From Rhizobium oryzihabitans (GTDB lineage Bacteria > Pseudomonadota > Alphaproteobacteria > Rhizobiales > Rhizobiaceae), in the NCBI RefSeq assembly GCF_010669145.1, contig NZ_CP048635.1, positions 1,884,382 through 1,948,381 of the forward strand: a stretch of DNA of 64,000 bases. The letters are read 5' to 3'. The notes beneath the pieces are model-generated. The model saw only the letters and a program-made list of their open reading frames with translations. It had not been told where the DNA came from and did no database searches. Below, in pieces: positions 1-64,000 of the stretch (within the stretch, counting starts at the first letter, position 1; every line of letters starts with the position of its first letter). The translations under genes were made by a program, and so were the position numbers.

Positions 1-2
1 GC

Positions 3-20
3 GCCGCAGTCGGCAAGTAA
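3..20 (+). CDS. C-terminal end of an upstream gene (partial)
   Basis: The first 20 bases read in one frame as A-A-V-G-K followed by TAA, and a strong terminator begins 30 nt later. This fits the last codons of a gene that starts before the window. Five residues are too few to name the product. The call rests on the stop and the terminator only, so it is weak. Confidence 0.35.
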   Translation, partial: AAVGK

Positions 21-50
21 TCAAGGCGAAAATGCCGCTTTTGAATGCCC

Positions 51-76
51 AAACGCCCGCTTAGCGGGCGTTTTTG
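51..76 (+). terminator. Rho-independent terminator
   Basis: A perfect 10-bp stem (AAACGCCCGC / GCGGGCGTTT) with a TTA loop is followed by a T-rich tract. It lies just after the partial upstream reading frame and would end that transcript. Confidence 0.85.
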
Positions 77-95
77 TTTTGGAAGCCTCTCCTCC

Positions 96-170
96 GTCAT
101 CCTCGGGCTTGACCCGAGGATCCATTGCTTTCAACGGGGTGTGGATCCTCGGGTCAAGCCCGAGGATGAC
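96..170. repeat. RIME-like intergenic palindrome
   Basis: A 29-base arm starting GTCATCCTCGGGCTTGACCC (96-124) is repeated inverted at 142-170, with an 17-base centre. Each arm is itself palindromic (CCTCGGGCTTGACCCGAGG). This is the style of the rhizobial RIME intergenic elements. It is non-coding; open frames that run through it are accidental. Confidence 0.8.
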
Positions 171-324
171 GTTGAGTATGTGCAAAGCGATGTCGTTCCA
201 CGCGGGAAGACGACGGAAGCGGACCAATCGCCAGGAATTTTCGATGTTGATAGTGCCATGCGCCAAACGCATATCTGCGCTGCAACCTTGTGCCTGCAAA
301 ACGCGCAGGAAAATGCTATCTTCC

Positions 325-487
325 AATCATCGAAACGGATGTACCTCCTCCCACATCGTTTTGGTATGCGGGCGATCCCACTCCTCCTCCCAAGGATTGC
401 CCCGGGGACAGCGGTTTTTCTCCTCCCATATCGCTGTTCATTTTTTCAAAAAGCCTGCCGCACCTCCTCCCGCGGCAGGCTTTTTTG
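325..487 (+). ncRNA. Trans-acting sRNA with four anti-Shine-Dalgarno hairpins (alpha-r14/NfeR1-like)
   Basis: Four consecutive stem-loops each carry an anti-Shine-Dalgarno sequence in the loop. Stems are 338-342/353-357, 371-378/394-401, 408-413/432-437 and 452-460/473-481. The loops hold CCTCCTCCC at 344-352, 383-391 and 463-471, and CTCCTCCC at 420-427. The last hairpin is a Rho-independent terminator with a T tract at 481-486. Tandem hairpins with CUCCUCCC loops are the hallmark of the rhizobial alpha-r14 family (NfeR1 in Sinorhizobium) and of the related cuckoo RNAs, which are thought to block ribosome binding sites. A TATCTT at 317-322 could be the -10 box, but no good -35 is seen, so the 5' end is approximate. 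No protein-coding frame explains this regularity. Family assignment is from memory; the structure is read from the sequence. Confidence 0.8.
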
Positions 488-523
488 TTTTCGTCTCTTC
501 GTTTTGCCTTCAGGAAAAATAGC

Positions 524-967
524 TCAGTCGAAAACCATCATGCCGATTGGCGTGACGGCGCGCGTGCCGGCGCGTCTGGCAAGTGCGTAGGTAAGGCACT
601 GTTCCACGGCATCCTGCGGTACGGGCTTTGCAATCACCCCGGCGCCGATGCCGAGATTGACCACCACTTCCGGGTTCGCCGTCATGAAGATCACCACGAC
701 GCCATGATCCTGAGACAACCGCCGTCCGATTTCGGGGCCCGTCTGGCCGTCGGCAAGGTTGACGTCAACGAAGGCGATGTCGGCGCGGCTGCCGAGCGCC
801 ACGGCCTGATCCAGCCGGTTGGCGATGCCGATGACATTGGCCTCTTCTTCCGCCTGCAGAATGGAATCCTCGATATCCATGGCGATGAGGAACTCGTCTT
901 CCACGATCAGCACACGCGGTTGTTCCGTGTGGAAACCCGGTTCGCTTTGCAAGACGTCTGCCAACAT
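524..967 (-). CDS. Single-domain response regulator receiver protein
   Basis: A 147-residue protein made almost entirely of one CheY-like receiver domain (about residues 17-132). The acidic pocket is LIVEDE near residue 20, the phospho-acceptor Asp lies in AFVDVNLADG, and the conserved Lys is in VIAKPV. There is no output domain, so it probably works as a phosphate relay, sink or protein-binding switch. A good ribosome site (GGAGG) precedes the ATG. It is transcribed alone, away from ftsZ. Its promoter region resembles an EcfG-type general-stress promoter (see 1011-1035). Downstream, the last sRNA hairpin is also symmetrical enough to terminate this transcript. The partner kinase is not identifiable from context. 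Confidence 0.88.
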   Translation of the reverse strand: MLADVLQSEPGFHTEQPRVLIVEDEFLIAMDIEDSILQAEEEANVIGIANRLDQAVALGSRADIAFVDVNLADGQTGPEIGRRLSQDHGVVVIFMTANPEVVVNLGIGAGVIAKPVPQDAVEQCLTYALARRAGTRAVTPIGMMVFD

Positions 968-1010
968 ATGCCTGCCTCCATTCTGTGCGCTTTAGCGCTG
1001 TCGGCAAGCA

Positions 1011-1035
1011 AACACTTGTCGGAGCAACTCGTTCC
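1011..1035 (-). promoter_or_regulatory. Possible EcfG-type promoter of the receiver gene
   Basis: Read on the minus strand: GGAAC, 16 bases, then TGTT. The EcfG consensus is GGAAC-N16/17-CGTT, so one position of the -10 differs. It sits 44-68 nt ahead of the receiver start. The remaining bases 1036-1344 up to ftsZ hold no gene I can support. Confidence 0.35.
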
Positions 1036-1344
1036 AAAGTGAGATAAACATGGTGAATGGAGTGTAAACCACATGGCTTTTCAGCTATCACCTCTCGATA
1101 GCGAAGCAGTTGATTCGGTTCGGTTTTCATCCGGGGAAGGGTCGGAGAAAGTCGCCGTAGCGCATCTTTCGTCCCAGGAGTACAGGCCATTTGCCGCAAG
1201 CGGCAGAGCGGCTTACATGCAAATTCAAAGCGTTACAGCCTCCTTCGCGCATCAGAAGGAAAGTGCTGGGACCTTGCCGATCATTCGCGTGCCGCGCTCA
1301 AAAAACGGCGCGAGACCCTATGAGTTCAGAAAGAGAATAAAACG

Positions 1345-2307
1345 ATGACCCAGTCTCCGCGCGCCACCATTGCCCGAAACACGCCCAATATCGCCGTTAT
1401 CGGCGTAGGTGGAGGTGGCGGAAATGCGATCAACAACATGATCGCCGAGGGCATTGGCGGCGTCGATTTCATCGCGGCCAATACGGATGCGCAGGCGCTG
1501 AAGAAGACCAACGCACCAAGGCTCGTGCAGCTCAGCTCCGAGCTGACCGGCGGGCTGGGAGCGGGTGCTGATCCGGAAGTCGGCCGCCAGGCCGCGATCG
1601 ATTCGCTCGACGAAATCATGGATCACCTGAGCGGTTACGACATGTGCTTCATCACCGCCGGCATGGGCGGCGGCACCGGTACGGGTGCTGCACCCGTCAT
1701 CGCCGAAGCCTGCCGTGCGAAGAACATCCTGACGGTCGGCGTCGTCACCCTGCCGTTCAGCTTCGAGGGTGCGCGCCGCATGCGGGCTGCCGAATACGGC
1801 TTCGCCAATCTGCTGAACACCGCCGATACCGTCATCGTCATTCCCAACCAGAACCTGCTGCGCATTGCGGATGCCGGCACCACCTTCGAGAACGCGCTGA
1901 AGACGGCCGACAAGGTTCTGTCGCTCGGCGTGCGCTGCGTCACCGATCTCATCCTGCGCGAAGGTCTGGTCAATCTCGATTTCGCCGATGTGCGTTACGT
2001 CATGAAGAACGGCGGACGTGCATTGATGGGCACGGCCCAGGCCAAGGGCGAGAAGCGCGCCTCGGAAGCGGCCGCTGCGGCCATCGCCAATCCGCTGCTC
2101 GGCGAACCCTCGCTGAAAGAAGCGCGCGGCGCGCTGGTCTCCATCTCGGGCGGCAACGATCTGACGCTTTACGAGATCGATGAGGCGATGACGCTGGTGC
2201 GCGAGGCGGTCAGCGAGGAGACGGATGTGGTGATGGGCGCCTCCTTCGATCCGACGCTGGACGGCGCTTTCAAGATTTCCGTCGTGGCCACCGGCCTGCG
2301 CAACTGA
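1345..2307 (+). CDS. FtsZ-like tubulin GTPase lacking the C-terminal linker and tail
   Basis: A 320-residue protein covering the whole FtsZ GTPase core: nucleotide-binding GGGGGNAINNM near residue 22, the tubulin signature GGGTGTGAAP near residue 110, and the T7-side domain up to VVATGLRN at the end. FtsZ normally continues with a long disordered linker and a C-terminal peptide that binds FtsA, ZipA and other partners. Both are absent here, and the stop follows the globular fold directly. Agrobacterium has such extra, short FtsZ paralogues besides the essential division protein, and this matches that type (FtsZ_1-like). It could co-polymerise with, or tune, the main FtsZ, but could not recruit tail-binding partners itself. 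It stands alone with its own terminator. The start was chosen as the ATG giving the usual short N-terminus. Confidence 0.9.
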   Translation: MTQSPRATIARNTPNIAVIGVGGGGGNAINNMIAEGIGGVDFIAANTDAQALKKTNAPRLVQLSSELTGGLGAGADPEVGRQAAIDSLDEIMDHLSGYDMCFITAGMGGGTGTGAAPVIAEACRAKNILTVGVVTLPFSFEGARRMRAAEYGFANLLNTADTVIVIPNQNLLRIADAGTTFENALKTADKVLSLGVRCVTDLILREGLVNLDFADVRYVMKNGGRALMGTAQAKGEKRASEAAAAAIANPLLGEPSLKEARGALVSISGGNDLTLYEIDEAMTLVREAVSEETDVVMGASFDPTLDGAFKISVVATGLRN

Positions 2308-2339
2308 CGTTTCGTTTGAGGAGCGACTTCGCGGCTCGT

Positions 2340-2362
2340 TTCTTCTCCCGTGGGGAGAAGAA
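2340..2362. repeat. Small palindrome TTCTTCTCCC...GGGAGAAGAA
   Basis: A perfect 10-bp inverted repeat with a GTG loop lies in the ftsZ trailer. Short CTTCTCCCC-type palindromes are common between rhizobial genes. No T tract follows, so it is probably a repeat or RNA-stabilising hairpin, not the terminator. Confidence 0.5.
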
Positions 2363-2454
2363 GCAAGGTGGGTGCTCCTCGCTCCATTTGTAAACTGTCC
2401 GTTCCGAGCCGCAGCGTTGGCTGGCAAGGCACCAGCGCCACAAATTGAATAAGC

Positions 2455-2494
2455 AAAGCCGTCGCGGGTAATTTTCGCGACGGCTTTTTGTTGT
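2455..2494 (+). terminator. Rho-independent terminator after ftsZ-like gene
   Basis: A 12-bp stem (AAAGCCGTCGCG at 2455-2466, CGCGACGGCTTT at 2476-2487) is followed by TTGTTGTTTTT. Confidence 0.85.
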
Positions 2495-2574
2495 TTTTGA
2501 ACAATTATTCCGCCATTCGAAGTGCGGGCGATGCAACGCGGCGTTGATCGGGAAAAAATATAATAGTACTCTTT

Positions 2575-2584
2575 ATGTCGACAA
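2575..2584. promoter_or_regulatory. Candidate GntR operator upstream of its own gene
   Basis: ATGTCGACAA just ahead of the ribosome site of the GntR gene contains the TGTCGACA palindrome also found ahead of the neighbouring deaminase gene. FCD-type GntR proteins commonly bind TNGTNNACNA-like sites. A TATAAT at 2559-2564 could be the -10 box; binding near it would give autorepression. Confidence 0.45.
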
Positions 2585-2594
2585 GAGGGATTTG

Positions 2595-3296
2595 ATGATG
2601 ACGGATATTATTGCATCTGCCGAGCGCAAGCGCGGCTCCGGCGTGAAGATGGTCTATGATCTGCTGCGCGACGAAATTCTCGATCTGGTCCTGCCGCCCG
2701 GCAGCCCCATTGACGAGGTGCAGCTTGCCGAGCGGTTCAAGATGTCGCGCACGCCCATTCGCGAGGCCCTGGTGCGGCTTTCGGGCGAGGGTCTGATCGA
2801 TACGCTGCCGAACCGTTCGACCATGGTGTCGAATATAGATTTCCTCAACATGCATACCTATTTCGATGCGCTGGTGCTGATGTACCGGGTCACGACCCAG
2901 CTTGCCGCGCAATATCATCGCCCGGAGGATCTGGCCGGCATCCGCGCCCATAATGCGGAGTTCGCCGTTGCGGTGGAAGAGCAGGATGCGCTGGCGATGA
3001 TTTCCACCAATGCCGCGCTTCACCTTTCGATCGCCGAAGCCGGGCGCAACCCCTATTTCACCAGCCTGTTCAAGCGCCTGCTGGACGAGGGACGGCGCAT
3101 CCTCAGACTTTATTATCAGTCCTATGACGATCGCCTGCCGAAACGCTTCGTCGATGATCATGATGAGATCATTGCTGCGATTGCCGCGCGCGATACCGTT
3201 CTTTCCGAGAAACTGGCCCGCGAGCACGCCGAGCAGATCGTGCGGCAGGTGCAGAAACTGCTGGTGCGTAACGAGCGTCTGGAAATAAATCTATAG
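2595..3296 (+). CDS. GntR/FadR-family (FCD) transcriptional regulator
   Basis: A winged helix-turn-helix fills the first third (AERFKMSRTPIREALVRLS) and a helical FCD ligand-binding domain the rest, including the metal-type residues in NAALHLSIAEAGRNP and a late His in DDHDEI. With the ATG at 2595 the protein is 233 residues, the normal length for the family. That start has AGAGGGA 4 bases upstream; a TTG at 2544 in the same frame lacks a ribosome site and was not used. The gene is followed by a DHDPS-family deaminase, and TTGTCGACAA-type palindromes lie ahead of both, so it probably represses the hydroxyproline-type catabolic genes here and itself. The ligand is inferred from neighbours only. 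Confidence 0.88.
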   Translation: MMTDIIASAERKRGSGVKMVYDLLRDEILDLVLPPGSPIDEVQLAERFKMSRTPIREALVRLSGEGLIDTLPNRSTMVSNIDFLNMHTYFDALVLMYRVTTQLAAQYHRPEDLAGIRAHNAEFAVAVEEQDALAMISTNAALHLSIAEAGRNPYFTSLFKRLLDEGRRILRLYYQSYDDRLPKRFVDDHDEIIAAIAARDTVLSEKLAREHAEQIVRQVQKLLVRNERLEINL

Positions 3297-3297
3297 C

Positions 3298-3345
3298 TTG
3301 TCGATTTCTTGTCGACAAATAAAATACAAGATTGTAATGTCCTTG
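3298..3345. promoter_or_regulatory. Candidate GntR operator cluster before the deaminase gene
   Basis: The perfect palindrome TTGTCGACAA lies at 3309-3318, flanked by two half copies CTTGTCGA (3298 and about 3342). It is in the short gap between the regulator gene and the DHDPS-family gene. Confidence 0.5.
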
Positions 3346-3404
3346 TCGAAAGGATGGCGCGGAGGTGCGTCCATTCCTGAAAAACTGTCCCTTAGGAGCT
3401 AGTA

Positions 3405-4370
3405 ATGACGGCCAGCATTTTTTCCGGCGTGATTCCCGCCTTGATGACCCCCTGCAAGGATGATCGCACTCCCGATTTCGACGCGCTTGTCCGCAAGGGC
3501 AAGGAACTGATCGCCGATGGAATGTCGGCAGTCGTTTATTGCGGTTCCATGGGCGACTGGCCGCTCCTGACGGACGAGCAGCGCATGGAAGGCGTGGAGC
3601 GTCTGGTGAAAGCCGGCATTCCGGTCATCGTCGGCACCGGCGCCGTCAACACGGCATCTGCCGTCGCGCACGCCGCCCATGCCCAGAAGGTTGGCGCAAA
3701 GGGCCTGATGGTCATTCCGCGCGTCCTGTCGCGCGGTTCGGTCATCTCCGCCCAGAAGGCGCATTTCAAGGCCATCCTTGCTGCCGCTCCAGAAATTCCT
3801 GCTGTCATCTACAACAGCCCCTATTACGGCTTCGCCACCCGCGCCGATCTCTTCTTCGCGCTGCGTGCCGAACACAAGAACCTCGTTGGCTTCAAGGAAT
3901 TCGGCGGCCCGGCCGATATGCGTTATGCCGCTGAAAACATCACCAGCCGCGATGATGACGTGACCCTGATGATCGGCGTCGATACCGCCGTCGTCCACGG
4001 CTTCGTCAATTGCGGCGCAACCGGCGCCATCACCGGCATCGGCAATGTTCTGCCGAAGGAAGTCATTCATCTCTGCAAGCTGTCGCAGGCCGCCGCCAAG
4101 GGCGATGCCGATGCCCGCGCCCGCGCGCTGGAACTGGAACAGGCGCTGGCCGTGCTCTCCTCCTTCGATGAAGGCCCGGATCTGGTTCTTTATTTCAAGC
4201 ACATGATGGTGCTGAAGGGCGACAAGGAATACACGCTGCACTTCAACGAGACCGACGCCCTGACAGACAGCCAGCGCGGTTATGTCGAGGCGCAGTTCAA
4301 GCTGTTCAACAGCTGGTACGCCGACTGGAGCAAGCTTCCGGGCGCCGTGCAGGCCTGCAAGGCGGCCTGA
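3405..4370 (+). CDS. DHDPS-family lyase, probable 1-pyrroline-4-hydroxy-2-carboxylate deaminase
   Basis: A 321-residue (beta/alpha)8 protein of the dihydrodipicolinate synthase/N-acetylneuraminate lyase family. The Schiff-base Lys is K164 in LVGFKEFGG, the catalytic Tyr is in AVIYNSP near residue 136, and YCGSMGDW replaces the usual GTTGE loop. A cell needs only one DapA. This copy lies beside a GntR regulator, a DadA-like dehydrogenase, aconitase X, a proline-racemase relative and an imine reductase. That set matches bacterial hydroxyproline degradation, where a DHDPS-family enzyme deaminates 4-hydroxy-pyrroline-2-carboxylate to 2-oxoglutarate semialdehyde. The specific activity is inferred from context. 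AGGAG precedes the ATG closely. Confidence 0.75.
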   Translation: MTASIFSGVIPALMTPCKDDRTPDFDALVRKGKELIADGMSAVVYCGSMGDWPLLTDEQRMEGVERLVKAGIPVIVGTGAVNTASAVAHAAHAQKVGAKGLMVIPRVLSRGSVISAQKAHFKAILAAAPEIPAVIYNSPYYGFATRADLFFALRAEHKNLVGFKEFGGPADMRYAAENITSRDDDVTLMIGVDTAVVHGFVNCGATGAITGIGNVLPKEVIHLCKLSQAAAKGDADARARALELEQALAVLSSFDEGPDLVLYFKHMMVLKGDKEYTLHFNETDALTDSQRGYVEAQFKLFNSWYADWSKLPGAVQACKAA

Positions 4371-4384
4371 TAGATTGCTGCTGT

Positions 4385-4416
4385 AAAAAAAGGCCCGCAA
4401 TTGCGGGCCTTTTTTG
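4385..4416 (+). terminator. Rho-independent terminator of the deaminase gene
   Basis: AAAAGGCCCGCAA pairs with TTGCGGGCCTTTT and is followed by T residues. The stem is symmetrical, so it may work in both directions. Confidence 0.85.
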
Positions 4417-4442
4417 TATGTGATGAGGTTTGATGTCTCTCC

Positions 4443-4560
4443 TCCGTCATGCCGGACTTGATCCGGCATCCAGCCACGGCGCGTCTGCGCTGTGAAAGGA
4501 CTCTTCTGCGATCAAGGACTTGATCGCACTGGACCCCGGATCTAGTCCGGGGTGACGGAG
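4443..4560. repeat. RIME-like mosaic palindrome between convergent genes
   Basis: Three nested palindromes occur in a row: GCCGGACTTGATCCGGC, GCGATCAAGGACTTGATCGC and CCCCGGATCTAGTCCGGGG. CCGTCA and TGACGG close the outer ends. It lies between two terminators at the meeting point of convergent genes and is non-coding. Confidence 0.75.
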
Positions 4561-4581
4561 CGGGGATGCTGTGTCAACATG

Positions 4582-4612
4582 AAAAAGGCCCGCAATCGCG
4601 GGCCTTTTTTAT
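4582..4612 (-). terminator. Terminator of the Ldh_2-family gene
   Basis: AAAAGGCCCGC pairs with GCGGGCCTTTT around an AATC loop, with T-rich sequence on both strands. It lies 11 nt past the stop of the minus-strand gene and is nearly the same stem as at 4385-4416. Confidence 0.8.
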
Positions 4613-4622
4613 TCAAACGCGG

Positions 4623-5659
4623 TCAGGCAACCGCGTCCAGCCCCTTTTCCAGCAGCCGGTCGAGCCCGGCCATTTCGGCGGCGGTGAGTGTGATGCCTTC
4701 GCTTTCGGATTTGGCGCGGGCGGTGAAGCGTCGGCCGGAGGGCAGGCGGGCGCCCTGGCCGATGATGGCGTCGAACAGCACTTCAGCCCGCTGGGAGGGA
4801 TCGCCCGGGCGGCCCTTGGCGAACGCTTCCGGGGAAAAGGCGATAATCAACTCACCATGGGTCGGGGCAAGCGTCGTGGTGCCGAGAAATTCGAGCGCTT
4901 CGGGGCTGGTCAGGTCGCCGATCATGATGCCGGCGAGAAGTTCGATCATCGTGCCGATGGCCGACCCCTTGTGGCCGCCAAAGGGCAGCATCGAGCCGGC
5001 AAGGGCCGCCTCCGGGTCGGTCGTCGGCTTGCCGTCGGCATCCAGAGCCCAGCCTTCCGGCAGGGATTTTCCTGCGCGCCGATGCAACTCTATTTCACCG
5101 CGCGCCGCAACCGATGTCGCAAAGTCGAAGACGTAAGGGAAGTGTCCCTGCGCGGCCAGCCGAAGGCGAAGGGGTTGGTGCCGAGTAGCGGTTTGCTGCC
5201 GCCGGTGGGTGCGACGGTGGAATAGCTCGGGCACATCACCAGCCCGGCAAGGCCATTCGAGGTAAGGCCCTCGACTTCCGGCCAGAGCGCCGAAAAATGC
5301 GTGCAATCATTGATGACGAGCGCGGCGATGCCGGAGTGTTTCGCCCGCTCTACCAGAACAGGCAGGCCAAGCTCGAAAGCGGGGTTGGCAAATCCGCCAT
5401 TGGCGTTGACCTTCACGATCGCCGTGCCGTCATCTTCGGCCACTTCCGGGATTGCATCGGGCTTCACCTTGCCCGCCTTGACGGTGCGGAGCGCACCTTC
5501 GATGCGGTAAATGCCATGGGATTTGCAGGCGTCCCTCTCACCGGCCGTGATGACGCGTGCGATCGCTCCCGACTGGACGGCATTGAGACCGGCCTTGCGA
5601 AAAATTGCTTCGACCCGCGCCGAAAGCTCTCCAATGGTCAAGGTGGTGGTGTCGCTCAT
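4623..5659 (-). pseudogene. Ldh_2-family reductase, probable 1-pyrroline-2-carboxylate reductase (frameshifted)
   Basis: Two overlapping minus-strand frames join into one 345-residue Ldh_2 (malate/L-lactate dehydrogenase-type, NAD(P)H-dependent) protein. The first half runs from MSDTTTLTIGEL to GTNPFAFGWPR. The second resumes at GHFPYVFDFATSVAARGE and carries the GGHKGSAIG segment typical of the family. One missing base near 5146-5148 (CCC on the plus strand) separates them; one extra G on the coding strand restores R-G-H-F-P-Y. Members next to hydroxyproline genes reduce 1-pyrroline-2-carboxylate, the product of 3-hydroxyproline dehydratases, to L-proline, which fits the aconitase X gene nearby. 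The start at 5659 has GGAGG six bases upstream; an adjacent ATG at 5662 is too close to it. The substrate is inferred. The break is likely a sequencing artefact. Confidence 0.75.
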
Positions 5660-5700
5660 CATAATCCTCCGATGTCGGGCTCGCACATTTTGAATACATA

Positions 5701-5710
5701 AAGTATACAA
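5701..5710. promoter_or_regulatory. Candidate operator TTGTATACTT before the reductase gene
   Basis: The palindrome GTATAC within AAGTATACAA lies about 42 nt ahead of the minus-strand reductase start. The same TTGTATACT string faces the other way before the transporter operon at 6029-6037. Both fit the loose TNGTNNAC half-site of FCD GntR proteins. Confidence 0.4.
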
Positions 5711-5810
5711 AGGTGGTGCTATTGCAACTCGTCTTTTCAGTGAAGTGTTATGAGAGCGCAGATCAAAGCGCTAGGCGCAAAGCTCCCGGTTTTCCACGAC
5801 GTTTCCCGCG

Positions 5811-5929
5811 CCCTCATTCCTGTGCTCGTCACAGGAATCCAGTCAGCCCAAGTCTTTGGGCTGAAAAGACTCTTCCCGTCCCGCCGACGCGTGCCGACTG
5901 GATTCCTGTGACAAGCACAGGAATGAGGG
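5811..5929. repeat. RIME2-like palindromic repeat, copy 1
   Basis: The outer arms are CCCTCATTCCTGTGCTCGTC... and its complement ending ...GCACAGGAATGAGGG. An inner CAGCCCAAGTCTTTGGGCTG hairpin lies in the left half. A second copy with about a dozen differences lies at 13084-13202. It occupies most of the gap between the divergent reductase and transporter genes. Confidence 0.85.
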
Positions 5930-6027
5930 GCGTTGGGCCTTTCTGCGCCGCTCCACATTTCCCCGCACCGTTTTCCATAAAGCCTGCCTGACAAAATTCC
6001 GATCATTCGCACATGCAAAAAATTCTT

Positions 6028-6037
6028 TTTGTATACT
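6028..6037. promoter_or_regulatory. Candidate operator TTTGTATACT before the transporter operon
   Basis: TTTGTATACTCCTTGTATTTT lies about 90 nt ahead of the binding-protein gene and shares TTGTATACT with the site before the divergent reductase gene. This suggests one regulator for both units. Confidence 0.4.
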
Positions 6038-6125
6038 CCTTGTATTTTTATGTTGATTTATCGCTCCCGTGGGGAAATAGTGACCGCGCCTTCAAAGGCA
6101 GACCAATTGTGGGAGCAAATAAAGA

Positions 6126-6932
6126 ATGAAAAAATCGGTCATCGTCGCCGGCCTGCTGGCCGCCACTTTCGCTATTACTCCGGCCAAGGCCGACAAACTT
6201 GACGACATCATTTCGTCCGGCACGCTGCGTTGCGCTGTCGTGCTCGATTTCCCGCCCATGGGCGCGCGTGATGACGCCAACAATCCGATCGGCTTCGATG
6301 TCGATTATTGCAACGATCTTGCCAAGGCGCTCGGCGTCACGGCTGAAATCGTCGAAACGCCTTTCCCCGAGCGCATTCCCGCGCTGATGTCCGGTCGCGT
6401 CGATGTCGGCGTTGCTTCCACGTCGGATACGCTTGAGCGTGCCAAGACGGTCGGCATGACAGTGCCTTACTTCGCCTTCGAAATGGCCGTTACCGCCAAC
6501 GACAAGTCCGGCATCAAGTCCTTCGAGGACATGAAGGGCAAGACCGTCGGTGCAACCGCTGGCACGTTCGAAGCCATCGCGCTTGAAAAGTCGGTCAAGG
6601 AATGGGGCGTCGGCGAATTCCGTCCTTACCAGACCCAGGCAGATGTGTTCCTCGCGCTCAGCCAGGGCCAGATCGATGCCACCGTTTCCACCTCGACGGT
6701 TGCGCAGTCCAACGTCAAGGGCGGCAAGTTCGCCGGCATCTCCGTGGTCGGCAAGGCGCCTTACGACATCGACTATGTCGCGCTCTTCACCAACCGCGAT
6801 GAATATGGCTTCATCAACTACCTGAACCTCTTCATCAACCAGCAGGTTCGCACCGGCCGCTACGCCGAGCTCTATGAAAAATGGGTTGGCGGCGAAGTTC
6901 CCTCGCTCACCGTCAACGGCGTTTATCGCTGA
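6126..6932 (+). CDS. ABC transporter solute-binding protein, family 3 (polar amino acid type)
   Basis: A 268-residue periplasmic binding protein with a clear Sec signal peptide (MKKSVIVAGLL..., cleavage after AKA near residue 22). The SBP_bac_3 fold follows, with the family motif GFDVDYCNDLAKALG near residue 58 and a late ELYEKWVGG. GGGAG precedes the ATG. It heads an operon of two permeases, an ATPase and three catabolic enzymes of the hydroxyproline type, so hydroxyproline or a related imino acid is the likely ligand; this is inferred. A strong hairpin right after the stop probably favours its expression over the permeases. Confidence 0.9.
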   Translation: MKKSVIVAGLLAATFAITPAKADKLDDIISSGTLRCAVVLDFPPMGARDDANNPIGFDVDYCNDLAKALGVTAEIVETPFPERIPALMSGRVDVGVASTSDTLERAKTVGMTVPYFAFEMAVTANDKSGIKSFEDMKGKTVGATAGTFEAIALEKSVKEWGVGEFRPYQTQADVFLALSQGQIDATVSTSTVAQSNVKGGKFAGISVVGKAPYDIDYVALFTNRDEYGFINYLNLFINQQVRTGRYAELYEKWVGGEVPSLTVNGVYR

Positions 6933-6947
6933 TCAGGACTTTTCGTA

Positions 6948-6976
6948 AACGGCGCGGTCAAGATGACCGCGCCGTT
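6948..6976 (+). promoter_or_regulatory. Intercistronic hairpin after the binding-protein gene
   Basis: A perfect 13-bp stem (AACGGCGCGGTCA / TGACCGCGCCGTT) with an AGA loop starts 16 nt after the stop and ends 28 nt before the permease. There is no T tract, so an RNA-stability or partial-attenuation role is more likely than full termination. Confidence 0.8.
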
Positions 6977-7003
6977 GATCGTTTCTGAAAAGGCGGGACG
7001 CCC

Positions 7004-7669
7004 ATGTTCAACTATACATTTCACTGGAATCAGGCGCTGAAGGCTTTGCCGCAGCTTCTGGACGGTGCGGTGGTGACGCTGCAGATTGCCATTCTCTCGA
7101 TGGTGATCGGTCTGGCCTTCGCCATCGTGCTGACGCTGTTCCGGCTTTCCGGTAACCGAATTCTAAGCGCACTCGCCTCCATCTGGGTGGAGGTTGCCCG
7201 CAACACGCCGGCGCTGTTCCAGATATACATGGCCCATTTCGGGCTTGGCAATTTCGGCATTCACCTCAGCCCCTATACGGCGCTTCTGGTCGGCATCGCC
7301 TTCAACAATGCCGGTTATCTTGCGGAGAACTTCCGTGGAGCGCTGAAAGCGATACCGGATACGCAGACCCGTTCCGGCCGCTCGCTTGGCATGACGTCGA
7401 TGCAGACCTTCCGGCTCATCATCATGCCGCAGATGCTGCGCGTCGCCTTCCTGCCCGCCACCAACCAGATGGTCTGGGCGATCCTGATGACCTCGCTCGG
7501 TGTCACGGTCGGCATGAATACGGACCTTGCCGGTGTCACGCAGGCCCTCAATGCGCGCTCGTTCCGCACTTTCGAATTCTTCGCGCTCGCCGCGGTCATC
7601 TATTACGTGATCGCCAAGATCGTCACGCTCGCCGCCAGAATGCTGGCCTGGCGTCTGTTCCGTTACTGA
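7004..7669 (+). CDS. Polar amino acid ABC transporter permease
   Basis: A 221-residue HisM/GlnP-type inner-membrane permease with about five hydrophobic helices. The BPD_transp_1 EAA-like loop is near residues 120-145 (TRSGRSLGMTSMQTFRLIIM), which docks on the ATPase. Its N-terminal NYTFHWNQALKALPQLLDGA is typical of the glutamate/histidine permease branch. The second permease begins 12 nt later, and the two should form a heterodimeric channel. Confidence 0.9.
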   Translation: MFNYTFHWNQALKALPQLLDGAVVTLQIAILSMVIGLAFAIVLTLFRLSGNRILSALASIWVEVARNTPALFQIYMAHFGLGNFGIHLSPYTALLVGIAFNNAGYLAENFRGALKAIPDTQTRSGRSLGMTSMQTFRLIIMPQMLRVAFLPATNQMVWAILMTSLGVTVGMNTDLAGVTQALNARSFRTFEFFALAAVIYYVIAKIVTLAARMLAWRLFRY

Positions 7670-7681
7670 GAGAGGTGAGCC

Positions 7682-8335
7682 ATGTTTGAAACCGCTCTCA
7701 CCTGGAGTGATCTCGCCTTCCTGGCCAAGGGTGCGGGGATGACGCTTGCCGTCACCGCCGTCGCCGTCACGGCAGGCACCATCATGGGGATCATCTTCGG
7801 CGTCATCCGTGTCCAGCTCGGGCCCTACTGGTCCCTGCCGCTGACCTTCGTGCTGGATATTTTCCGCTCTGTACCGCTGTTGATCCAGCTGGTGCTCGGA
7901 AATTCCTTCCAGTCGATCGCCAAGCTCGGCTGGCCGCCCTTCACCACCTCATGCGTCGTGCTGTCGCTTTATACGGCAGCCTATTGCACGGAAATCGTGC
8001 GCGGCGGCATCGGCGCAGTTCCGTCCAACACGCGCCGCGCCTGCCGGTCTCTCGGCATGACCTGGTCGCAGGACATGCGCTACATCGTGCTGCCGCTCGC
8101 CACCCGCGTATCGTTGCCGTCCTGGATCGGGCTGACACTCGGCGTCATGAAGGATTCCGCGCTGGTGCTGTGGCTCGGCCTCATCGAGCTTCTGCGCGCC
8201 TCGCAGATTCTCGTGACCCGCCTGCAGGAACCGCTGACCATTCTCATGATCTGCGGCGCCATCTACTTCCTTATCAGCTTCCCCATCGCCCGTTTCGGCG
8301 GGTATCTCGAAAGACGGTGGTCCCCCAATGATTGA
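7682..8335 (+). CDS. Polar amino acid ABC transporter permease
   Basis: A 217-residue permease paralogous to its upstream neighbour, with the EAA loop in NTRRACRSLGMTWSQDMRYI near residue 118 and multiple hydrophobic helices. GAGAGGTGAG precedes the ATG. Its last 8 bases overlap the ATPase gene, so translation is probably coupled. Confidence 0.9.
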   Translation: MFETALTWSDLAFLAKGAGMTLAVTAVAVTAGTIMGIIFGVIRVQLGPYWSLPLTFVLDIFRSVPLLIQLVLGNSFQSIAKLGWPPFTTSCVVLSLYTAAYCTEIVRGGIGAVPSNTRRACRSLGMTWSQDMRYIVLPLATRVSLPSWIGLTLGVMKDSALVLWLGLIELLRASQILVTRLQEPLTILMICGAIYFLISFPIARFGGYLERRWSPND

Positions 8336-9050
8336 GATCGAAAACGTCCGCAAATCCTTCGGCCCGCTGGAGGTTCTGAAAGGGATCAACCTGACCGTCA
8401 GCAAAGGCGAGGTCGTCACCATCATCGGCGGCTCCGGCTCCGGTAAGTCGACGCTGCTCACCTGCATCAACGGCCTGGAGCCGATCGACAGCGGCAAGAT
8501 CGTCATCGACGGCACGGAGGTGCATGCCAAATCGACCGATCTCAACAAGCTGCGCCGCAAGGTCGGTATCGTCTTCCAGCAATGGAACGCCTTTCCGCAT
8601 CTGACGGTGCTGGAAAACGTCATGCTGGCGCCGCGCAAGGTGCTCGGCATCTCGAAGGAGCAGGCCGAGGAAATCGCCGTCAAGCAACTGACCCATGTGG
8701 GTCTTGCCGAAAAGCTGAAGGTCTATCCGAACCGCATGTCGGGCGGTCAGCAGCAGCGCATGGCAATCGCCCGTGCGCTTGCCATGTCGCCGGAATATAT
8801 GCTGTTCGACGAAGTCACCTCTGCGCTCGACCCGATGTTGGTCGGCGAAGTGCTCGATACGCTGAAGATGCTGGCGGATGAGGGCATGACGATGATCTGC
8901 GTCACCCATGAAATGGCCTTCGCCCGTGATGTCTCCAACCGCGTCGCCTTCTTCCATCAGGGCGTGATGGCGGAAATCGGCACGCCGGACCAGCTGTTCG
9001 GCGCGCCGCAGCATGCCGAGACGCAGAAGTTCCTGGCGAGCGTGCGGTAA
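8328..9050 (+). CDS. Polar amino acid ABC transporter ATP-binding protein
   Basis: A 240-residue GlnQ/HisP-type ATPase. It has Walker A GGSGSGKSTLL near residue 35, signature MSGGQQQR near 136, Walker B YMLFDEVTSALDP and the switch His in VTHEMAFARD. It overlaps the preceding permease by 8 bases and the following oxidoreductase by one base (TAATG), so the transport and catabolic genes are one translationally coupled operon. Confidence 0.95.
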   Translation: MIEIENVRKSFGPLEVLKGINLTVSKGEVVTIIGGSGSGKSTLLTCINGLEPIDSGKIVIDGTEVHAKSTDLNKLRRKVGIVFQQWNAFPHLTVLENVMLAPRKVLGISKEQAEEIAVKQLTHVGLAEKLKVYPNRMSGGQQQRMAIARALAMSPEYMLFDEVTSALDPMLVGEVLDTLKMLADEGMTMICVTHEMAFARDVSNRVAFFHQGVMAEIGTPDQLFGAPQHAETQKFLASVR

Positions 9051-10291
9051 TGCCAGCCAATGATGCCATCGTTATCGGGGCCGGCGTTGTCGGCCTCTCG
9101 GCGGCAATCGCCGCGCAGACGCGCGGCCTTTCGGTCACCGTCATCGATCGCGAAGGGCCGGCGGCGGGCGCGTCGGCAGGCAATGCCGGCGCATTCGCCT
9201 TCACCGATATATTGCCGCTCGCGTCGCCCGGCATTCTCTGGAAAGCGCCGAAGTGGCTTCTCGATCCGCTCGGTCCGCTCAGCGTGCCGCCGGCCTATGC
9301 GCTGAAGATCGCGCCGTGGATGTTCCGCTTCTGGCGTGCCTGTGCCGCCTCCAAGGTCGAGCATTCCACTGCGGCCCAGACGGCGCTTATGGATCTTTCG
9401 AAGGCCAAGCTTGAGCCCTTCCTTAAAAAGACCGACACGATCGCCATGCTGCGCAAGGAGGGCAACCTCCAGGTCTATGAAAGCGAAGCCGAATTCGAGA
9501 GTTCGCTTCCCGGCTGGAAGGCGCGCGAGCGCCACGGCATCGAGTTTCGCCACCTCAATGCCGAGCAGATGGCCGAGATACAGCCCGGCATCGCGCCGCG
9601 TTTCACCTGCGGCACGTTTACACCCGGCTGGTATTCCATTGCCGATCCCAGGCTTTATACGCTTGCACTTGCCGAACATTTCCGCGCCATTGGCGGGCGT
9701 ATCGAACGGCTCGATATTGCCGCACTCAGGCCGCTGGAAGACGGCGTCGAGGTGGTGAGCCATGACGGGCGCACCCGCAAGGCCGGCAAGGTCGTGCTGG
9801 CGGCGGGCGCTTTTTCGCATCGCATCGCCCGCTCGCTCGGGGAAAAAATTCCGCTGGAAACGGAACGGGGGTATAATACCACCCTGCCGTCCGGCGCTTT
9901 TGATCTGCGCACGCAGGTGACCTTCGGCGGCCACGGCTTCGTCGTCACGCGGCTTTCCTCCGGCATTCGCGTCGGCGGTGCGGTGGAACTGGGCGGGCTT
10001 GAGCTTCCGGCCAATTTCGCCCGCTCCGAAGCGCTTCTGAAAAAGGCGGCGAGCTTCCTGCCGGGCCTCAGGACCGAAGGCGGCAAGCAATGGATGGGCT
10101 TTCGCCCGTCGCTGCCGGACAGCCTGCCGGCCATAGGCCAGGCGCGGCATACGGCGCGGGTGGTCTATGCTTTCGGCCACGGCCATCTGGGACTGACGCA
10201 ATCGGCGGGCACGGCCTGTATCGTCGCCGATCTTCTGACGGGGCAAAAACCCGCCATCGATACAAGGGCATTTTCGCCACAACGTTTCTGA
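9050..10291 (+). CDS. FAD-dependent D-amino acid (D-hydroxyproline) dehydrogenase, DadA-like
   Basis: A 413-residue DAO-family flavoprotein. The dinucleotide-binding site is at the extreme N-terminus ([19 protein letters not shown]), followed by an ASAGNAGAF segment and a C-terminal [16 protein letters not shown]-contact motif. DadA-like enzymes oxidise D-amino acids to imino acids. In 4-hydroxyproline degradation this step turns cis-4-hydroxy-D-proline into 4-hydroxy-1-pyrroline-2-carboxylate, the substrate of the DHDPS-family deaminase encoded at 3405. The start overlaps the ATPase stop by one base. Substrate assignment is from gene context; a broader D-proline or D-amino acid role is possible. 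Confidence 0.82.
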
Positions 10292-10302
10292 CGGGGTTTT
10301 CG

Positions 10303-12011
10303 ATGTCTTCTTCCCTTTCGACAGCAGCCGTGCCTCAGGCACGCAGCATATTGGCCGGTGCGGCTGAAGGCGCGGTGATCGCCACCACAGAGGCGCTGAG
10401 CTTCTGGGGCGGCGTCGATCCCGCCACCGGCAAGGTCATAGACGTGCACCACCCGCTGCATGGCGTCTGTCTCACCGGCGGCGTGCTGTTCATGCCCACC
10501 AGCCGCGGTTCCTGCACCGGTTCGGGCGTGTTGCTCGATCTTATCCTGACGGGCCGCGCGCCCTCGGCGCTGGTTTTCTGCGAGGCCGAAGACGTGCTGA
10601 CGCTGGGTGCGCTGATCGCCGCCGAAATGTTCGGCAAGCCGTTGCCGGTGCTGCGCCTCGACACGGAGAATTTCGCCCGGTTCTCCCGTGCCGCTCATGT
10701 CCGTATCGGTGAAAAGACCATCGAGGCCGATGGCGTTTCCCTGGCAATCGCACCGCCGGCGACGGCGCATCTCGATCTCAAGGGTGACGACCGGGCAATG
10801 CTCGAGGGCCGTGATGGCATTGCCGCGCAGCAGGCGATGCGCATCATCATCGCCATGGCCGCCCAGCAGGGGCGTCAGCGCTGGTCGATGTCACGCAGGG
10901 CCATATTGACGGCTGCATCTATGCCAGCCCCGCCAATCTCACCTTTGCGGAAAAAATGGCGGAGATGGGTGCGAAGGTACGCGTGCCCACGACGATGAAC
11001 GCCATTTCGGTGGACAAGGCGCATTGGCGCGCCCAGGGCGTGCCGGAGGATTTCGGCGATCCGGCCGCAAGGCTTGCGGATGCCTATGTGCGCATGGGCT
11101 GTCGGCCAACCTTTACCTGTTCGCCCTATCTCCTCGACAGCGCGCCGCAGGCCGGCGACATGATCGCCTGGGCCGAATCGAATGCGGTGATCTTCGCCAA
11201 CACGGTTCTCGGTGCGCGCACCGCCAAACACCCGGATTTTCTCGATCTCTGCATCGCCCTGACGGGCAGGGCTCCCTTGTCCGGCGTCTATCTCGAGGAA
11301 AACCGCCGGCCGCAACGCATTGTCGATGTGGCTTTGCCTGAGGGTATCAACGACGCTTTCTGGCCGCTCGTCGGTTATCTCGCCGGCAAGGCGGCGCCCG
11401 ATTGCATTCCGCTTCTGCGCGGACTCGCCGCCGCAAAGCCATCGCGGGATGATCTGAAAGCGCTCTGCGCCGCTTTCGGCACGACCTCGGCCGCTCCCAT
11501 GCTGCATATCGAGGGTGTGACCCCGGAAGCCGGGCTTGCGCCTGTGGAAACAGCCGAAACCGTCACCATTTCGCTTGCCGATATGGCCGCCGGCTGGTCG
11601 CTTCTGAATGAGGGGCCGCAGGATGTGCAGCTCGTCGCCATTGGCAGCCCGCATGCCTCGCTGGAAGAATGCCGCGCGCTCGCGGATGCCTTCTCCGGTC
11701 GCAGGCGTCATGCGGATGTCGCCGTCATCGTCACTGCAGGACAGCAGGTCATCGACGCGGCCGGCCAGGATGGCACCCTGAAAAGCCTGCATGAGAGTGG
11801 TGTGCAGGTGCTGCCCGATCTCTGTTGGTGCTCGATTTCCGAGCCGGTTTTCCCGACGAAAACAAAGGCGCTGATGACCAATTCCGGCAAATATGCCCAT
11901 TACGGCCCCGGCCTCAGCGGCCGCGCAGTGCGCTTCGGCAGCCTTGCCGACTGCGTTGAAAGCGCGCTGACCGGCCACGCCATTTCCCGTCTTCCTTCCT
12001 GGCTTTCCTGA
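10303..12011 (+). pseudogene. Aconitase X (AcnX), probable cis-3-hydroxy-L-proline dehydratase (frameshifted)
   Basis: Two frames combine into one 569-residue aconitase X protein. The N-terminal swivelling (DUF126-type) domain starts at [11 protein letters not shown] and includes [18 protein letters not shown]. The large DUF521-type domain includes [25 protein letters not shown] and a C-terminal [15 protein letters not shown]. The Cys residues of the cluster-binding region are present (for example [11 protein letters not shown]). The frame breaks at GGGG 10869-10872; a fifth G restores [10 protein letters not shown]. Bacterial fused AcnX enzymes next to proline-racemase relatives dehydrate cis-3-hydroxy-L-proline to 1-pyrroline-2-carboxylate, which the reductase at 4623 would turn into proline. 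The activity is inferred from family and context. The break is probably a miscall because the rest of the gene is intact. Confidence 0.8.
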
Positions 12012-12021
12012 GGAGTTTTCA

Positions 12022-13050
12022 ATGCGCAGTATCAAGACCGTTCACGTCATTTCCGCCCATGCGGAAGGCGAGGTGGGAGATGTGATCGTTGGTGGCGTGA
12101 AGCCACCGCCGGGTGAGACGATCTGGGAACAGAGCCGGTTCATTGCGCGTGATGAGACTCTGCGCAATTTCGTGCTCAACGAGCCGCGCGGCGGCGTGTT
12201 CCGCCACGTCAACCTGCTGGTGCCGCCGAAACATCCAGACGCGGATGCCGCCTTCATCATCATGGAGCCGGAAGACACGCCGCCCATGTCCGGCTCAAAC
12301 TCCATCTGCGTTTCCACCGTACTTCTGGACGGCGGCATCGTGCCGATGCAGGAGCCGGAAACCCATATGCTGCTGGAAGCGCCGGGCGGGCTGGTGAAGG
12401 TGCGCGCCGAATGCCGCAACGGCAAGGCCGAGCGCATTTTCGTGCAGAACCTGCCGAGCTTTGCCGCAAAACTCGATGTCGAACTCGAGGTCGAAGGCCT
12501 CGGCACGCTGAAGGTGGACACGGCCTATGGCGGCGACAGTTTCGTCATCGTCGATGCCGAGGCGATGGGTTTCAGCCTGAAGCCGGAAGAAGCGCACGAG
12601 ATCGCCCGCCTCGGCGTGCGCATCACCAATGCCGCCAACAGGGCTTTGAGCTTCGAGCATCCCGAAAATCCGGACTGGCGGCATTTTTCCTTCTGCCTGT
12701 TTGCGGGCAAGGTGGAGCGCACCGAGGAGGGCCTGCGGGCCGGTGCTGCCGTCGCCATCCAGCCGGGCAAAGTCGATCGCTCCCCGACCGGCACCGCACT
12801 TTCGGCCCGCATGGCGGTGCTGCATGCACGCGGCGAGATGAAGGAAGGCGAGACGCTGACGGCCGTGTCGCTGATCGGCTCCACCTTTACCGGCCGCATT
12901 CTCGGAACGACAAAGGTCGGCGACCGCCCGGCCATCCTGCCGGAAATTTCCGGCCGCGGCTGGATCACCGGCATCCACCAGCACATGCTCGATCCGTCCG
13001 ATCCCTGGCCGGAAGGGTATCGCCTGACGGATACGTGGGGTGCGCGTTAA
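12022..13050 (+). CDS. Proline racemase superfamily protein with Ser90/Thr256 in place of both catalytic Cys
   Basis: A 342-residue member of the proline racemase/hydroxyproline epimerase fold, with the two-lobed arrangement and the DRSPTGT loop. Racemases and 4-hydroxyproline 2-epimerases use two Cys, in MCGH-type and DRSPCGT-type motifs. Trans-3-hydroxy-L-proline dehydratases keep the first Cys and have Thr in the second. Here the first motif reads PMSGSNSIC (Ser90) and the second DRSPTGT (Thr256), so neither Cys is present. A racemase using two thiols is therefore unlikely; a dehydratase or another proton-abstraction chemistry on a hydroxyproline is more plausible. GAGG precedes the ATG, and it lies 10 nt after the aconitase X gene at the end of the transporter operon. 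Confidence 0.8.
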
Positions 13051-13083
13051 ACGACTCTACCAGAGGGGCGAGTGCCTACTTTT

Positions 13084-13202
13084 CCCTCATTCCTGTGCTT
13101 GTCACAGGAATCCAGTCAGCCCAAGTCCTTGGGCTGAGAAGACTCTCTCCGCCGCGCAGACGCGCGTCGGCTGGGTTCCTGTGACAAGCACAGGAATGAG
13201 GG
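13084..13202. repeat. RIME2-like palindromic repeat, copy 2
   Basis: Same architecture and nearly the same sequence as 5811-5929: arms CCCTCATTCCTGTGCTTGTC... / ...CAAGCACAGGAATGAGGG and an inner CAGCCCAAGTCCTTGGGCTG hairpin. It fills the gap between the convergent ends of the catabolic operon and the LacI gene and may act as a bidirectional transcript end. Confidence 0.85.
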
Positions 13203-13213
13203 AGGAGGGCTCC

Positions 13214-14290
13214 TCAGCCACCCAGCCGCTTCGTCGTCTCCCGCACAATCAGCTCGAACCCGACATCCACACGCGCGCCTTCGGGAACATCAGCGCCTTT
13301 TTCCGCCTCCAAAATGGAAAGCAGCAATTCACCTGCCTTGCGGCCGATCATCTGGGCGTCGACCCGGATCGTCGAAATCGCCGGATAACATTGCCTGCCG
13401 ATATCGAAATCGCCGAAGCCGAGGATGGAAACCTGGTCGGGCACGTGAATGCCGCGGCGGTGACATTCCATCAGCGCGCCCACAGCGGAAATATCGGACA
13501 CTGCGAAAATGCCTTCGACATCCGGCGCTTTCGCCAGCAGCGAGCCGAGCGTTTTGGCCCCATGGTCATAGGAGACCGGGGCGCTGCCTTCGCGGATGAT
13601 GAGGTCGTCGGCAATGCCGGCTTCGCGAAGTGCGGCACCAAAGCCGAGAAGACGGCTTTCACCGCGCCAGTCCTTCACGTCGCCATCAGCCCGCGACCCC
13701 AGCGCTCCGATTCTCTTAAAACCAAGTGATATCAGGTATTTGGCGGCGTTTCTTCCCACTTCGTAGTTGGAGAAGCCGACCGCGTGGTCGATCGGATGTT
13801 CGGGAACGTCCCATATTTCCACGATCGGGATGCCGGCGCGCATTAAAACTTCGCTCGCCATCTTGGTATGCACCGTTCCGGCAACGACGATGGCGTCGGG
13901 GCGGCGTTCCATCATGGTGCGGATGACGCGCTCCTCCTCCTGGAGATCGTACATCGTGTAGCCGATCAGCAGTTGATAGTCGGCCGCCCGCAGCGCGTTG
14001 GCGAGCCCCTGTGCGCTGTCGGCGAAGTTGGAGTTGGTGAGCGTCGGCAGGATGGCGGTGATGAAATTTGTACGCCGGGAGGAAAGCGAACCGGCGATTC
14101 TATCAGGCACATAACCCAGCTTCTCGATGGCCTTCATCACCTTCTGGCGTGTCTCCTCAGACACCAGCGCAGGATCGGCCAGCACGCGCGAAACGGTCAT
14201 CTTGGAGACGCCTGCGAGTTTCGAGACGTCGCTCATGGTTGCTTTTTTTGACGTGACTAACGCTGCGGCCAAGGGCGTGCGCTCCACCAA
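13214..14290 (-). CDS. LacI-family transcriptional regulator
   Basis: A 358-residue repressor. The N-terminal helix-turn-helix is TMSDVSKLAGVSKMTVSRV (residues 18-36), the hinge helix is RIAGSLSSRRT, and a periplasmic-binding-like effector domain follows (NFITAILPTLTN...). Repressors of this class bind 14-16 bp palindromes with a central CG. Two such sites, with half-site GATAACAT, lie at 14786 and 14948 in front of the divergent ABM gene and amino-acid ABC operon. The start at 14290 is TTG-GTG with GGGGAGA about 10 bases upstream; an internal ATG at 14236 would still keep the DNA-binding domain. The ligand is probably the solute of that transporter. Confidence 0.88.
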   Translation of the reverse strand: MVERTPLAAALVTSKKATMSDVSKLAGVSKMTVSRVLADPALVSEETRQKVMKAIEKLGYVPDRIAGSLSSRRTNFITAILPTLTNSNFADSAQGLANALRAADYQLLIGYTMYDLQEEERVIRTMMERRPDAIVVAGTVHTKMASEVLMRAGIPIVEIWDVPEHPIDHAVGFSNYEVGRNAAKYLISLGFKRIGALGSRADGDVKDWRGESRLLGFGAALREAGIADDLIIREGSAPVSYDHGAKTLGSLLAKAPDVEGIFAVSDISAVGALMECHRRGIHVPDQVSILGFGDFDIGRQCYPAISTIRVDAQMIGRKAGELLLSILEAEKGADVPEGARVDVGFELIVRETTKRLGG

Positions 14291-14370
14291 AGCATGTCTC
14301 CCCAGTTTTTAAGCCGGCAACAATTCGAACCGGTTTCAGGACAAGACATACACGAAGACAGGGAGGGAAA

Positions 14371-14404
14371 GCACGCCGCATGATTGCAGATCGGTGCGGC
14401 GTGC
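14371..14404 (-). terminator. Terminator of the ABM-domain gene
   Basis: A 10-bp stem GCACGCCGCA / TGCGGCGTGC sits 7 nt past the minus-strand stop. On the minus strand it is followed by TTTCCCTCC, only partly T-rich, so efficiency is uncertain. Confidence 0.6.
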
Positions 14405-14411
14405 ACCGGAT

Positions 14412-14732
14412 TTATGCGACTCGGCGATAGACCAGATGATAAAAACGCCCGTCGCACATGCTCATCATCTCATCCGTCAGTACCCGGCCCTCCAGCCGGA
14501 CCGGCGATACCAGCGCTTCTTCGACGGCTTCCATGGAGGGGTAGTCGATTTCCTGAACCATGATGATGGCGGCGGCGTCCGGGTCCGTGCGCTCGGTGCG
14601 CATGACCCGCACGGCCTGCGCGTTGGGCATGCGCTTCCAGACCGGCAGAAGCTTCTCCTCGACGATGCGGAAAAATTCCTCCTCCCGGCCGGGGTGGATA
14701 TTGCCTTCGAAAATGGCCGAACGTGTGTACAT
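14412..14732 (-). CDS. Small ABM-like (dimeric alpha-beta barrel) protein
   Basis: A 106-residue protein with an antibiotic-biosynthesis-monooxygenase-like ferredoxin fold: YTRSAIFEGNIHPGREEEFF at the start and a VRVMRTERTDPDAAAIIMVQ strand in the middle. These small proteins are often cofactor-free monooxygenases, isomerases or accessory factors. The start at 14732 has GGAGG at the right distance; the longer frame upstream lacks one. It is divergent from the amino-acid ABC operon and both are flanked by LacI-type operators, so it probably takes part in using the same compound. The reaction is unknown. Confidence 0.75.
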   Translation of the reverse strand: MYTRSAIFEGNIHPGREEEFFRIVEEKLLPVWKRMPNAQAVRVMRTERTDPDAAAIIMVQEIDYPSMEAVEEALVSPVRLEGRVLTDEMMSMCDGRFYHLVYRRVA

Positions 14733-14785
14733 GCTTTCCTCCCGAATGAATGCCGATTGCAACAGTTCTGTAGATCGGACTTGCA

Positions 14786-14801
14786 ATGATACCGATAACA
14801 T
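14786..14801. promoter_or_regulatory. Candidate LacI-family operator 1
   Basis: ATGATACCGATAACAT is a 16-bp imperfect palindrome around a central CG, the type bound by LacI/GntR-like repressors. It lies 54 nt ahead of the ABM gene start. Confidence 0.55.
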
Positions 14802-14947
14802 GCATTACTCATCCTGCCAAGAACGCGAAATGATGTCGATGAGAGGAAAATCGATATTCGGCAAAAATTGTTGAATTTACTTATAAATTCGAGTGGTTTT
14901 GAGCGTTTGCGTCATCTTGGGAGGAGTTTTTTGTAAATCGCGTCGAA

Positions 14948-14963
14948 ATGTTATCGAGAACAT
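14948..14963. promoter_or_regulatory. Candidate LacI-family operator 2
   Basis: ATGTTATCGAGAACAT is a near-perfect 16-bp palindrome with a central CG, 65 nt ahead of the binding-protein start. Its centre is 162 bp from operator 1, a spacing that would allow looping by a tetramer or independent control of the two divergent promoters. Confidence 0.6.
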
Positions 14964-15027
14964 TTTTCGATCTGCGCAAGGCCGGCTGTTCCGTTCGGGC
15001 AGCCACTATAAGGTTGGAGGAGAAACC

Positions 15028-15831
15028 ATGAGCATATCCAGATTTCTGAAGAACATGACCGTTGCCGTCAGCGTTGCCGCAGCAACGCTTGCCGCAGCCA
15101 CCTCGGCCCATGCCGTTTCGCTCAGCGAGATCACGGCGCGCGGCAAGGTTAAGATCGGTGTTCTCACCGGCGCGCCGCCGATGGGCATGGTGGACGAGAA
15201 GGGCAATCCGTCCGGTTATGACGTTGATGTCGCCAACCTTATCGGCTCTTACCTGTCGCTGCCGGTCGAACTGGTGCCGCTGACGCCGCCTGCGCGTATT
15301 CCCGCCCTTCAGACCGGCAAGGTCGATTTCCTTGTCGCGACGCTCGCCCCGACCGGCGAACGCGCCAAGACCGTGATGTTCACGCAGCCCTACAGCGCCT
15401 TCAACATGGACATCATCTCCGGCAAGGACCAGAAGTTCGAAAATCTCGACAGCCTGAAAGGCAAGCGGGTTTCGGTCAATCGCGGTTCCTCGCAGGAAAC
15501 CGCGCTGCGTAAGGCCAATGTCGAAGGTCTCGAAATCGTCGTCTACGAAGACGATTCCACCAGCGCCCAGGCTCTGCTTGCCGGTCAGGTCGATGCCGTA
15601 GCCCTGCCGTCCACGGTCGGCGAGGCGATCATCAAGCAGCGTCCGGAAGCCGGTCTGCAGGTCGGTTTCACCTTCTTCCAGCAGGGCAATTCCATGGCGA
15701 CGAAGATGGAGGATTTCGAGCTGCGTCAGTGGCTGAATACCTCCATCTATCTCATGAAGATGTCGGGTGACCTTGACCGTATCTCGGTGAAGTGGACCGG
15801 CCGTCCGCTGCCGCAATTGCCAAGCTTCTGA
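15028..15831 (+). CDS. ABC transporter solute-binding protein, family 3 (polar amino acid type)
   Basis: A 267-residue exported binding protein. The Sec signal peptide runs from MSISRFLKNM to AHA near residue 29, then SLSEITARGKVKIGVL and GYDVDVANLIGSYL mark the SBP_bac_3 fold. The ATG at 15028 has GGTTGGAGGAG upstream; the frame extends 45 codons further up but without a ribosome site. It heads an operon with two permeases, an ATPase and a 2-hydroxyacid dehydrogenase, under probable LacI control. The ligand is unknown; the dehydrogenase hints at an amino or hydroxy acid. Confidence 0.9.
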   Translation: MSISRFLKNMTVAVSVAAATLAAATSAHAVSLSEITARGKVKIGVLTGAPPMGMVDEKGNPSGYDVDVANLIGSYLSLPVELVPLTPPARIPALQTGKVDFLVATLAPTGERAKTVMFTQPYSAFNMDIISGKDQKFENLDSLKGKRVSVNRGSSQETALRKANVEGLEIVVYEDDSTSAQALLAGQVDAVALPSTVGEAIIKQRPEAGLQVGFTFFQQGNSMATKMEDFELRQWLNTSIYLMKMSGDLDRISVKWTGRPLPQLPSF

Positions 15832-15847
15832 TTGAGCCTTTCAACGC

Positions 15848-15873
15848 GCCCGCCGGGGAACATCCCGGCGGGC
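15848..15873 (+). promoter_or_regulatory. Intercistronic hairpin after the binding-protein gene
   Basis: A 10-bp GC stem (GCCCGCCGGG / CCCGGCGGGC) starts 16 nt after the stop and has no T tract. The placement matches the hairpin at 6948 in the other operon. Confidence 0.75.
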
Positions 15874-15897
15874 CGGGAAATGTCAACGGAGTGACGC

Positions 15898-16602
15898 ATG
15901 TCCTATACTTTTCAATTCGGCGCGCTCGCCCAATATCAGAACGAGATTCTGAACGGCATATGGCTGACGATCAAGCTGTCTGTCCTCTCCATCGTGCTCG
16001 GCTGCGCTTTCGGCATTCTTTTGGCCTCGCTGCGTTCCATCAATGGCGGCATCGTCCGCATCATCGTGGACGCTTACGTGGAGGTAATCCGCAACACGCC
16101 GTTTCTGGTGCAGCTTTTCATCGTCTATTTCGGTCTGCCGGGTCTCGGTTTTCGCGTCGGGGCGGATACGGCGGCGCTGATCGGCATGACGATCAATCTT
16201 GCCGCCTATTCGACGGAAATCATCCGCGCCGGCATCGAGGCGGTGCACAAGTCGCAAATCGAGGCGGGCGAAGCGCTTGGCTTCACCAGATACCAGATCT
16301 ACCGTCACGTCATCATCGTGCCTGCCATCGCCAAGGTCTATCCCTCGCTCTGCAGCCAGTTCGTGCTGATGATGCTGGCATCGAGCATATGCTCGGCCAT
16401 TTCCACGCATGAGCTTGCGGCCGCCGCAGCCTTCGTGGAATCGCAGACCTATCGCTCCTTCGAAGTCTATATCGTCGTCACGCTCATCTATCTTGCGCTG
16501 GCGCTCAGCCTGCGGCTCATCCTTGCCCTCGTCGGCATGTGGCTGTTTGGCCGCCGGGTGGCGCGCAAGACGATGACCGCCTTGCCGGAGGTGCAGTCAT
16601 GA
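15898..16602 (+). CDS. Polar amino acid ABC transporter permease
   Basis: A 234-residue HisM-type permease with an EVIRNTPFLVQLFIVYFGLP segment and an EAA loop near residues 120-145 (EAGEALGFTRYQIYRHVIIV). The start YTFQFGALAQYQNEILNGI is typical of the branch. Its stop overlaps the next permease start (ATGA). Confidence 0.9.
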   Translation: MSYTFQFGALAQYQNEILNGIWLTIKLSVLSIVLGCAFGILLASLRSINGGIVRIIVDAYVEVIRNTPFLVQLFIVYFGLPGLGFRVGADTAALIGMTINLAAYSTEIIRAGIEAVHKSQIEAGEALGFTRYQIYRHVIIVPAIAKVYPSLCSQFVLMMLASSICSAISTHELAAAAAFVESQTYRSFEVYIVVTLIYLALALSLRLILALVGMWLFGRRVARKTMTALPEVQS

Positions 16603-17258
16603 CTCTTCGAACATTCGGCTGGAACGAGTTCGGCTTCCTTTTGACCGCCCTGCAATGGACCGTACTTCTGACGATCATTGCGCTTATCGGCGGCGGTATC
16701 GTCGGCTTTTTCATCGCACTGGCCCGCACCTCGGATAACAAGCTGCTGCGCATTGCCGCCGGCACCTATATTCAGGTCATCCAGGGCATTCCGGTACTGA
16801 TGATCCTGTTCCTGTCCTATTACGGCCTCAGCCTTGCCGGACTGGAACTGCCGCCATTGATCGCCGCCGGTGCATCGATGACGATCTATACGTCGGGTTA
16901 TCTCGCGGAAATCTGGCGCGGCTGCATCCAGGCGGTGCCAAAGCAGCAGTGGGAAGCATCGGAATCGCTGGCTCTCACCCGCGCCCAACAATATCGCTAC
17001 GTCATCCTGCCGCAGGCGATCCGCATTTCCCTGCCGCCGACCGTCGGTTTTGCCGTTCAGGTCGTCAAGAATACGTCCATCGCATCGATCATCGGTTTCG
17101 TCGAACTGGCGAGAGCGGGGCAGCTTATCAACAATGCCACGTTCCAGCCGTTCCGCGTCTTTGTCGCGGTGGCCGTGCTTTATTTCATCGTCTGCTACCC
17201 GTTGTCCCAGCTGTCGCGTTGGCTGGAAAGGAGGCTTCATGCCGGAAGTAATCGTTGA
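16599..17258 (+). CDS. Polar amino acid ABC transporter permease
   Basis: A 219-residue partner permease with an EAA loop at SESLALTRAQQYRYVILP and hydrophobic helices throughout. The ATG at 16599 overlaps the upstream stop by four bases; the frame extends further up but that part lies inside the previous gene. It also overlaps the ATPase gene by 20 bases. Confidence 0.9.
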   Translation: MTLRTFGWNEFGFLLTALQWTVLLTIIALIGGGIVGFFIALARTSDNKLLRIAAGTYIQVIQGIPVLMILFLSYYGLSLAGLELPPLIAAGASMTIYTSGYLAEIWRGCIQAVPKQQWEASESLALTRAQQYRYVILPQAIRISLPPTVGFAVQVVKNTSIASIIGFVELARAGQLINNATFQPFRVFVAVAVLYFIVCYPLSQLSRWLERRLHAGSNR

Positions 17259-17970
17259 AAACGTTCACAAGAGCTTTGGCGCTCTGGAGGTCCTCAAAGG
17301 CGTGTCGCTGACAGTCGGTCGCGGAGAAGTCTTCGCCCTCATCGGCCGCTCGGGTTCGGGCAAGAGCACGCTGCTGCGCTGCATGAACGGGCTGGAGAAG
17401 ATCAATTCCGGTCGCATCGAAATCGCCGGCCATGCGATTGGCGAAGATGCCAAGGCGCTGCGCAAGCTGCGTACCGATGTCGGCATCGTCTTCCAGAGCT
17501 ACAATCTTTTCCCGCATCTGACGGTCGGCGAAAACATCATGCTCGCCCCGCGTATCGTCAAGGACGTGGCCAAATCGGAAACGAAGGACATTGCCCGCGA
17601 GGTTCTGCAACTCGTCGGCCTGTCGGAGAAATTCGATTCCTATCCCGACCAGCTTTCCGGCGGCCAGCAGCAGCGCGTTGCGATTGCCCGTTCGCTCGCC
17701 ATGCGGCCGAAGGTTATGCTGTTCGACGAAGTGACTTCGGCGCTCGACCCTGAGCTGACCGAGGAAGTGCTGACGGTTATGGAAAACCTCGCCAAGGGCG
17801 GCATGACCATGATCCTCGTTACCCATGAAATGGCTTTTGCGCGGCGCGTGGCGACCGAAACCATCTTCATGCACAAGGGCAAGATCTGGGAGCAGGGCCG
17901 TTCGTCCGAACTCTTCGCCAATCCGCAAACGCCGGAACTCCGGCAATTCGTCAAGGCCGATGTGAAGTAG
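17239..17970 (+). CDS. Polar amino acid ABC transporter ATP-binding protein
   Basis: A 243-residue GlnQ-type ATPase: Walker A GRSGSGKSTLL, signature LSGGQQQR, Walker B VMLFDEVTSALDP, switch His in VTHEMAFARR. The ATG at 17239 has AAAGGAGG four bases upstream inside the permease gene and starts MPEVIVENVHKSFG; the frame above it is an extension without function. Confidence 0.95.
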   Translation: MPEVIVENVHKSFGALEVLKGVSLTVGRGEVFALIGRSGSGKSTLLRCMNGLEKINSGRIEIAGHAIGEDAKALRKLRTDVGIVFQSYNLFPHLTVGENIMLAPRIVKDVAKSETKDIAREVLQLVGLSEKFDSYPDQLSGGQQQRVAIARSLAMRPKVMLFDEVTSALDPELTEEVLTVMENLAKGGMTMILVTHEMAFARRVATETIFMHKGKIWEQGRSSELFANPQTPELRQFVKADVK

Positions 17971-17993
17971 TTCACCGGCCCAAAGGAAACTTC

Positions 17994-18929
17994 ATGACCA
18001 CTGAAATCGTGCAATTGTGCCCGCTCATCCCGGCACTGGAAGAAGAACTCGCGCAGCGCTTCACCGTGCATCGCCTGTTCGAGGCTGCTGACAAGGCGGC
18101 GTTCCTTGCTGACAAGGGCGCTTCAATCCGCGGCGTCGTCACCGGCGGCCATATCGGCCTGCCGGCGGATATTGGTGCTACACTTCCCAATCTTGAAATC
18201 GTCGCCATCAACGGTGTCGGTTTCGACAAGGTGGATCTCGCCGAAGCCAAGCGACGCGGTTTCCGCGTCTCCAATACGCCTGACGTGCTGACGGCCGATG
18301 TTGCCGATCTGGCGCTCGGCCTCGTTCTGGCGCAGGCGCGCAAGCTGCCGCAGGCGGATCAGCATGTGCGCACCGGTCAATGGCTGAAGGGCGATATGGG
18401 GCTTTCCACCCGCGTGGCCGGCCGCCGTTACGGCATATTCGGCCTCGGCCGCATCGGCCAGGCAATCGCAAAGCGGCTCGAAGGTTTCGATGCGCGCATT
18501 TCCTACACCGCCAGAAACCGCCGCGATGTTGCCTATGATTATCATGATAGCATCGAGGCGCTGGCCGCCAATTGCGACGTGCTGATCATTGCCGCCGCCG
18601 CCACCGCCGAAACACGCCATATCGTCAATGCGGATGTGTTGAAGGCACTCGGTCCCCAGGGTGTGCTCGTCAACGTGGCGCGTGGTTCGCTGGTGGATGA
18701 GAAGGCGCTGGTCGAGGCGCTTTCGAACGGCACGATCGGCGGCGCGGCGCTCGACGTCTTCGAAGACGAGCCGCGTGTGCCGGAAGCACTTTTCGCTTTT
18801 GATAATGTCACGCTCGCGCCGCATGTCGGCAGCGGCACACACCAGACGCGGCGCGCCATGGCTGATCTCGTTCTTGCCAATCTTGACGCGCATTTCGCCG
18901 GCAAGGACCTGCCGACGCCGGTGGTGTGA
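17994..18929 (+). CDS. D-isomer-specific 2-hydroxyacid dehydrogenase (glyoxylate/hydroxypyruvate reductase type)
   Basis: A 311-residue NAD(P)-dependent dehydrogenase. The Rossmann motif GIFGLGRIGQAIAKRL lies near residue 143. The catalytic triad is Arg in NVARGSLVD, Glu in EDEPRVPEAL and His in LAPHVGSGT. An Arg in AGRRYG and the GRIGQA turn are compatible with NADPH, but this is not decisive. It is the last gene of the LacI-linked ABC operon, 23 nt after the ATPase, so it probably reduces a 2-oxoacid or oxidises a D-hydroxyacid derived from the imported solute. A terminator follows. Confidence 0.85.
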   Translation: MTTEIVQLCPLIPALEEELAQRFTVHRLFEAADKAAFLADKGASIRGVVTGGHIGLPADIGATLPNLEIVAINGVGFDKVDLAEAKRRGFRVSNTPDVLTADVADLALGLVLAQARKLPQADQHVRTGQWLKGDMGLSTRVAGRRYGIFGLGRIGQAIAKRLEGFDARISYTARNRRDVAYDYHDSIEALAANCDVLIIAAAATAETRHIVNADVLKALGPQGVLVNVARGSLVDEKALVEALSNGTIGGAALDVFEDEPRVPEALFAFDNVTLAPHVGSGTHQTRRAMADLVLANLDAHFAGKDLPTPVV

Positions 18930-18956
18930 CGGCAGGGAATTCATGCCTGTGGTCTC

Positions 18957-18985
18957 ACGGCGCGGCTTCTGTCGCGCCGTTTTGC
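18957..18985 (+). terminator. Rho-independent terminator of the ABC/dehydrogenase operon
   Basis: An 8-bp stem ACGGCGCG / CGCGCCGT with an 8-base loop is followed by TTTTGCTTT. Confidence 0.8.
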
Positions 18986-19117
18986 TTTCGGCTGTCGTCG
19001 GCTTCCAGGCAGGGCCGTAAAAGGCCGTATTCCTCGTAATCTCCTCCCACCGTTCATATTTATATAATATGTATAATCCTACTATTCTGCTTCCTTATAA
19101 AGCGATGAGGCGGAGAG

Positions 19118-21331
19118 GTGCGTTCCAAAGGCCCGAAGACACCCGTGCAGAACCGGATGTCGCGAACGAAGCGCGACGTAGGCCCTTCCGCTTCTCCTGC
19201 TACCGCCGAAAACACCAACCCCTCCGACCGGCACGCGCTATTGGAAGCGATGATCGATCATGTGCCGGATTTCATCTATGCCAAGGATCTGGAGGGACGC
19301 TTTCTCTTCGCCAACCGGGCGATCGTTAGCGAGAACGGCTTCGACACCGTCGAGGAACTGATCGGGCTCACTGACGCCGATATTCATGGCGATGCGGCAA
19401 AACTTGCCGGCATTCCCGATACCGAGGCGCGGGTGATGCGCACCGGCGAGCCGGACCTCGGCTACGAGGAGCGCGCCATGCGCGGCGACATCGATCGCTG
19501 GCTAATGATGTCGCGCGTGCCTCTCAAGGACAAGGCCGGCAATATCATCGGCGTGGTTGGCGCCTCGCGGGATATAACCCAGAAAAAAGCCTCGGAGAGA
19601 CTGCTGCAGGCGCAGGCGCGCGTTCTCGAAATGATCGTTGCGGCTGCGCGTATCGAGGACTTTCTCGAGGAATTCGTCACGGCCATCGAAAATCTCGCCA
19701 CCGGGCTTGCCTGTGTCGTGCGGGTGTTCGATGCGGCGGCGGGTGAGCCTTCCGTCTATGCTTCTCCCGCACTGGCATCTCATGAAGGCCTCACTACACT
19801 GCTTTCTTCCGTCAAGAATCCCGCCGATCTCACCTGCCCGGCGGATAATATCGCCTTCAGTTTCGATATTCCCGCGAGCGAAGGCGTGGCGCATGGCTTC
19901 GTCTGGTGCATGCTGGCCGCCCGCACGCCGGATGCGGCGCTTGTGGAATTTATCGGCGCCGCCGCACGGATGGCTGGCCTTGCAATCGACCGGAAACGGG
20001 CGGCGGAACATATCGCCTTTCTGGCTGATCACGACATGCTGACCCGGCTACCAAATCGCCGTTTTCTGGATACGAGGCTGCCGGACATATTGGCGGCGGC
20101 GGCAAGGGCGAAACGAAAGCTCGGCATCGGCTTCCTCGATCTCGATAATTTCAAGCAGATCAACGATACGCTCGGTCACAGCATCGGCGATGCTTTGCTG
20201 TCGGAAACGGCGGAGCGCATTGCCCGCAGCCTGCGGCGAAACGATCTTGTCCTGCGTGTGGGCGGAGACGAATTCGTCATCATTCTGGAAAAGGACAGGG
20301 AAGATTTCGAAAGCCGGCTGCAGCGCATCCGCGCAGCCGTTTCGCAACCGCTTCGCCTTGGCAATTATGATATCAAGGTCACATGCAGCATCGGTATGGC
20401 GTTCTTCCCGGAGCATGGCGAAACCACGGCGGAAATCGTCGCGGCCGCCGATCTTGCCATGTATGAGGCCAAACATAACGGTCGCGATGGCATCGCCACC
20501 TTCACGCCGCGCATGGCCGATGATCTGCGCAAGAAGTTCACCCGCATCGAGGAACTGCGAAAGGCGGTGGAAAGGGACGAGTTTGTCCTGCATTTCCAGC
20601 CGCAGGTCGATCTTCGAACCGGGCGCATCAGTGGCGTGGAGGCGCTGGTGCGCTGGCAGCATCCGGCAGAAGGCCTGCTCGGCCCTGCGGAATTCATCGG
20701 CCTTGCGGAGGAAACCGGGCTTATTGTGGAACTGGGAGAGGCCATTCTCAGAAAAGCCTGCCGGCAGGCGCAGGTCTGGACCGCTGCGGGCCTCTCGCCC
20801 GTCAAGATGGCGGTCAATATCTCGCCCCGGCAGTTCCAGAGCGGCCTGGTCGAGCAGATCCGGTCCGTGTTGAAAGAAACCGACCTTGCCCCATCCCTTT
20901 TGGAAATAGAAATCACCGAGACGCTCATCATTCAGGATGTGGAAACATCCGTGCGCATCATGCGCGCCATCAAGCAGATGGGTGTCAGCCTGGCGCTGGA
21001 TGATTTCGGCATCGGTTATTCCTGCCTCGGCATGCTCAAGACCTTCCCCCTGTCTTGCATGAAGATCGACAGATCGTTCCTCACTCATTTGCCGGAAAAA
21101 ACCAAGGACAGCGCCATAGTCTCGATCATGATCCAGCTTGCCGGGTCTCTCGATATCGATGTCATTGCCGAAGGTGTGGAATCCGGCGAACAGGCCGCTT
21201 TTCTGCGCGCCGCCGGCTGCCCCTACGGGCAGGGCTATTATTTCAGCCGCCCGGTGCAGGCGGAAGTGATCGGGGATATGCTTGGCAACATGACGATGTT
21301 CCCAACCGGCCTATCCAAGGAAATGCAATAG
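19118..21331 (+). CDS. PAS-GAF-GGDEF-EAL cyclic-di-GMP turnover protein
   Basis: A 737-residue soluble signalling protein with a PAS sensor at about 42-155, a GAF-like region at about 168-290, a diguanylate cyclase at about 300-465 and an EAL phosphodiesterase at about 480-725. The cyclase has an intact GGDEF (382-386) and DLDNFKQIND. The EAL domain keeps SGVEALVRW (508-510), DDFGIGYS and IAEGVES, so both halves may be active. No membrane segment is visible. The GTG start at 19118 follows GGCGGAG closely; ATG at 19157 is an alternative without a good ribosome site. An AT-rich stretch (TTTATATAATATGTATAAT, from 19057) precedes it. It stands alone, and the signal sensed is unknown. Confidence 0.88.
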   Translation: MRSKGPKTPVQNRMSRTKRDVGPSASPATAENTNPSDRHALLEAMIDHVPDFIYAKDLEGRFLFANRAIVSENGFDTVEELIGLTDADIHGDAAKLAGIPDTEARVMRTGEPDLGYEERAMRGDIDRWLMMSRVPLKDKAGNIIGVVGASRDITQKKASERLLQAQARVLEMIVAAARIEDFLEEFVTAIENLATGLACVVRVFDAAAGEPSVYASPALASHEGLTTLLSSVKNPADLTCPADNIAFSFDIPASEGVAHGFVWCMLAARTPDAALVEFIGAAARMAGLAIDRKRAAEHIAFLADHDMLTRLPNRRFLDTRLPDILAAAARAKRKLGIGFLDLDNFKQINDTLGHSIGDALLSETAERIARSLRRNDLVLRVGGDEFVIILEKDREDFESRLQRIRAAVSQPLRLGNYDIKVTCSIGMAFFPEHGETTAEIVAAADLAMYEAKHNGRDGIATFTPRMADDLRKKFTRIEELRKAVERDEFVLHFQPQVDLRTGRISGVEALVRWQHPAEGLLGPAEFIGLAEETGLIVELGEAILRKACRQAQVWTAAGLSPVKMAVNISPRQFQSGLVEQIRSVLKETDLAPSLLEIEITETLIIQDVETSVRIMRAIKQMGVSLALDDFGIGYSCLGMLKTFPLSCMKIDRSFLTHLPEKTKDSAIVSIMIQLAGSLDIDVIAEGVESGEQAAFLRAAGCPYGQGYYFSRPVQAEVIGDMLGNMTMFPTGLSKEMQ

Positions 21332-21818
21332 GGGCCGCTTTGACAGCCCGCCATGAGCGGGTTGGCGGACACGGAGTGCGCTCTGTCATCTCCGTCGCAT
21401 TGCGCCGTTTCGATTGCTGCGCCTGCTATTCTTCTCCGCATCGAACCCGGCAACGAAAGCGCGCTTTGTTTCCTTTCGTTATAAATGCAGATGCAGTCCT
21501 CACCCCGCAAAGTGCTGGCTGCCGGGTGTGGATTATAATATAATTATATTTGCATATCGCGTTATATTTTATAAGTAATTAATTGGATTATTGAGAAATA
21601 CAACATAAAATTACTATATATCAATCTGTTAATTTGTTGTAATTTTACTACTTAATTTGAGAGTGTACTTTATCTATATTTAAATTTGTCCGATTTGAAT
21701 TGCGAGTCTCCGGTACTTTCTGTCATTTGCTGAATCAGCGCAGAGAGGCGGGCGGCAGGGAAAAGACCAGCCCTCAGTTTTGCGCATTTGTTGAAAAATT
21801 TTTGACTGGAGATTAAAA
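21332..21818 (+). other. Long AT-rich intergenic region before the porin gene
   Basis: About 490 bases without a credible gene. Bases 21535-21680 are strikingly AT-rich for this window and contain inverted AAAATTAC / GTAATTTT copies near 21606 and 21638. This is the sort of region where a porin promoter with response-regulator or nucleoid-protein sites would lie, but no specific operator is recognisable. Confidence 0.5.
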
Positions 21819-22874
21819 ATGAACATCAAGAGCCTTCTGATCGGCTCCGCTGCCGCTCTCGCAGCAGTATCCGGCGCACAGGCCGCTGACGCTATCGTCG
21901 CTGCCGAGCCGGAAGCCATGGAATATGTTCGCGTCTGCGACGCCTTCGGCACCGGCTTCTTCTACATCCCCGGCTCCGAAACCTGCCTGAAGTTCCAGGG
22001 TTACGTCCGTTTCCAGACCGACTTCGGCCGCGACAAGGCTGGCAAGTCCGACTGGGACTCGTTCACTCGCGCTCAATTCGAAGTTGACACCCGCACCGAC
22101 ACCGAACTCGGCGCTCTGCGCGGCTTTATCGGTTTCCGTGGCAACGCTGATACGGGTTCTGCAGCAGCATCCACCACGTCCGGTTCATCTGACAAGGGCT
22201 CTGCAGTTTTCGTTGATCAGGCTTTCATCGAAATTGCCGGTCTTAAGGTCGGTAAGTTCCTGAGCTGGTGGGACGATGGCCTCTCTGGCGAGACCGACGA
22301 TGTTGCTACCAACTCGCTGTTCAACTCCATTCGTTACACCTACGACGCAGGTTCGTTCTGGGCCGGCGTTTCGGTTGACGAACTCGAAGGCATCGCCGTC
22401 AGCACGTTTAACAAAAACAACAACACAAGCAACAATGTCGGCGTCGTCGTTGGCGCTGGCGCTAAGCTCGATAGCGTATCCTTGCAGCTCGTTGGTGGCT
22501 ACGACACTGACCGCGAAAATGGCTCTGTTCGCCTGATTGCAACGGCGGGTGTCGGTCCCGGCACGCTGGGCCTGTCCGGTGTTTGGGCTTCTGGCGCAAA
22601 TGCTTATTACAACGCTGCTGAGTGGGCCGTTGCTGCTGAATATGCCATCAAGGCAACTGATAAGCTGAAGATTACCCCCGGCTTCCAGTACTACGGCAGC
22701 TACGGTCTCGTTTCGTTCGATGAGTTCTCGAACAATGATGCCTGGAAGGCTGGTCTGACGGTTGACTACAAGATCACCGATGGCCTCAGCACGAAGCTCG
22801 CTGTCAACTACCTCGACGTCGACACCAAGCCTGAAGCGTGGACCGGTTTCGTTCGCCTGCAGCGCGCGTTCTGA
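21819..22874 (+). CDS. Outer membrane porin, Omp2b/Porin_2 family
   Basis: A 351-residue outer-membrane beta-barrel. The Sec signal peptide ends AQA near residue 22, and DAIVAAEPEAMEYVRVCDAF and ETCLKFQGYVRFQTDFG are the Rhizobiales porin opening. Alternating aromatic and polar strands run throughout, and the final residue is Phe as expected for BAM recognition. The length is close to Brucella Omp2b and other alphaproteobacterial general porins. Codon use is strongly biased to frequent codons, suggesting high expression. A terminator follows. It forms trimeric channels for small hydrophilic solutes. Confidence 0.93.
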   Translation: MNIKSLLIGSAAALAAVSGAQAADAIVAAEPEAMEYVRVCDAFGTGFFYIPGSETCLKFQGYVRFQTDFGRDKAGKSDWDSFTRAQFEVDTRTDTELGALRGFIGFRGNADTGSAAASTTSGSSDKGSAVFVDQAFIEIAGLKVGKFLSWWDDGLSGETDDVATNSLFNSIRYTYDAGSFWAGVSVDELEGIAVSTFNKNNNTSNNVGVVVGAGAKLDSVSLQLVGGYDTDRENGSVRLIATAGVGPGTLGLSGVWASGANAYYNAAEWAVAAEYAIKATDKLKITPGFQYYGSYGLVSFDEFSNNDAWKAGLTVDYKITDGLSTKLAVNYLDVDTKPEAWTGFVRLQRAF

Positions 22875-22982
22875 TAGCGAATATAAAAAGCATAGTCTGG
22901 TTAGATAACTCAGATCCACCCCGCTCTCGAGCGGGTGAGTAGCTAGCTCCAGTCAAAGTTCCTGACATGAAAGTCAGGTTTG

Positions 22983-23020
22983 CTCCCCGGACCCCTCCAG
23001 GCCGGGGAGTTTTAGTTTTG
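22983..23020 (+). terminator. Rho-independent terminator of the porin gene
   Basis: CTCCCCGG pairs with CCGGGGAG and is followed by TTTTAGTTTTG. Confidence 0.8.
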
Positions 23021-23111
23021 ACGAAAGACTGAGTGTATTTTGTCAACAATGTCAGTGCTGGTAATTACAAGAGCGTGACGCGTCAACAGTCTCTAGGCCG
23101 CGCTTGCCATA

Positions 23112-24599
23112 CTACCGGCCAAGCGTCGCAGCGGGCGGCAGGGGAGGGTGGACAGGTTCTTCGAAGGTCCGCAACAGGCGTCCCCAACCCGGATCATGCA
23201 TATGCGCTTCAAGACCGGCGCGGGCGGCGAGGGCCAGTGCTTCTTCTTGCCCAAAGGAGATGGCCGCATCGACATCTGTCGTCAGAACACGGCCGTTTTC
23301 CATCAGCATCTTGCCATCCACGAAAACGGTATCGACATCGCTCCCCAATACCTGATGCACCAGCCGGTGCACAGGCATCCACATCGGCATCAGATGCGGT
23401 TTGCGCATGTCGATGATGGCGATATCGGCCTTTTTGCCGATTTCAAGCGAGCCGATTTCATCCTCCATGCCGATGGCATGGGCGGCGTCGATGGTAATCA
23501 TTTCGAATATCTTGCCGGGCGGCAGCAGGTAGCGATCGTGATTGTGCAGAAGATGTTGCGTGAATTGCGCCATGCGGGCGGTCTGCAGCATGTCGAAGTG
23601 GCGGCTGGGTGCCGCGCCGTCTGTAGTGATGGCGACGCGGATGCCCTTGGACATCATTTCCATGATCGGCGTCGCGCGGCCCGGCGGGGCATGGGTCACG
23701 CGTGTGCCGGTTTCCGCCAGAATGTCGATCTCGTCATGCGAGATGCCCCAGCAATGCTGAAGGTGGATATCGGGGCCAAGCAGCGCATTTTCCTTGTCCT
23801 GAAAGGCCATGCGGATTTGTCCCGCGAAAGCGTCAGAATGCAGCCGGACGCCCATTTTGCGGGCGGTCTCGCGTATACGGCGGGCCTGCATGCGGTCATT
23901 GTCTGTCAGTTTCACCGCCTGGTCGGGGCTTGAAGCGTTGGAGGGTTCAACCGAGGGGACGATGGTGAAGGGTGTCAGGAAGACGCTGATGCGTCCATCA
24001 GCCGTTCCGTTCAAGGCCTCAATCGTGGCTTCGCTGCCCTCGATCATCTCCTCGAAGCTGATGTTGCGGCGCTCCGGAGAGCCGCTTTCCCATCGGGTCA
24101 CCGGGTGCGGCCAGGGCAGGCCGGAAGGTCCCACACAGATGATTTCGCGAATCCCGATCTCGTCATAGGCGCGGGCGTGGTTGATGGCAAAGACAGGATC
24201 ATCGGCGCGTGGCATGGAGGTGATGATGCTGGCGCCGGTGGTGACACCGGCGCGCAGCCGCTCGATGCCGGAGACAAGGCCGTCCGCATACCAATAGTCG
24301 CGCGTGACATAGTGGTAATAGGTCGGGGTCACAACCTTCATCCACATCGCATTGGTGTCGGCAGCAATGCTGCGGATCAAGGCGTGCCCGGCGTGACCAT
24401 GGGCATCGATGAGGCCGGGGATGATGAGTTTACCCCGACAGTCTATCACCTGCTTGTCGGTGTGGCGTGGCGCCAGTTCGTCCGCCGTGCCGATGTCGAC
24501 GATCCGGTCGCCCTTTATGGCGAGGCCGCAATCCTCGATGATGCGTCGCTCGCGGTCCACGGTCACCATCGTGCCGTGCAATAGCAGAAAATTCCCCAT
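23112..24599 (-). CDS. Amidohydrolase of the ATZ/TRZ (metal-dependent deaminase/hydrolase) type
   Basis: A 495-residue TIM-barrel amidohydrolase: N-terminal beta-sandwich strands (FLLLHGTMVTVD), the HxH metal site at residues 67-69 in IPGLIDAHGHAGH, later His residues in LHSDAFAG and HLQHCWG, Asp in ITTDGAAPS, and the closing IGSLEIGKKADIAIID. Relatives hydrolyse or deaminate heterocyclic or guanidino compounds. It is divergent from the dipeptide-type ABC operon and shares the ATTGTCAACAAT operator region with it, so it likely acts on the same nutrient. The exact substrate cannot be read from sequence. Confidence 0.85.
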   Translation of the reverse strand: MGNFLLLHGTMVTVDRERRIIEDCGLAIKGDRIVDIGTADELAPRHTDKQVIDCRGKLIIPGLIDAHGHAGHALIRSIAADTNAMWMKVVTPTYYHYVTRDYWYADGLVSGIERLRAGVTTGASIITSMPRADDPVFAINHARAYDEIGIREIICVGPSGLPWPHPVTRWESGSPERRNISFEEMIEGSEATIEALNGTADGRISVFLTPFTIVPSVEPSNASSPDQAVKLTDNDRMQARRIRETARKMGVRLHSDAFAGQIRMAFQDKENALLGPDIHLQHCWGISHDEIDILAETGTRVTHAPPGRATPIMEMMSKGIRVAITTDGAAPSRHFDMLQTARMAQFTQHLLHNHDRYLLPPGKIFEMITIDAAHAIGMEDEIGSLEIGKKADIAIIDMRKPHLMPMWMPVHRLVHQVLGSDVDTVFVDGKMLMENGRVLTTDVDAAISFGQEEALALAARAGLEAHMHDPGWGRLLRTFEEPVHPPLPPAATLGR

Positions 24600-24660
24600 T
24601 TAGCCTTCCTCCCTTGTGTTCGCAGCTGGTATTCAGGATGCGTCGATTTTGGATACGATA

Positions 24661-24684
24661 ATTGTCAACAATATTATTGACAAT
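24661..24684. promoter_or_regulatory. Candidate GntR/FCD operator between divergent catabolic genes
   Basis: The perfect palindrome ATTGTCAACAAT... occurs at 24661-24672, with a second ATTGACAAT copy at 24676-24684. The same 12-mer recurs at 33964 before the GntR gene and, as ATTGTCGACAAT, at 26464. Confidence 0.65.
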
Positions 24685-24766
24685 AAGGCTGGGCGAAACA
24701 ATACTCCGCCTTGTCCGGCCGGTAGGTCAGCCGGCACTTCAACGATTTATAAAAAGGGGGGATCAA

Positions 24767-26332
24767 ATGTCCCGAATGAGAAGTTTCGTCCTGGCCGCCC
24801 TGGCGGCGGCCGCCATTGCCGTTCCCGCAAGTGCTGAAACCCTGCGTTGGGCCGGCCGCGCCGACCTTTATTCGCTCGATCCATATTCGGTGCCGTCCAC
24901 CTCCAATCTCGCCTTTCTCAATCATATCTATGAGGGGCTTGTCCGTTACGGACCCGACTTCAAGATCGAGCCGGCTCTTGCGACGGAATGGAAGCTTGTT
25001 GATGGAAAGACATGGCGTTTCACCCTGCGCAAGGGTGTGAAATTCCATGATGGCGCGGATTTCACCGCTGACGATGTTGTCGCGTCCTTCACGCGCGCCT
25101 CGGATGCCACTTCGCCGCTGCGCGGCAATATTCCGGTTTTTGCGGGCGTGAAGAAGGTCGATGATTATACCGTCGATCTCGACGTCACCGCGCCCACCTC
25201 GCTCTTCCTCAACGACATCACCAATATCTTCATCTTCAACGCCAAGTGGCTGAAGGGTAACAATAGCGAGAAGCCGACCGATTTCGCCTCCAAGGTCGAT
25301 GGCTATACGACGATGCACACCAACGGCACCGGGCCCTTCAAGCTTGAAAGCCGCGTGCCCGACAGCAAGACGGTTCTTGTCGCCAATGAAGCCTGGTGGG
25401 ATCAGAAAAAACACAATCTCGACCGCATCGAATTCGTGCCGATCGCCTCTGCGGCCACCCGTGTCGCGGCTTTGCTCTCCGGCGAAATCGACCTGATTGA
25501 TTCCGCACCGATCCAGGATTTGCCGCGGCTTGAATCCTCGCCCAATATCACGGTGAAGAAGCGCACCGAGTTGCGCACGCTGTTCATCGGCTTCAACCGC
25601 CGCGAAAAGCTGGAGGACGGCAAGCCGAACCCCTTTAATGATCTTCGTGTTCGCCAGGCATTTGAACTGTCGATCGATCGCGATCTCATCAACAAGAAGG
25701 TCATGCGTGGCCTTGCAAGGCCGTCCGGCTCGCTCATCGCGCCTGAAATTTCGGGTTACGCCAAGTCGCTCGATACATTCCAGCCCGCCGATCCGGCGCA
25801 GTCGCAGAAGCTTCTTGCCGATGCCGGCATGAAGAACCTCGCTTTCACCTATACCTGCATGAATGACGAGAGCATCAACGAGGAAGATATCTGCTCCGGC
25901 GTCGCCAACATGCTGAAGCGTGGCGGTTTCCAGCCGACTATCGATATAGCGCCGCGCTCGGTGCAGTCTCCGAAGCGTAATGGCGGCAAGGCGGATGTCT
26001 TCAACCTCAGCTGGGCGAACGAACCGACACTCGATGCCTTCTCCTTCCTGTCGCAGATCCTCTCCACCCGAAAGGGCGCAATGGGCGTCTCCAACTATGG
26101 CGGCTGGTCGAACCCCGAGATCGACAAGCTGGTGGACCAGGCAGCGCAGGAGCAGGACAATACCAAACGTCTTGCCCTTGAAGAGGCGGCCTTGAAGATC
26201 GCCAAGGACGAGGCGATGCTTGTGCCGCTGCACCAGCAGCCGATTGCATGGGCGATGCTTGGCAAGGTGAAGAGCGTCGATTTCCGCGCCGACAACAAGC
26301 CGCGCCACTGGCTGACGCAACTCGACAAATAA
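24767..26332 (+). CDS. ABC transporter solute-binding protein, family 5 (peptide/opine/nickel type)
   Basis: A 521-residue exported SBP_bac_5 protein: signal peptide ending ASA near residue 23, LYSLDPYSVPSTSN and WRFTLRKGVKFHDG as family signatures, and the late LVDQAAQEQDNTKRLALEEAA helix. The ATG at 24767 has AGGGGGG six bases upstream; the frame above it runs back into the operator and was discarded. It starts the operon with two permeases, two amidohydrolases and two ATPases. The ligand is probably a small nitrogen heterocycle or modified peptide, judged from the amidohydrolases. Confidence 0.9.
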   Translation: MSRMRSFVLAALAAAAIAVPASAETLRWAGRADLYSLDPYSVPSTSNLAFLNHIYEGLVRYGPDFKIEPALATEWKLVDGKTWRFTLRKGVKFHDGADFTADDVVASFTRASDATSPLRGNIPVFAGVKKVDDYTVDLDVTAPTSLFLNDITNIFIFNAKWLKGNNSEKPTDFASKVDGYTTMHTNGTGPFKLESRVPDSKTVLVANEAWWDQKKHNLDRIEFVPIASAATRVAALLSGEIDLIDSAPIQDLPRLESSPNITVKKRTELRTLFIGFNRREKLEDGKPNPFNDLRVRQAFELSIDRDLINKKVMRGLARPSGSLIAPEISGYAKSLDTFQPADPAQSQKLLADAGMKNLAFTYTCMNDESINEEDICSGVANMLKRGGFQPTIDIAPRSVQSPKRNGGKADVFNLSWANEPTLDAFSFLSQILSTRKGAMGVSNYGGWSNPEIDKLVDQAAQEQDNTKRLALEEAALKIAKDEAMLVPLHQQPIAWAMLGKVKSVDFRADNKPRHWLTQLDK

Positions 26333-26342
26333 TCCGGAACTC

Positions 26343-26377
26343 GAAAAGGCATTCGGCATATTGCTGAATGCCTTTTC
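26343..26377 (+). promoter_or_regulatory. Intercistronic hairpin after the binding-protein gene
   Basis: A perfect 12-bp stem (GAAAAGGCATTC / GAATGCCTTTTC) begins 10 nt after the stop. The stem ends in TTTTC, so it could act as a partial terminator that lowers downstream expression. Confidence 0.75.
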
Positions 26378-26463
26378 GGCCCATCCGGGGCAGCTTTCGT
26401 ATCGGGTCAAAAGCGATGCCGTCTGCATTCGCTGCGCCGGATATATGATCCGCTGCCGGCGTG

Positions 26464-26475
26464 ATTGTCGACAAT
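26464..26475. promoter_or_regulatory. Candidate GntR/FCD operator before the permease genes
   Basis: The palindrome ATTGTCGACAAT lies in the 237-nt gap between the binding-protein and permease genes. This suggests that the permease-hydrolase-ATPase part has its own promoter under the same regulator. Confidence 0.6.
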
Positions 26476-26569
26476 TCTACAGGCGTAAACGACCTGTGCC
26501 CCGTCTCTGGAAAAGAATGGTCGAACCTGGCTGGCATCATGTCCATGGGTTCTCATCCGAGAGGTAATA

Positions 26570-27538
26570 ATGCTGGTTTTCATCATCAAGCGTATGGGAA
26601 ATGCCATTCTGGTCATGCTTTCCGTCGCGCTTATTGCATTTCTCATTTTCAGGCTGGCGGGAGATCCCGTCGAGCTGATGGTGGGGGAGCAGACCTCGCA
26701 GGAAGATCGCGCCGCGCTGCGTGAGCGGCTCGGCCTCAACGACAGTCTGCCCACGCAATATTTGCGGTTTGTCAAAGACGCGGCCCAGGGCAATTTCGGC
26801 GTTTCCTATCGCAACGGCCAGCAGGTGCTGCCGCTGATAGCGGAAAGGTTTCCGGCAACGCTGGAGCTTGTTCTGGTGGCCACGGTCCTTTCGCTCGTCG
26901 TCGGCCTGCCGCTTGGGGTGCTGACGGCGATCCGGCGTGGAAAGTGGTATACGGAGGGCCTGCAGTTCCTGTCGATTGTCGGCGTCTCGCTGCCGAGCTT
27001 CGTTGTCGGCATTCTGCTTATCCTCGTCTTTTCGGTGTCGCTTGGCTGGGCGCCGGCCTTCGGTCGAGGCGATGTCGTGCAGCTTGGCTGGTGGTCCACG
27101 GGCCTGCTTACCTCGTCGGGGCGTGCAGCGCTCATTCTGCCTGCCATTGCGCTCTCGCTTTACCAGATCACGCTGGTCATGCGTCTGGTGCGCGCCGAAA
27201 TGCTGGAAGTGCTGCGGTCCGATTTCGTGAAATTCGCCCGTGCCCGCGGCATTCCCCGCTGGCGCATCTATTTCCGCCATGCGCTGCGCAACTGTCTGAT
27301 GCCCGTCGTGACGCTGACGACGATGAATGTCGGCTCGCTCATCGCCTTTGCGCTCATCACCGAGACGGTGTTTCAGTGGCCGGGCATGGGCATGCTATTC
27401 ATACAGGCGGTGACGTTTCTCGATATCCCCGTCATGGCGGCCTATCTCTGCATCATTTCCTTCATCTTCGTTGTCCTCAACACGTTCGTCGACATTGCCT
27501 ATGCGGTGATCGATCCGCGTCTGCGCACCGCGCGCTAA
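26570..27538 (+). CDS. Dipeptide-type ABC transporter permease (DppB/OppB)
   Basis: A 322-residue permease with an N-terminal transmembrane helix, FRLAGDPVELMVGEQTSQED then RLGLNDSLPTQYLRF (the DppB signature), five to six helices, and the EAA loop FARARGIPRWRIYFRHALRN. GAGAGGTAAT precedes the ATG. It pairs with the DppC-like protein encoded 18 nt downstream. Confidence 0.92.
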   Translation: MLVFIIKRMGNAILVMLSVALIAFLIFRLAGDPVELMVGEQTSQEDRAALRERLGLNDSLPTQYLRFVKDAAQGNFGVSYRNGQQVLPLIAERFPATLELVLVATVLSLVVGLPLGVLTAIRRGKWYTEGLQFLSIVGVSLPSFVVGILLILVFSVSLGWAPAFGRGDVVQLGWWSTGLLTSSGRAALILPAIALSLYQITLVMRLVRAEMLEVLRSDFVKFARARGIPRWRIYFRHALRNCLMPVVTLTTMNVGSLIAFALITETVFQWPGMGMLFIQAVTFLDIPVMAAYLCIISFIFVVLNTFVDIAYAVIDPRLRTAR

Positions 27539-27556
27539 CCGAAGGGAGCCGGTTTC

Positions 27557-28507
27557 ATGGCCACAGACCTTCCGCAAACGGCAAAACCTGCCCGCCCGTC
27601 GCTCATCAAACGCATACGCAACAGCGATCTCTACTGGTCGTTCAGCCACAGCAGATCGGCCAAGATCAGCGCGCTGATCCTGGCAATCCTCATCCTTGCC
27701 GCCATTTTCGCGCCACTGATTGCACCGCAGAACCCCTATGACGGCGCTTCGCTCGACATGTGGAAAGCCGAATTGCCGCCGGTGTGGCAGGAGGGTGGGG
27801 AATGGCCTTACCTGCTCGGCACGGATACGCAGGGGCGCGACATGCTCTCCGCCATCCTTTACGGCACGCGCATATCCATCGTCATCGGTGTCGCCTCCGT
27901 GGCGCTGTCTCTGGTGATCGGCATGACCGCCGGTCTGGTTGCCGGATATTTCGGCGGTTTTTCCGACAATCTCCTGATGCGCATCGGCGATATCACGCTT
28001 TCCATTCCGACAATTCTGGTGGCCATCCTCGTCTCCACGGTCGTCCGGCAGATGCTGCCGGACAGTCTTCGAGAGGTGGGCGCATCCGCCGTGCTCATTC
28101 TCGCCATCGCGCTTTCCGCCTGGGTGCAATATGCGCGCACCGTGCGTGCCCAGGCGATTGTGGAGACCGGCAAGGATTATGTGCAGGCGGCCAAGCTCAT
28201 CGGCGTTCCCGCGCGCCGCATCATGGCCAACCATATTCTGCCCAATACGCTGACGCCGATCATGGTTGCCGCAACGCTGAATTTCGGCATGGCGATCCTG
28301 ACTGAGGCGACCCTGTCGTTCCTTGGCATCGGCATGCCGCCCAGCCAGCCGTCGCTCGGAACGCTGATCCGCATCGGCAACCAGTTCCTGTTTTCCGGCT
28401 CCTGGTGGATCGTATTGTTTCCCGTTTTCCAGCTCTGCCTGCTCGTCGTCACCGTCAACCTTCTGGGTGACTGGCTGCGCGATGCGCTCAATCCGAAACT
28501 GAGGTGA
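27557..28507 (+). CDS. Dipeptide-type ABC transporter permease (DppC/OppC)
   Basis: A 316-residue permease with a cytoplasmic N-terminus, LLGTDTQGRDMLSAILYGTR (DppC signature) and an EAA loop in AKLIGVPARRIMANHILPN, with six predicted helices. GAAGGGAG precedes the ATG. Its stop lies inside the ribosome site of the next gene. Confidence 0.92.
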   Translation: MATDLPQTAKPARPSLIKRIRNSDLYWSFSHSRSAKISALILAILILAAIFAPLIAPQNPYDGASLDMWKAELPPVWQEGGEWPYLLGTDTQGRDMLSAILYGTRISIVIGVASVALSLVIGMTAGLVAGYFGGFSDNLLMRIGDITLSIPTILVAILVSTVVRQMLPDSLREVGASAVLILAIALSAWVQYARTVRAQAIVETGKDYVQAAKLIGVPARRIMANHILPNTLTPIMVAATLNFGMAILTEATLSFLGIGMPPSQPSLGTLIRIGNQFLFSGSWWIVLFPVFQLCLLVVTVNLLGDWLRDALNPKLR

Positions 28508-28512
28508 GTTCC

Positions 28513-29706
28513 ATGCACGATCTTCTGCTCCGCAACATCAGGCCCATGGCGGGCGACACCTGCGACATCATGATAAGGCAGGGAAAGATTGCCGGTTTTG
28601 GAAAGTTCGAGGCCGAACCCGGCATGCCGGTCGAGGATGGCAACGGCGCAATCCTCGCGCCCGGCCTCATCGATGCCCACACCCATCTCGACAAGACGAC
28701 CTGGGGCATGCCCTGGCATGAGAACAACCGTGCCGCAATCCTGCGCGGGCGGATCGATTTCGAGCGCGAAAACCGCAGCCAGATCGGCATCGATCCGCAC
28801 CGCCAGTCCATGCGCCACGCCATCGGTCTTGCCGCAAACGGCGGCACGCATATTCGCAGCCACGTGGATATCGATCCGACCCACGGCTTGAAGCTTGTTG
28901 AAGGCATATGGGAAACGCGCGAGAAGCTGAAAGGCATCATCGACATCGAGGTCGTTGCTTTCCCGCAGTCCGGCGTCATGGTCATGCCCGGCACGGTGGA
29001 ACTGCTGGATGAGGCGCTGAAACAGGGCTGTGAAGTCCTCGGCGGCATCGATCCCTGCGGCATCGATCGCGATCCGAAAGGCCAGCTCGATATCCTCTTT
29101 GAACTCGCGGTCAGGCACGGCGTGCCGATCGACATTCATCTGCATGAGGCTGCCGATCTCGGCGCCTTCACCATGGAGCTGATTTTCGAGCGCATCCGCG
29201 CCAACGGCATGGAAGGCAAGGTTGCCATCAGCCACGCCTTTGCGCTCGGTATGAATGACTATCTCCGGGTCGGCAAGCTGATCGATGAGATCGCCCGGCT
29301 CGATGTGGCGATCCTGACGACCGGCGCGCCCTCGGCAAATGTGCCGTCTATCATGCGCCTGAAGGAAGCCGGTGTGCGTGTCGGCGGCGGCTGTGACGGC
29401 ATTCGCGACACCTGGGGTCCCTGGGGCCAGCCGGATATGCTCGACCGTGCCAAGATCATCGGCATGAAGAACGGTCTGCGCTCGGATATCGAGCTTGCCC
29501 ACGTCCTGCATGTCGTCTCGCAGGGCGGTGCCGATGTCATGGGCCTCAAGGATTACGGTCTTGATGTTGGCTGCGCCGCCGATTTCACGCTGCTGACCGG
29601 CGAGACCCTGGCCCATGCCGTTGTCGACATTGCCCCAAGACCGCTGGTCGTCAAGGGCGGGCGTGTCACCGCCAGAGGCGGCAAGGCCGTGGTGGAGGCG
29701 CCATGA
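28513..29706 (+). CDS. Cytosine deaminase-like amidohydrolase
   Basis: A 397-residue amidohydrolase of the CodA/AtzC branch. The metal site HTHLDK follows LIDA near residue 57, then GIDPCGID, IDIHLHE, ISHAFALG and the Asp in GGCDGIRDTWGPWG. This branch hydrolyses exocyclic or ring amino groups of pyrimidines and triazines. The ATG at 28513 is preceded by GAGGTGAG; a GTG nine bases up overlaps that site and was not used. It overlaps the next gene (ATGATGA). Within this operon it probably performs a deamination of the imported ring compound. Confidence 0.82.
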   Translation: MHDLLLRNIRPMAGDTCDIMIRQGKIAGFGKFEAEPGMPVEDGNGAILAPGLIDAHTHLDKTTWGMPWHENNRAAILRGRIDFERENRSQIGIDPHRQSMRHAIGLAANGGTHIRSHVDIDPTHGLKLVEGIWETREKLKGIIDIEVVAFPQSGVMVMPGTVELLDEALKQGCEVLGGIDPCGIDRDPKGQLDILFELAVRHGVPIDIHLHEAADLGAFTMELIFERIRANGMEGKVAISHAFALGMNDYLRVGKLIDEIARLDVAILTTGAPSANVPSIMRLKEAGVRVGGGCDGIRDTWGPWGQPDMLDRAKIIGMKNGLRSDIELAHVLHVVSQGGADVMGLKDYGLDVGCAADFTLLTGETLAHAVVDIAPRPLVVKGGRVTARGGKAVVEAP

Positions 29707-31199
29707 TGACCGTTTCGCTTCAGTCCCTCGCTCTCGGTGAACGTCCCTCCGGTCGCACGCTGCTCACCGCCAGTTGGGTGGTCGGCCACAAGGACGGGTC
29801 TCACCGGCTGCTTAAAAACGGCGATGTCGTGTTCGAGAACGGCGAAATCCTTTTCGTCGGGCATGGCTTTCCCGGCGAGGTTGCTCGCCGCGTCGATTTC
29901 GGCAATGCCCTGATCAGCCCCGGCCTGATCGACCTCGATGCCCTTTCCGATCTCGATACGACCATTCTGGGTATCGACAATCACCCCGGCTGGGCGAAGG
30001 GCCGTGTCTGGCCGCGCTCCTATTTCGAGGCGGGTCCCTACGAGATGTATTCCGGGGAAGAGCTTGCCTTCCAGAAGCGTTTCGCCTTCGGCCAGCTTCT
30101 CCTCAACGGCATCACCACGGCGGCACCCATTGCCTCGCTGTTTTACCGTGAATGGGGAGAAACCGTCGCCGAATTCGAAGCCGCAGCCGATGCCGCCGGC
30201 GAACTCGGCCTGCGGGTCTATCTCAGCCCCGCCTTCCGTTCCGGCGGCATGGTGCTGGAAGAGCCGGGACGCATGGTGCCGGTGTTCGATGAGGAGCGCG
30301 GCCTTCAGGGACTGAAGGAGGCGGTATCGTTTATCGAGCGGCAGACCGGAAGGCACGGCGATCTCGTGCGCGGTATGCTCGCACCTGATCGTGTCGAAAC
30401 ATCCACGCTCGCGTTGATGCAGAGAACCGATGCCGCCGCCCGTGATCTTGGCTGCAAGTTCCGCCTGCACATGGCGCAGGGCACTATGGAAGTGGACACG
30501 GTCCGCAAGCTGCACGGCTCGACTGCGCCGGTATGGCTCGCCAGGGCCGGCCTCTTGAGCGACCGCCTTATCGCGCCGCACGCCACCAATGCGACGCAGG
30601 AAGATCTGGCGCTCTACGCGGTAAACGGCGTGTCGATCGTCCACTGTCCGCTGGTGTCGGCTAGAAGCGGCAGCACGTTGTCGTCCTTCTCCGCCTGCCG
30701 GCAGCTTGGAATAAACATTGCGATGGGCACCGATACGGCGCCCGCCGACATGCTGATGAACCTGCTTGTCGGTCTCATCACCTGCCGTATCAATGATGGC
30801 GCGCCCGACAGGGTCAGATCGGCCGATCTGTTTGATGCCGCAACGCTTGGCGGCGCGCGGGCGCTGGGTCGCTCCGATCTCGGGCATCTTTCCAAGGGTG
30901 CCCGCGCCGATATCGCGGTCTTCGATCTCGATGACACGGTGATGGCGCCGAGCGTCGATCCGATCACGACGATTGTCACCGGCGGTTCGGGCAAGATCAC
31001 GCGCGCGGTGTTTGTCGATGGTCGTCTCTCCATGCGGGAGAGACAGGTCGCGAATATCGATATGGCGCGTGCCCGCATTCAGGCGCAGGCGCAGTTCGAT
31101 GGGCTGATTGCAAAATATCCCGAGCGAAGCTGGGCCAATCCGCCCGTTTCGGAAATCTTCCCCCCGAGCTACCCGGTGGAGGTGAACGCCAATGGATGA
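29703..31199 (+). CDS. Amidohydrolase-family protein with the HxH metal motif replaced
   Basis: A 498-residue protein with the amidohydrolase fold: N-terminal beta-strands, FRLHMAQGTMEVD, LIAPHATNATQED, IVHCPLVSAR, NIAMGTDTAPADM and the closing LGHLSKGARADIAVFD. The usual first metal motif (PGLIDTHTH) instead reads SPGLIDLDALSDLD (residues 72-85), so neither His of HxH is there, although later His and Asp ligands remain. A nearby IDNHPG (residues 91-96) might supply another ligand. It may bind a single metal, act on a different bond, or have lost hydrolase activity. It is translationally coupled to the CodA-like gene and to the ATPase gene, so it belongs to the same pathway. Confidence 0.78.
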   Translation: MMTVSLQSLALGERPSGRTLLTASWVVGHKDGSHRLLKNGDVVFENGEILFVGHGFPGEVARRVDFGNALISPGLIDLDALSDLDTTILGIDNHPGWAKGRVWPRSYFEAGPYEMYSGEELAFQKRFAFGQLLLNGITTAAPIASLFYREWGETVAEFEAAADAAGELGLRVYLSPAFRSGGMVLEEPGRMVPVFDEERGLQGLKEAVSFIERQTGRHGDLVRGMLAPDRVETSTLALMQRTDAAARDLGCKFRLHMAQGTMEVDTVRKLHGSTAPVWLARAGLLSDRLIAPHATNATQEDLALYAVNGVSIVHCPLVSARSGSTLSSFSACRQLGINIAMGTDTAPADMLMNLLVGLITCRINDGAPDRVRSADLFDAATLGGARALGRSDLGHLSKGARADIAVFDLDDTVMAPSVDPITTIVTGGSGKITRAVFVDGRLSMRERQVANIDMARARIQAQAQFDGLIAKYPERSWANPPVSEIFPPSYPVEVNANG

Positions 31200-32175
31200 C
31201 ATGAACCAGTCGGTTATCGATGTCCGCAATCTGAAAGTCGAGTTTCCCGGCCGCCGGGGAACGGTGACGGCGCTTTCGGACATCAGCCTTTCCATCCGCC
31301 CCGGTGAAATTCTCGGTGTGGTGGGGGAATCCGGTGCCGGAAAATCCATGACGGGCCTTGCGATACAGGGCCTGCTGGAAAAGCCGGGCCGCATCGCGGA
31401 TGGCGAGATATGGCTCGGCTCGCGCCGCATCGACAAACTCGACGACAGGGCGATGGAAAGCATCCGTGGCCGGGAAATCGGCGCGATCTTTCAGGATCCG
31501 CTCACCTCGCTCAATCCGCTGTTCACGGTCGGCGCGCAGCTGGTCGAGACGATCCGGCAGCATCTGCCGCTCTCCAAAAAAGATGCGCAGGCGCGTGCGG
31601 TGCAGCTGCTGCGGGATGTCGGCATTCCGTCTCCGGCAGACCGTATCGATCACTATCCGCATCAATTCTCCGGCGGCATGCGCCAGCGCGTCGTCATAGC
31701 GCTCGCACTCGCAGCGTCGCCGAAGCTGATCATCGCCGACGAACCGACGACGGCGCTTGACGTGTCGATCCAGGCGCAGATCATCTCGCTGCTGCGCAGG
31801 CTCTGCAAGGAGAAGCAGACCGCCGTTATGCTCGTCACGCATGATATGGGCGTGATCGCCGAGGCTGCCGACCGCGTTGCTGTGCTTTATGCCGGCAGGT
31901 TGATCGAGGTTGGTCCGGTGGAACAGGTTCTGCATGCGCCGAAGCACCCCTATACGCAGGGCCTGATGGCCTCCATTCCCTCGCTTGGCGCGCGGGTGGA
32001 ACGGCTCAACCAGATCGACGGCGCCATGCCGCGTCTCGACGCCATCCCGCCCGGCTGCGCCTTCAATCCGCGCTGCGGATTTTCAGGGCCGCGCTGTCTT
32101 CGCGAGCGGCCGGAACTGGAGGCGGCGGGTGATGGCGCCAGCGCCTGCTGGATGAATGCAGGAGGTACAGCATGA
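31192..32175 (+). CDS. Dipeptide-type ABC transporter ATP-binding protein (DppD/OppD)
   Basis: A 327-residue ATPase: Walker A GESGAGKSMTG, Q-loop IFQDPLTSLNP, signature FSGGMRQR, Walker [14 protein letters not shown], and a C-terminal oligopeptide-transporter extension with the Cys-rich GCAFNPRCGFSGPRC that in this family can hold an iron-sulfur cluster. It overlaps the hydrolase upstream by 8 bases and the DppF partner by 4. Confidence 0.94.
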   Translation: MDDMNQSVIDVRNLKVEFPGRRGTVTALSDISLSIRPGEILGVVGESGAGKSMTGLAIQGLLEKPGRIADGEIWLGSRRIDKLDDRAMESIRGREIGAIFQDPLTSLNPLFTVGAQLVETIRQHLPLSKKDAQARAVQLLRDVGIPSPADRIDHYPHQFSGGMRQRVVIALALAASPKLIIADEPTTALDVSIQAQIISLLRRLCKEKQTAVMLVTHDMGVIAEAADRVAVLYAGRLIEVGPVEQVLHAPKHPYTQGLMASIPSLGARVERLNQIDGAMPRLDAIPPGCAFNPRCGFSGPRCLRERPELEAAGDGASACWMNAGGTA

Positions 32176-33197
32176 AAACGTCCGTGGTTAAAACGCCCGC
32201 ACAGAAAACGCCGGCATTGACGGTTAAAGGTCTCACCAAGACCTTCGATGTCTCAGCGCCATGGCTCAATCGCGTCATCGAACGGAAGCCCCGGCAGTTC
32301 GTGCAGGCGGTGAACGACATCGATTTTACGGTGCCGGCTGGCGGCTGTCTCAGCATCGTCGGGGAAAGCGGCTGCGGCAAATCGACGGTTGCCCGGCTGG
32401 TGACGGGGCTGTTCCGCCCAAGCGCCGGTGATTTCCGCTTCGCCAGGGGCCGCAAGGATACGCCGCTTTCGGCGCAGATGATCTTTCAGGATCCCTATGC
32501 CTCGCTCAATCCGCGCTGGCGGGTGAAGAACATCATCGCCGAGCCTATCCGCGAACTGAAACTGCGCGCGACCCGTGCAGAAACCATGGAACGTGTGGAA
32601 GAGCTGCTGCGCACAGTCGGCCTTTCGGCTTCGGACGGCGAAAAGTTTCCGCATGAATTTTCAGGCGGCCAGCGCCAGCGCATCTCGATTGCCCGCGCTC
32701 TGGCGAGCGAGCCGGAGTTTCTGGTCTGCGACGAGCCAACATCCGCGCTCGACGTTTCGGTGCAGGCGCAGGTGCTGAACCTGATGCGATGCCTTCAGGA
32801 CGAGCTGGGGCTGACCTATCTTTTCATCAGCCATGATATGAGCGTCGTTCGCCACATGTCGGATCGTATCGCGGTCATGTATCTCGGCCGCATCGTGGAG
32901 GAGGGCGATACGGAGGAGCTGTTCGCCCGCCCGCGCCACCCCTATACCCAGCTTCTGCTGCAGACCATTCCCAATATCGACGCGCCGCGCCGCGACCGGG
33001 AACTGGTTGCCGGTGAAGTTCCAAGCCCGCTGAAGCCGCCATCCGGCTGCACGTTTCATCCGCGTTGTCCGCTCGCAACGGCACGCTGTTCGGCGGAGGT
33101 GCCACAAGTGCGCACGCTTGCCGGCGGCACGCGCGTCGCATGCCATCTGGTGGAAGAACAGGAAGAACGGGTGGTAGCGGCACGGGAACTCGTCTGA
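32172..33197 (+). CDS. Dipeptide-type ABC transporter ATP-binding protein (DppF/OppF)
   Basis: A 341-residue second ATPase: Walker A GESGCGKSTVA, Q-loop IFQDPYASLNP, signature FSGGQRQR, Walker B FLVCDEPTSALDV, and the OppF-type tail with GCTFHPRCPLATARC. ATGA overlap with dppD. It ends the operon, and the convergent GntR gene follows after 8 nt. Confidence 0.94.
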   Translation: MKTSVVKTPAQKTPALTVKGLTKTFDVSAPWLNRVIERKPRQFVQAVNDIDFTVPAGGCLSIVGESGCGKSTVARLVTGLFRPSAGDFRFARGRKDTPLSAQMIFQDPYASLNPRWRVKNIIAEPIRELKLRATRAETMERVEELLRTVGLSASDGEKFPHEFSGGQRQRISIARALASEPEFLVCDEPTSALDVSVQAQVLNLMRCLQDELGLTYLFISHDMSVVRHMSDRIAVMYLGRIVEEGDTEELFARPRHPYTQLLLQTIPNIDAPRRDRELVAGEVPSPLKPPSGCTFHPRCPLATARCSAEVPQVRTLAGGTRVACHLVEEQEERVVAARELV

Positions 33198-33205
33198 CCG
33201 GAAGG

Positions 33206-33883
33206 TCAGGCGAGTGCGGCGCGCAGATCGTGGGAAAGGTCGCGGATTTCGCTAAGATCGAGTTCCGCCTCCACATGTTCCAGGTGATGGGTCATCAGAT
33301 GTATGGCTTTTGCCGGGTCGTTGTTGGCAATCGCGTCGACGATTTCCGCATGCTCGTCCGGTCCGCAATTGAAGCGGTCGGTATTGCGGTAAACGGCGGT
33401 GATGAGGGAGGAACGCGAAATGAGGTCGCGCATGGTGGTGAACAGGAAATCGGAACCCAGCGTTTCCGCAAGCAGCAGGTGGAAGCCGCCGGAAAGCTTG
33501 ATGATATCCGTGGTGATGTTGTGAGCATTGGCGAGGCGCTCCTTGGCGACATGGTCGCGAAGCCGCTTCAGATCGGCCTTGGTGGCGGATCTGCACAGGC
33601 GCTCGACGACACATTGCTCCACCGTGCGGCGCACGAAGAACACGTCTCGCGCCTCTTCGACCGATGGTTTCGAAACGAAGGCGCCACGATTGGGCACGAT
33701 GGTGACGAGACCGTCGCGCTCCAGCACCGAGAGCGCCTGACGGATACGCGCGCGGCTGACGTTGAAAATCGTCGCCAGCTGCTCCTCTTTCAGCTGCACG
33801 CCGGGGCGCAGCCGACGCTCAGCGATCGACAGCCAGACTTTCTCGACAATTTGCTGCGTGGACTGGCCGTTCTGCTCGGTCAT
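33206..33883 (-). CDS. GntR/FCD transcriptional regulator of the amidohydrolase-transport regulon
   Basis: A 225-residue protein: winged helix-turn-helix (LATIFNVSRARIRQALSVLE, residues 36-55) and an FCD effector domain with FHLLLAETLGSDF and a late MTHHLEH that carry the metal-binding His typical of the subfamily. It is convergent with the transporter operon and divergent from the flavin-reductase/racemase genes. The palindrome ATTGTCAACAAT at 33964, in the divergent gap, also stands before the transporter and amidohydrolase genes. That makes it the probable repressor of all of them. The inducer is unknown. Confidence 0.88.
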   Translation of the reverse strand: MTEQNGQSTQQIVEKVWLSIAERRLRPGVQLKEEQLATIFNVSRARIRQALSVLERDGLVTIVPNRGAFVSKPSVEEARDVFFVRRTVEQCVVERLCRSATKADLKRLRDHVAKERLANAHNITTDIIKLSGGFHLLLAETLGSDFLFTTMRDLISRSSLITAVYRNTDRFNCGPDEHAEIVDAIANNDPAKAIHLMTHHLEHVEAELDLSEIRDLSHDLRAALA

Positions 33884-33963
33884 TTGTTTCGCTCTCCATT
33901 AGGGTTAGAGAAGCGTGATGCCGCCGAAAAAGTCAACTGTTTCAACAGGGTTTTGGTTGCATA

Positions 33964-33975
33964 ATTGTCAACAAT
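33964..33975. promoter_or_regulatory. Candidate GntR/FCD operator in the divergent gap
   Basis: ATTGTCAACAAT, identical to the site at 24661, followed by AACAATATTGT (33980-33990), another near-palindrome. It lies 81 nt ahead of the GntR start and 39 nt ahead of the flavin-reductase-like start, fitting autoregulation and control of the divergent genes. Confidence 0.65.
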
Positions 33976-34013
33976 ATGAAACAATATTGTGTACTATAAA
34001 TGGGGCCACTGTC

Positions 34014-34642
34014 ATGGAATTCGACTTCACCACGCTTGAGCCGCAGAGCCGTTATCGGCTGCTGACGAATTTTATCGGTCCCCGGCCGATAGCGCTTGTC
34101 ACGACGCGTTCGGCAGCGGGCCACAACAACGCGGCCCCGATGAGTTTTTTCAATGTTTTCTCCCATGATCCGCCCATCGTCGTTCTGGGTATCCAGCCGC
34201 GTCTGAATGGCGAGGAGAAGGATACAATGGCCAATATTCGCCGCACCGGCGAGTTTGTCGTCAACATGGTCGATATGACCATCTCCGAACATATGCTCGT
34301 CTGCGGCCTCGGCTTCGACAGCGAGGTCGACGAACTTTCCATGGCGAAGCTGACGCCTGCGCCCTGCAGCAAGATCGATGCGAGCTTTGCGGCGGAATCG
34401 CCCTGCGCCTTCGAATGCCGCGTCGAGCGTGTGATCGATTACCCGCGCCGCGCGCTGGTTCTGGGGAGGTCGTGCATATGCATGTCCACAGGGACTGCCT
34501 CGACAAGGATGGGCATTATGTCGATCCGGACCGATACCAGCCGATCGCGCGCCTCCACGCCGACAATTACATCACCTCGGATCGCCAGTTTGTCCTGAAG
34601 GCGCCACCGATTACCGACTTCATCAAGCCAGATGGCAAATGA
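34014..34642 (+). pseudogene. Flavin-reductase-like FMN-binding protein (frameshifted)
   Basis: Two frames together encode a 209-residue flavin-reductase-like (FMN-binding split barrel) protein: YRLLTNFIGPRPIALVTT, HNNAAPMSFFNVFSHDPP and TGEFVVNMV in the first part, VVHMHVHRDCLDKDGHYV and a C-terminal DFIKPDGK in the second. The frame is lost at GGGG 34461-34464; one more G restores L-V-L-G-E-V-V-H. Such proteins supply reduced flavin to monooxygenases or act as small oxidoreductases. It is the first gene of the unit divergent from the GntR regulator and precedes a racemase. The break is likely a homopolymer miscall since both halves are well conserved. Confidence 0.75.
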
Positions 34643-34664
34643 GCGTCCTGAAAGGCGAGCCCGA

Positions 34665-35381
34665 ATGCATATTCGTCTGATCAACCCGAACTCAACCGCC
34701 TCCATGACGGCGCAGGCGCTGGACAGCGCCATGCGTGTCAAACAGGCGCACACGACGATCTCAGCGACAAATCCCCTCGATACGCCCGTCAGCATTGAAG
34801 GCGGGGCCGATGAGGCGCTGGCTGTTCCGGGCATGCTGGAGGAAATCCGCAAGGGTGAACGTCTGGGCGTCGATGCCTATGTCATTGCCTGCTTTGACGA
34901 TCCGGGCCTGCATGCTGCCCGGGAAGTGGCGCGTGGCCCCGTCATCGGCATCTGCCAGGCCGGCATTCAGGTGGCCATGACCATCAGCCGCCGTTTTTCC
35001 ATCATCACGACGCTGCCGCGCTCAATTCCGATTATCGAAGACCTCGTCGACAATTACGGCGCGCAGCGGCATTGCCGCCGGGTCCGTGCCATCAATCTGC
35101 CGGTGCTCGGTCTCGAGGAGGATCCGCATGCCGCAGAGGCGATGCTGATCCGCGAAATCGAAGCGGCAAAGAAAGAGGATGCGGCAGAAGCCATCATCCT
35201 TGGCTGCGCCGGCATGTCGGCGCTGTGCGACAGGCTGCGCGAGGCAACGGGCGTCCCCGTGATCGATGGCGTCACCGCCGCCGTCAAGCTCGCCGAAGCC
35301 CTGGTGGGCGCTGGATACAGCACATCCAAGGTCAATGCCTATGATTATCCGCGCATCAAGGAGACCAAGCTCGTCGCCTGA
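34665..35381 (+). CDS. Asp/Glu/hydantoin racemase family protein
   Basis: A 238-residue protein with the N-terminal RLINPNSTASMT motif that marks hydantoin racemases, a first catalytic Cys in VIACFDDPGL and the second in ILGCAGMSALCD. These enzymes use two Cys to invert a carbon next to a carbonyl, for example in 5-substituted hydantoins, or act as maleate isomerases. The ATG at 34665 has AAGGCGAG upstream; the in-frame ATG at 34632 lies inside the preceding gene. With three amidohydrolases in the same regulon, degradation of a cyclic ureide is a reasonable inference. Confidence 0.82.
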   Translation: MHIRLINPNSTASMTAQALDSAMRVKQAHTTISATNPLDTPVSIEGGADEALAVPGMLEEIRKGERLGVDAYVIACFDDPGLHAAREVARGPVIGICQAGIQVAMTISRRFSIITTLPRSIPIIEDLVDNYGAQRHCRRVRAINLPVLGLEEDPHAAEAMLIREIEAAKKEDAAEAIILGCAGMSALCDRLREATGVPVIDGVTAAVKLAEALVGAGYSTSKVNAYDYPRIKETKLVA

Positions 35382-35388
35382 GTGGACT

Positions 35389-35414
35389 GCGGTTTCGGGA
35401 GGGCCCGAAACCGC
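35389..35414. terminator. Hairpin between convergent genes
   Basis: A perfect 11-bp stem GCGGTTTCGGG / CCCGAAACCGC with an AGGG loop sits 8 nt after the racemase stop. There is no T tract on the plus strand, so its efficiency is uncertain. Confidence 0.55.
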
Positions 35415-35430
35415 GCATCGGGGAGAGAGG

Positions 35431-35937
35431 TTAGCGGACGTGCTTCAGTTGCAGGCGGGAGACGCCGGCTGCAACGTTCACGCCCGTACCGACTTCGGCG
35501 CTGATGGGCTGAAGTGCGAAGTTCTTGGCGTTACCGCCGATGAGCGCGTTGGCGCCGACACCCACGCCAACGGAAGCTCCGGCGGAAGCGCCGACATAAT
35601 CACCGCTCAGCGCACCGTCACCGATACGGCTGGCGGCGGTGTTGAGCACGATCCAGCTCATGTAGGTCTTACCGGTCACGCCGATATCGAGGCCGAGCTT
35701 GCCAATATTGCCGGTATAGCGCTCGGTCTTGCCGGAGCGCTGACGGAACTGGCAGTCCACGCTTTTGCTGGAGCCGACAACAAGGCCAACGCCGCCGGCG
35801 ATTTCGCAGGACAGGGTGCCCACGCGTTCCTTCTGTGCAGTTTCTGTCGCGCGTTTGGAGTTATGCTTTGTTTCGGCGGAAGCGATTGGCGCGAGCGCAA
35901 GCGTTGCAATCGCGGTTGCAAGAACGAATTTCTTCAT
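35431..35937 (-). CDS. Exported DUF992-family protein
   Basis: A 168-residue secreted protein: signal peptide MKKFVLATAIATLALAP... ending ASA near residue 21, then the DUF992 core ERVGTLSCEIAGGVGLVVG and KSVDCQFRQRSG, a Gly/Ala-rich GASAGASVGVGVGANAL stretch and a final LQLKHVR. DUF992 proteins are common periplasmic proteins of Rhizobiales with no settled function. AGGAG precedes the ATG, whose bases overlap the stop of the BON-domain gene, so it is the last gene of a three-gene unit with the BON and CsbD genes. Confidence 0.82.
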   Translation of the reverse strand: MKKFVLATAIATLALAPIASAETKHNSKRATETAQKERVGTLSCEIAGGVGLVVGSSKSVDCQFRQRSGKTERYTGNIGKLGLDIGVTGKTYMSWIVLNTAASRIGDGALSGDYVGASAGASVGVGVGANALIGGNAKNFALQPISAEVGTGVNVAAGVSRLQLKHVR

Positions 35938-36257
35938 GGTGTATCACTCCTGTTGTTAGTCACGAGATGAATGCGTGGGGAAGACGCATCCAGGTAAGTC
36001 CGCGTCCGCTGACGGATCGCCAGATCGGCGATGATCGGCCGCGACGCGAAACATTCTGCGATGATGACCGCTCGTTCGAAGGCGGAAAGAGTTTCAACCT
36101 CACCGGTTAGGATGATGCGCCCATCCGAAGATGTGACGGATATGCAGCTGTTTTCCTGCCCATCCGCATAGGCGATCAGCGCCTGCAGCGCGGCGCACAG
36201 GCTGACTTCCTGCGGATTGAAACCCGTCGCCATGTGTGCATCGCCTGAGAGCATCAT
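35934..36257 (-). CDS. Small BON-like domain protein
   Basis: A 107-residue protein without a signal peptide. Residues 40-90 resemble a BON domain: SDGRIILTGEVETLSAFERA followed by a helix and the strand IIADLAIRQR. BON domains bind phospholipid or partner proteins and recur in envelope-stress proteins. The ATG at 36257 has AGGAGG seven bases upstream; the longer frame above lacks a ribosome site. Its stop overlaps the DUF992 start. Confidence 0.7.
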   Translation of the reverse strand: MMLSGDAHMATGFNPQEVSLCAALQALIAYADGQENSCISVTSSDGRIILTGEVETLSAFERAVIIAECFASRPIIADLAIRQRTRTYLDASSPRIHLVTNNRSDTP

Positions 36258-36287
36258 CGTGAAACCTCCTGCCTTGAACATTGGGGA

Positions 36288-36467
36288 TCACTTCAAAGCT
36301 TTGGTGATGGTGTCTTTCGCCTTGCCAAGTTTCTCCTGCGCCCGGCCGGCAATCTTTTCAGCCTTTCCTTCCGCCTGAAGTTTCTCGTTGCCGGTAATCT
36401 TGCCGGTGGCTTCCTTGATGGTGCCCTTTGCCTGGCGGGCAATACCGTCGATCCGGTTCTTATCCAT
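36288..36467 (-). CDS. CsbD-family stress protein
   Basis: A 59-residue protein starting MDKNRIDGIARQAKG, with the CsbD pattern of repeated KGxxKExxGKxTG and AEGKAEKIAGRAQEKLG segments, and ending ITKALK. It is highly charged and predicted to be disordered or helical. CsbD-like proteins are general-stress proteins of unknown mechanism. AAGGAG precedes the ATG by the usual distance. It is the first gene of the CsbD-BON-DUF992 unit, 30 nt ahead of the BON gene. Lengthy reading frames on other phases here are not coding. Confidence 0.88.
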   Translation of the reverse strand: MDKNRIDGIARQAKGTIKEATGKITGNEKLQAEGKAEKIAGRAQEKLGKAKDTITKALK

Positions 36468-36605
36468 AACGAACTCCTTCCATCGTTAGATGCTGCCGCT
36501 GTTGATAGCGGCATGATGGAAAGGTAGTCCGGCGCAGGCGCCTTTAGCAGGGCATTAGCTACTAGTTGAACTGGTACAAAATGACCTATTTTCACTCGAT
36601 CAGGC
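36468..36605 (-). other. Promoter region of the CsbD unit
   Basis: The 138-base gap between the PAS-LuxR gene stop and the CsbD start contains GCCGCT...AGCGGC (a 6-bp hairpin near 36496) but no EcfG-type GGAAC box. No regulator site can be named. Confidence 0.4.
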
Positions 36606-38084
36606 TTATTTTCCCTTGCGCCCGGCAAAGCCGCGCTCACGCGCCCAGATGACGGCGGCGGTGCGGCGGTTCACGCCGATCTTGCCGTAAAGCGATGCAA
36701 TATGGTTTCGGATCGTGTGTTTGGAAAGGTGAAGCCTTTCGCTCATCTCCTTGTCGCTGCAACCGTCACAGATCAGCGACAGGATTTCCTCCTCGCGATC
36801 CGTCAGGTCCTTCAGCGAGGCGGACGGCGTTGCCCTGCTTGCGTTCTGCCGCAGTCCCGCCAGCCTCTCGACAACAGTGCGGCTGAACCAGGAGGTATCG
36901 GTCATCACGCTCTCGATCGCTTCGATCAGTTCATTCTCCGACCGTCTCCTCTCGGTCACATCCTGTATCGCCCAGATGACACATTGCTGGTCGTTGATTT
37001 CGGCGCGCTCGGCGGAAACGATGCACTCGGCGGCACCACCATCGCTCAGCTTCATGCGCATGTTTTCGTTGCGAATGGGGATATTGTCCCGCAGCCGCTT
37101 TTCCAGATCCCGGCGGGCCGAAACGTCTTCCCAAAGCCGCAATTCGCTTGCCGTCTTGCCCACCACCTCTGCCTCCTTGCGCCCGCATAATTGCAGGAAG
37201 GCGTCATTGACTTCGGTCAGAACGAAATCCTCCAGCCTCGAGACGGCGGCCGGTGCCGGTGACAGGCGAAATGACTTGAAGAACCGCTCCTCGCTCTGGC
37301 GCAGCGCATTCTGGGCTTTGCGGCGTCCATCAAGATCGGCGAAAGTGAAGAGCATGCAGGGCTCTTCGGCAACTGCGATCGTCTCGCCCGCAACGATGAC
37401 CAGCCGGTCGCCTCCCTGTATCGGAATGAGCGCTTCCCGCTGGCGGATGACCCTGCCTTCATGCAGCCTCTTCAGTGCGTCTTCACCGGTATCGCAAGCG
37501 GAAAACAGCCCGAGTTCCTCGACGCTGATGCCGATGATTTCCTCGCGCGTAAAGCCCGTCATTTCAAGGAAGCCCTGATTGACGCGGATGAATCGCTCAT
37601 CCTCCAGACGGCAGATCAGGCCGGGGGCGGGATTGGCATTGAAGGCGCTCTCAAAGCGTGCCTCCGCCTCAAAGCGCGGCGTCTCGTCGCGAATGATAAG
37701 GACCAGAACATCAGGTTTGGCGCCCGCATCTTCGAGAATAAGCCCGCGCACGGTGTGCACCCGGCTTTCCGCCTCGTCACCGCTTGGCAGTACCTCCACC
37801 GTCACCTCGTCAAAAGTCTCGCCGCCCAGGAGCCGCTCCAGCGGATATTGTCCTTCACCGAGCAGATGATTGTTGCGATAGCGGAGCGTGAATCTGCGCC
37901 TGTAATCGACAGCATTCTCGCCAAGGTCCGACAGGGCCTCAATGCGGTGCATCTCAAGCGCCGCCCTGTTCGCCCAGGCGATCGTCCCGTCATTCTCGAG
38001 GAGGATAAGCCCGTCGCTCAGCCCGGCTATGAGGTTTTGCAGCACCAGCCGGTTGATCTTGGGAATGTTTACGCTGTCGTCCAT
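36606..38084 (-). CDS. Multi-PAS LuxR-type transcriptional regulator
   Basis: A 492-residue cytoplasmic protein with three successive PAS-like domains (for example ENDGTIAWANRAALEMHR near residue 30, RLEDERFIRVNQGFLEMTGF near 160 and FVLTEVNDAFLQLCGR near 290) and a C-terminal LuxR/GerE helix-turn-helix, LTDREEEILSLICDG ... KHTIRNHIASLYGKIGV. No kinase domain is present, so the sensor and DNA-binding parts are in one chain. The ATG at 38084 is chosen because MDDSVNIPKIN begins the conserved part with GGGG upstream; the frame above runs 33 codons further. It lies upstream of and in the same direction as the CsbD unit, with its own intervening gap, and may control it. Confidence 0.82.
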   Translation of the reverse strand: MDDSVNIPKINRLVLQNLIAGLSDGLILLENDGTIAWANRAALEMHRIEALSDLGENAVDYRRRFTLRYRNNHLLGEGQYPLERLLGGETFDEVTVEVLPSGDEAESRVHTVRGLILEDAGAKPDVLVLIIRDETPRFEAEARFESAFNANPAPGLICRLEDERFIRVNQGFLEMTGFTREEIIGISVEELGLFSACDTGEDALKRLHEGRVIRQREALIPIQGGDRLVIVAGETIAVAEEPCMLFTFADLDGRRKAQNALRQSEERFFKSFRLSPAPAAVSRLEDFVLTEVNDAFLQLCGRKEAEVVGKTASELRLWEDVSARRDLEKRLRDNIPIRNENMRMKLSDGGAAECIVSAERAEINDQQCVIWAIQDVTERRRSENELIEAIESVMTDTSWFSRTVVERLAGLRQNASRATPSASLKDLTDREEEILSLICDGCSDKEMSERLHLSKHTIRNHIASLYGKIGVNRRTAAVIWARERGFAGRKGK

Positions 38085-38296
38085 GTCGCCCCGGCATTTT
38101 GATGGTTTGCGCACGTTATAACGCGCGGTCTCGGCAAGTGTTGCGTTGGGCGTAGCGGACGGGAAATGCGTTCGGGTCAGCAATGCGACAGAGCCATGCT
38201 TTTCCTGCCCTCAAAAAACGCTGCGTGCCTATATTTTGAGCGGCCATTTTTACCGCTCAAAAATGCGCTTGACGTTCGCGAAAATTTCTCAACAAA

Positions 38297-38319
38297 TGAA
38301 CCAATGTGAGATTGGTTCA
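38297..38319. promoter_or_regulatory. Perfect inverted repeat before the GntR gene
   Basis: TGAACCAAT-GTGAG-ATTGGTTCA: 9-bp arms around 5 bases, 15 nt ahead of the GntR start. Position and symmetry suggest an operator for the GntR protein or another dimeric regulator. Confidence 0.6.
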
Positions 38320-38333
38320 ACTAATGGTGCGAC

Positions 38334-39106
38334 GTGGCGGCAGGCCCTAACGACAACTCCAACTACGCCCTGGCGAAGCTGCGCGTGTATATTCAGACGC
38401 AGGATCTCGCGAAGGACGGCCGTTTGCCGACGGAGCGGGCCTTTGCGGAAACCTTCAATGTCGGCCGTCGTGCGGTTCGCCGGGCACTTGAGGTTCTGGA
38501 GGCTGAAGGGCTGATCTGGCGGCGTCAGGGGCGGGGACCTTTGTGGGTGAAAAACCGGATGATTGGTCCGCTCAGGTCACCGAACTGGTCGCCGGCACCG
38601 ACATCATGGAAATCATGGAGGTGCGTCTGCGCATTGAGCCGCAACTGGCGCAGCTTGCGGCCATGCGCGCCAAGCCCGCCGAGGTGGAGCGTATGCGCGC
38701 CCTCGTCCAGAAGACCGGCCAGAGCACGGATGCCGACGCCAAGGAATTATGGGATGGTTCGCTGCACCGTCAGATCGCCCAGAGCGCCGGCAACAGGCTC
38801 TTCCTGTCGATTTTTGACGTCGTCAACCGCATTCGCCAGGACGATGCCTGGCAGTCGATACGAGAACTTGCCCGCCGTACCGGCACGAATGGCAGGGCTT
38901 CTTTCGAGCAGCATATGGCCATCGTTGACGCCATAGCCGACCGCGATCCAGCCAGAGCCGGAGAAGCGATGCGCCAGCATCTTCTCATGCATCAGGAGAG
39001 GCTGATCCGCGCCACGTCGCTTGGGTTTCAGGACGAGAAGGCCGCAGAAGACAGCGCGCCCCAAAGCCCAGACGAAGCCGACCAACCGCTTACGCCGGCC
39101 TCATAG
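38334..39106 (+). pseudogene. GntR/FCD transcriptional regulator (frameshifted)
   Basis: Joining two frames gives a 257-residue regulator: winged helix-turn-helix LPTERAFAETFNVGRRAVRR and EAEGLIWRRQGRG, then an FCD domain with IMEVRLRIEPQLAQLAA, LHRQIAQSAGNRLFLSIFDV and EQHMAIVDAIADRDP. The frame breaks at GGGG 38533-38536; one extra G restores G-R-G-T-F-V-G-E-K. The GTG start at 38334 is the first in the frame after the inverted repeat, but no strong ribosome site is visible. It precedes the glutathione-type transport operon in the same direction and is its probable regulator. The break is probably a sequencing error. Confidence 0.75.
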
Positions 39107-39190
39107 GCCGCGGACCAAAACCTGTCGGTTTCGGCCGGCCAATGACAAAAACAACGAAAAAACAAAGACAACCAGACCAGAGGATGGAAC

Positions 39191-40699
39191 ATGAAGAAGA
39201 TATACACATTGACTGCGGCCCTGTTGGCCAGTGCGTTCCTGACGGCACCGGCGATGGCCTCCGAATTGCGCATCGGCCTCAACGATGACGCGGATGTACT
39301 TGATCCCGCGCAATCGCGCACCTTCGTCGGCCGTATCGTTTACACCGCCATGTGCGACAAGCTGGTCGACATTTCCCAGGACATGAAGATCGTTCCCCAG
39401 CTTGCCACAGAATGGGCCTGGTCCGAAGGCGGCAAGGTGCTGACGATGAAGATCCGCGACGGTGTGAAGTTCCACGATGGCGAGACGCTGGATGCAGCCG
39501 CTGTCGTCGCCACCATCGAGCGCAACATGACCCTGCCGGAATCCCGCCGCAAGAGCGAGCTTTCTTCGGTCGAGAAGGTTGAGGCCACCGGGCCGCTGGA
39601 GGTCAAGTTCACGCTGAAGACGCCTGACGTTACGCTGCTTGCCCAGCTTTCCGACCGCGCCGGCATGATCGTCGCGCCGAAGGCGGCCAAGGAACTGGGC
39701 GCGAATTTCGGCTCCAAGCCGGTCTGCGCCGGACCGTTCAAATTTGTCGAGCGCATCCAGCAGGACCGTATCGTGCTCGAAAAATTCGCCGATTATTGGG
39801 ACAAGGACAAGATCAAGGTCGACAAAATCGTCTATCTGCCGATCCCCGATACCACGGTGAAGCTTGCAAACCTGCGCTCGGGCGATCTTGATATTGCCGA
39901 GCGCATCTCGGCATCGGACGCGGAATCCGTGAAGAACGACGCCAACCTGACCTATGCCGACGTGATTGGTCCGGGTTACATGGCCATGTATGTCAACATC
40001 AATAATGGTCCGCGTGCGGATAATCCGCTCGGCAAGGACAAGCGCCTGCGTCAGGCTTTCTCTTACGCGATTGACCGCGAAGCGATCGGCCAGATCGTCT
40101 TTGAGGGCACTTCCAAGGCCGGCAATCAGTCGTTCCCGCCCACAAGCCCCTGGTTCAACCAGAACCTGGCCGTGCCGCCCCGCGATATCGACAAGGCCAA
40201 GCAGCTGATGAAGGAGGCGGGCTACGAGACGCTCGACGTCGAACTTCAGCACGCCAACAACACCACGCAGACGCAGATGATGCAGGTGATCCAGTCCATG
40301 GTGGCGGAAGCCGGTTTCAACGTGACCCTGAAGGCCACGGAGTTCGCGACGCTGCTTTCCGAACAGACCGCCGGCAACTACCAGCTCAGCCGTTCCGACT
40401 GGTCCGGTCGTATCGATCCCGATGGCAATCTTCACCAGTTTGTCACCTGCAAGGGCGGCATCAACGATGTGAAATATTGCAATCCTGAAGTCGACAAGCT
40501 GCTGAATGAAGCACGCGCCTCGACTGAGGATGCGGTCCGCAAGGAAAAATACGATGCGGCAAGCGTCATCCTCAACGATGACATGCCAATCATCTATCTC
40601 GGCCACCAGCCCTATGCCTATGCCATCTCCAAGAAGGTCAAGGGCTGGGAGCCATCGCCTGATGGCATGATCCGCCTTCTCGGTGTGAGCAAGGACTAA
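39191..40699 (+). CDS. ABC transporter solute-binding protein, family 5 (glutathione/peptide type)
   Basis: A 502-residue exported SBP_bac_5 protein with a signal peptide ending AMA near residue 22 and the family segments DADVLDPAQSRTFVGR and KIRDGVKFHDGETLDA. AGAGGATGGA precedes the ATG. The following permeases, gamma-glutamyltransferase and double ATPase give the same gene set as the GsiABCD glutathione importer with an associated peptidase, so glutathione or other gamma-glutamyl peptides are likely ligands. Confidence 0.88.
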   Translation: MKKIYTLTAALLASAFLTAPAMASELRIGLNDDADVLDPAQSRTFVGRIVYTAMCDKLVDISQDMKIVPQLATEWAWSEGGKVLTMKIRDGVKFHDGETLDAAAVVATIERNMTLPESRRKSELSSVEKVEATGPLEVKFTLKTPDVTLLAQLSDRAGMIVAPKAAKELGANFGSKPVCAGPFKFVERIQQDRIVLEKFADYWDKDKIKVDKIVYLPIPDTTVKLANLRSGDLDIAERISASDAESVKNDANLTYADVIGPGYMAMYVNINNGPRADNPLGKDKRLRQAFSYAIDREAIGQIVFEGTSKAGNQSFPPTSPWFNQNLAVPPRDIDKAKQLMKEAGYETLDVELQHANNTTQTQMMQVIQSMVAEAGFNVTLKATEFATLLSEQTAGNYQLSRSDWSGRIDPDGNLHQFVTCKGGINDVKYCNPEVDKLLNEARASTEDAVRKEKYDAASVILNDDMPIIYLGHQPYAYAISKKVKGWEPSPDGMIRLLGVSKD

Positions 40700-40712
40700 G
40701 CGCTTCAAATCC

Positions 40713-40734
40713 GCCGCACGGCTTGCCGTGCGGC
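40713..40734 (+). promoter_or_regulatory. Intercistronic hairpin after the binding-protein gene
   Basis: A perfect 10-bp stem GCCGCACGGC / GCCGTGCGGC with a TT loop begins 13 nt after the stop. It is the fourth case of the same placement in this window. Confidence 0.75.
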
Positions 40735-40766
40735 CCTCCAGAACGTGTACGAACGGGGGCAATGCC

Positions 40767-41714
40767 ATGCCTGTCTACATCGGCAAGCGACTGCTTGTCG
40801 CGATCCCGACGCTTTTGATCATCTCCATCTTCGTCTTCTCGCTGCAGAAACTGCTGCCCGGAGATCCGGTTCTCGCCATGGCGGGTGAGGAGCGAGACCC
40901 CGCGACGATCGAATTCCTGCGGGAGAAATATCGACTGAACGACCCGGTGCCGCTCCAGTACATCAACTGGCTGGGTGGCGTGGTGACCGGCGATTTCGGT
41001 ATTTCGCTGCGGACCAATCAGCCCGTGCTGGAACTGATAGGCCAGAAGCTGCCGGTCACCATTCAGCTCGCGGTCATGGCGATGTTCTTCGCGATGGTCA
41101 TCGGCATTCCGATCGGCATTCTGGCCGCTGTCAAGAAAAACACATGGATCGATTACACGGCCAATATCGTGGCGCTTTCCGGCCTGTCGATCCCGAATTT
41201 CTGGCTCGGCATCATGCTGATCCTGCTGGTGTCGGTCAAACTAGGCTGGCTGCCGGCATCCGGTTATGAATCGATCTTCGTCGACCCCGTCCGCTCCATC
41301 GAAACCATGATCATGCCCGCCTTCGTGCTGGGCAATGCGCTTGCGGCAACATTGATGCGTCATACGCGTTCGGCAATGGTCGCGGTGCTGAGCTCGGACT
41401 ATATCCGCACCGCTCGCGCCAAGGGTCTTTCGCCGCGTGAAATCATCCTGTCGCACAGTTTTCGCAACGCGCTTCTGCCCGTCATCACGCTGCTGGCACT
41501 GCTTTTCGGTGAGTTGCTGGCCGGTGCGGTTCTGACGGAGCAGATCTTCACCATTCCCGGCTTCGGCAAGATGACCGTCGATGCGGTCTTCACCCGCGAT
41601 TACGCCGTCGTCCAGGGCATCGTGCTCTGCACCGCGGTCGGCTTCATCCTCATGAACCTGCTGGCGGACATCGCTTATGTCCTGCTTAACCCTCGCCTCA
41701 GGGCGACGATCTGA
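40767..41714 (+). CDS. Peptide-type ABC transporter permease (GsiC/DppB-like)
   Basis: A 315-residue permease: KRLLVAIPTLLIISIFVFSL first helix, LPGDPVLAMAGEERDPATIE and REKYRLNDPVPLQYINWLGG as DppB signatures, EAA loop RAKGLSPREIILSHSFRNAL. The ATG at 40767 has GGGGGC upstream; codons above it belong to the leader. Confidence 0.9.
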   Translation: MPVYIGKRLLVAIPTLLIISIFVFSLQKLLPGDPVLAMAGEERDPATIEFLREKYRLNDPVPLQYINWLGGVVTGDFGISLRTNQPVLELIGQKLPVTIQLAVMAMFFAMVIGIPIGILAAVKKNTWIDYTANIVALSGLSIPNFWLGIMLILLVSVKLGWLPASGYESIFVDPVRSIETMIMPAFVLGNALAATLMRHTRSAMVAVLSSDYIRTARAKGLSPREIILSHSFRNALLPVITLLALLFGELLAGAVLTEQIFTIPGFGKMTVDAVFTRDYAVVQGIVLCTAVGFILMNLLADIAYVLLNPRLRATI

Positions 41715-41725
41715 GGCCCGATATC

Positions 41726-42598
41726 ATGACCGCTCTCGACCAAAACCTGTCCGTACCGGTGCCGAGGCAGGAAAGCCGCGCCTGGAAGAAAATGAAGCGC
41801 AACAAATCGGCGCTGGCCGGTCTGATTATCGTGCTTTTCTTCACGGTGCTTGCCGTTGCAGCACCCATCCTGCCGATTGCTGACCCGATTGCGACCAGCT
41901 GGTCGGCCATCCGCAAGGCGCCGTCCGCCGCCCATTGGCTTGGCACCGATGACCTCGGCCGCGACATTCTCTCGCGCATGATCTATGGCGCCCGCGCCTC
42001 TCTGATGGCCGGCGTCGTTTCCGTCATGATCGCGGTGGTCATCGGCGTGCCGTTCGGGCTGATTTCAGGTTATTTCGGCGGCTGGGTGGATATGGTCATA
42101 TCGCGCATCACCGAAGCGCTGCTGGCCATGCCTTTCCTCATCATGGCGATTGCCCTTGCCGCCTTCCTCGGCCCGAGCCTTACCAATGCGATGATCGCCA
42201 TCGGGCTTTCCGCCATGCCGATTTTCGTGCGGCTGACCCGCGGCCAGGTGCTGGCGGTCAAGATGGAAGACTATGTCGAGGGGGCAAGGTCGATTGGCCT
42301 CAACCACTTCGACATCATGACGCGCTACATTCTGCCGAATGTCTTTGCCCCCATCATCGTGCAGGCAACCTTGACGGTTGCGACCGCCATCATCGCGGAA
42401 GCGAGCCTTTCCTTCCTCGGCCTTGGCCAGCAGGCACCGGCGCCGTCGTGGGGTTCGATGCTGAACACGGCAAAAAATTTCCTGAGTCAGGCGCCATGGA
42501 TGACGATGTGGCCCGGCATTGCAATTTTCCTCGTCGTCATAGGCTTCAATCTCCTCGGCGACGGCCTGCGTGACGCGCTCGATCCGCGCGAAGCATGA
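41726..42598 (+). CDS. Peptide-type ABC transporter permease (GsiD/DppC-like)
   Basis: A 290-residue permease with HWLGTDDLGRDILSRMIYGA, six helices and the EAA loop GARSIGLNHFDIMTRYILPN. It follows its partner by 12 nt and the gamma-glutamyltransferase gene follows 22 nt later. Confidence 0.92.
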   Translation: MTALDQNLSVPVPRQESRAWKKMKRNKSALAGLIIVLFFTVLAVAAPILPIADPIATSWSAIRKAPSAAHWLGTDDLGRDILSRMIYGARASLMAGVVSVMIAVVIGVPFGLISGYFGGWVDMVISRITEALLAMPFLIMAIALAAFLGPSLTNAMIAIGLSAMPIFVRLTRGQVLAVKMEDYVEGARSIGLNHFDIMTRYILPNVFAPIIVQATLTVATAIIAEASLSFLGLGQQAPAPSWGSMLNTAKNFLSQAPWMTMWPGIAIFLVVIGFNLLGDGLRDALDPREA

Positions 42599-42620
42599 TT
42601 TCTCATAAGGAACTGACTGA

Positions 42621-44405
42621 ATGACCGAATTCACCACACGCCCCGAAATTCTCGGCACATTCGGCGTCGTCACGTCGACGCACTGGATCGCATCGTCGGT
42701 GGGCATGGCAATCCTCGAAAAGGGGGGCAATGCCTTCGACGCGGCGGTCGCCACCGGCTTCGTGCTACAGATCGTCGAACCGCATCTCTGCGGTCCGGGC
42801 GGCGACATGCCTGCGGTCTTTTATTCGAAGAAGAAGGACAAGGTCGAAGTCATCTGCGCGCAGGGTCCTGCTCCGAGCGGCGCGACGATCGAACATTATA
42901 CATCCGAGGGGCTGAAGCTGATCCCCGGCGACGGGCTGCTCGCAACCGTCATTCCCGGAGCCTTCGACGGCTGGATGCTGATGCTGCGCGACTACGGCAC
43001 GATGAGCGTCCGCGAGGTGCTGGAGCCCGCCATCTATTATGCCGAATACGGACATCCGACCCTGCCGCGCGTTTCTGCCACCATCAAGGGGCTTGCGGAA
43101 TTCTTCGAGAAGGAATGGCCGACATCCTACGAGACCTGGCTGCCGGGCGGTGCCGCACCCGAACCGCATGCCCTTTTCCGGAACCCGGTTCTTGCGGAAA
43201 CCTACAAGCGGATCGTCACTGAATCCGAAGCGCGTTCGGGTCGCGAGAACCAGATCGAAGCGGCGCGTGATGCCTTCTACCGGGGTTTCGTAGCGGAAGC
43301 TATCGACACATACGTAAAGACCGCCGAAGTCATGGATGCAAGCGGCACCAGGCACAGGGGCGTGCTGACGGCGCAGGACATGGCGGACTGGAGCGCGACC
43401 ATCGAGGCGCCGCAGACGCTCGATTATCATGACTGGACGATTGCCAAGACGCCCGCATGGGGGCAGGGACCGGTTCTGTTGCAGTCGCTCGCCCTCTTGA
43501 AAGGCTTCGATCTCGCGGCCATGGACCCGTCCGGTCCCGATTTCATCCACACGATTGTTGAAGCCATGAAGCTCGCCTTTGCCGACCGTGAGGTCTATTA
43601 CGGCGATCCGGAATTCGGCCAGATTCCGACGGAATATCTTCTCTCCGAGGGCTACAATGCCGGGCGTCGTAAACTGATCGGCAGCGAGGCATCGCTCGAG
43701 CTGCGTCCCGGCACCGTACCGGGTTACGAAAAGCAGGTGGATGCCACCATGGCGATGCTGGCCGAGATGAGCGGCAAGGGCGCGGTTTACGAACCGACCA
43801 TGTCGCATCTGACGGAAAAGCGCGGTGATACGGTGCATATCGACGTCATCGACCGCTGGGGCAACATGGTTTCCACCACGCCGTCGGGCGGCTGGCTGCA
43901 ATCCTCGCCCATCGTGCCGGGCCTTGGTTTCGCGCTCAATTCCCGCGCCCAGATGTTCTGGCTGAAGGAAGGCCTGCCGACTTCGCTTGCTCCGGGAAAA
44001 CGCCCGCGCACGACGCTGACGCCATCGCTTGCGCTGCATCAGGGACGTCCTTCCATGGTCTTCGGCACGCCGGGCGGCGACCAGCAGGACCAATGGCAGC
44101 TGCCTTTCTTCCTGCGATATGCGCATCACGGCAAGAACCTGCAGGCGGCCATCGACATGCCGCTTTTCCACACTTCGCATTTTCCGGGCTCGTTTTATCC
44201 GCGCACCAGCTCGCCGGGCGAAATCATGGTGGAAAGCACAGCGGGTGACATCACGCTGCAGGAGCTTCGCCGCCGTGGCCACAAGGTCACCGTTGCCGAT
44301 GCCTGGTCGGTAGGGCGCCTGACCGCCGCGCGACGGGATGCCGACGGCCTGCTGCGGGCCGCGGCAACGCCGCGACTGATGCAGGCCTATGCGGTGGGGC
44401 GATAA
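42621..44405 (+). CDS. Gamma-glutamyltransferase (Ntn hydrolase), apparently cytoplasmic
   Basis: A 594-residue gamma-glutamyltranspeptidase-family proenzyme. The autoprocessing Thr is probably T404 in KRGDTVHIDVIDRWGN, giving a large and a small subunit; STTPSGGWLQSS follows, and GGNAFDAAVAT and PHLCGPGGDM are conserved in the large part. No signal peptide is visible at MTEFTTRPEI, unlike periplasmic GGT enzymes, so it should cleave gamma-glutamyl peptides after import. It sits between the permease and ATPase genes of an importer, which supports uptake and hydrolysis of glutathione-like peptides. A related possibility is a cephalosporin-acylase-type amidase. Confidence 0.86.
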   Translation: MTEFTTRPEILGTFGVVTSTHWIASSVGMAILEKGGNAFDAAVATGFVLQIVEPHLCGPGGDMPAVFYSKKKDKVEVICAQGPAPSGATIEHYTSEGLKLIPGDGLLATVIPGAFDGWMLMLRDYGTMSVREVLEPAIYYAEYGHPTLPRVSATIKGLAEFFEKEWPTSYETWLPGGAAPEPHALFRNPVLAETYKRIVTESEARSGRENQIEAARDAFYRGFVAEAIDTYVKTAEVMDASGTRHRGVLTAQDMADWSATIEAPQTLDYHDWTIAKTPAWGQGPVLLQSLALLKGFDLAAMDPSGPDFIHTIVEAMKLAFADREVYYGDPEFGQIPTEYLLSEGYNAGRRKLIGSEASLELRPGTVPGYEKQVDATMAMLAEMSGKGAVYEPTMSHLTEKRGDTVHIDVIDRWGNMVSTTPSGGWLQSSPIVPGLGFALNSRAQMFWLKEGLPTSLAPGKRPRTTLTPSLALHQGRPSMVFGTPGGDQQDQWQLPFFLRYAHHGKNLQAAIDMPLFHTSHFPGSFYPRTSSPGEIMVESTAGDITLQELRRRGHKVTVADAWSVGRLTAARRDADGLLRAAATPRLMQAYAVGR

Positions 44406-44409
44406 AACC

Positions 44410-46221
<1,812 letters not shown>

Positions 46222-46369
46222 GGTTTGCAGCCGACGCCGATGGCCCGGGTGCCGTCGGTCTCTGCGCATTTTCTAAAAAGCACGCGTTTACATCTCCGCA
46301 ATAATGACTAGGCTGGCGGCTCGTTATCAGGTCGATTGGTCTTCCGCAGGAAAGCGGCTGGAGAAATTT

Positions 46370-48580
46370 ATGAGTTCAGCTACGCCGAAACTGGATAGTT
46401 GCGGCGCCGAGCCCATCCACATCCCCGGCGCCATCCAGGAACACGGCGCGCTTTTGGTCCTTTCCGCGCGCGATCTGGCAATTTTGCAGGCAAGCGACAA
46501 TCTTGAGCGCTATCTCGACATGCCCTTGCCGGTCGGGACCGTGGCTGACAATGGTGTTTTCCCTTTCAGGGATGCCCTGTCGGCCTGGTATGCGAATGAC
46601 GAGAGCAATTTCAGATATGTCTGGGCCGACAAGGCTCTGGACGTCACCGCCCATCGTTCGGGCACCCTGATCATCCTCGAATTCGAGGAAACGAGAAAGG
46701 GCGAATCGGCGGAAGCGCTGATGGGCGAGCTGACGGGTTTTGCACAATATCTGAACAGCGTGCCGTCGCTTGAGGACGCGCTTTTGCGGACAGCGCAGCT
46801 CGTGTCCTCGATCAGCGGTTACGACCGCACCCTGATCTACGATTTCGGACCGGACTGGAGCGGGCATGTCGTGGCGGAAGCGGGAAGCGGCGCCCTACCG
46901 TCTTACCTCGAGCTTCGTTTTCCGGCTGGCGACATTCCGCCTCAGGCGAGGCAGCTTTACACGATCAACCGCCTGCGCATGATCCCGGACATCGGCTACA
47001 AGCCAGTTCCGGTCAATCCACAGATCAATCCGGAGACGGGTGCGGTGCTCGATATGAGCCTGTCGCAGCTTCGCAGCGTCTCGCCGGTTCATATCGAATA
47101 TATGCGCAATATGGGCACGGCGGCGTCCATGTCCGTCTCGATCATCGTCAATGGCAGGTTGTGGGGGCTTATTGCCTGCCATCATGCGGCACCGCATTCC
47201 GTCTCCAGGTCCGTGCGCGAGGCATGTGACTTTGCAGCGCAGCTGCTGTCCATGCGAATTGCAATGGAGCAGAGTTCCAAAGATGCGTCGCGCCGCGTTG
47301 AACTCGGATATGTGCAGGCCCGCCTGCTGAACGGCATGGCGTCAGCCCCGAAATGGGTGGACGGCCTTCTTGGTGGCGAGGACGAAAGGCAGGATCTGCT
47401 GAAGCAGGTCGGCGCGGATGGTGCCGCCCTTGTTCTGGACGATGAGTGCCATCTGGTGGGCCAGACGCCACCGAGGCACGAGGTCGAGGACCTTGTGCTA
47501 TGGCTTGGGGAAAAGGAAATCGCTGACGTCTTCGCAACCACGAACCTTCCCGAGATCTATCCAGCCGCCGCATCTTATGCATCCGTTGCCAGCGGGCTTG
47601 TTGCAATGCGCGTTTCGGAGCTGCATGGAAGCTGGCTGATCTGGTTCCGCCCGGAGGTGGTCAAGACCGTGCGTTGGGGCGGCAACCCGCATAAGACCGT
47701 GCAGGAAAGCGGTCGCATCCATCCGCGAAAATCCTTCGAAATCCGGAAGGAGCAGGTACGCAATATCGCCGCCCCCTGGTCCGAGGCGGAACTTTCCGCC
47801 GCGCGCGAGCTTCGCAGTGCGATTATCGGCATCGTCCTGCGCAAGGCCGAAGAAATGGCGGACCTCACGCGGGAGCTGCAACGGACGAACAAGGAGCTCG
47901 AAGCCTTTTCCTATTCCGTTTCGCATGATTTGCGCGCGCCTTTCCGGCATATCGTCGGCTTTGCGCAATTGTTGCGCGAGCGAAGCAGTGCCATGGACGA
48001 CAAATCGCTGCATTATCTGCAGATGATTTCGGAAGCGGCGCTCGGGGCGGGAAAGCTGGTCGATGATCTCCTGAACTTTTCCCAGCTCGGCCGCGCGCAG
48101 ATCAGCATGAAACCCGTTGACATGAAGAAGCTGGTCAGCGAAGTGCGCCGCTCCGTCCTCTCCACCATTGCGGACCGCAAGGTCGAATGGCACGTCGGCG
48201 ATCTGCCGGTCACGCTTGGCGATCCGACATTGTTGCGGCAGGTCTGGTACAATCTGATCGACAATGCGATCAAATATTCCCGTCAGGAGCCTGTCTCCAT
48301 CATCACGATTTCGGCAATTGCAACCGATGACGACGTCACCTATTCAGTTCAGGACAACGGCGTCGGTTTCGACATGGCCTATTACAACAAGCTGTTTGGC
48401 GTTTTTCAGAGGCTGCAGCGTGTCGAGGATTTCGAGGGCACGGGGATAGGTCTCGCGCTGGTCCGGCGGATTGTGGAACGCCACCGCGGCTCTGTCAGCG
48501 CCGCGGGAACCGTCGGGGAGGGAGCGTCGTTCTCCTTCACATTGCCGGTCATGAAAATTGAAGAGGAAGAAATTGCCTGA
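46370..48580 (+). CDS. Bacteriophytochrome sensor histidine kinase (Agp1-like)
   Basis: A 736-residue photoreceptor: PAS (about 1-105), GAF (about 125-290), PHY (about 300-480) and a HisKA/HATPase module. The biliverdin-binding Cys is C11 in KLDSCGAEPIHIPGAIQEHG, the chromophore-contact motif is RFPAGDIPPQARQLY, the tongue motif is HPRKSFEI, and the phospho-acceptor His is in YSVSHDLRAPFRH. The Cys-to-His distance is 508 residues, the same as Cys20 to His528 that I recall for Agrobacterium Agp1, and long stretches look near-identical. GGAG lies eight bases before the ATG; a longer frame starts at 46304 without a ribosome site. It should sense red/far-red light and phosphorylate the receiver encoded next, whose start overlaps its stop. 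Confidence 0.93.
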   Translation: MSSATPKLDSCGAEPIHIPGAIQEHGALLVLSARDLAILQASDNLERYLDMPLPVGTVADNGVFPFRDALSAWYANDESNFRYVWADKALDVTAHRSGTLIILEFEETRKGESAEALMGELTGFAQYLNSVPSLEDALLRTAQLVSSISGYDRTLIYDFGPDWSGHVVAEAGSGALPSYLELRFPAGDIPPQARQLYTINRLRMIPDIGYKPVPVNPQINPETGAVLDMSLSQLRSVSPVHIEYMRNMGTAASMSVSIIVNGRLWGLIACHHAAPHSVSRSVREACDFAAQLLSMRIAMEQSSKDASRRVELGYVQARLLNGMASAPKWVDGLLGGEDERQDLLKQVGADGAALVLDDECHLVGQTPPRHEVEDLVLWLGEKEIADVFATTNLPEIYPAAASYASVASGLVAMRVSELHGSWLIWFRPEVVKTVRWGGNPHKTVQESGRIHPRKSFEIRKEQVRNIAAPWSEAELSAARELRSAIIGIVLRKAEEMADLTRELQRTNKELEAFSYSVSHDLRAPFRHIVGFAQLLRERSSAMDDKSLHYLQMISEAALGAGKLVDDLLNFSQLGRAQISMKPVDMKKLVSEVRRSVLSTIADRKVEWHVGDLPVTLGDPTLLRQVWYNLIDNAIKYSRQEPVSIITISAIATDDDVTYSVQDNGVGFDMAYYNKLFGVFQRLQRVEDFEGTGIGLALVRRIVERHRGSVSAAGTVGEGASFSFTLPVMKIEEEEIA

Positions 48581-49028
48581 ACTGAGACCTATTCTGCTTG
48601 TGGAAGATAATCCACGCGATCTGGAATTGACGCTGACAGCTCTCGAAAAATGCCAGTTGGCAAACGAAGTCGTGGTCGCCCGGGACGGTGCCGAGGCGCT
48701 CGATTATCTGACCCTTGGCGGTACTTACGATAACCGGCCGGCAGGTGATCCCGCCGTCGTGCTTCTGGACCTCAAATTGCCCAAGGTGGACGGACTTGAG
48801 GTTCTGCAGAAGGTGAAAGGCAGCGATAACTTGCGACACATTCCGGTCGTCATGCTGACTTCGTCCCGTGAAGAACAGGACCTTGTGAAGAGTTATGAGC
48901 TGGGCGTGAATGCTTTTGTCGTCAAGCCCGTCGAATTTAATCAGTTTTTCAAGGCGATACAGGATCTTGGCGTGTTCTGGGCGCTGTTGAACGAGCCGCC
49001 GCCGGGTGCCCGTCGCAATGATGGATGA
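48573..49028 (+). CDS. Single-domain response regulator, cognate of the phytochrome kinase
   Basis: A 151-residue Rcp1-type receiver: ILLVEDNPRDLELTL at the start, phospho-Asp in AVVLLDLKLPKVDG, VVMLTSSREEQDL and Lys in AFVVKPVEF. There is no output domain. The TTG at 48573 overlaps the phytochrome stop and has GAGGAAG upstream inside that gene, giving MPELRPILL; a TTG at 48558 is too early for a ribosome site. The overlap makes the pairing with the kinase clear. It overlaps the following receiver-kinase hybrid too. Confidence 0.9.
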   Translation: MPELRPILLVEDNPRDLELTLTALEKCQLANEVVVARDGAEALDYLTLGGTYDNRPAGDPAVVLLDLKLPKVDGLEVLQKVKGSDNLRHIPVVMLTSSREEQDLVKSYELGVNAFVVKPVEFNQFFKAIQDLGVFWALLNEPPPGARRNDG

Positions 49029-50034
49029 CGCGGTGCCGCCGATGAATGCATGCAGGCTTCTTCTTCTGGAAGACAGTTCGGTCGATGCGGAGTTGATAGA
49101 AGAACAGCTTTCGCGCATGTCGCCAATGCCGAGTGTGACGCGGGCGGTAGGCAGGGCGTCGTTTATCGAAGCGCTCGAGAACAACCAGTTCGATGTCATC
49201 CTGTCTGATTTCTCGCTGCCGGATTTCGACGGCATGGCTGCGCTCGATATTGCCGTGCAGAAAATCCCGGATGTGCCGTTCATTTTCGTTTCCGGCGTCC
49301 TGGGCGAGGATGCGGCGATCGATGCATTCAGGCGCGGCGCGACGGACTACGTCGTCAAGCAAAGGCTGGTGAGACTGCCTTCCGCTGTGGAGCGCGCGCT
49401 CGCCGAGGCGCGTGAAAAGCAGGAGCGGAAGCGGGCGGAAATCCATAAGGAACTGCTGGTTCGCGAACTCAGCCACCGGGTGAAGAACACCATGGCCATG
49501 GTGATCTCGATCATCCGCAGGACCGCGAAGGGCAGCAGGTCGATCGAGGATTATCAGGCGCGGCTTGTTGCCAGGGTAAGTGCGCTCGCGGAAAGCCACG
49601 CGCTGCTTTTTCAGAGCAACTGGGGAGAGACCGATCTCCGCGATGTGGTGAAAAGGGCAATCGAGCCTCACAATGTCTTTGTCGGCCGCGTCGATCTCGA
49701 TGGCCCTGCGGGCATCTATGTCTCACCGAAATCCGCATTGGCCCTCGGCATGATCCTGCATGAGCTGGTGACGAACGCGCAGAAATACGGTTCGCTGTCG
49801 AACGGCGACGGGGTAGTGAAGGTCATCTGGAGGCTCGTCCGCGACGAGAACGGAGCGCTCCGGATAGATCTGCAATGGCAGGAAACGGGCGGTCCCGCCG
49901 TCGTCCCTCCCGAAGATACGGGTTTTGGCACGACGCTGATAACCAAGGGCGCGCAGTATGAACTCAACGCCGAAGGCGCCATTGCCTACGACCACGATGG
50001 TTTGAAGTATCGACTAGTTTTTCCGATGAATTGA
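49021..50034 (+). CDS. Receiver-HWE histidine kinase hybrid
   Basis: About 337 residues: an N-terminal receiver (LLLLEDSSVDAELIEEQLS, phospho-Asp in VILSDFSLPDFDG, Lys in YVVKQR) followed by an HWE-type kinase with phospho-His in ELSHRVKNTMAMV, N-box LHELVTNAQKYGS and WQETGGPAV with GFGTTLI at the end. The starts ATGATGGATGA overlap the previous stop; 49021 is used, 49018 or 49042 are alternatives. An input receiver on a kinase suggests relay from the phytochrome or its receiver to another regulator, such as a PhyR-type protein elsewhere. It ends the first sensory module. Confidence 0.87.
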   Translation: MDDAVPPMNACRLLLLEDSSVDAELIEEQLSRMSPMPSVTRAVGRASFIEALENNQFDVILSDFSLPDFDGMAALDIAVQKIPDVPFIFVSGVLGEDAAIDAFRRGATDYVVKQRLVRLPSAVERALAEAREKQERKRAEIHKELLVRELSHRVKNTMAMVISIIRRTAKGSRSIEDYQARLVARVSALAESHALLFQSNWGETDLRDVVKRAIEPHNVFVGRVDLDGPAGIYVSPKSALALGMILHELVTNAQKYGSLSNGDGVVKVIWRLVRDENGALRIDLQWQETGGPAVVPPEDTGFGTTLITKGAQYELNAEGAIAYDHDGLKYRLVFPMN

Positions 50035-50039
50035 AGGGA

Positions 50040-50059
50040 GCCGGTGGATCTCTACCGGC
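50040..50059 (+). terminator. Small hairpin between convergent kinase and receiver genes
   Basis: GCCGGT pairs with ACCGGC around GGATCTCT just past the receiver-kinase stop. The short stem and lack of a T tract make this a weak terminator candidate. Confidence 0.3.
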
Positions 50060-50075
50060 ACAGACCGCGCGCCAA

Positions 50076-50450
50076 CTAGCCGGCGGGAGAGAATTCCCGC
50101 GCCAGAATATCCGGAAGGCTGCCGAAATCACACGGCTTGGAGATGACGGTCAATTCTCGGAGCTGGGCGCGAAGCCCCGGAATTTCCGCATATCCGCTGC
50201 AGATGACGAAAGGTATACTGGCGGCCTTCAATTCATCGATCACCGGAAAGGACAATTCTCCCCGCAGATTGAGGTCGATCACGGCGCCGTCAAGCTCCGC
50301 TTCGCTGATCTTTTCCAGGGCCGCTTCGATATGGGAAACAGGTCCAACGACGCTTACACCGAGATCCGAGAGAAAGTCTTCCATGTCCATCGCCAGGAGC
50401 GCATCATCTTCCAGAACAAGGATTTGTTTTCCTTGAAAATTATAAGTCAT
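50076..50450 (-). CDS. Single-domain response regulator receiver protein (EcfG-type promoter)
   Basis: A 124-residue receiver: ILVLEDDALLAMDMEDFLS, phospho-Asp in GAVIDLNLRGELS, Thr/Ser replaced by VICSGY and Lys in VISKPCDF. This is the FixJ-independent, single-domain type common in rhizobia. It runs against the flanking kinase genes and has its own promoter, a perfect GGAAC-N16-CGTT element at 50515-50539, so it should be induced by general stress. It might feed back on the HWE kinases beside it. Partners are inferred. Confidence 0.88.
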   Translation of the reverse strand: MTYNFQGKQILVLEDDALLAMDMEDFLSDLGVSVVGPVSHIEAALEKISEAELDGAVIDLNLRGELSFPVIDELKAASIPFVICSGYAEIPGLRAQLRELTVISKPCDFGSLPDILAREFSPAG

Positions 50451-50514
50451 ATTTCACCACGTTTGCATCTCATCGGCCGCGCGCAGGCTGGTAGCCTTTC
50501 TGTCAACCCTGCTG

Positions 50515-50539
50515 AACGCTCTTCCTGAGAGATGGTTCC
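50515..50539 (-). promoter_or_regulatory. EcfG-type (general stress sigma) promoter
   Basis: On the minus strand GGAAC (50539-50535), 16 bases, then CGTT (50518-50515): an exact match to the alphaproteobacterial EcfG consensus. The predicted transcript start is near 50508, giving a leader of about 58 nt to the receiver gene. Confidence 0.75.
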
Positions 50540-50629
50540 CGCAAAGACGGGAAATAAAATGTTCGCTTCCACGTCTGTCATATTCTAATTTGCCCGACAA
50601 ATGAGCCGCCTACCGGGAATATTATTACT

Positions 50630-52123
50630 GTGACTAATTTTTCGCCGTTCGCTCAGCGAAGCCTTCTCATGCTCGCTGTTGGTGTCGCAATCCTGACCGG
50701 AATGGTCGCCATGTCGTTATGGCTGGTGCAGGTGAATAACCGGTACTCCCAGGAAACAGCCGAACTGCGCCGCGTGCGCGCGGCCATCCTCGATGTCGTG
50801 ACGTCGATGCAGGACATTGAAACCGGTCAGAGGGGCTATCTGCTGACCAACAATGTCGAATATCTGGGACCCTATAAGGACGCCATGAGCCGTCTGCCGG
50901 AACGGCGCTCGCGGCTTATGGACCTGCTGAAGGATCGTGACCAATACCGGCAGCCTCTGTCAGACATGACAAGCGCCATCGACAACAAGCTGGCCGAAAC
51001 GCGCGAAACAATCGAGCTGCAAAGGGCAGGGCGCATCACCGAGGCGGTGGAAGTCGTCCGGGAGAACGACGGCAAGCGTTTCATGAATGAGATCAGAACC
51101 GTCCTGTCGAAGCTGCAATCGGATACCGACGATCGGCTGCGCATCATCGTCGGCGATCAGCTGGGCGCCGCCAACCGGCTGCAACTGGTGACGATCGGCG
51201 GCGCCTTTGCCATCCTGATCGTCGTCGGTGGCTCGATCCTTCTGGTCTTCACCTATATCCGCGCCCTGAACCGGTCCCGGGATGATGTCGATGAACTCAA
51301 TCGTCATCTCGAGGAGCGTGTGGAGGAAAGAACGCGAGACCTTCGCCGCGCCAATCAGGAAATTCAGCGCTTCGCCTATATCGTCACGCATGATCTGCGG
51401 GCGCCGCTCGTCAATATCATGGGGTTCCTCGCCGAATTCGATACGTCGCTGAAGCCGGTCACGGCTTACATTCTCGCGGATGGCAAGACGCCGAGCGAAG
51501 AGGTCGTCCGCGAAGCCCGGCTTGCCGTTGAGGAGGATATTCCCGAGGCAATCAGCTTCATCCGGTCCTCGACCCGCAAAATGGATCAGCTGATCAATGC
51601 GATCCTGAAAATCTCCCGCGATGGCCAGCGGAAGCTGCAACCGGAAAAGGTCGATATTGAAACATTGCTGTCATCGCTTTCCGAGACGGTTCGCCACCAG
51701 ATCAATGCCAATGGCGGCGAGATCAATGTCGATACATCGAAGCTGACCGTCTATACGGATCGTATCTCCCTCGACCAGATCCTCGGCAATCTCTTCGACA
51801 ATGCGGTGAAATACCAGATGCCGGGACGCCCGCTCAGATTGACCGCACGCGCCTATCCGGCCGGACGCGGCGCCATCTCCATCGCGGTCAGCGACAATGG
51901 CCGCGGCATTGGCGAGCAGGATCTGGAGCGCATATTCGAGCTCTTCCGCCGCGCCGGCAATCAGGATCAGCCCGGGGAAGGAATTGGCCTTGCCCACGTT
52001 CGTTCGCTAATCAGAAATTTAGGAGGTGACATTAGGGTGGAGTCCGAGCTTGGCAAAGGAAGCACATTCACGCTGCTCCTGCCGAGCGACCTCAGAAAAG
52101 TGACGAAAGAAGGCGAACAATGA
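50630..52123 (+). CDS. CHASE3-domain sensor histidine kinase
   Basis: A 497-residue membrane kinase: first helix at residues 10-33, periplasmic CHASE3 domain (35-190) with the typical TSMQDIETGQRGYLLTNN, second helix at about 195-220, HAMP-like coiled coil (LNRHLEERVEERTRDLRRAN), then phospho-His in YIVTHDLRAPLVN, N-box LFDNAVKYQ and SDNGRGIGEQD. GTG is the only start in a suitable place, with weak ribosome site GGGAATA upstream. It opens a second module with the same order as the phytochrome module. The signal is unknown; CHASE3 domains are extracytoplasmic. Confidence 0.9.
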   Translation: MTNFSPFAQRSLLMLAVGVAILTGMVAMSLWLVQVNNRYSQETAELRRVRAAILDVVTSMQDIETGQRGYLLTNNVEYLGPYKDAMSRLPERRSRLMDLLKDRDQYRQPLSDMTSAIDNKLAETRETIELQRAGRITEAVEVVRENDGKRFMNEIRTVLSKLQSDTDDRLRIIVGDQLGAANRLQLVTIGGAFAILIVVGGSILLVFTYIRALNRSRDDVDELNRHLEERVEERTRDLRRANQEIQRFAYIVTHDLRAPLVNIMGFLAEFDTSLKPVTAYILADGKTPSEEVVREARLAVEEDIPEAISFIRSSTRKMDQLINAILKISRDGQRKLQPEKVDIETLLSSLSETVRHQINANGGEINVDTSKLTVYTDRISLDQILGNLFDNAVKYQMPGRPLRLTARAYPAGRGAISIAVSDNGRGIGEQDLERIFELFRRAGNQDQPGEGIGLAHVRSLIRNLGGDIRVESELGKGSTFTLLLPSDLRKVTKEGEQ

Positions 52124-52557
52124 AGGCAACCGGTCAAGAGGTAACGATCGTGATGATCGAGGATGACGAAGGTCATGCTCGTCTGATTGAAAAAAACGTG
52201 CGTCGTGCGGGTGTGAACAACGAGATCGTGCCCTTTACGCTTGGCGCAAAGGCGCTTGATTACATCCTCGGCGAAAGCCGCGATGGCCTTGTCAGCAAGG
52301 ATCGCTATCTTCTCGTCCTGCTCGATCTCAATCTTCCGGATATGTCGGGTATCCGCATTCTCGAGCAGATCAAAAGCAACGAACATACACGCCGTTTGCC
52401 CGTCGTCGTGCTGACAACGACGGATGACGAAACCGAAATCCAGAAATGTTATGATCTTGGCGCAAATGTCTATATAACGAAGCCGGTCGACTACGAAGGT
52501 TTCGCCAATGCGATCAAGAACCTCGGCCTGTTTTTCTCTGTAATTCAGATACCTTGA
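52120..52557 (+). CDS. Single-domain response regulator of the CHASE3 kinase
   Basis: A 145-residue Rcp1-type receiver: IVMIEDDEGHARLIEKNV, phospho-Asp in LVLLDLNLPDMSG, VVLTTTDDETEI and Lys in YITKPVDYEGF. ATGA overlap with the CHASE3 kinase stop couples the two. It resembles the receiver of the phytochrome module in length and sequence. Confidence 0.92.
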   Translation: MKATGQEVTIVMIEDDEGHARLIEKNVRRAGVNNEIVPFTLGAKALDYILGESRDGLVSKDRYLLVLLDLNLPDMSGIRILEQIKSNEHTRRLPVVVLTTTDDETEIQKCYDLGANVYITKPVDYEGFANAIKNLGLFFSVIQIP

Positions 52558-52561
52558 AGGC

Positions 52562-53602
52562 ATGATGGATTTGCGCGTTTTGTATGTTGATGATGATCCG
52601 GCGCTGGCACGGCTTTCCAGCCGTGTCCTTGGTCGTCATGGAATGGAGGTGGTGCATGCCGCCTCCGTCGCCTCGGGGCTCGAGCTATTTCAAAACGAGC
52701 AATTCGATGTGGTCGTCCTCGACCACTATTTCCAGACATCGACGGGAATGGAGTTTCTGGCAGCGATCCAGTCGTTGCCGGGGCGCGTTCCCGTGCTTTA
52801 CGTGACCGGGTCGAACGAAGCCAAGATCGCCATCGACGCCCTCAAGGCGGGTGCTGCCGACTTTGTCATAAAGAATGTCGGCGACGACTTCTTTCCGCTG
52901 TTGCGCACGGCCATCAATCAGGCCCTGGAAAACCACCGCCTGCGCCAGAACAAGGAGGAATCCGACCGCTTGCTGGTGAAGGCCAAGGAACATGCGGAAA
53001 TGATGGTGAAGGAGATGAACCATCGTGTCGCCAACAGCCTGTCGCTGGTATCGGCGATGATCAGGCTGCAGATCAACACTGTGAAGTCGCCCGAGGCGGA
53101 AGTTGCCCTTCTGGAAACCCAGAGCAGGATTTCCGCCATCGCCGGCGTGCACCGCAGTCTCTACAATACCGACAATGTCGGCCTTGTATCGCTCAATTCC
53201 TACCTCACGTCGATCATCAGCGATCTGTTTCAGGCTGTTCCCGGTTCGTCCTCCGTCACGGTGGAGACATCGCTTTGTGAAGTCAGCCTCAAGGCGGATC
53301 ACGCGGTGGCACTCGGCGTCATCATCACCGAGCTTCTGACCAATGCGCTGAAATATGCCTATCCCGACCAGTCGGGCACGGTTCGTGTCCGGCTTTCCGA
53401 AGAGGACCGGCAATTTGTCCTCGTGGTTGAAGACGATGGCATCGGTTCAAAACCGGAGGCATCGCCGCGCGGCACCGGCCTCGGCACGAAGCTGATCATG
53501 GCTATGGCGCAGAATATTGGCGCGCGTGTCGAACAGACGCATACCCATCCTGAACTCGGCAAGGGTACGCGCTACATCATGACGTGGACTGAGAAGCAAT
53601 AA
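52562..53602 (+). CDS. Receiver-HisKA_2 histidine kinase hybrid
   Basis: A 346-residue protein: receiver with VLYVDDDPALARLSSR, VVVLDHYFQTSTG and Lys in FVIKNVGDD, then a HisKA_2/HWE-like kinase with phospho-His in EMNHRVANSLSLVSAM, N-box ITELLTNALKYAYP, and GTGLGTKLIMAMA. It follows the receiver by 4 nt. The order sensor kinase, lone receiver, receiver-kinase repeats that of the phytochrome module. Confidence 0.9.
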   Translation: MMDLRVLYVDDDPALARLSSRVLGRHGMEVVHAASVASGLELFQNEQFDVVVLDHYFQTSTGMEFLAAIQSLPGRVPVLYVTGSNEAKIAIDALKAGAADFVIKNVGDDFFPLLRTAINQALENHRLRQNKEESDRLLVKAKEHAEMMVKEMNHRVANSLSLVSAMIRLQINTVKSPEAEVALLETQSRISAIAGVHRSLYNTDNVGLVSLNSYLTSIISDLFQAVPGSSSVTVETSLCEVSLKADHAVALGVIITELLTNALKYAYPDQSGTVRVRLSEEDRQFVLVVEDDGIGSKPEASPRGTGLGTKLIMAMAQNIGARVEQTHTHPELGKGTRYIMTWTEKQ

Positions 53603-53848
53603 TCAACACGCGCATATTTTTCCCTGAATGATTGCGCCTTGCCGGGGCGTTCAACACCTTCCGCAACGATCGTGGCGATCTCGGATTTCTCCATTTCGGC
53701 ATTCAGGCCGTTCAGCAATTATGCAGCGGAAGGTTGCCAGAATCCGCCACAATTGCGGGGCCGCTGCCACGAAAACACCTCGTTTCATTCAGCTACAGTT
53801 CACGGCCCAGGGCGCTAAATCACCCCATCCCACAAGGAGGGAAATGAG
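53603..53848 (+). other. Intergenic region, nothing recognised
   Basis: 246 bases between the kinase hybrid and the small Cys/Arg-rich protein. It has a plausible ribosome site AAGGAGGG near the end but no clear promoter, terminator or repeat. Confidence 0.4.
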
Positions 53849-54178
53849 ATGCGCAAGATGATTTTAAGCGCTGGAATAATTCTTAGCGCCTTCTTCGGCA
53901 GCGGCGTGAACGCCATGCCCATCGGTCAACCGTCCGCACCCGCGACATCGAATGTTCAAACCGTCGACTATGCCTGTGGACGCGGTTTTCATCTGTCGCC
54001 GCGTGGATATTGCCGGCCAAACGGACCGCCACGCTATGAGCGCGGCTGGGACCGGCGTGATCGCTGGGAAGGCCGCCGGGAATGGCGCGAGCGTCAGGCC
54101 CGCAGAGAATGGCGTGAGCGGCGCGACTGGCGCGAACACCGCGAATGGCGAGACCGCCGCGACTATTATCGCTGGTAA
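53849..54178 (+). CDS. Small exported protein with GCG_CRPN-type motif and Arg/Trp/Glu repeats
   Basis: A 109-residue protein: signal peptide MRKMILSAGIILSAFF... ending NAMA-like near residue 22, then ACGRGFHLSPRGYCRPNG, which matches the short Cys motif (GCGxGxHxxxxGxCxPN) found ahead of repeat tails in Rhizobiales, and a tail of REWRERQARREWRE-like repeats rich in Arg, Trp, Glu and Asp. It is probably periplasmic or envelope-associated; function unknown. AAGGAGGG precedes the ATG. Confidence 0.78.
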   Translation: MRKMILSAGIILSAFFGSGVNAMPIGQPSAPATSNVQTVDYACGRGFHLSPRGYCRPNGPPRYERGWDRRDRWEGRREWRERQARREWRERRDWREHREWRDRRDYYRW

Positions 54179-54185
54179 TCGGATC

Positions 54186-54217
54186 AGGCCCTCTCTTAAC
54201 CGGGAGGGCCTTTCCTT
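54186..54217 (+). terminator. Rho-independent terminator
   Basis: AGGCCCTC pairs with GAGGGCCT around a 10-base loop and is followed by TTCCTTT. Confidence 0.75.
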
Positions 54218-54359
54218 TATGTCCCTTCCCGTAGCGGACTGACCCAATCCACGTCTTTGCAAGATGACCCTGTGTCCACGGTCTAATTGATTCGACCTGA
54301 GGAAACCTGCGCCGCAGTTGCGGGTTAACCCATGTGGCTGTCATTCAAAGGAGGAAAAC

Positions 54360-55055
54360 ATGAACATCACCAGACGAACAATTCTCGCGGGCGGCGCTGT
54401 GGCCGCTGCCGCAACGATTTTCCCCAGGCCGCATGTCGCGCGTGCCGCCCTGCCATTGAAACAGCCGTCCCTTCCGTTTGCGGAGGGAGATCTGGCGCCC
54501 GTTATTTCGGCAAAAACGGTCGGCCTCCATTATGGAAAACATCACAAGGGCTATTACGACAAGCTGAATACGCTGGCAGCCAATACCCGCTATGCCGACA
54601 TGGAGCTTGTCGATATCGTCAAGGAGGCGGCCAGGTCCAAAGAGGCGGCGGATGTCAAGATTTTCAACAATGCCGCGCAGGCCTGGAACCACGTCGCCTA
54701 TTGGGATCAGTTCGTTCCAGGCGGGCCGAACCGGCCCACGGGTGAGTTCGCGACCCGTGTGAACGAGACCTTTGGAGATTATGAAGGGTTTATCAAACGC
54801 GCAGTCGATGTTTCCGACACCGTGTTCGGGACAGGCTGGGTCTGGTTGACGCGTGACGACGCCGGTAAACTCGCCCTCATCGGTTACGAGGACGGCAATA
54901 ACCCGATCGCGGTGGGTCGACCGGCCTATCTCGGCATCGATATATGGGAACATGCCTATTACCTCGATTATGAGAACCGCAAACCCGAGCATATCCGCGC
55001 CGTGCTCGACAAGCTGGTCAACTGGCGTGTCGTGGAAGAGCGCATGAGCGCTTAG
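54360..55055 (+). CDS. Exported Fe/Mn superoxide dismutase with Tat-type signal
   Basis: A 231-residue SodB-family protein. The N-terminus MNITRRTILAGGAVAAAA followed by HVARA is a twin-arginine signal, then the SOD fold: H57 in LHYGKHHKGYY, H111 in NNAAQAWNH, D194 and H198 in GIDIWEHAYY, the four metal ligands of Fe/Mn-SOD in the usual spacing. AAAGGAGG precedes the ATG. It would detoxify superoxide in the periplasm. SODs in the cytoplasm lack this leader, so export is the unusual point. Metal choice cannot be read. Confidence 0.88.
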   Translation: MNITRRTILAGGAVAAAATIFPRPHVARAALPLKQPSLPFAEGDLAPVISAKTVGLHYGKHHKGYYDKLNTLAANTRYADMELVDIVKEAARSKEAADVKIFNNAAQAWNHVAYWDQFVPGGPNRPTGEFATRVNETFGDYEGFIKRAVDVSDTVFGTGWVWLTRDDAGKLALIGYEDGNNPIAVGRPAYLGIDIWEHAYYLDYENRKPEHIRAVLDKLVNWRVVEERMSA

Positions 55056-55160
55056 ACCCTCACGTCCTCTTGTTTCCCGCGGCAAGGCCAACGGCTTGCC
55101 CTCAGGTTCATTTGAGCTACTATGCCGCGATGGCGGGGAGGCCATGTCACAGGAGGGTTC

Positions 55161-56150
55161 ATGAATTACCGGTCTTCGAAACGGCGCATGCTGTTGAAAC
55201 TTGCCGCCACGGCGGTTTCTTTTGGTGTGCTGGGAATGACGGCGAGCGCTGAGGGCTTTCCCGATCGAACGATTACTCTGGTCGTTCCTTTCGCGGCCGG
55301 CGGTTCCACAGATGTGGTGGCACGCGTCATCGCGCAGAAAATGGGTGACGAGCTTGGCAAGCAGATCGTCGTCGAAAACGTCGCCGGTGCCGGCGGCAAT
55401 CTCGGGGCCGACCGCGTCGCCCGGGCCGAGCCCGATGGCTACACGATCCTGATGGGCACGGTTGCAACCCACGCACTTAACCCGCTCATTCTCAAGACGA
55501 AACCTTACGATCCGGAAAAGGATTTCGCCCCGGTTTCGCTGCTGGTGGTGGTGCCGAATGTGCTGGTCGTCAATCCGAAACTGAACGTCAACAGCGTCGC
55601 GGAATTGATCGCGCTTCTGAAAGCCGAGCCGGACAAACATGCCTATGCCTCTTCCGGCAATGGCACGCCGCTGCACCTTTCAGGCGAACTGTTCAAGAGC
55701 ATGGCGGGCGTCAGCATGCAGCACGTTCCCTATAAGGGCGCCGGCCCCGCACTCAACGATCTGCTCGGCAACCAGATTTCGATCATGTTCGACAATCTGC
55801 CCTCATCGTCCGGCCACATCAAATCCGGCACCTTGCGGGCGCTTGGCGTAACCACGGCCGAGCGGGCTTCATCCTTCCCGGATCTGCCGACAATCGCCGA
55901 GACCGTGCCGGGTTACGAGACCTACACGTGGAATGCGCTCTTTGCGCCTGCCGGCACACCGGCCGAGGCGATCGACAAGCTGAATGCCGCGGCCAAGAAA
56001 GCGCTTGCTGATCCCGGCGTTGCCGCGCGCATGGCGGAATTCAGCGCCAAGATCGTCGCTTCCTCGCCGGAAGAGCTGAAAACCCATGTCGCTGCCGAAA
56101 TCGCCAAGTGGGAACCGGTTGTCAAGAACGCCAACGTGCAGATGGATTGA
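55161..56150 (+). CDS. Bug/TctC-family periplasmic solute-binding protein (orphan)
   Basis: A 329-residue protein: signal peptide with twin-basic RRMLLKLAATAVSFG ending AEG near residue 29, then FPDRTITLVVPFAAGGSTDV and VENVAGAGGNLGADRVARA, the signatures of the tripartite tricarboxylate-type binding proteins. ACAGGAGGGT precedes the ATG. No TctA or TctB membrane component is adjacent, which is common for Bug proteins; a role in sensing or with a distant transporter is possible. Confidence 0.88.
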   Translation: MNYRSSKRRMLLKLAATAVSFGVLGMTASAEGFPDRTITLVVPFAAGGSTDVVARVIAQKMGDELGKQIVVENVAGAGGNLGADRVARAEPDGYTILMGTVATHALNPLILKTKPYDPEKDFAPVSLLVVVPNVLVVNPKLNVNSVAELIALLKAEPDKHAYASSGNGTPLHLSGELFKSMAGVSMQHVPYKGAGPALNDLLGNQISIMFDNLPSSSGHIKSGTLRALGVTTAERASSFPDLPTIAETVPGYETYTWNALFAPAGTPAEAIDKLNAAAKKALADPGVAARMAEFSAKIVASSPEELKTHVAAEIAKWEPVVKNANVQMD

Positions 56151-56363
56151 CCGGGAACGACAATCCGCTCTTCTGATATCTCGCTGCGCACCCCTCCCGG
56201 GATGCGCAGCAGAAAGACACAGGCTGCGACCATACCTGTCGCATCGGCCAATGTGTCGTTTTCGCATCACTTGCCATAAGGTTGCAATTACCCGGTTGGC
56301 AATGGCGAAACGCTCAGGTACAAAATACTCACCGCGTCAGATCGAACCAAAGGGAGGCGTTGC

Positions 56364-56414
56364 ATGACACCAGCATTCACCGAAATCCTCCCGCAGGGAA
56401 TGACCCGACACTAG
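56364..56414 (+). CDS. Possible 16-residue leader peptide upstream of the ABC exporter
   Basis: ATG at 56364 with GGGAGG seven bases upstream opens a 16-codon frame, MTPAFTEILPQGMTRH. Its last codons and stop lie in a hairpin: ATGACC at 56400-56405 pairs with GGTCAT at 56414-56419, with more pairing outside. A GC-rich stretch and TTTTGTTTT (56459-56467) follow, and then the exporter gene at 56582. This is the layout of a translational or transcriptional attenuator. It may be chance; no homology is known to me. Confidence 0.4.
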   Translation: MTPAFTEILPQGMTRH

Positions 56415-56581
56415 GTCATATCCATTCGCGGCCCGCCCCGCGCACGCGCGCCATGCGGTTTTGTTTTCCCTCATAGCCCGATTGATCTGACGGGATCACT
56501 CCGTTTCCCGCCCGGGCTGTGGCCATCCAACTTCCGTTTTTGAGGACCGGTTGCCGAACCTATGGCGCCGTGCTGGTTAAA

Positions 56582-58372
56582 ATGTCTCGCAAGAAGCTCG
56601 ATTTCCGCGCCGATGCCTATCGCCATGTGCTCGGTTTTGTTTTCCACCACTGGAGCCACCAGCGGGCGCTGGTGGGTTTTATCATCGTGCTGGTCATCGC
56701 CAGCACATTGGCCGAAGTCATGGTGCCGGTGTTCTCCGGCCAGATCGTCGATGCCATTGCCGGCGGCAACGGGGCGGACAAGGCGCTGCGCGCCTTCGTC
56801 ATCGTTGTGGCGCTGGGGCTGACCAGCGTGGCGCTGCGCTGGTTCATCTTCAACGGCATCATCCGGCTGACGCTAAGGACCATGGCTGACGTCACCAATA
56901 ACGGCTTCCACCGGGTTCAGCGCTTCTCGACCGACTGGCATGCCAACAGCTTTGCCGGCTCGACGGTGCGCAAGATCACGCGTGGCATGTGGGCGCTGGA
57001 TTCGCTGAACGACCTGCTGCTCATCGCGCTGCTGCCGTCCATCACCATGCTGGTGGGCGCCACCATCGTGCTCGGCAGCTACTGGCCGGTCATGGGCCTG
57101 ATCGTGGGTGCCGGGTCGCTGATCTATATCGGCGTCACGGTGGCGCTTTCCATGGGTTTCGTATCGCCAGCGGCAAGGCTTGCCAATGCCTGGGATACCA
57201 AGCTCGGCGGCGCGCTAGCGGATGCCATTAGCTGCAACTCGGTCGTGAAAGCCTTCGGCGCCGAAAACCGCGAAGAAACCCGGCTGACCCACGTGCTGGC
57301 CAAATGGGATAATCGCACGCGCAGAACATGGAAACGCGGCACGCTGAGCGGCACGATCCAGGGTTTCATGATGGTGTCCATGCAGGCCGGCATCCTCGGA
57401 ACGGGTCTTCTCATGTGGCAAAAGGGGCTGGCAACGCCGGGTGATATCACCTTCGTGCTGGCGATGTTCTTCGTGTTGCAGGGCTATCTGCGCAATGTCG
57501 GTCAGGATATCCGCAACCTGCAACGTGCCGTCAACGACATGGAAGAGCTGGTGCTGCTCGACAAGATGCCGCTTGGCATCGAAGACAGGCCGGACGCCAG
57601 ACGGATCAAGATCGAGAAGGGCGAGATCGTTTTCGATAACGTCACTTTTCAATATGGCGCGCATCCCGATCCGCTCTATGAGGACTTCTCGGTCACCATC
57701 AAGCCGGGCGAGCGCGTGGGTCTGGTTGGCCATTCGGGTTCGGGCAAGACGACCTTCGTCAAGCTCATCCAGCGTCTGTACGACATCAATGCGGGCGCAA
57801 TCCGCATAGACGGCCAGAATATCGCCAGCGTCAGGCAATCGAGTTTGCGCGACCAGATCGCCATCGTGCAGCAGGAGCCAATCCTGTTTCACCGCACGCT
57901 GGCGGAAAACATCGCCTATGGCCGGCCAGGCGCCTCGCGGCGTGAGATCGAGCAGGCGGCGAGGCAAGCGAGCGCCCATGACTTCATCATGTCCCTCCCC
58001 AAGGGCTATGAAACGATGGTGGGCGAACGCGGTGTCAAACTGTCGGGTGGTGAACGCCAGCGTGTCGCCATTGCCCGGGCCTTCCTTGCCGATGCGCCGG
58101 TGCTGATTCTGGATGAGGCGACATCGAGCCTCGACAGCGAAAGCGAAGTGCAGATCCAGCAGGCGATGGAACGCCTGATGGACGGCCGCACCACGCTTGT
58201 CATCGCGCACCGGCTTTCCACCGTGCGGGCGCTGGACCGTCTGCTGGTCTTCGACAAGGGCAAGATTGTCGAAGAAGGCGACCATCAGGCGCTGATCCGG
58301 CTGAATGACGGCATCTATCGCCGGCTGTTCGAGCGGCAGGCGCTGGAACTGACCAAGGGTCTGGTGGCCTGA
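56582..58372 (+). CDS. ABC exporter, fused membrane and ATPase domains
   Basis: A 596-residue half-transporter: six transmembrane helices in residues 25-300 (LVGFIIVLVIASTLAEVMVP first), then an ATPase with Walker A GHSGSGKTTFVKL, signature LSGGERQR, Walker B VLILDEATSSLDSESE and switch His in IAHRLSTV. It should form a homodimer exporting lipid, drug or peptide. The ATG at 56582 (MSRKKLDFRADAY) fits relatives; the frame runs back to 56519 but that part is unlike the family. The ribosome site is poor, which would fit control through the leader region. A terminator follows. Confidence 0.87.
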   Translation: MSRKKLDFRADAYRHVLGFVFHHWSHQRALVGFIIVLVIASTLAEVMVPVFSGQIVDAIAGGNGADKALRAFVIVVALGLTSVALRWFIFNGIIRLTLRTMADVTNNGFHRVQRFSTDWHANSFAGSTVRKITRGMWALDSLNDLLLIALLPSITMLVGATIVLGSYWPVMGLIVGAGSLIYIGVTVALSMGFVSPAARLANAWDTKLGGALADAISCNSVVKAFGAENREETRLTHVLAKWDNRTRRTWKRGTLSGTIQGFMMVSMQAGILGTGLLMWQKGLATPGDITFVLAMFFVLQGYLRNVGQDIRNLQRAVNDMEELVLLDKMPLGIEDRPDARRIKIEKGEIVFDNVTFQYGAHPDPLYEDFSVTIKPGERVGLVGHSGSGKTTFVKLIQRLYDINAGAIRIDGQNIASVRQSSLRDQIAIVQQEPILFHRTLAENIAYGRPGASRREIEQAARQASAHDFIMSLPKGYETMVGERGVKLSGGERQRVAIARAFLADAPVLILDEATSSLDSESEVQIQQAMERLMDGRTTLVIAHRLSTVRALDRLLVFDKGKIVEEGDHQALIRLNDGIYRRLFERQALELTKGLVA

Positions 58373-58376
58373 AACG

Positions 58377-58408
58377 AAACGCCGGGGCATTGCTCCGGCG
58401 TTTTCTTT
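58377..58408 (+). terminator. Rho-independent terminator of the exporter gene
   Basis: AACGCCGG pairs with CCGGCGTT around GGCATTGCT, followed by TTCTTTT. Confidence 0.8.
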
Positions 58409-58503
58409 TGTGCGATCAGCGGACAAATTCGCTCGAAAAAACACTTAGCAAATCGACGAAGTTTTTTCTTGCGTCAGAGCTGCGCTGCGTGATAGTTAGT
58501 ATC

Positions 58504-58845
58504 ATGGCTAAGCATTCACCCGAACTGTCACTGATCTTTCAGGCTCTCGCCGATCCGACGCGCCGGTCAATTCTGACCCAGCTTGCGCAGGGTCCGGCGC
58601 GGGTCATGGAATTGTCCGCTCCCACGGGGCTGCGTCTGCCCACGGTGATGCGGCATCTTTCGGTGCTGGAAGAAGCGGGGCTGATCAGCACCTCCAAGGA
58701 CGGGCGGGTGCGCACATGCGCAATCGTGCCCGAGGCCTTGGAGCCGGTGCGGACATGGCTCGATGAACAGCGGGCCACATGGGAAAGCCGGCTCAACCGG
58801 TTGGAGGCATTTGCAATGCAGGCTGCGAAGGAGCGCTCGGAATGA
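58504..58845 (+). CDS. ArsR-family transcriptional regulator
   Basis: A 113-residue winged helix repressor: LIFQALADPTRRSILTQLAQ at the start, recognition helix in APTGLRLPTVMRHLSVLEEA, wing LISTSKDGRVRTCAI. There is no metal-binding Cys pair, so it is the type that partners AHSA1-domain genes. The ATG at 58504 follows TAGTTAGTATC; upstream codons in frame lack a ribosome site. It overlaps the downstream gene by four bases (ATGA). Confidence 0.88.
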   Translation: MAKHSPELSLIFQALADPTRRSILTQLAQGPARVMELSAPTGLRLPTVMRHLSVLEEAGLISTSKDGRVRTCAIVPEALEPVRTWLDEQRATWESRLNRLEAFAMQAAKERSE

Positions 58846-59765
58846 TGTCGAAACTCAATCAGGACGGCACACGTGCCGAGCCCCATCTTGGCGACGGCCG
58901 TTTTGCGACGCTGAGCTTCGAGCGGGTGATCGCTGTTCCATTATCGGTCCTCTGGCAAGTCTGGACGTCGCCTGCCGCGCGGGCCGTCTGGGCTGCTCCG
59001 ACACCCTCCGTGACCGTGGAGTTTCTGGAGGCCGACACCAGGGTGGGCGGGCGTGAAGTTTCGCTTTGCAAGGTCAAGGGGCAGCCGGATATCCGCTGTG
59101 AGTGCGGATGGCTGGAGCTGCAGCCGGGTACTCGCAGCGTGAATTACGAGGTGGTTTCGTCCGGCGGTGTGACGCAGTCGGCGGCGCTGGTGACGGCTGA
59201 TCTTTCAGCCGTGGATGAGGGCAGCCGGCTCACCGTAACCGTTCAGCTTTCCTCGCTGGCCGCCGATATGCAGGCGGGTTACCGGCAGGGGTTCAGCGCC
59301 GGTCTGGACAATCTGGCCGAGGTGGCCAAACGGACCATGGTGCTGGAGCGAACGATAAGGGCGCCGCGCAACATCGTCTGGAACGCCTGGATGAACGCCG
59401 AGACGCTGCCGCAATGGTGGGGTCCGGAAGGCTTTTCCTGTCGCACCGCGAGGATCGATCTGCGAACCGGCGGTGAATGGGTGTTCGACATGATCGGCCC
59501 CGACGGCACGGTCTATCCCAACCATCATCGTTATATCGAGGTCCGGGCCGAAGACAGGATCGGCTATACGCTGCTCTGGGGAGAAAACGGGCCGAAACAT
59601 GCTGACGCCTGGGCCGCTTTCGAGGATCAGGATGGCGCGACGAAAGTTGTGCTCGGCATGGTGTTCAGCACCGAGGCCGAGTTCCAGGAGGCGAAGGGAT
59701 TCGGCGCCATCGAACTGGGTCAGCAGACGCTCGGCAAACTGGAACGCTTTGTTTTCGCATTGTAA
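58842..59765 (+). CDS. Protein with two tandem AHSA1/SRPBCC domains
   Basis: A 307-residue protein with two START-like hydrophobic-pocket domains: the first from FERVIAVPLSVLWQVWTSPA (about residue 25) to about 165, the second from LERTIRAPRNIVWNAWMNAE (about 172) to the end. Each has the AHSA1 pattern of W-x-x-W-T/MNxxxxxxW. In Rhizobiales ArsR regulators often precede one AHSA1 gene; here two copies are joined. The function is unknown, possibly binding or clearing a small hydrophobic ligand that the ArsR protein responds to. Confidence 0.82.
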   Translation: MMSKLNQDGTRAEPHLGDGRFATLSFERVIAVPLSVLWQVWTSPAARAVWAAPTPSVTVEFLEADTRVGGREVSLCKVKGQPDIRCECGWLELQPGTRSVNYEVVSSGGVTQSAALVTADLSAVDEGSRLTVTVQLSSLAADMQAGYRQGFSAGLDNLAEVAKRTMVLERTIRAPRNIVWNAWMNAETLPQWWGPEGFSCRTARIDLRTGGEWVFDMIGPDGTVYPNHHRYIEVRAEDRIGYTLLWGENGPKHADAWAAFEDQDGATKVVLGMVFSTEAEFQEAKGFGAIELGQQTLGKLERFVFAL

Positions 59766-60229
59766 AATCCAGGAGGCTGACCCTTGGCGGGCCTTGGATT
59801 CGAGGAAGTTTACATCACTTTTTTGTGATTAAAGTTGAGTTGTGTGCGATGGTTTTGGGCGACAATAAAAACCTTATTGTCGTCCATTCGAATATAATGG
59901 AAAGATAAAATTCAAAATTGCCTTTGTCTGCAAGTCCAGTTCCGGACGGGCGCAGCTTTTCCCAATGGGTCGCGAATTGACAAAACGCAAATCGCCACGC
60001 TGTCCGGCAGTGAACATCTTGTCGTATCTGATATTTGCCGCGCCTGACCGAAGAGATACTGATCCAACGGGTGAGGTCCTTGGCTTTTATTCGACCTGCC
60101 ATCGTCTCTCGGTTTTGTAGAAGTTTTCGCGGCAACTCCTTAGGGTTGCGGCACCGGTTTGTCTGTGTCGTACTCGCATTCGTCAAATGGAATGGGTTGG
60201 GAAATCATTCAATTCGACGGGGGCCGCCG
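59766..60229 (+). other. Intergenic region with a perfect inverted repeat
   Basis: 464 bases before the autotransporter gene. CGACAATAA / TTATTGTCG at 59861-59883 is a perfect 9-bp inverted repeat with a 5-base centre and no T tract, so it could be an operator or a weak end signal. No gene is visible; a minus-strand frame at 59815-60186 has no coding character. Confidence 0.5.
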
Positions 60230-62998
60230 ATGAATTATCGTTGCCAGCTGAAAGGCTTAAGACGATTTCTCTGTTCTGGAACCGCATTGGTTTCGGGCGC
60301 GATTTTTTTCTACTCGGAACCCGTGGATGCAGCCTGCATTTTTACGCCGACGGCGGGCGACGACAATTATATCTGCGACACCGGGACATCGGTGGGTGGG
60401 CTGAATGATACCGGCGGCAACAATACGCTGCTTCTTCCGGCCGGCGGCACGGGAACAATCGCCGGTAACGTCACCTTTGGAGGCGGCACCGACAGGATCG
60501 AGATTTATTCCGGCACCATAGATGGTGCGGTGGTTCAGGGGGGCGGCAACGACGCCTTCGTGATTTCCGGCGGCACCGTTACCGGCAATGTGCAGCAAGG
60601 CAGCGGCGTCGACGATTTCCGGATGACGGGCGGGACGATCCAGTCCCTCAACCAGGGCGACAATCTCGACACGTTCTTCATGTCTGACGGACGCATCATC
60701 GATGCGTTCGATGATGGCGATATCGCCACCATGACGGGTGGCCGTATCGGCCGCGTCAACATGAAACTTGACGACAACGTCTTCGACATGTCGGGAGGCG
60801 TCATCGATCGAAATTTGGTGACCGGTTTTGGCAATGACACGATCATTCTCTCCGGTGGCACGATCGGCGGCAATATCAGCGTCAGCGGCGGAACCGACAG
60901 TGTGACCGTTACCGGCGGCACGGTGGGCGGCAATGTGCTTTTGAGCTTCGGTAACGACAGGTTCAACTGGAATGGCGGTGGCATCATCTATGGCGCCATC
61001 GACCTTGGCGCCGATGACGACACCGCCACGCTCACCAATCTGGCCAACGCCCATATCGGCGCGACCACGCAGATAAGCGGTGGTCTGGGGACCGATACCC
61101 TGACGATGAGCAACGTCAAGACGGGAGGGGTTGCCCGCTTCGACAGCTGGGAGACAATAAACCTCACCAATGACAGCGAGCTTGTGTTCGACGGGACGTT
61201 GACACTTGGCGACAGCGGCACCGGAACCGGTACGCTTTCCATAGATTCCGCCAGCACGGTCTATGGAGGCGGTGCGAATGGACGAGTCTCCGCTTTCACG
61301 GCCGGTGCTTTCGCCAATCTGGTGAATTCAGGCCGTATCGATCTCACCAATGGCGGCGGCAATGCCTCGGACACCTTCACGATCTCCGGCAATTACGTGG
61401 GCAATGGCGGCCAGATTTTTCTCGATACCGTGCTTGGCAGCGATGGCTCCGCCTCCGACAGGCTGGTCATCGATGGCGGCACGGCCTCCGGCAGCACGGG
61501 GATGAACGTGGTCAATGCCGGAGGATCCGGCGCGACCACGACTGCTGACGGCATCATGGTTGTCGAGTCCGTGAATGGAGGAACAACCGCTGGCAGCGCA
61601 TTTGCGCTCAACAGCCGCGTTGCTGCCGGCGCCTACGAATATTACCTGTTCAAAGGCGGTGTTTCGGCCGGCACTCAGGACAATTGGTATCTTCGCTCGA
61701 CGATCGTTTCGGGTGGCGGGGCGATTGCAGGCGCGCCGGACCCGCTTCAGCCAATTGTGACGCCAGAGCCTGAGGCACCCGACATCACCGGCGCGCCCCC
61801 GGCCTCGCAACTGCCACCCACGCCGATACCGACGGAGGGAAGCGCGACGACGGACCCGACGGACCCCACGCCTCCAATCAATGCGGGCGATCCGGAGCCG
61901 GAAGCTCCGCCCACCCCACAGGCCGCAGGGGCGGCAAGTCCCCCGCCTGCGCCGCCCGTACCGCCAACCACGCTTGCCTTGATCCCGAGCGCCTCTGCCG
62001 TGCCGCCAACGCCCGGCGCGACGCCGGTGATTGCCGATATCGTGCCGCTCTACCGTATCGAGGTTCCGACCTTTTCGGCCGTGCAGCCGCTTGCGCACTA
62101 TCTGGCCCTGTCGACACTCGGCACCTTCCATGAACGGCGCGGCGAACAGGCTCTGCTGGAGGATCACGGATGGATGCCCACAAGCTGGGCGCGCACCTTC
62201 GGCCAGAATACCGAGCTGAAATGGGATGGAACCGTCTCGCCGAGTTTCGACGGCAACCTTTTCGGTTTCCAGGCAGGGCAGGACCTGCTCGGCCGTGAAA
62301 GCGAGGCAGGGGGCTTCGACCGCTTCGGTCTGTTTGTCGGTTATTCCAAGATGAACGGCGATATTAAAGGCCAGGCGCTGGGGTGGAACAACCTTGCCGT
62401 GGGCGATGTCGATATCAGCGGCACGAGCGTCGGTGGATACTGGACGCATATCGGCGCTCAGGGCTGGTATATCGATGCCGTTCTGATGGGCACGTGGTTC
62501 GGCGGTGACGCTACGTCCAGAGCCGGGGAACGGCTGGATATTGACGGCACCGGCGTTACGGCCTCTCTTGAGGGCGGTTACCCGATCGCTCTTTTAGAGG
62601 ACTGGACGCTGGAGCCGCAGGCCCAGATCATCTGGCAAAACCTTTCCCTCGACGATGCAGCCGACCGCTTTTCCTCGGTCGGATTCGATTCAGACAGTCC
62701 CTTTACCGGACGAGTGGGCGCTAGGCTGCAGGGGAACTATCAAACCAGCAGCGGTCTCATTCAGCCTTATCTCAAGGCAAATCTCTGGCACAGCTTCTCC
62801 TCCGACCAGACCACCCGCTTCGCCAACGATCCCATCGTCACCGAAATCGGCGGCACCTCGCTGGAACTCGGCGCAGGCGTCGTCGCCAGCCTGACGGAAA
62901 GGGTCAGCCTGTTTGCGACGGTGGACTACACCACCAATCTAGGCGGTGAACGGAAACGCGTCATCGAAGGGAACGTCGGTCTCAACATCAAGTGGTAG
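60230..62998 (+). CDS. Autotransporter (type V secretion) with beta-helix passenger
   Basis: A 922-residue outer-membrane protein. The signal peptide spans about residues 1-36. The passenger (about 40-480) is built of Gly-rich repeats of about 20 residues, such as SGGTVTGNVQQGSGVDDFRM and TGGTIQSLNQGDNLDTFFM, giving a beta-helix. A Pro-rich linker follows (PEPEAPDITGAPPASQ and PPTPQAAGAASPPPAP), then a C-terminal barrel of about 280 residues from TSWARTFGQN to the final VGLNIKW, ending in Trp. The ATG at 60230 follows GGGGGCCGCCG; the frame runs 65 codons further up but without export features. Passenger function (adhesion or other) is unknown. Confidence 0.88.
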   Translation: MNYRCQLKGLRRFLCSGTALVSGAIFFYSEPVDAACIFTPTAGDDNYICDTGTSVGGLNDTGGNNTLLLPAGGTGTIAGNVTFGGGTDRIEIYSGTIDGAVVQGGGNDAFVISGGTVTGNVQQGSGVDDFRMTGGTIQSLNQGDNLDTFFMSDGRIIDAFDDGDIATMTGGRIGRVNMKLDDNVFDMSGGVIDRNLVTGFGNDTIILSGGTIGGNISVSGGTDSVTVTGGTVGGNVLLSFGNDRFNWNGGGIIYGAIDLGADDDTATLTNLANAHIGATTQISGGLGTDTLTMSNVKTGGVARFDSWETINLTNDSELVFDGTLTLGDSGTGTGTLSIDSASTVYGGGANGRVSAFTAGAFANLVNSGRIDLTNGGGNASDTFTISGNYVGNGGQIFLDTVLGSDGSASDRLVIDGGTASGSTGMNVVNAGGSGATTTADGIMVVESVNGGTTAGSAFALNSRVAAGAYEYYLFKGGVSAGTQDNWYLRSTIVSGGGAIAGAPDPLQPIVTPEPEAPDITGAPPASQLPPTPIPTEGSATTDPTDPTPPINAGDPEPEAPPTPQAAGAASPPPAPPVPPTTLALIPSASAVPPTPGATPVIADIVPLYRIEVPTFSAVQPLAHYLALSTLGTFHERRGEQALLEDHGWMPTSWARTFGQNTELKWDGTVSPSFDGNLFGFQAGQDLLGRESEAGGFDRFGLFVGYSKMNGDIKGQALGWNNLAVGDVDISGTSVGGYWTHIGAQGWYIDAVLMGTWFGGDATSRAGERLDIDGTGVTASLEGGYPIALLEDWTLEPQAQIIWQNLSLDDAADRFSSVGFDSDSPFTGRVGARLQGNYQTSSGLIQPYLKANLWHSFSSDQTTRFANDPIVTEIGGTSLELGAGVVASLTERVSLFATVDYTTNLGGERKRVIEGNVGLNIKW

Positions 62999-63123
62999 CC
63001 CGCCGGGCGACAGAGGTGCGTGCGAAGACATTGGAGCAATGCGTAAGAGACGAATCTGGAGCGGTATTCATGCCGACTTGTGAAGCATCGGACTCAGGGC
63101 CCGAGCACAATCTGGGGGATAAA

Positions 63124-63569
63124 ATGCGGATAAAGACCATTATTGCATCGCTTGCCTTGCTGGTGGGCGCTTCGCTGCCATCACTTGCGGAAGCGGCCAA
63201 TGCCTATGCGACGGGCAATGTGAATATTAGGACCGGGCCGGGCACGCAATATGCCCGGATAGGGACTATTCCTGCCGGTGCCACGCTCACCATCCGTGGT
63301 GTCTGAATGGCTATAGCTGGTGCGAGGTCATCTTTGCCGGCCAGCGAGGCTGGGCTTCCAGCAATTATCTTCAGGCCACATACCAGAACCGGCGACAAGC
63401 CGTCATTCATGTCGGGCCGATCATCGGGCTGCCGGTTATTGTTCACAGACCGCAGCCTCCCCATTGGGGCCATCGGCCAAGACCGCCCCATTGGGAGCAT
63501 CGTCCGCGTCCGCCAAGACCGCCGCACGGGGACCATCGCCCGCGTCCTCCAAGACCGCAGCCCCGATGA
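63124..63569 (+). pseudogene. Exported bacterial SH3 domain protein with Pro/His/Arg tail (frameshifted)
   Basis: A joined frame of 148 residues: signal peptide (MRIKTIIASLALLVGASL..., ending AEA), then a bacterial SH3 domain (NVNIRTGPGTQYARIGTI before the break, CLNGYSWCEVIFAGQRGWAS after it) and a tail of PPHWGHRPRPPHWEHRPRPP-type repeats. The frame stops at TGA 63304-63306 because of one missing base near GG 63298-63299; an extra G gives T-I-R-G-C-L-N-G-Y. SH3b proteins bind peptidoglycan or partner peptides. The tail repeats run in the second frame only, which supports the join. The break is probably a miscall. Confidence 0.72.
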
Positions 63570-63665
63570 ACAGGAACGGGGAAAACCGGCGATGAACGCA
63601 TTGCTTCCTGGACATGACAGGCGGGAAATTTCGGACCGGCCGTCCCATGTGCCGGGTGTCGTGCC

Positions 63666-63893
63666 ATGACACGGATCTGGCCAGCGGTGATTTTCCTTTT
63701 GTTTCCGCTGGTCATTGGCCAAACGGCAGCGCAGGCCCAAAGCTGCGCTGCGGCAGACATCCGGCTTTCATCAAGCACGCAGATCGCCCAGTTGCAGCGG
63801 CAACTTGCAGCGATCCGCGCCATTGAGCGCAAACGGCAATGTGGCTCGGAAAACTATCATCGGCCCTGCATTCCTGCAGTCTCAGTGATTTGA
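63666..63893 (+). CDS. Small exported protein, possibly truncated
   Basis: A 75-residue frame with a signal peptide (MTRIWPAVIFLLFPLVIG..., ending AQA near residue 24) and a short helical stretch IAQLQRQLAAIRAIERKRQC, then a weak tail. The size and the Cys resemble the start of larger Cys-containing Rhizobiales proteins (DUF2865-like), so a sixth frame loss is possible: reading one base earlier gives another 30 codons to a stop near 63950. Not certain. Confidence 0.45.
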   Translation: MTRIWPAVIFLLFPLVIGQTAAQAQSCAAADIRLSSSTQIAQLQRQLAAIRAIERKRQCGSENYHRPCIPAVSVI

Positions 63894-63982
63894 AGGCCGC
63901 GTCGAGGGCAGGAACCAAAGTTTGCGTTCCCCGGTTTTCACCGTTTCGCTGAACAGCAAAAATTAAGGAGATTGCGACACTG

Positions 63983-64000
63983 ATGCCCAGACTACCATTT
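63983..64000 (+). CDS. Possible start of the next gene (partial)
   Basis: ATG at 63983 with TAAGGAG 12-18 bases upstream; only six codons (M-P-R-L-P-F) fit before the window ends. The product cannot be told. Confidence 0.3.

Follow-up and report, generated by a model that had tools for sequence, protein, structure and literature searches.

At positions 329-488 of its forward strand, the window (the whole 64,000-nt stretch of Rhizobium oryzihabitans DNA analysed here) very probably encodes a four-hairpin alpha-r14 ('cuckoo') small RNA (sRNA), orthologous to C2_1831446F of Agrobacterium tumefaciens C58, that would be activated through LsrB/VtlR and would block Shine-Dalgarno (SD) sequences with loops acting as redundant copies. 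The locus is the counterpart of a known sRNA. Its features, in window coordinates, are the following.

259-272, forward strand: predicted LsrB-type promoter motif TGCG-N6-GCAT, at -70 to -57 from the projected 5' end
269-281, forward strand: proposed VtlR box GCAT-N3-TG-N3-T (GCATATCTGCGCT), overlapping the LsrB-type motif
316-321, forward strand: -10-like box CTATCT with no clear -35; orthologs and paralogs have a similar box in the same place
329-488, forward strand: alpha-r14 sRNA with four hairpins, about 160 nt, placed by the Rfam RF02344 match and the projected ends of C58 C2_1831446F
329-365, forward strand: hairpin 1 (H1), 13 bp with two G-U pairs and a bulged G338, loop ACCTCCTCCC, anti-SD loop at 343-352
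370-402, forward strand: hairpin 2 (H2), 9 bp with one G-U pair, 15-nt loop at 379-393, anti-SD at 383-391
406-439, forward strand: hairpin 3 (H3), 10 bp with two G-U pairs, loop TTTTCTCCTCCCAT at 416-429, anti-SD at 420-427
448-485, forward strand: hairpin 4 (H4), the intrinsic terminator, 14 bp without G-U pairs, anti-SD in loop ACCTCCTCCC, T-run at 481-486
524-967, reverse strand: response-regulator receiver protein (PF00072, 33.6 bits against a cut-off of 30.2), a convergent neighbour that adjoins the sRNA in 23 loci of the genus
1345-2307, forward strand: FtsZ-family protein of 320 aa (PF00091 and PF12327), a synteny marker found in the same 23 loci

Fold and conservation of the four hairpins

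The RNA contains four exact copies of CTCCTCCC (345-352, 384-391, 420-427 and 464-471), and CUCCUCCC is unpaired in the loop of each of the four hairpins on the forward strand. The anti-SD of H3, TCTCCTCCC, is the sole one of the four without a leading C. The MFE of 325-487 was -62.3 kcal/mol compared with -39.1 ± 3.7 kcal/mol for 200 dinucleotide shuffles (z = -6.2, none as low), and the mean unpaired probability per motif was 0.999-1.0 for the four motifs. When the motifs were held fixed and the other bases shuffled, the layout with every motif in a hairpin loop of its own appeared in none of 300 shuffles. Fold, unpaired probabilities and shuffles thus confirmed the original prediction of four hairpins, each with an anti-SD loop and the last doubling as the terminator. 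Its coordinates (325-487) were off by no more than a few bases, since projecting the published C58 ends onto the window gives 329 and 488. Its statement that every stem pairs exactly was slightly wrong: a G is bulged out of H1, and five of the pairs are G-U. Across both strands of the whole window, CTCCTCCC occurs eight times against 2.03 expected, a count also reached by one of 100 shuffles; the four sites outside the sRNA are scattered between 13.2 and 19.0 kb.

The response-regulator and FtsZ-family neighbours are shared by 23 loci in 23 genomes, the window's included. All 23 loci carry four motifs (exact in 22), and the motifs are unpaired in the MFE fold of every one. The original prediction had named a lack of loop conservation in related genomes as evidence against it; the loops proved to be conserved. 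Mean column identity among the 23 orthologs was 94%, and double-sided changes were seen in five of 44 pairs, one in hairpin 1 (of 13 pairs) and four in hairpin 2 (of nine).

Covariation was also assessed in 50 distinct four-motif sequences, for hairpins 1, 3 and 4, where 98.6% of cells were paired. Double-sided changes occurred in eight of 31 pairs, compared with one to five for slid partners and with four of 500 shuffles that reached eight; the structure tested was derived from the same 50-sequence alignment as these pair counts. The covariation score of the set was reached by none of 500 shuffles, and the number of pair types (22) was below the shuffled mean of 25.2. In hairpin 1, pairing is kept in about 96% of cells across the eight consensus pairs, and most of the covariation comes from two pairs whose compensatory differences separate two paralog groups; these two best-covered changes may represent few or single events. 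Hairpin 3 had double-sided changes in five of its 10 pairs, and hairpin 4 gave no evidence of covariation in the four-motif alignment, nine of 13 pairs being invariant. RNAalifold recovered hairpin 2 among the 23 orthologs but not in an alignment of 53 four-motif loci, which we ascribe to misalignment of its variable stem.

Family membership and distribution

At gathering thresholds, the single Rfam match in the window was ar14 (RF02344), at 364-487 with 96.5 bits against a cut-off of 58.8, which bears out the assignment to the alpha-r14/NfeR1 family. The match spans model positions 1-123, and because the 123-position model starts after H1 and ends at the terminator, Rfam annotation alone would give three loops for 329-488. 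RF02344 omits the 5' hairpin of four-loop members, so that annotation with it undercounts loops and misplaces the 5' end; that the model misses hairpin 1 of such members is useful to know. The three hairpins of alpha-r14, each with CCUCCUCCC in its loop, correspond to H2-H4, with loop 3 reading UCUCCUCCC, and one extra hairpin stands at the 5' side. Like alpha-r14/NfeR1 (RF02344; Sinorhizobium meliloti Smr14C2, SmelC397), the window RNA combines the Rfam match and the loop motif with a -10-like box and an LsrB-type motif, so that the conserved upstream activator motif and -10 box of alpha-r14 are both present and a clear -35 is not. It differs from the three-hairpin NfeR1 (PMC10746234) in the fourth hairpin added at the 5' end.

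As stated in the original prediction, alpha-r14 RNAs are described with three loops (PMC7143759, PMC10746234). Its suggestion that a four-loop form might be a new variant was not supported. PMC3927594 (2011) describes RFMSmelA075 with three hairpins and RFMSmelA099 with four, CCUCCUCCC being present in each loop, and suggests a single family in which the number of modules varies. The window RNA has the four hairpins with an anti-SD loop motif of RFMSmelA099, for which the relevant passage of that paper names A. tumefaciens L5 (RNA25) as a four-hairpin member verified by sequencing and Northern blot. Both the four-loop form and an Agrobacterium member known to be expressed had therefore been published already, and a four-motif locus is present in 38 of 39 genomes of the genus. 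The cuckoo family (Reinkensmeier and Giegerich 2015, through the citing PMC4504443) comprises RNAs with 2-4 hairpins, and the description excerpted from PMC4504443 shows no difference from the window RNA. Nor is an anti-SD in the terminator loop special, as had been proposed, since the third loop of three-loop paralogs is the terminator too (L002 in our set; C58 C1_109477F).

The CcsR1-4/CIN1 RNAs of Rhodobacter sphaeroides resemble the window RNA in having related anti-SD hairpins, several in tandem. They differ in being co-transcribed with ccaF1 (DUF1127) and processed from that transcript (PMC10253847, in part); Pfam found no DUF1127 in the five neighbouring ORFs of the window.

The ar14 family was found in all 39 genomes of the genus (own included), with 135 matches. 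The own genome has four loci above the cut-off, two with three and two with four loop motifs. Motifs were counted in 133 of the 135 matches (L139 and L140 left out, as were L005-L009, which lie below the cut-off), allowing one mismatch per 8-base motif. Four motifs were found in 53 matches, three in 79 and one in a single match; the three-motif class includes L035 and L112, in which a fourth, one-mismatch motif lies 53 and 58 nt past the third. Three-motif loci occur in 39 of 39 genomes, and G020 is the genome without a four-motif locus. Of the 53 four-motif loci, 47 match all four motifs exactly. Counting a motif as unpaired when 7 or more of its 8 bases are so in the MFE fold, 46 loci have every motif unpaired and seven do not. 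The second four-loop paralog of the own genome, L003 (G000:C4:1811281-1811403), carries CCTTCTCCC in its terminator loop, and the similar loci L055 and L058 carry CCTCCTCCC there.

A scan of named genomes for the response regulator returned 80 loci, 13 of which have a four-motif cluster beside it. Among the genomes concerned are A. tumefaciens B6, A. pusense, A. arsenijevicii and strains filed as Rhizobium. All 13 duplicate records already counted among the 23 syntenic loci, so they contribute names only, not further evidence. The other 67 response-regulator loci (47-59% identical) had no four-motif cluster within 3 kb on either side. A literature search found no paper connecting the C58 locus tags with the FtsZ neighbour.

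Expression of the C58 ortholog and promoter motifs

Genome G007 has ar14 matches at C1:109473-109594:+, C2:1831482-1831606:+ and C2:1230297-1230418:+. Table 4 of PMC3738593 lists for C58 the RNAs C1_109477F (109477-109594, 118 nt, Northern about 120) and C2_1831446F (1831446-1831607, 162 nt, Northern about 160 nt, intergenic). Since coordinates and strand coincide at these two loci, we take G007 to be C58; the available part of that table has no Northern-validated RNA at its third locus (C2:1230297). The G007 match C2:1831482-1831606:+ falls inside C2_1831446F, and in the syntenic ortholog (L073) its 162 bases start with ATCGAAACGG on the first base of H1 and end at the terminator. The RNA at 329-488 is the ortholog of C2_1831446F. 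Both are syntenic and have four hairpins, the terminator and the promoter motif, at lengths of 160 nt (window) and 162 nt (C58). The differences are a few substitutions, two single-base deletions in the window and the third loop, which reads TCTCCTCCC in the window and CCTCCTCCC in C58.

In the passages of PMC3738593 on expression, C2_1831446F had RPKM values without TEX of 689 (log) and 272 (stationary) in rich medium, and of 3458 without and 3970 with inducer in AB minimal medium. The values with TEX were 10541, 2865, 25085 and 25357 in the same order, higher than without TEX in all four conditions, and the RNA was commoner in AB minimal than in rich medium. Its ends come from RNA-seq, and the table does not mark it as RACE-validated. 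The transcript of 150-165 nt that the original prediction had put forward as a check is thus matched in C58, where the ortholog is transcribed according to RNA-seq and a Northern signal of about 160 nt, and its end projects to 488.

The LsrB-type motif, in the form TGC[AG]-N6-GCAT, is present in all 23 syntenic loci, starting at -70 (21 loci) or -69 (two), a count made without a shuffle control; it also occurs in 15 of the 30 other four-motif loci and in six of the 80 remaining loci. At S. meliloti PnfeR1, TGCA-N6-GCAT within about -72 to -57 is the LsrB site, and transcription requires LsrB (PMC10746234). PnfeR1 also has an NtrC site, whereas such a site is described as not evident in A. tumefaciens in the same source, which gives CTATAT as the NfeR1-type -10. 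The box GCAT-N3-TG-N3-T was hypothesised for VtlR of A. tumefaciens in PMC7486931. Of the 23 syntenic loci, 22 have the complete box, its offset varying by no more than one base, compared with 0 of 132 far-upstream controls and one of 133 shuffles. Among the other four-motif loci it is complete in 21 of 30, and among three-motif loci in 16 of 79, the other 63 being one base short. Judging from these sequence motifs, control of the RNA by LsrB/VtlR is likely. A study of VtlR in C58 reports a single further site for its 15-bp consensus, vrsA, and passages of PMC11975290 treat sRNAs in general terms, with LsrB dependence of this RNA not found there. A scan for E. coli-type consensus promoters found no site in window positions 1-1500. 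These results allow C58 C2_1831446F to be classed as an alpha-r14 RNA of the four-loop type. Its probable LsrB/VtlR site would tie it to a regulator that is required for interaction with plants.

Upstream of the sRNA promoter, at 95-175, the window contains an inverted repeat around GTCATCCTCGGGCTTGACCCGAGGATCC, presumably a dispersed rhizobial palindromic repeat.

C2_1831446F is most likely the sRNA L5, because the one four-motif ar14 locus of the C58-matching genome is orthologous to the window's. It is very unlikely that the window RNA corresponds to another published RNA of C58, the VtlR-activated VrsA (L4). Both do lie on the linear chromosome, flanked by the 3' ends of two genes, and the promoter of 329-488 has a VtlR-type box, but VrsA is reported as about 300 nt long and antisense to atu4670, whereas the window RNA measures about 160 nt and is listed as intergenic. 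Moreover, the four-hairpin family member named in the passages of PMC3927594 is L5, not L4, and the C58-matching genome carries one four-motif locus. On size and the L5 family assignment, we set the VrsA identity aside. More improbable still is a dual-function RNA from which a short peptide would be read through the CTCCTCCC repeats. Stops are indeed absent from two frames across the RNA in 21 of the 23 orthologs, and from all three in the window, although stop-codon counts in the three frames of the 23 orthologs are not decisive on coding. Orthologs range from 155 to 162 nt over this stretch, with lengths that differ modulo 3, so the frames shift between species; in addition, paired columns change compensatorily, and the C58 RNA was published as an intergenic ncRNA (PMC3738593, Table 4).

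Proposed function and multi-loop arrays

As a four-hairpin alpha-r14 sRNA, the RNA would be activated by LsrB/VtlR to act in trans, its exposed CUCCUCCC loops would pair with purine-rich Shine-Dalgarno regions of mRNAs, and the pairing would block translation initiation, as was demonstrated genetically for S. meliloti NfeR1. By this analogy, covering of Shine-Dalgarno regions is the most likely role. In reporter assays, NfeR1 represses mRNAs via its anti-SD loops, and its three motifs are redundant (PMC10746234). Since all loops of the window RNA present the same seed and the NfeR1 motifs are redundant, more loops would mean more binding sites, not more kinds of target, whereas the original prediction had suggested a greater multi-target capacity: the four loops would be redundant copies of one seed, giving higher valency or dose and not four specificities. 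The presence of three- and four-loop paralogs in one genome makes the effect of loop number directly testable. Because NfeR1 was reported to be Hfq-independent in S. meliloti (PMC10746234), the Hfq pull-downs proposed earlier may be uninformative; the 12 places covered in PMC4201532, of 27 that matched, do not name the 329-488 RNA in connection with Hfq, and nothing on alpha-r14 RNAs was found in those of PMC12501420.

Perfect GGGAGGAG occurs 3-9 bases before ATG at 37 sites of the own genome, compared with nine for the reversed pattern; these sites, counted irrespective of genes, would be no more than a sign that perfect partners exist. The known NfeR1 target ntrB has AAGGAAGG before its start here. 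Its duplex with loop 2 scored -9.0 against a shuffled mean of -12.2, and 418 of 500 shuffles were as good or better, in a crude test in which stem bases and long bulges take part. Duplexes with loops 1, 3 and 4 scored -10.0, -11.7 and -16.7, without a shuffle control. As a target, ntrB was negative in this crude hybridisation test, its leader not fitting well here.

Two other accounts of the loops seem unlikely to us. The RNA might serve mainly as a decoy or sponge: rather than silencing defined mRNAs, it would use its CU-rich loops to titrate away RNAs that carry GGAGG (other sRNAs or mRNA leaders). An identical exposed seed in four loops and several paralogs per genome would suit titration, and the ntrB result was negative; on the other side, the characterised relative NfeR1 represses mRNAs through anti-SD motifs in reporter assays (PMC10746234), and the cited literature names no sponge partner of alpha-r14 in the passages concerned. 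It is similarly doubtful that loop number is an evolving valency setting, with multi-loop RNAs holding several mRNAs or polycistronic SD sites cooperatively and not as simple redundant copies. On that doubtful account, Agrobacterium RNAs, with three or four loops, would stand at the low end of the valency range, and the DUF1127-linked arrays of other members of the order, with eight or nine, at the high end. We favour SD blocking by redundant loops.

Three spaced motifs were sought in 397 genomes of the order, sampled from a larger group; 102 genomes matched, in 27 of 142 genera, compared with two genomes for the reversed control. In family f6, L261-L265 each have two clusters of at least three anti-SD motifs about 0.1-0.9 kb apart in one genome. 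No DUF1127 relative was found at these loci by tblastn, and in L261, L262 and L265 some motifs lie outside the hairpin loops of the MFE fold.

In genomes of family f11 of the same order, eight or nine anti-SD hairpins stand in tandem close to a DUF1127 (CcaF1-like) gene. Of six loci taken from its genus g103, five (L251-L255) carry nine motifs each, all nine in hairpin loops; the sixth, L266, lies near the end of a short contig and has five. In g18 and g96, L256 and L258 have eight motifs and L257 has nine, seven of them exact. Among the papers listed by literature searches, none was recognised as describing nine-loop arrays. The arrangement beside DUF1127 resembles that of CIN1/CcsR as excerpted from PMC10253847, with more loops than the 2-4 of the cuckoo RNA, and the eight- and nine-loop arrays are probably CIN1-type loci. 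The DUF1127 protein of L251, identified by Pfam, has a relative in 11 of 16 array loci (L251-L260 and L266). The L251 array itself (L251:1490-1816, genome G408) folds with a z of -13.2, and its last three loops match ar14 with 81.1 bits, whereas L256 gave no match above the cut-off.
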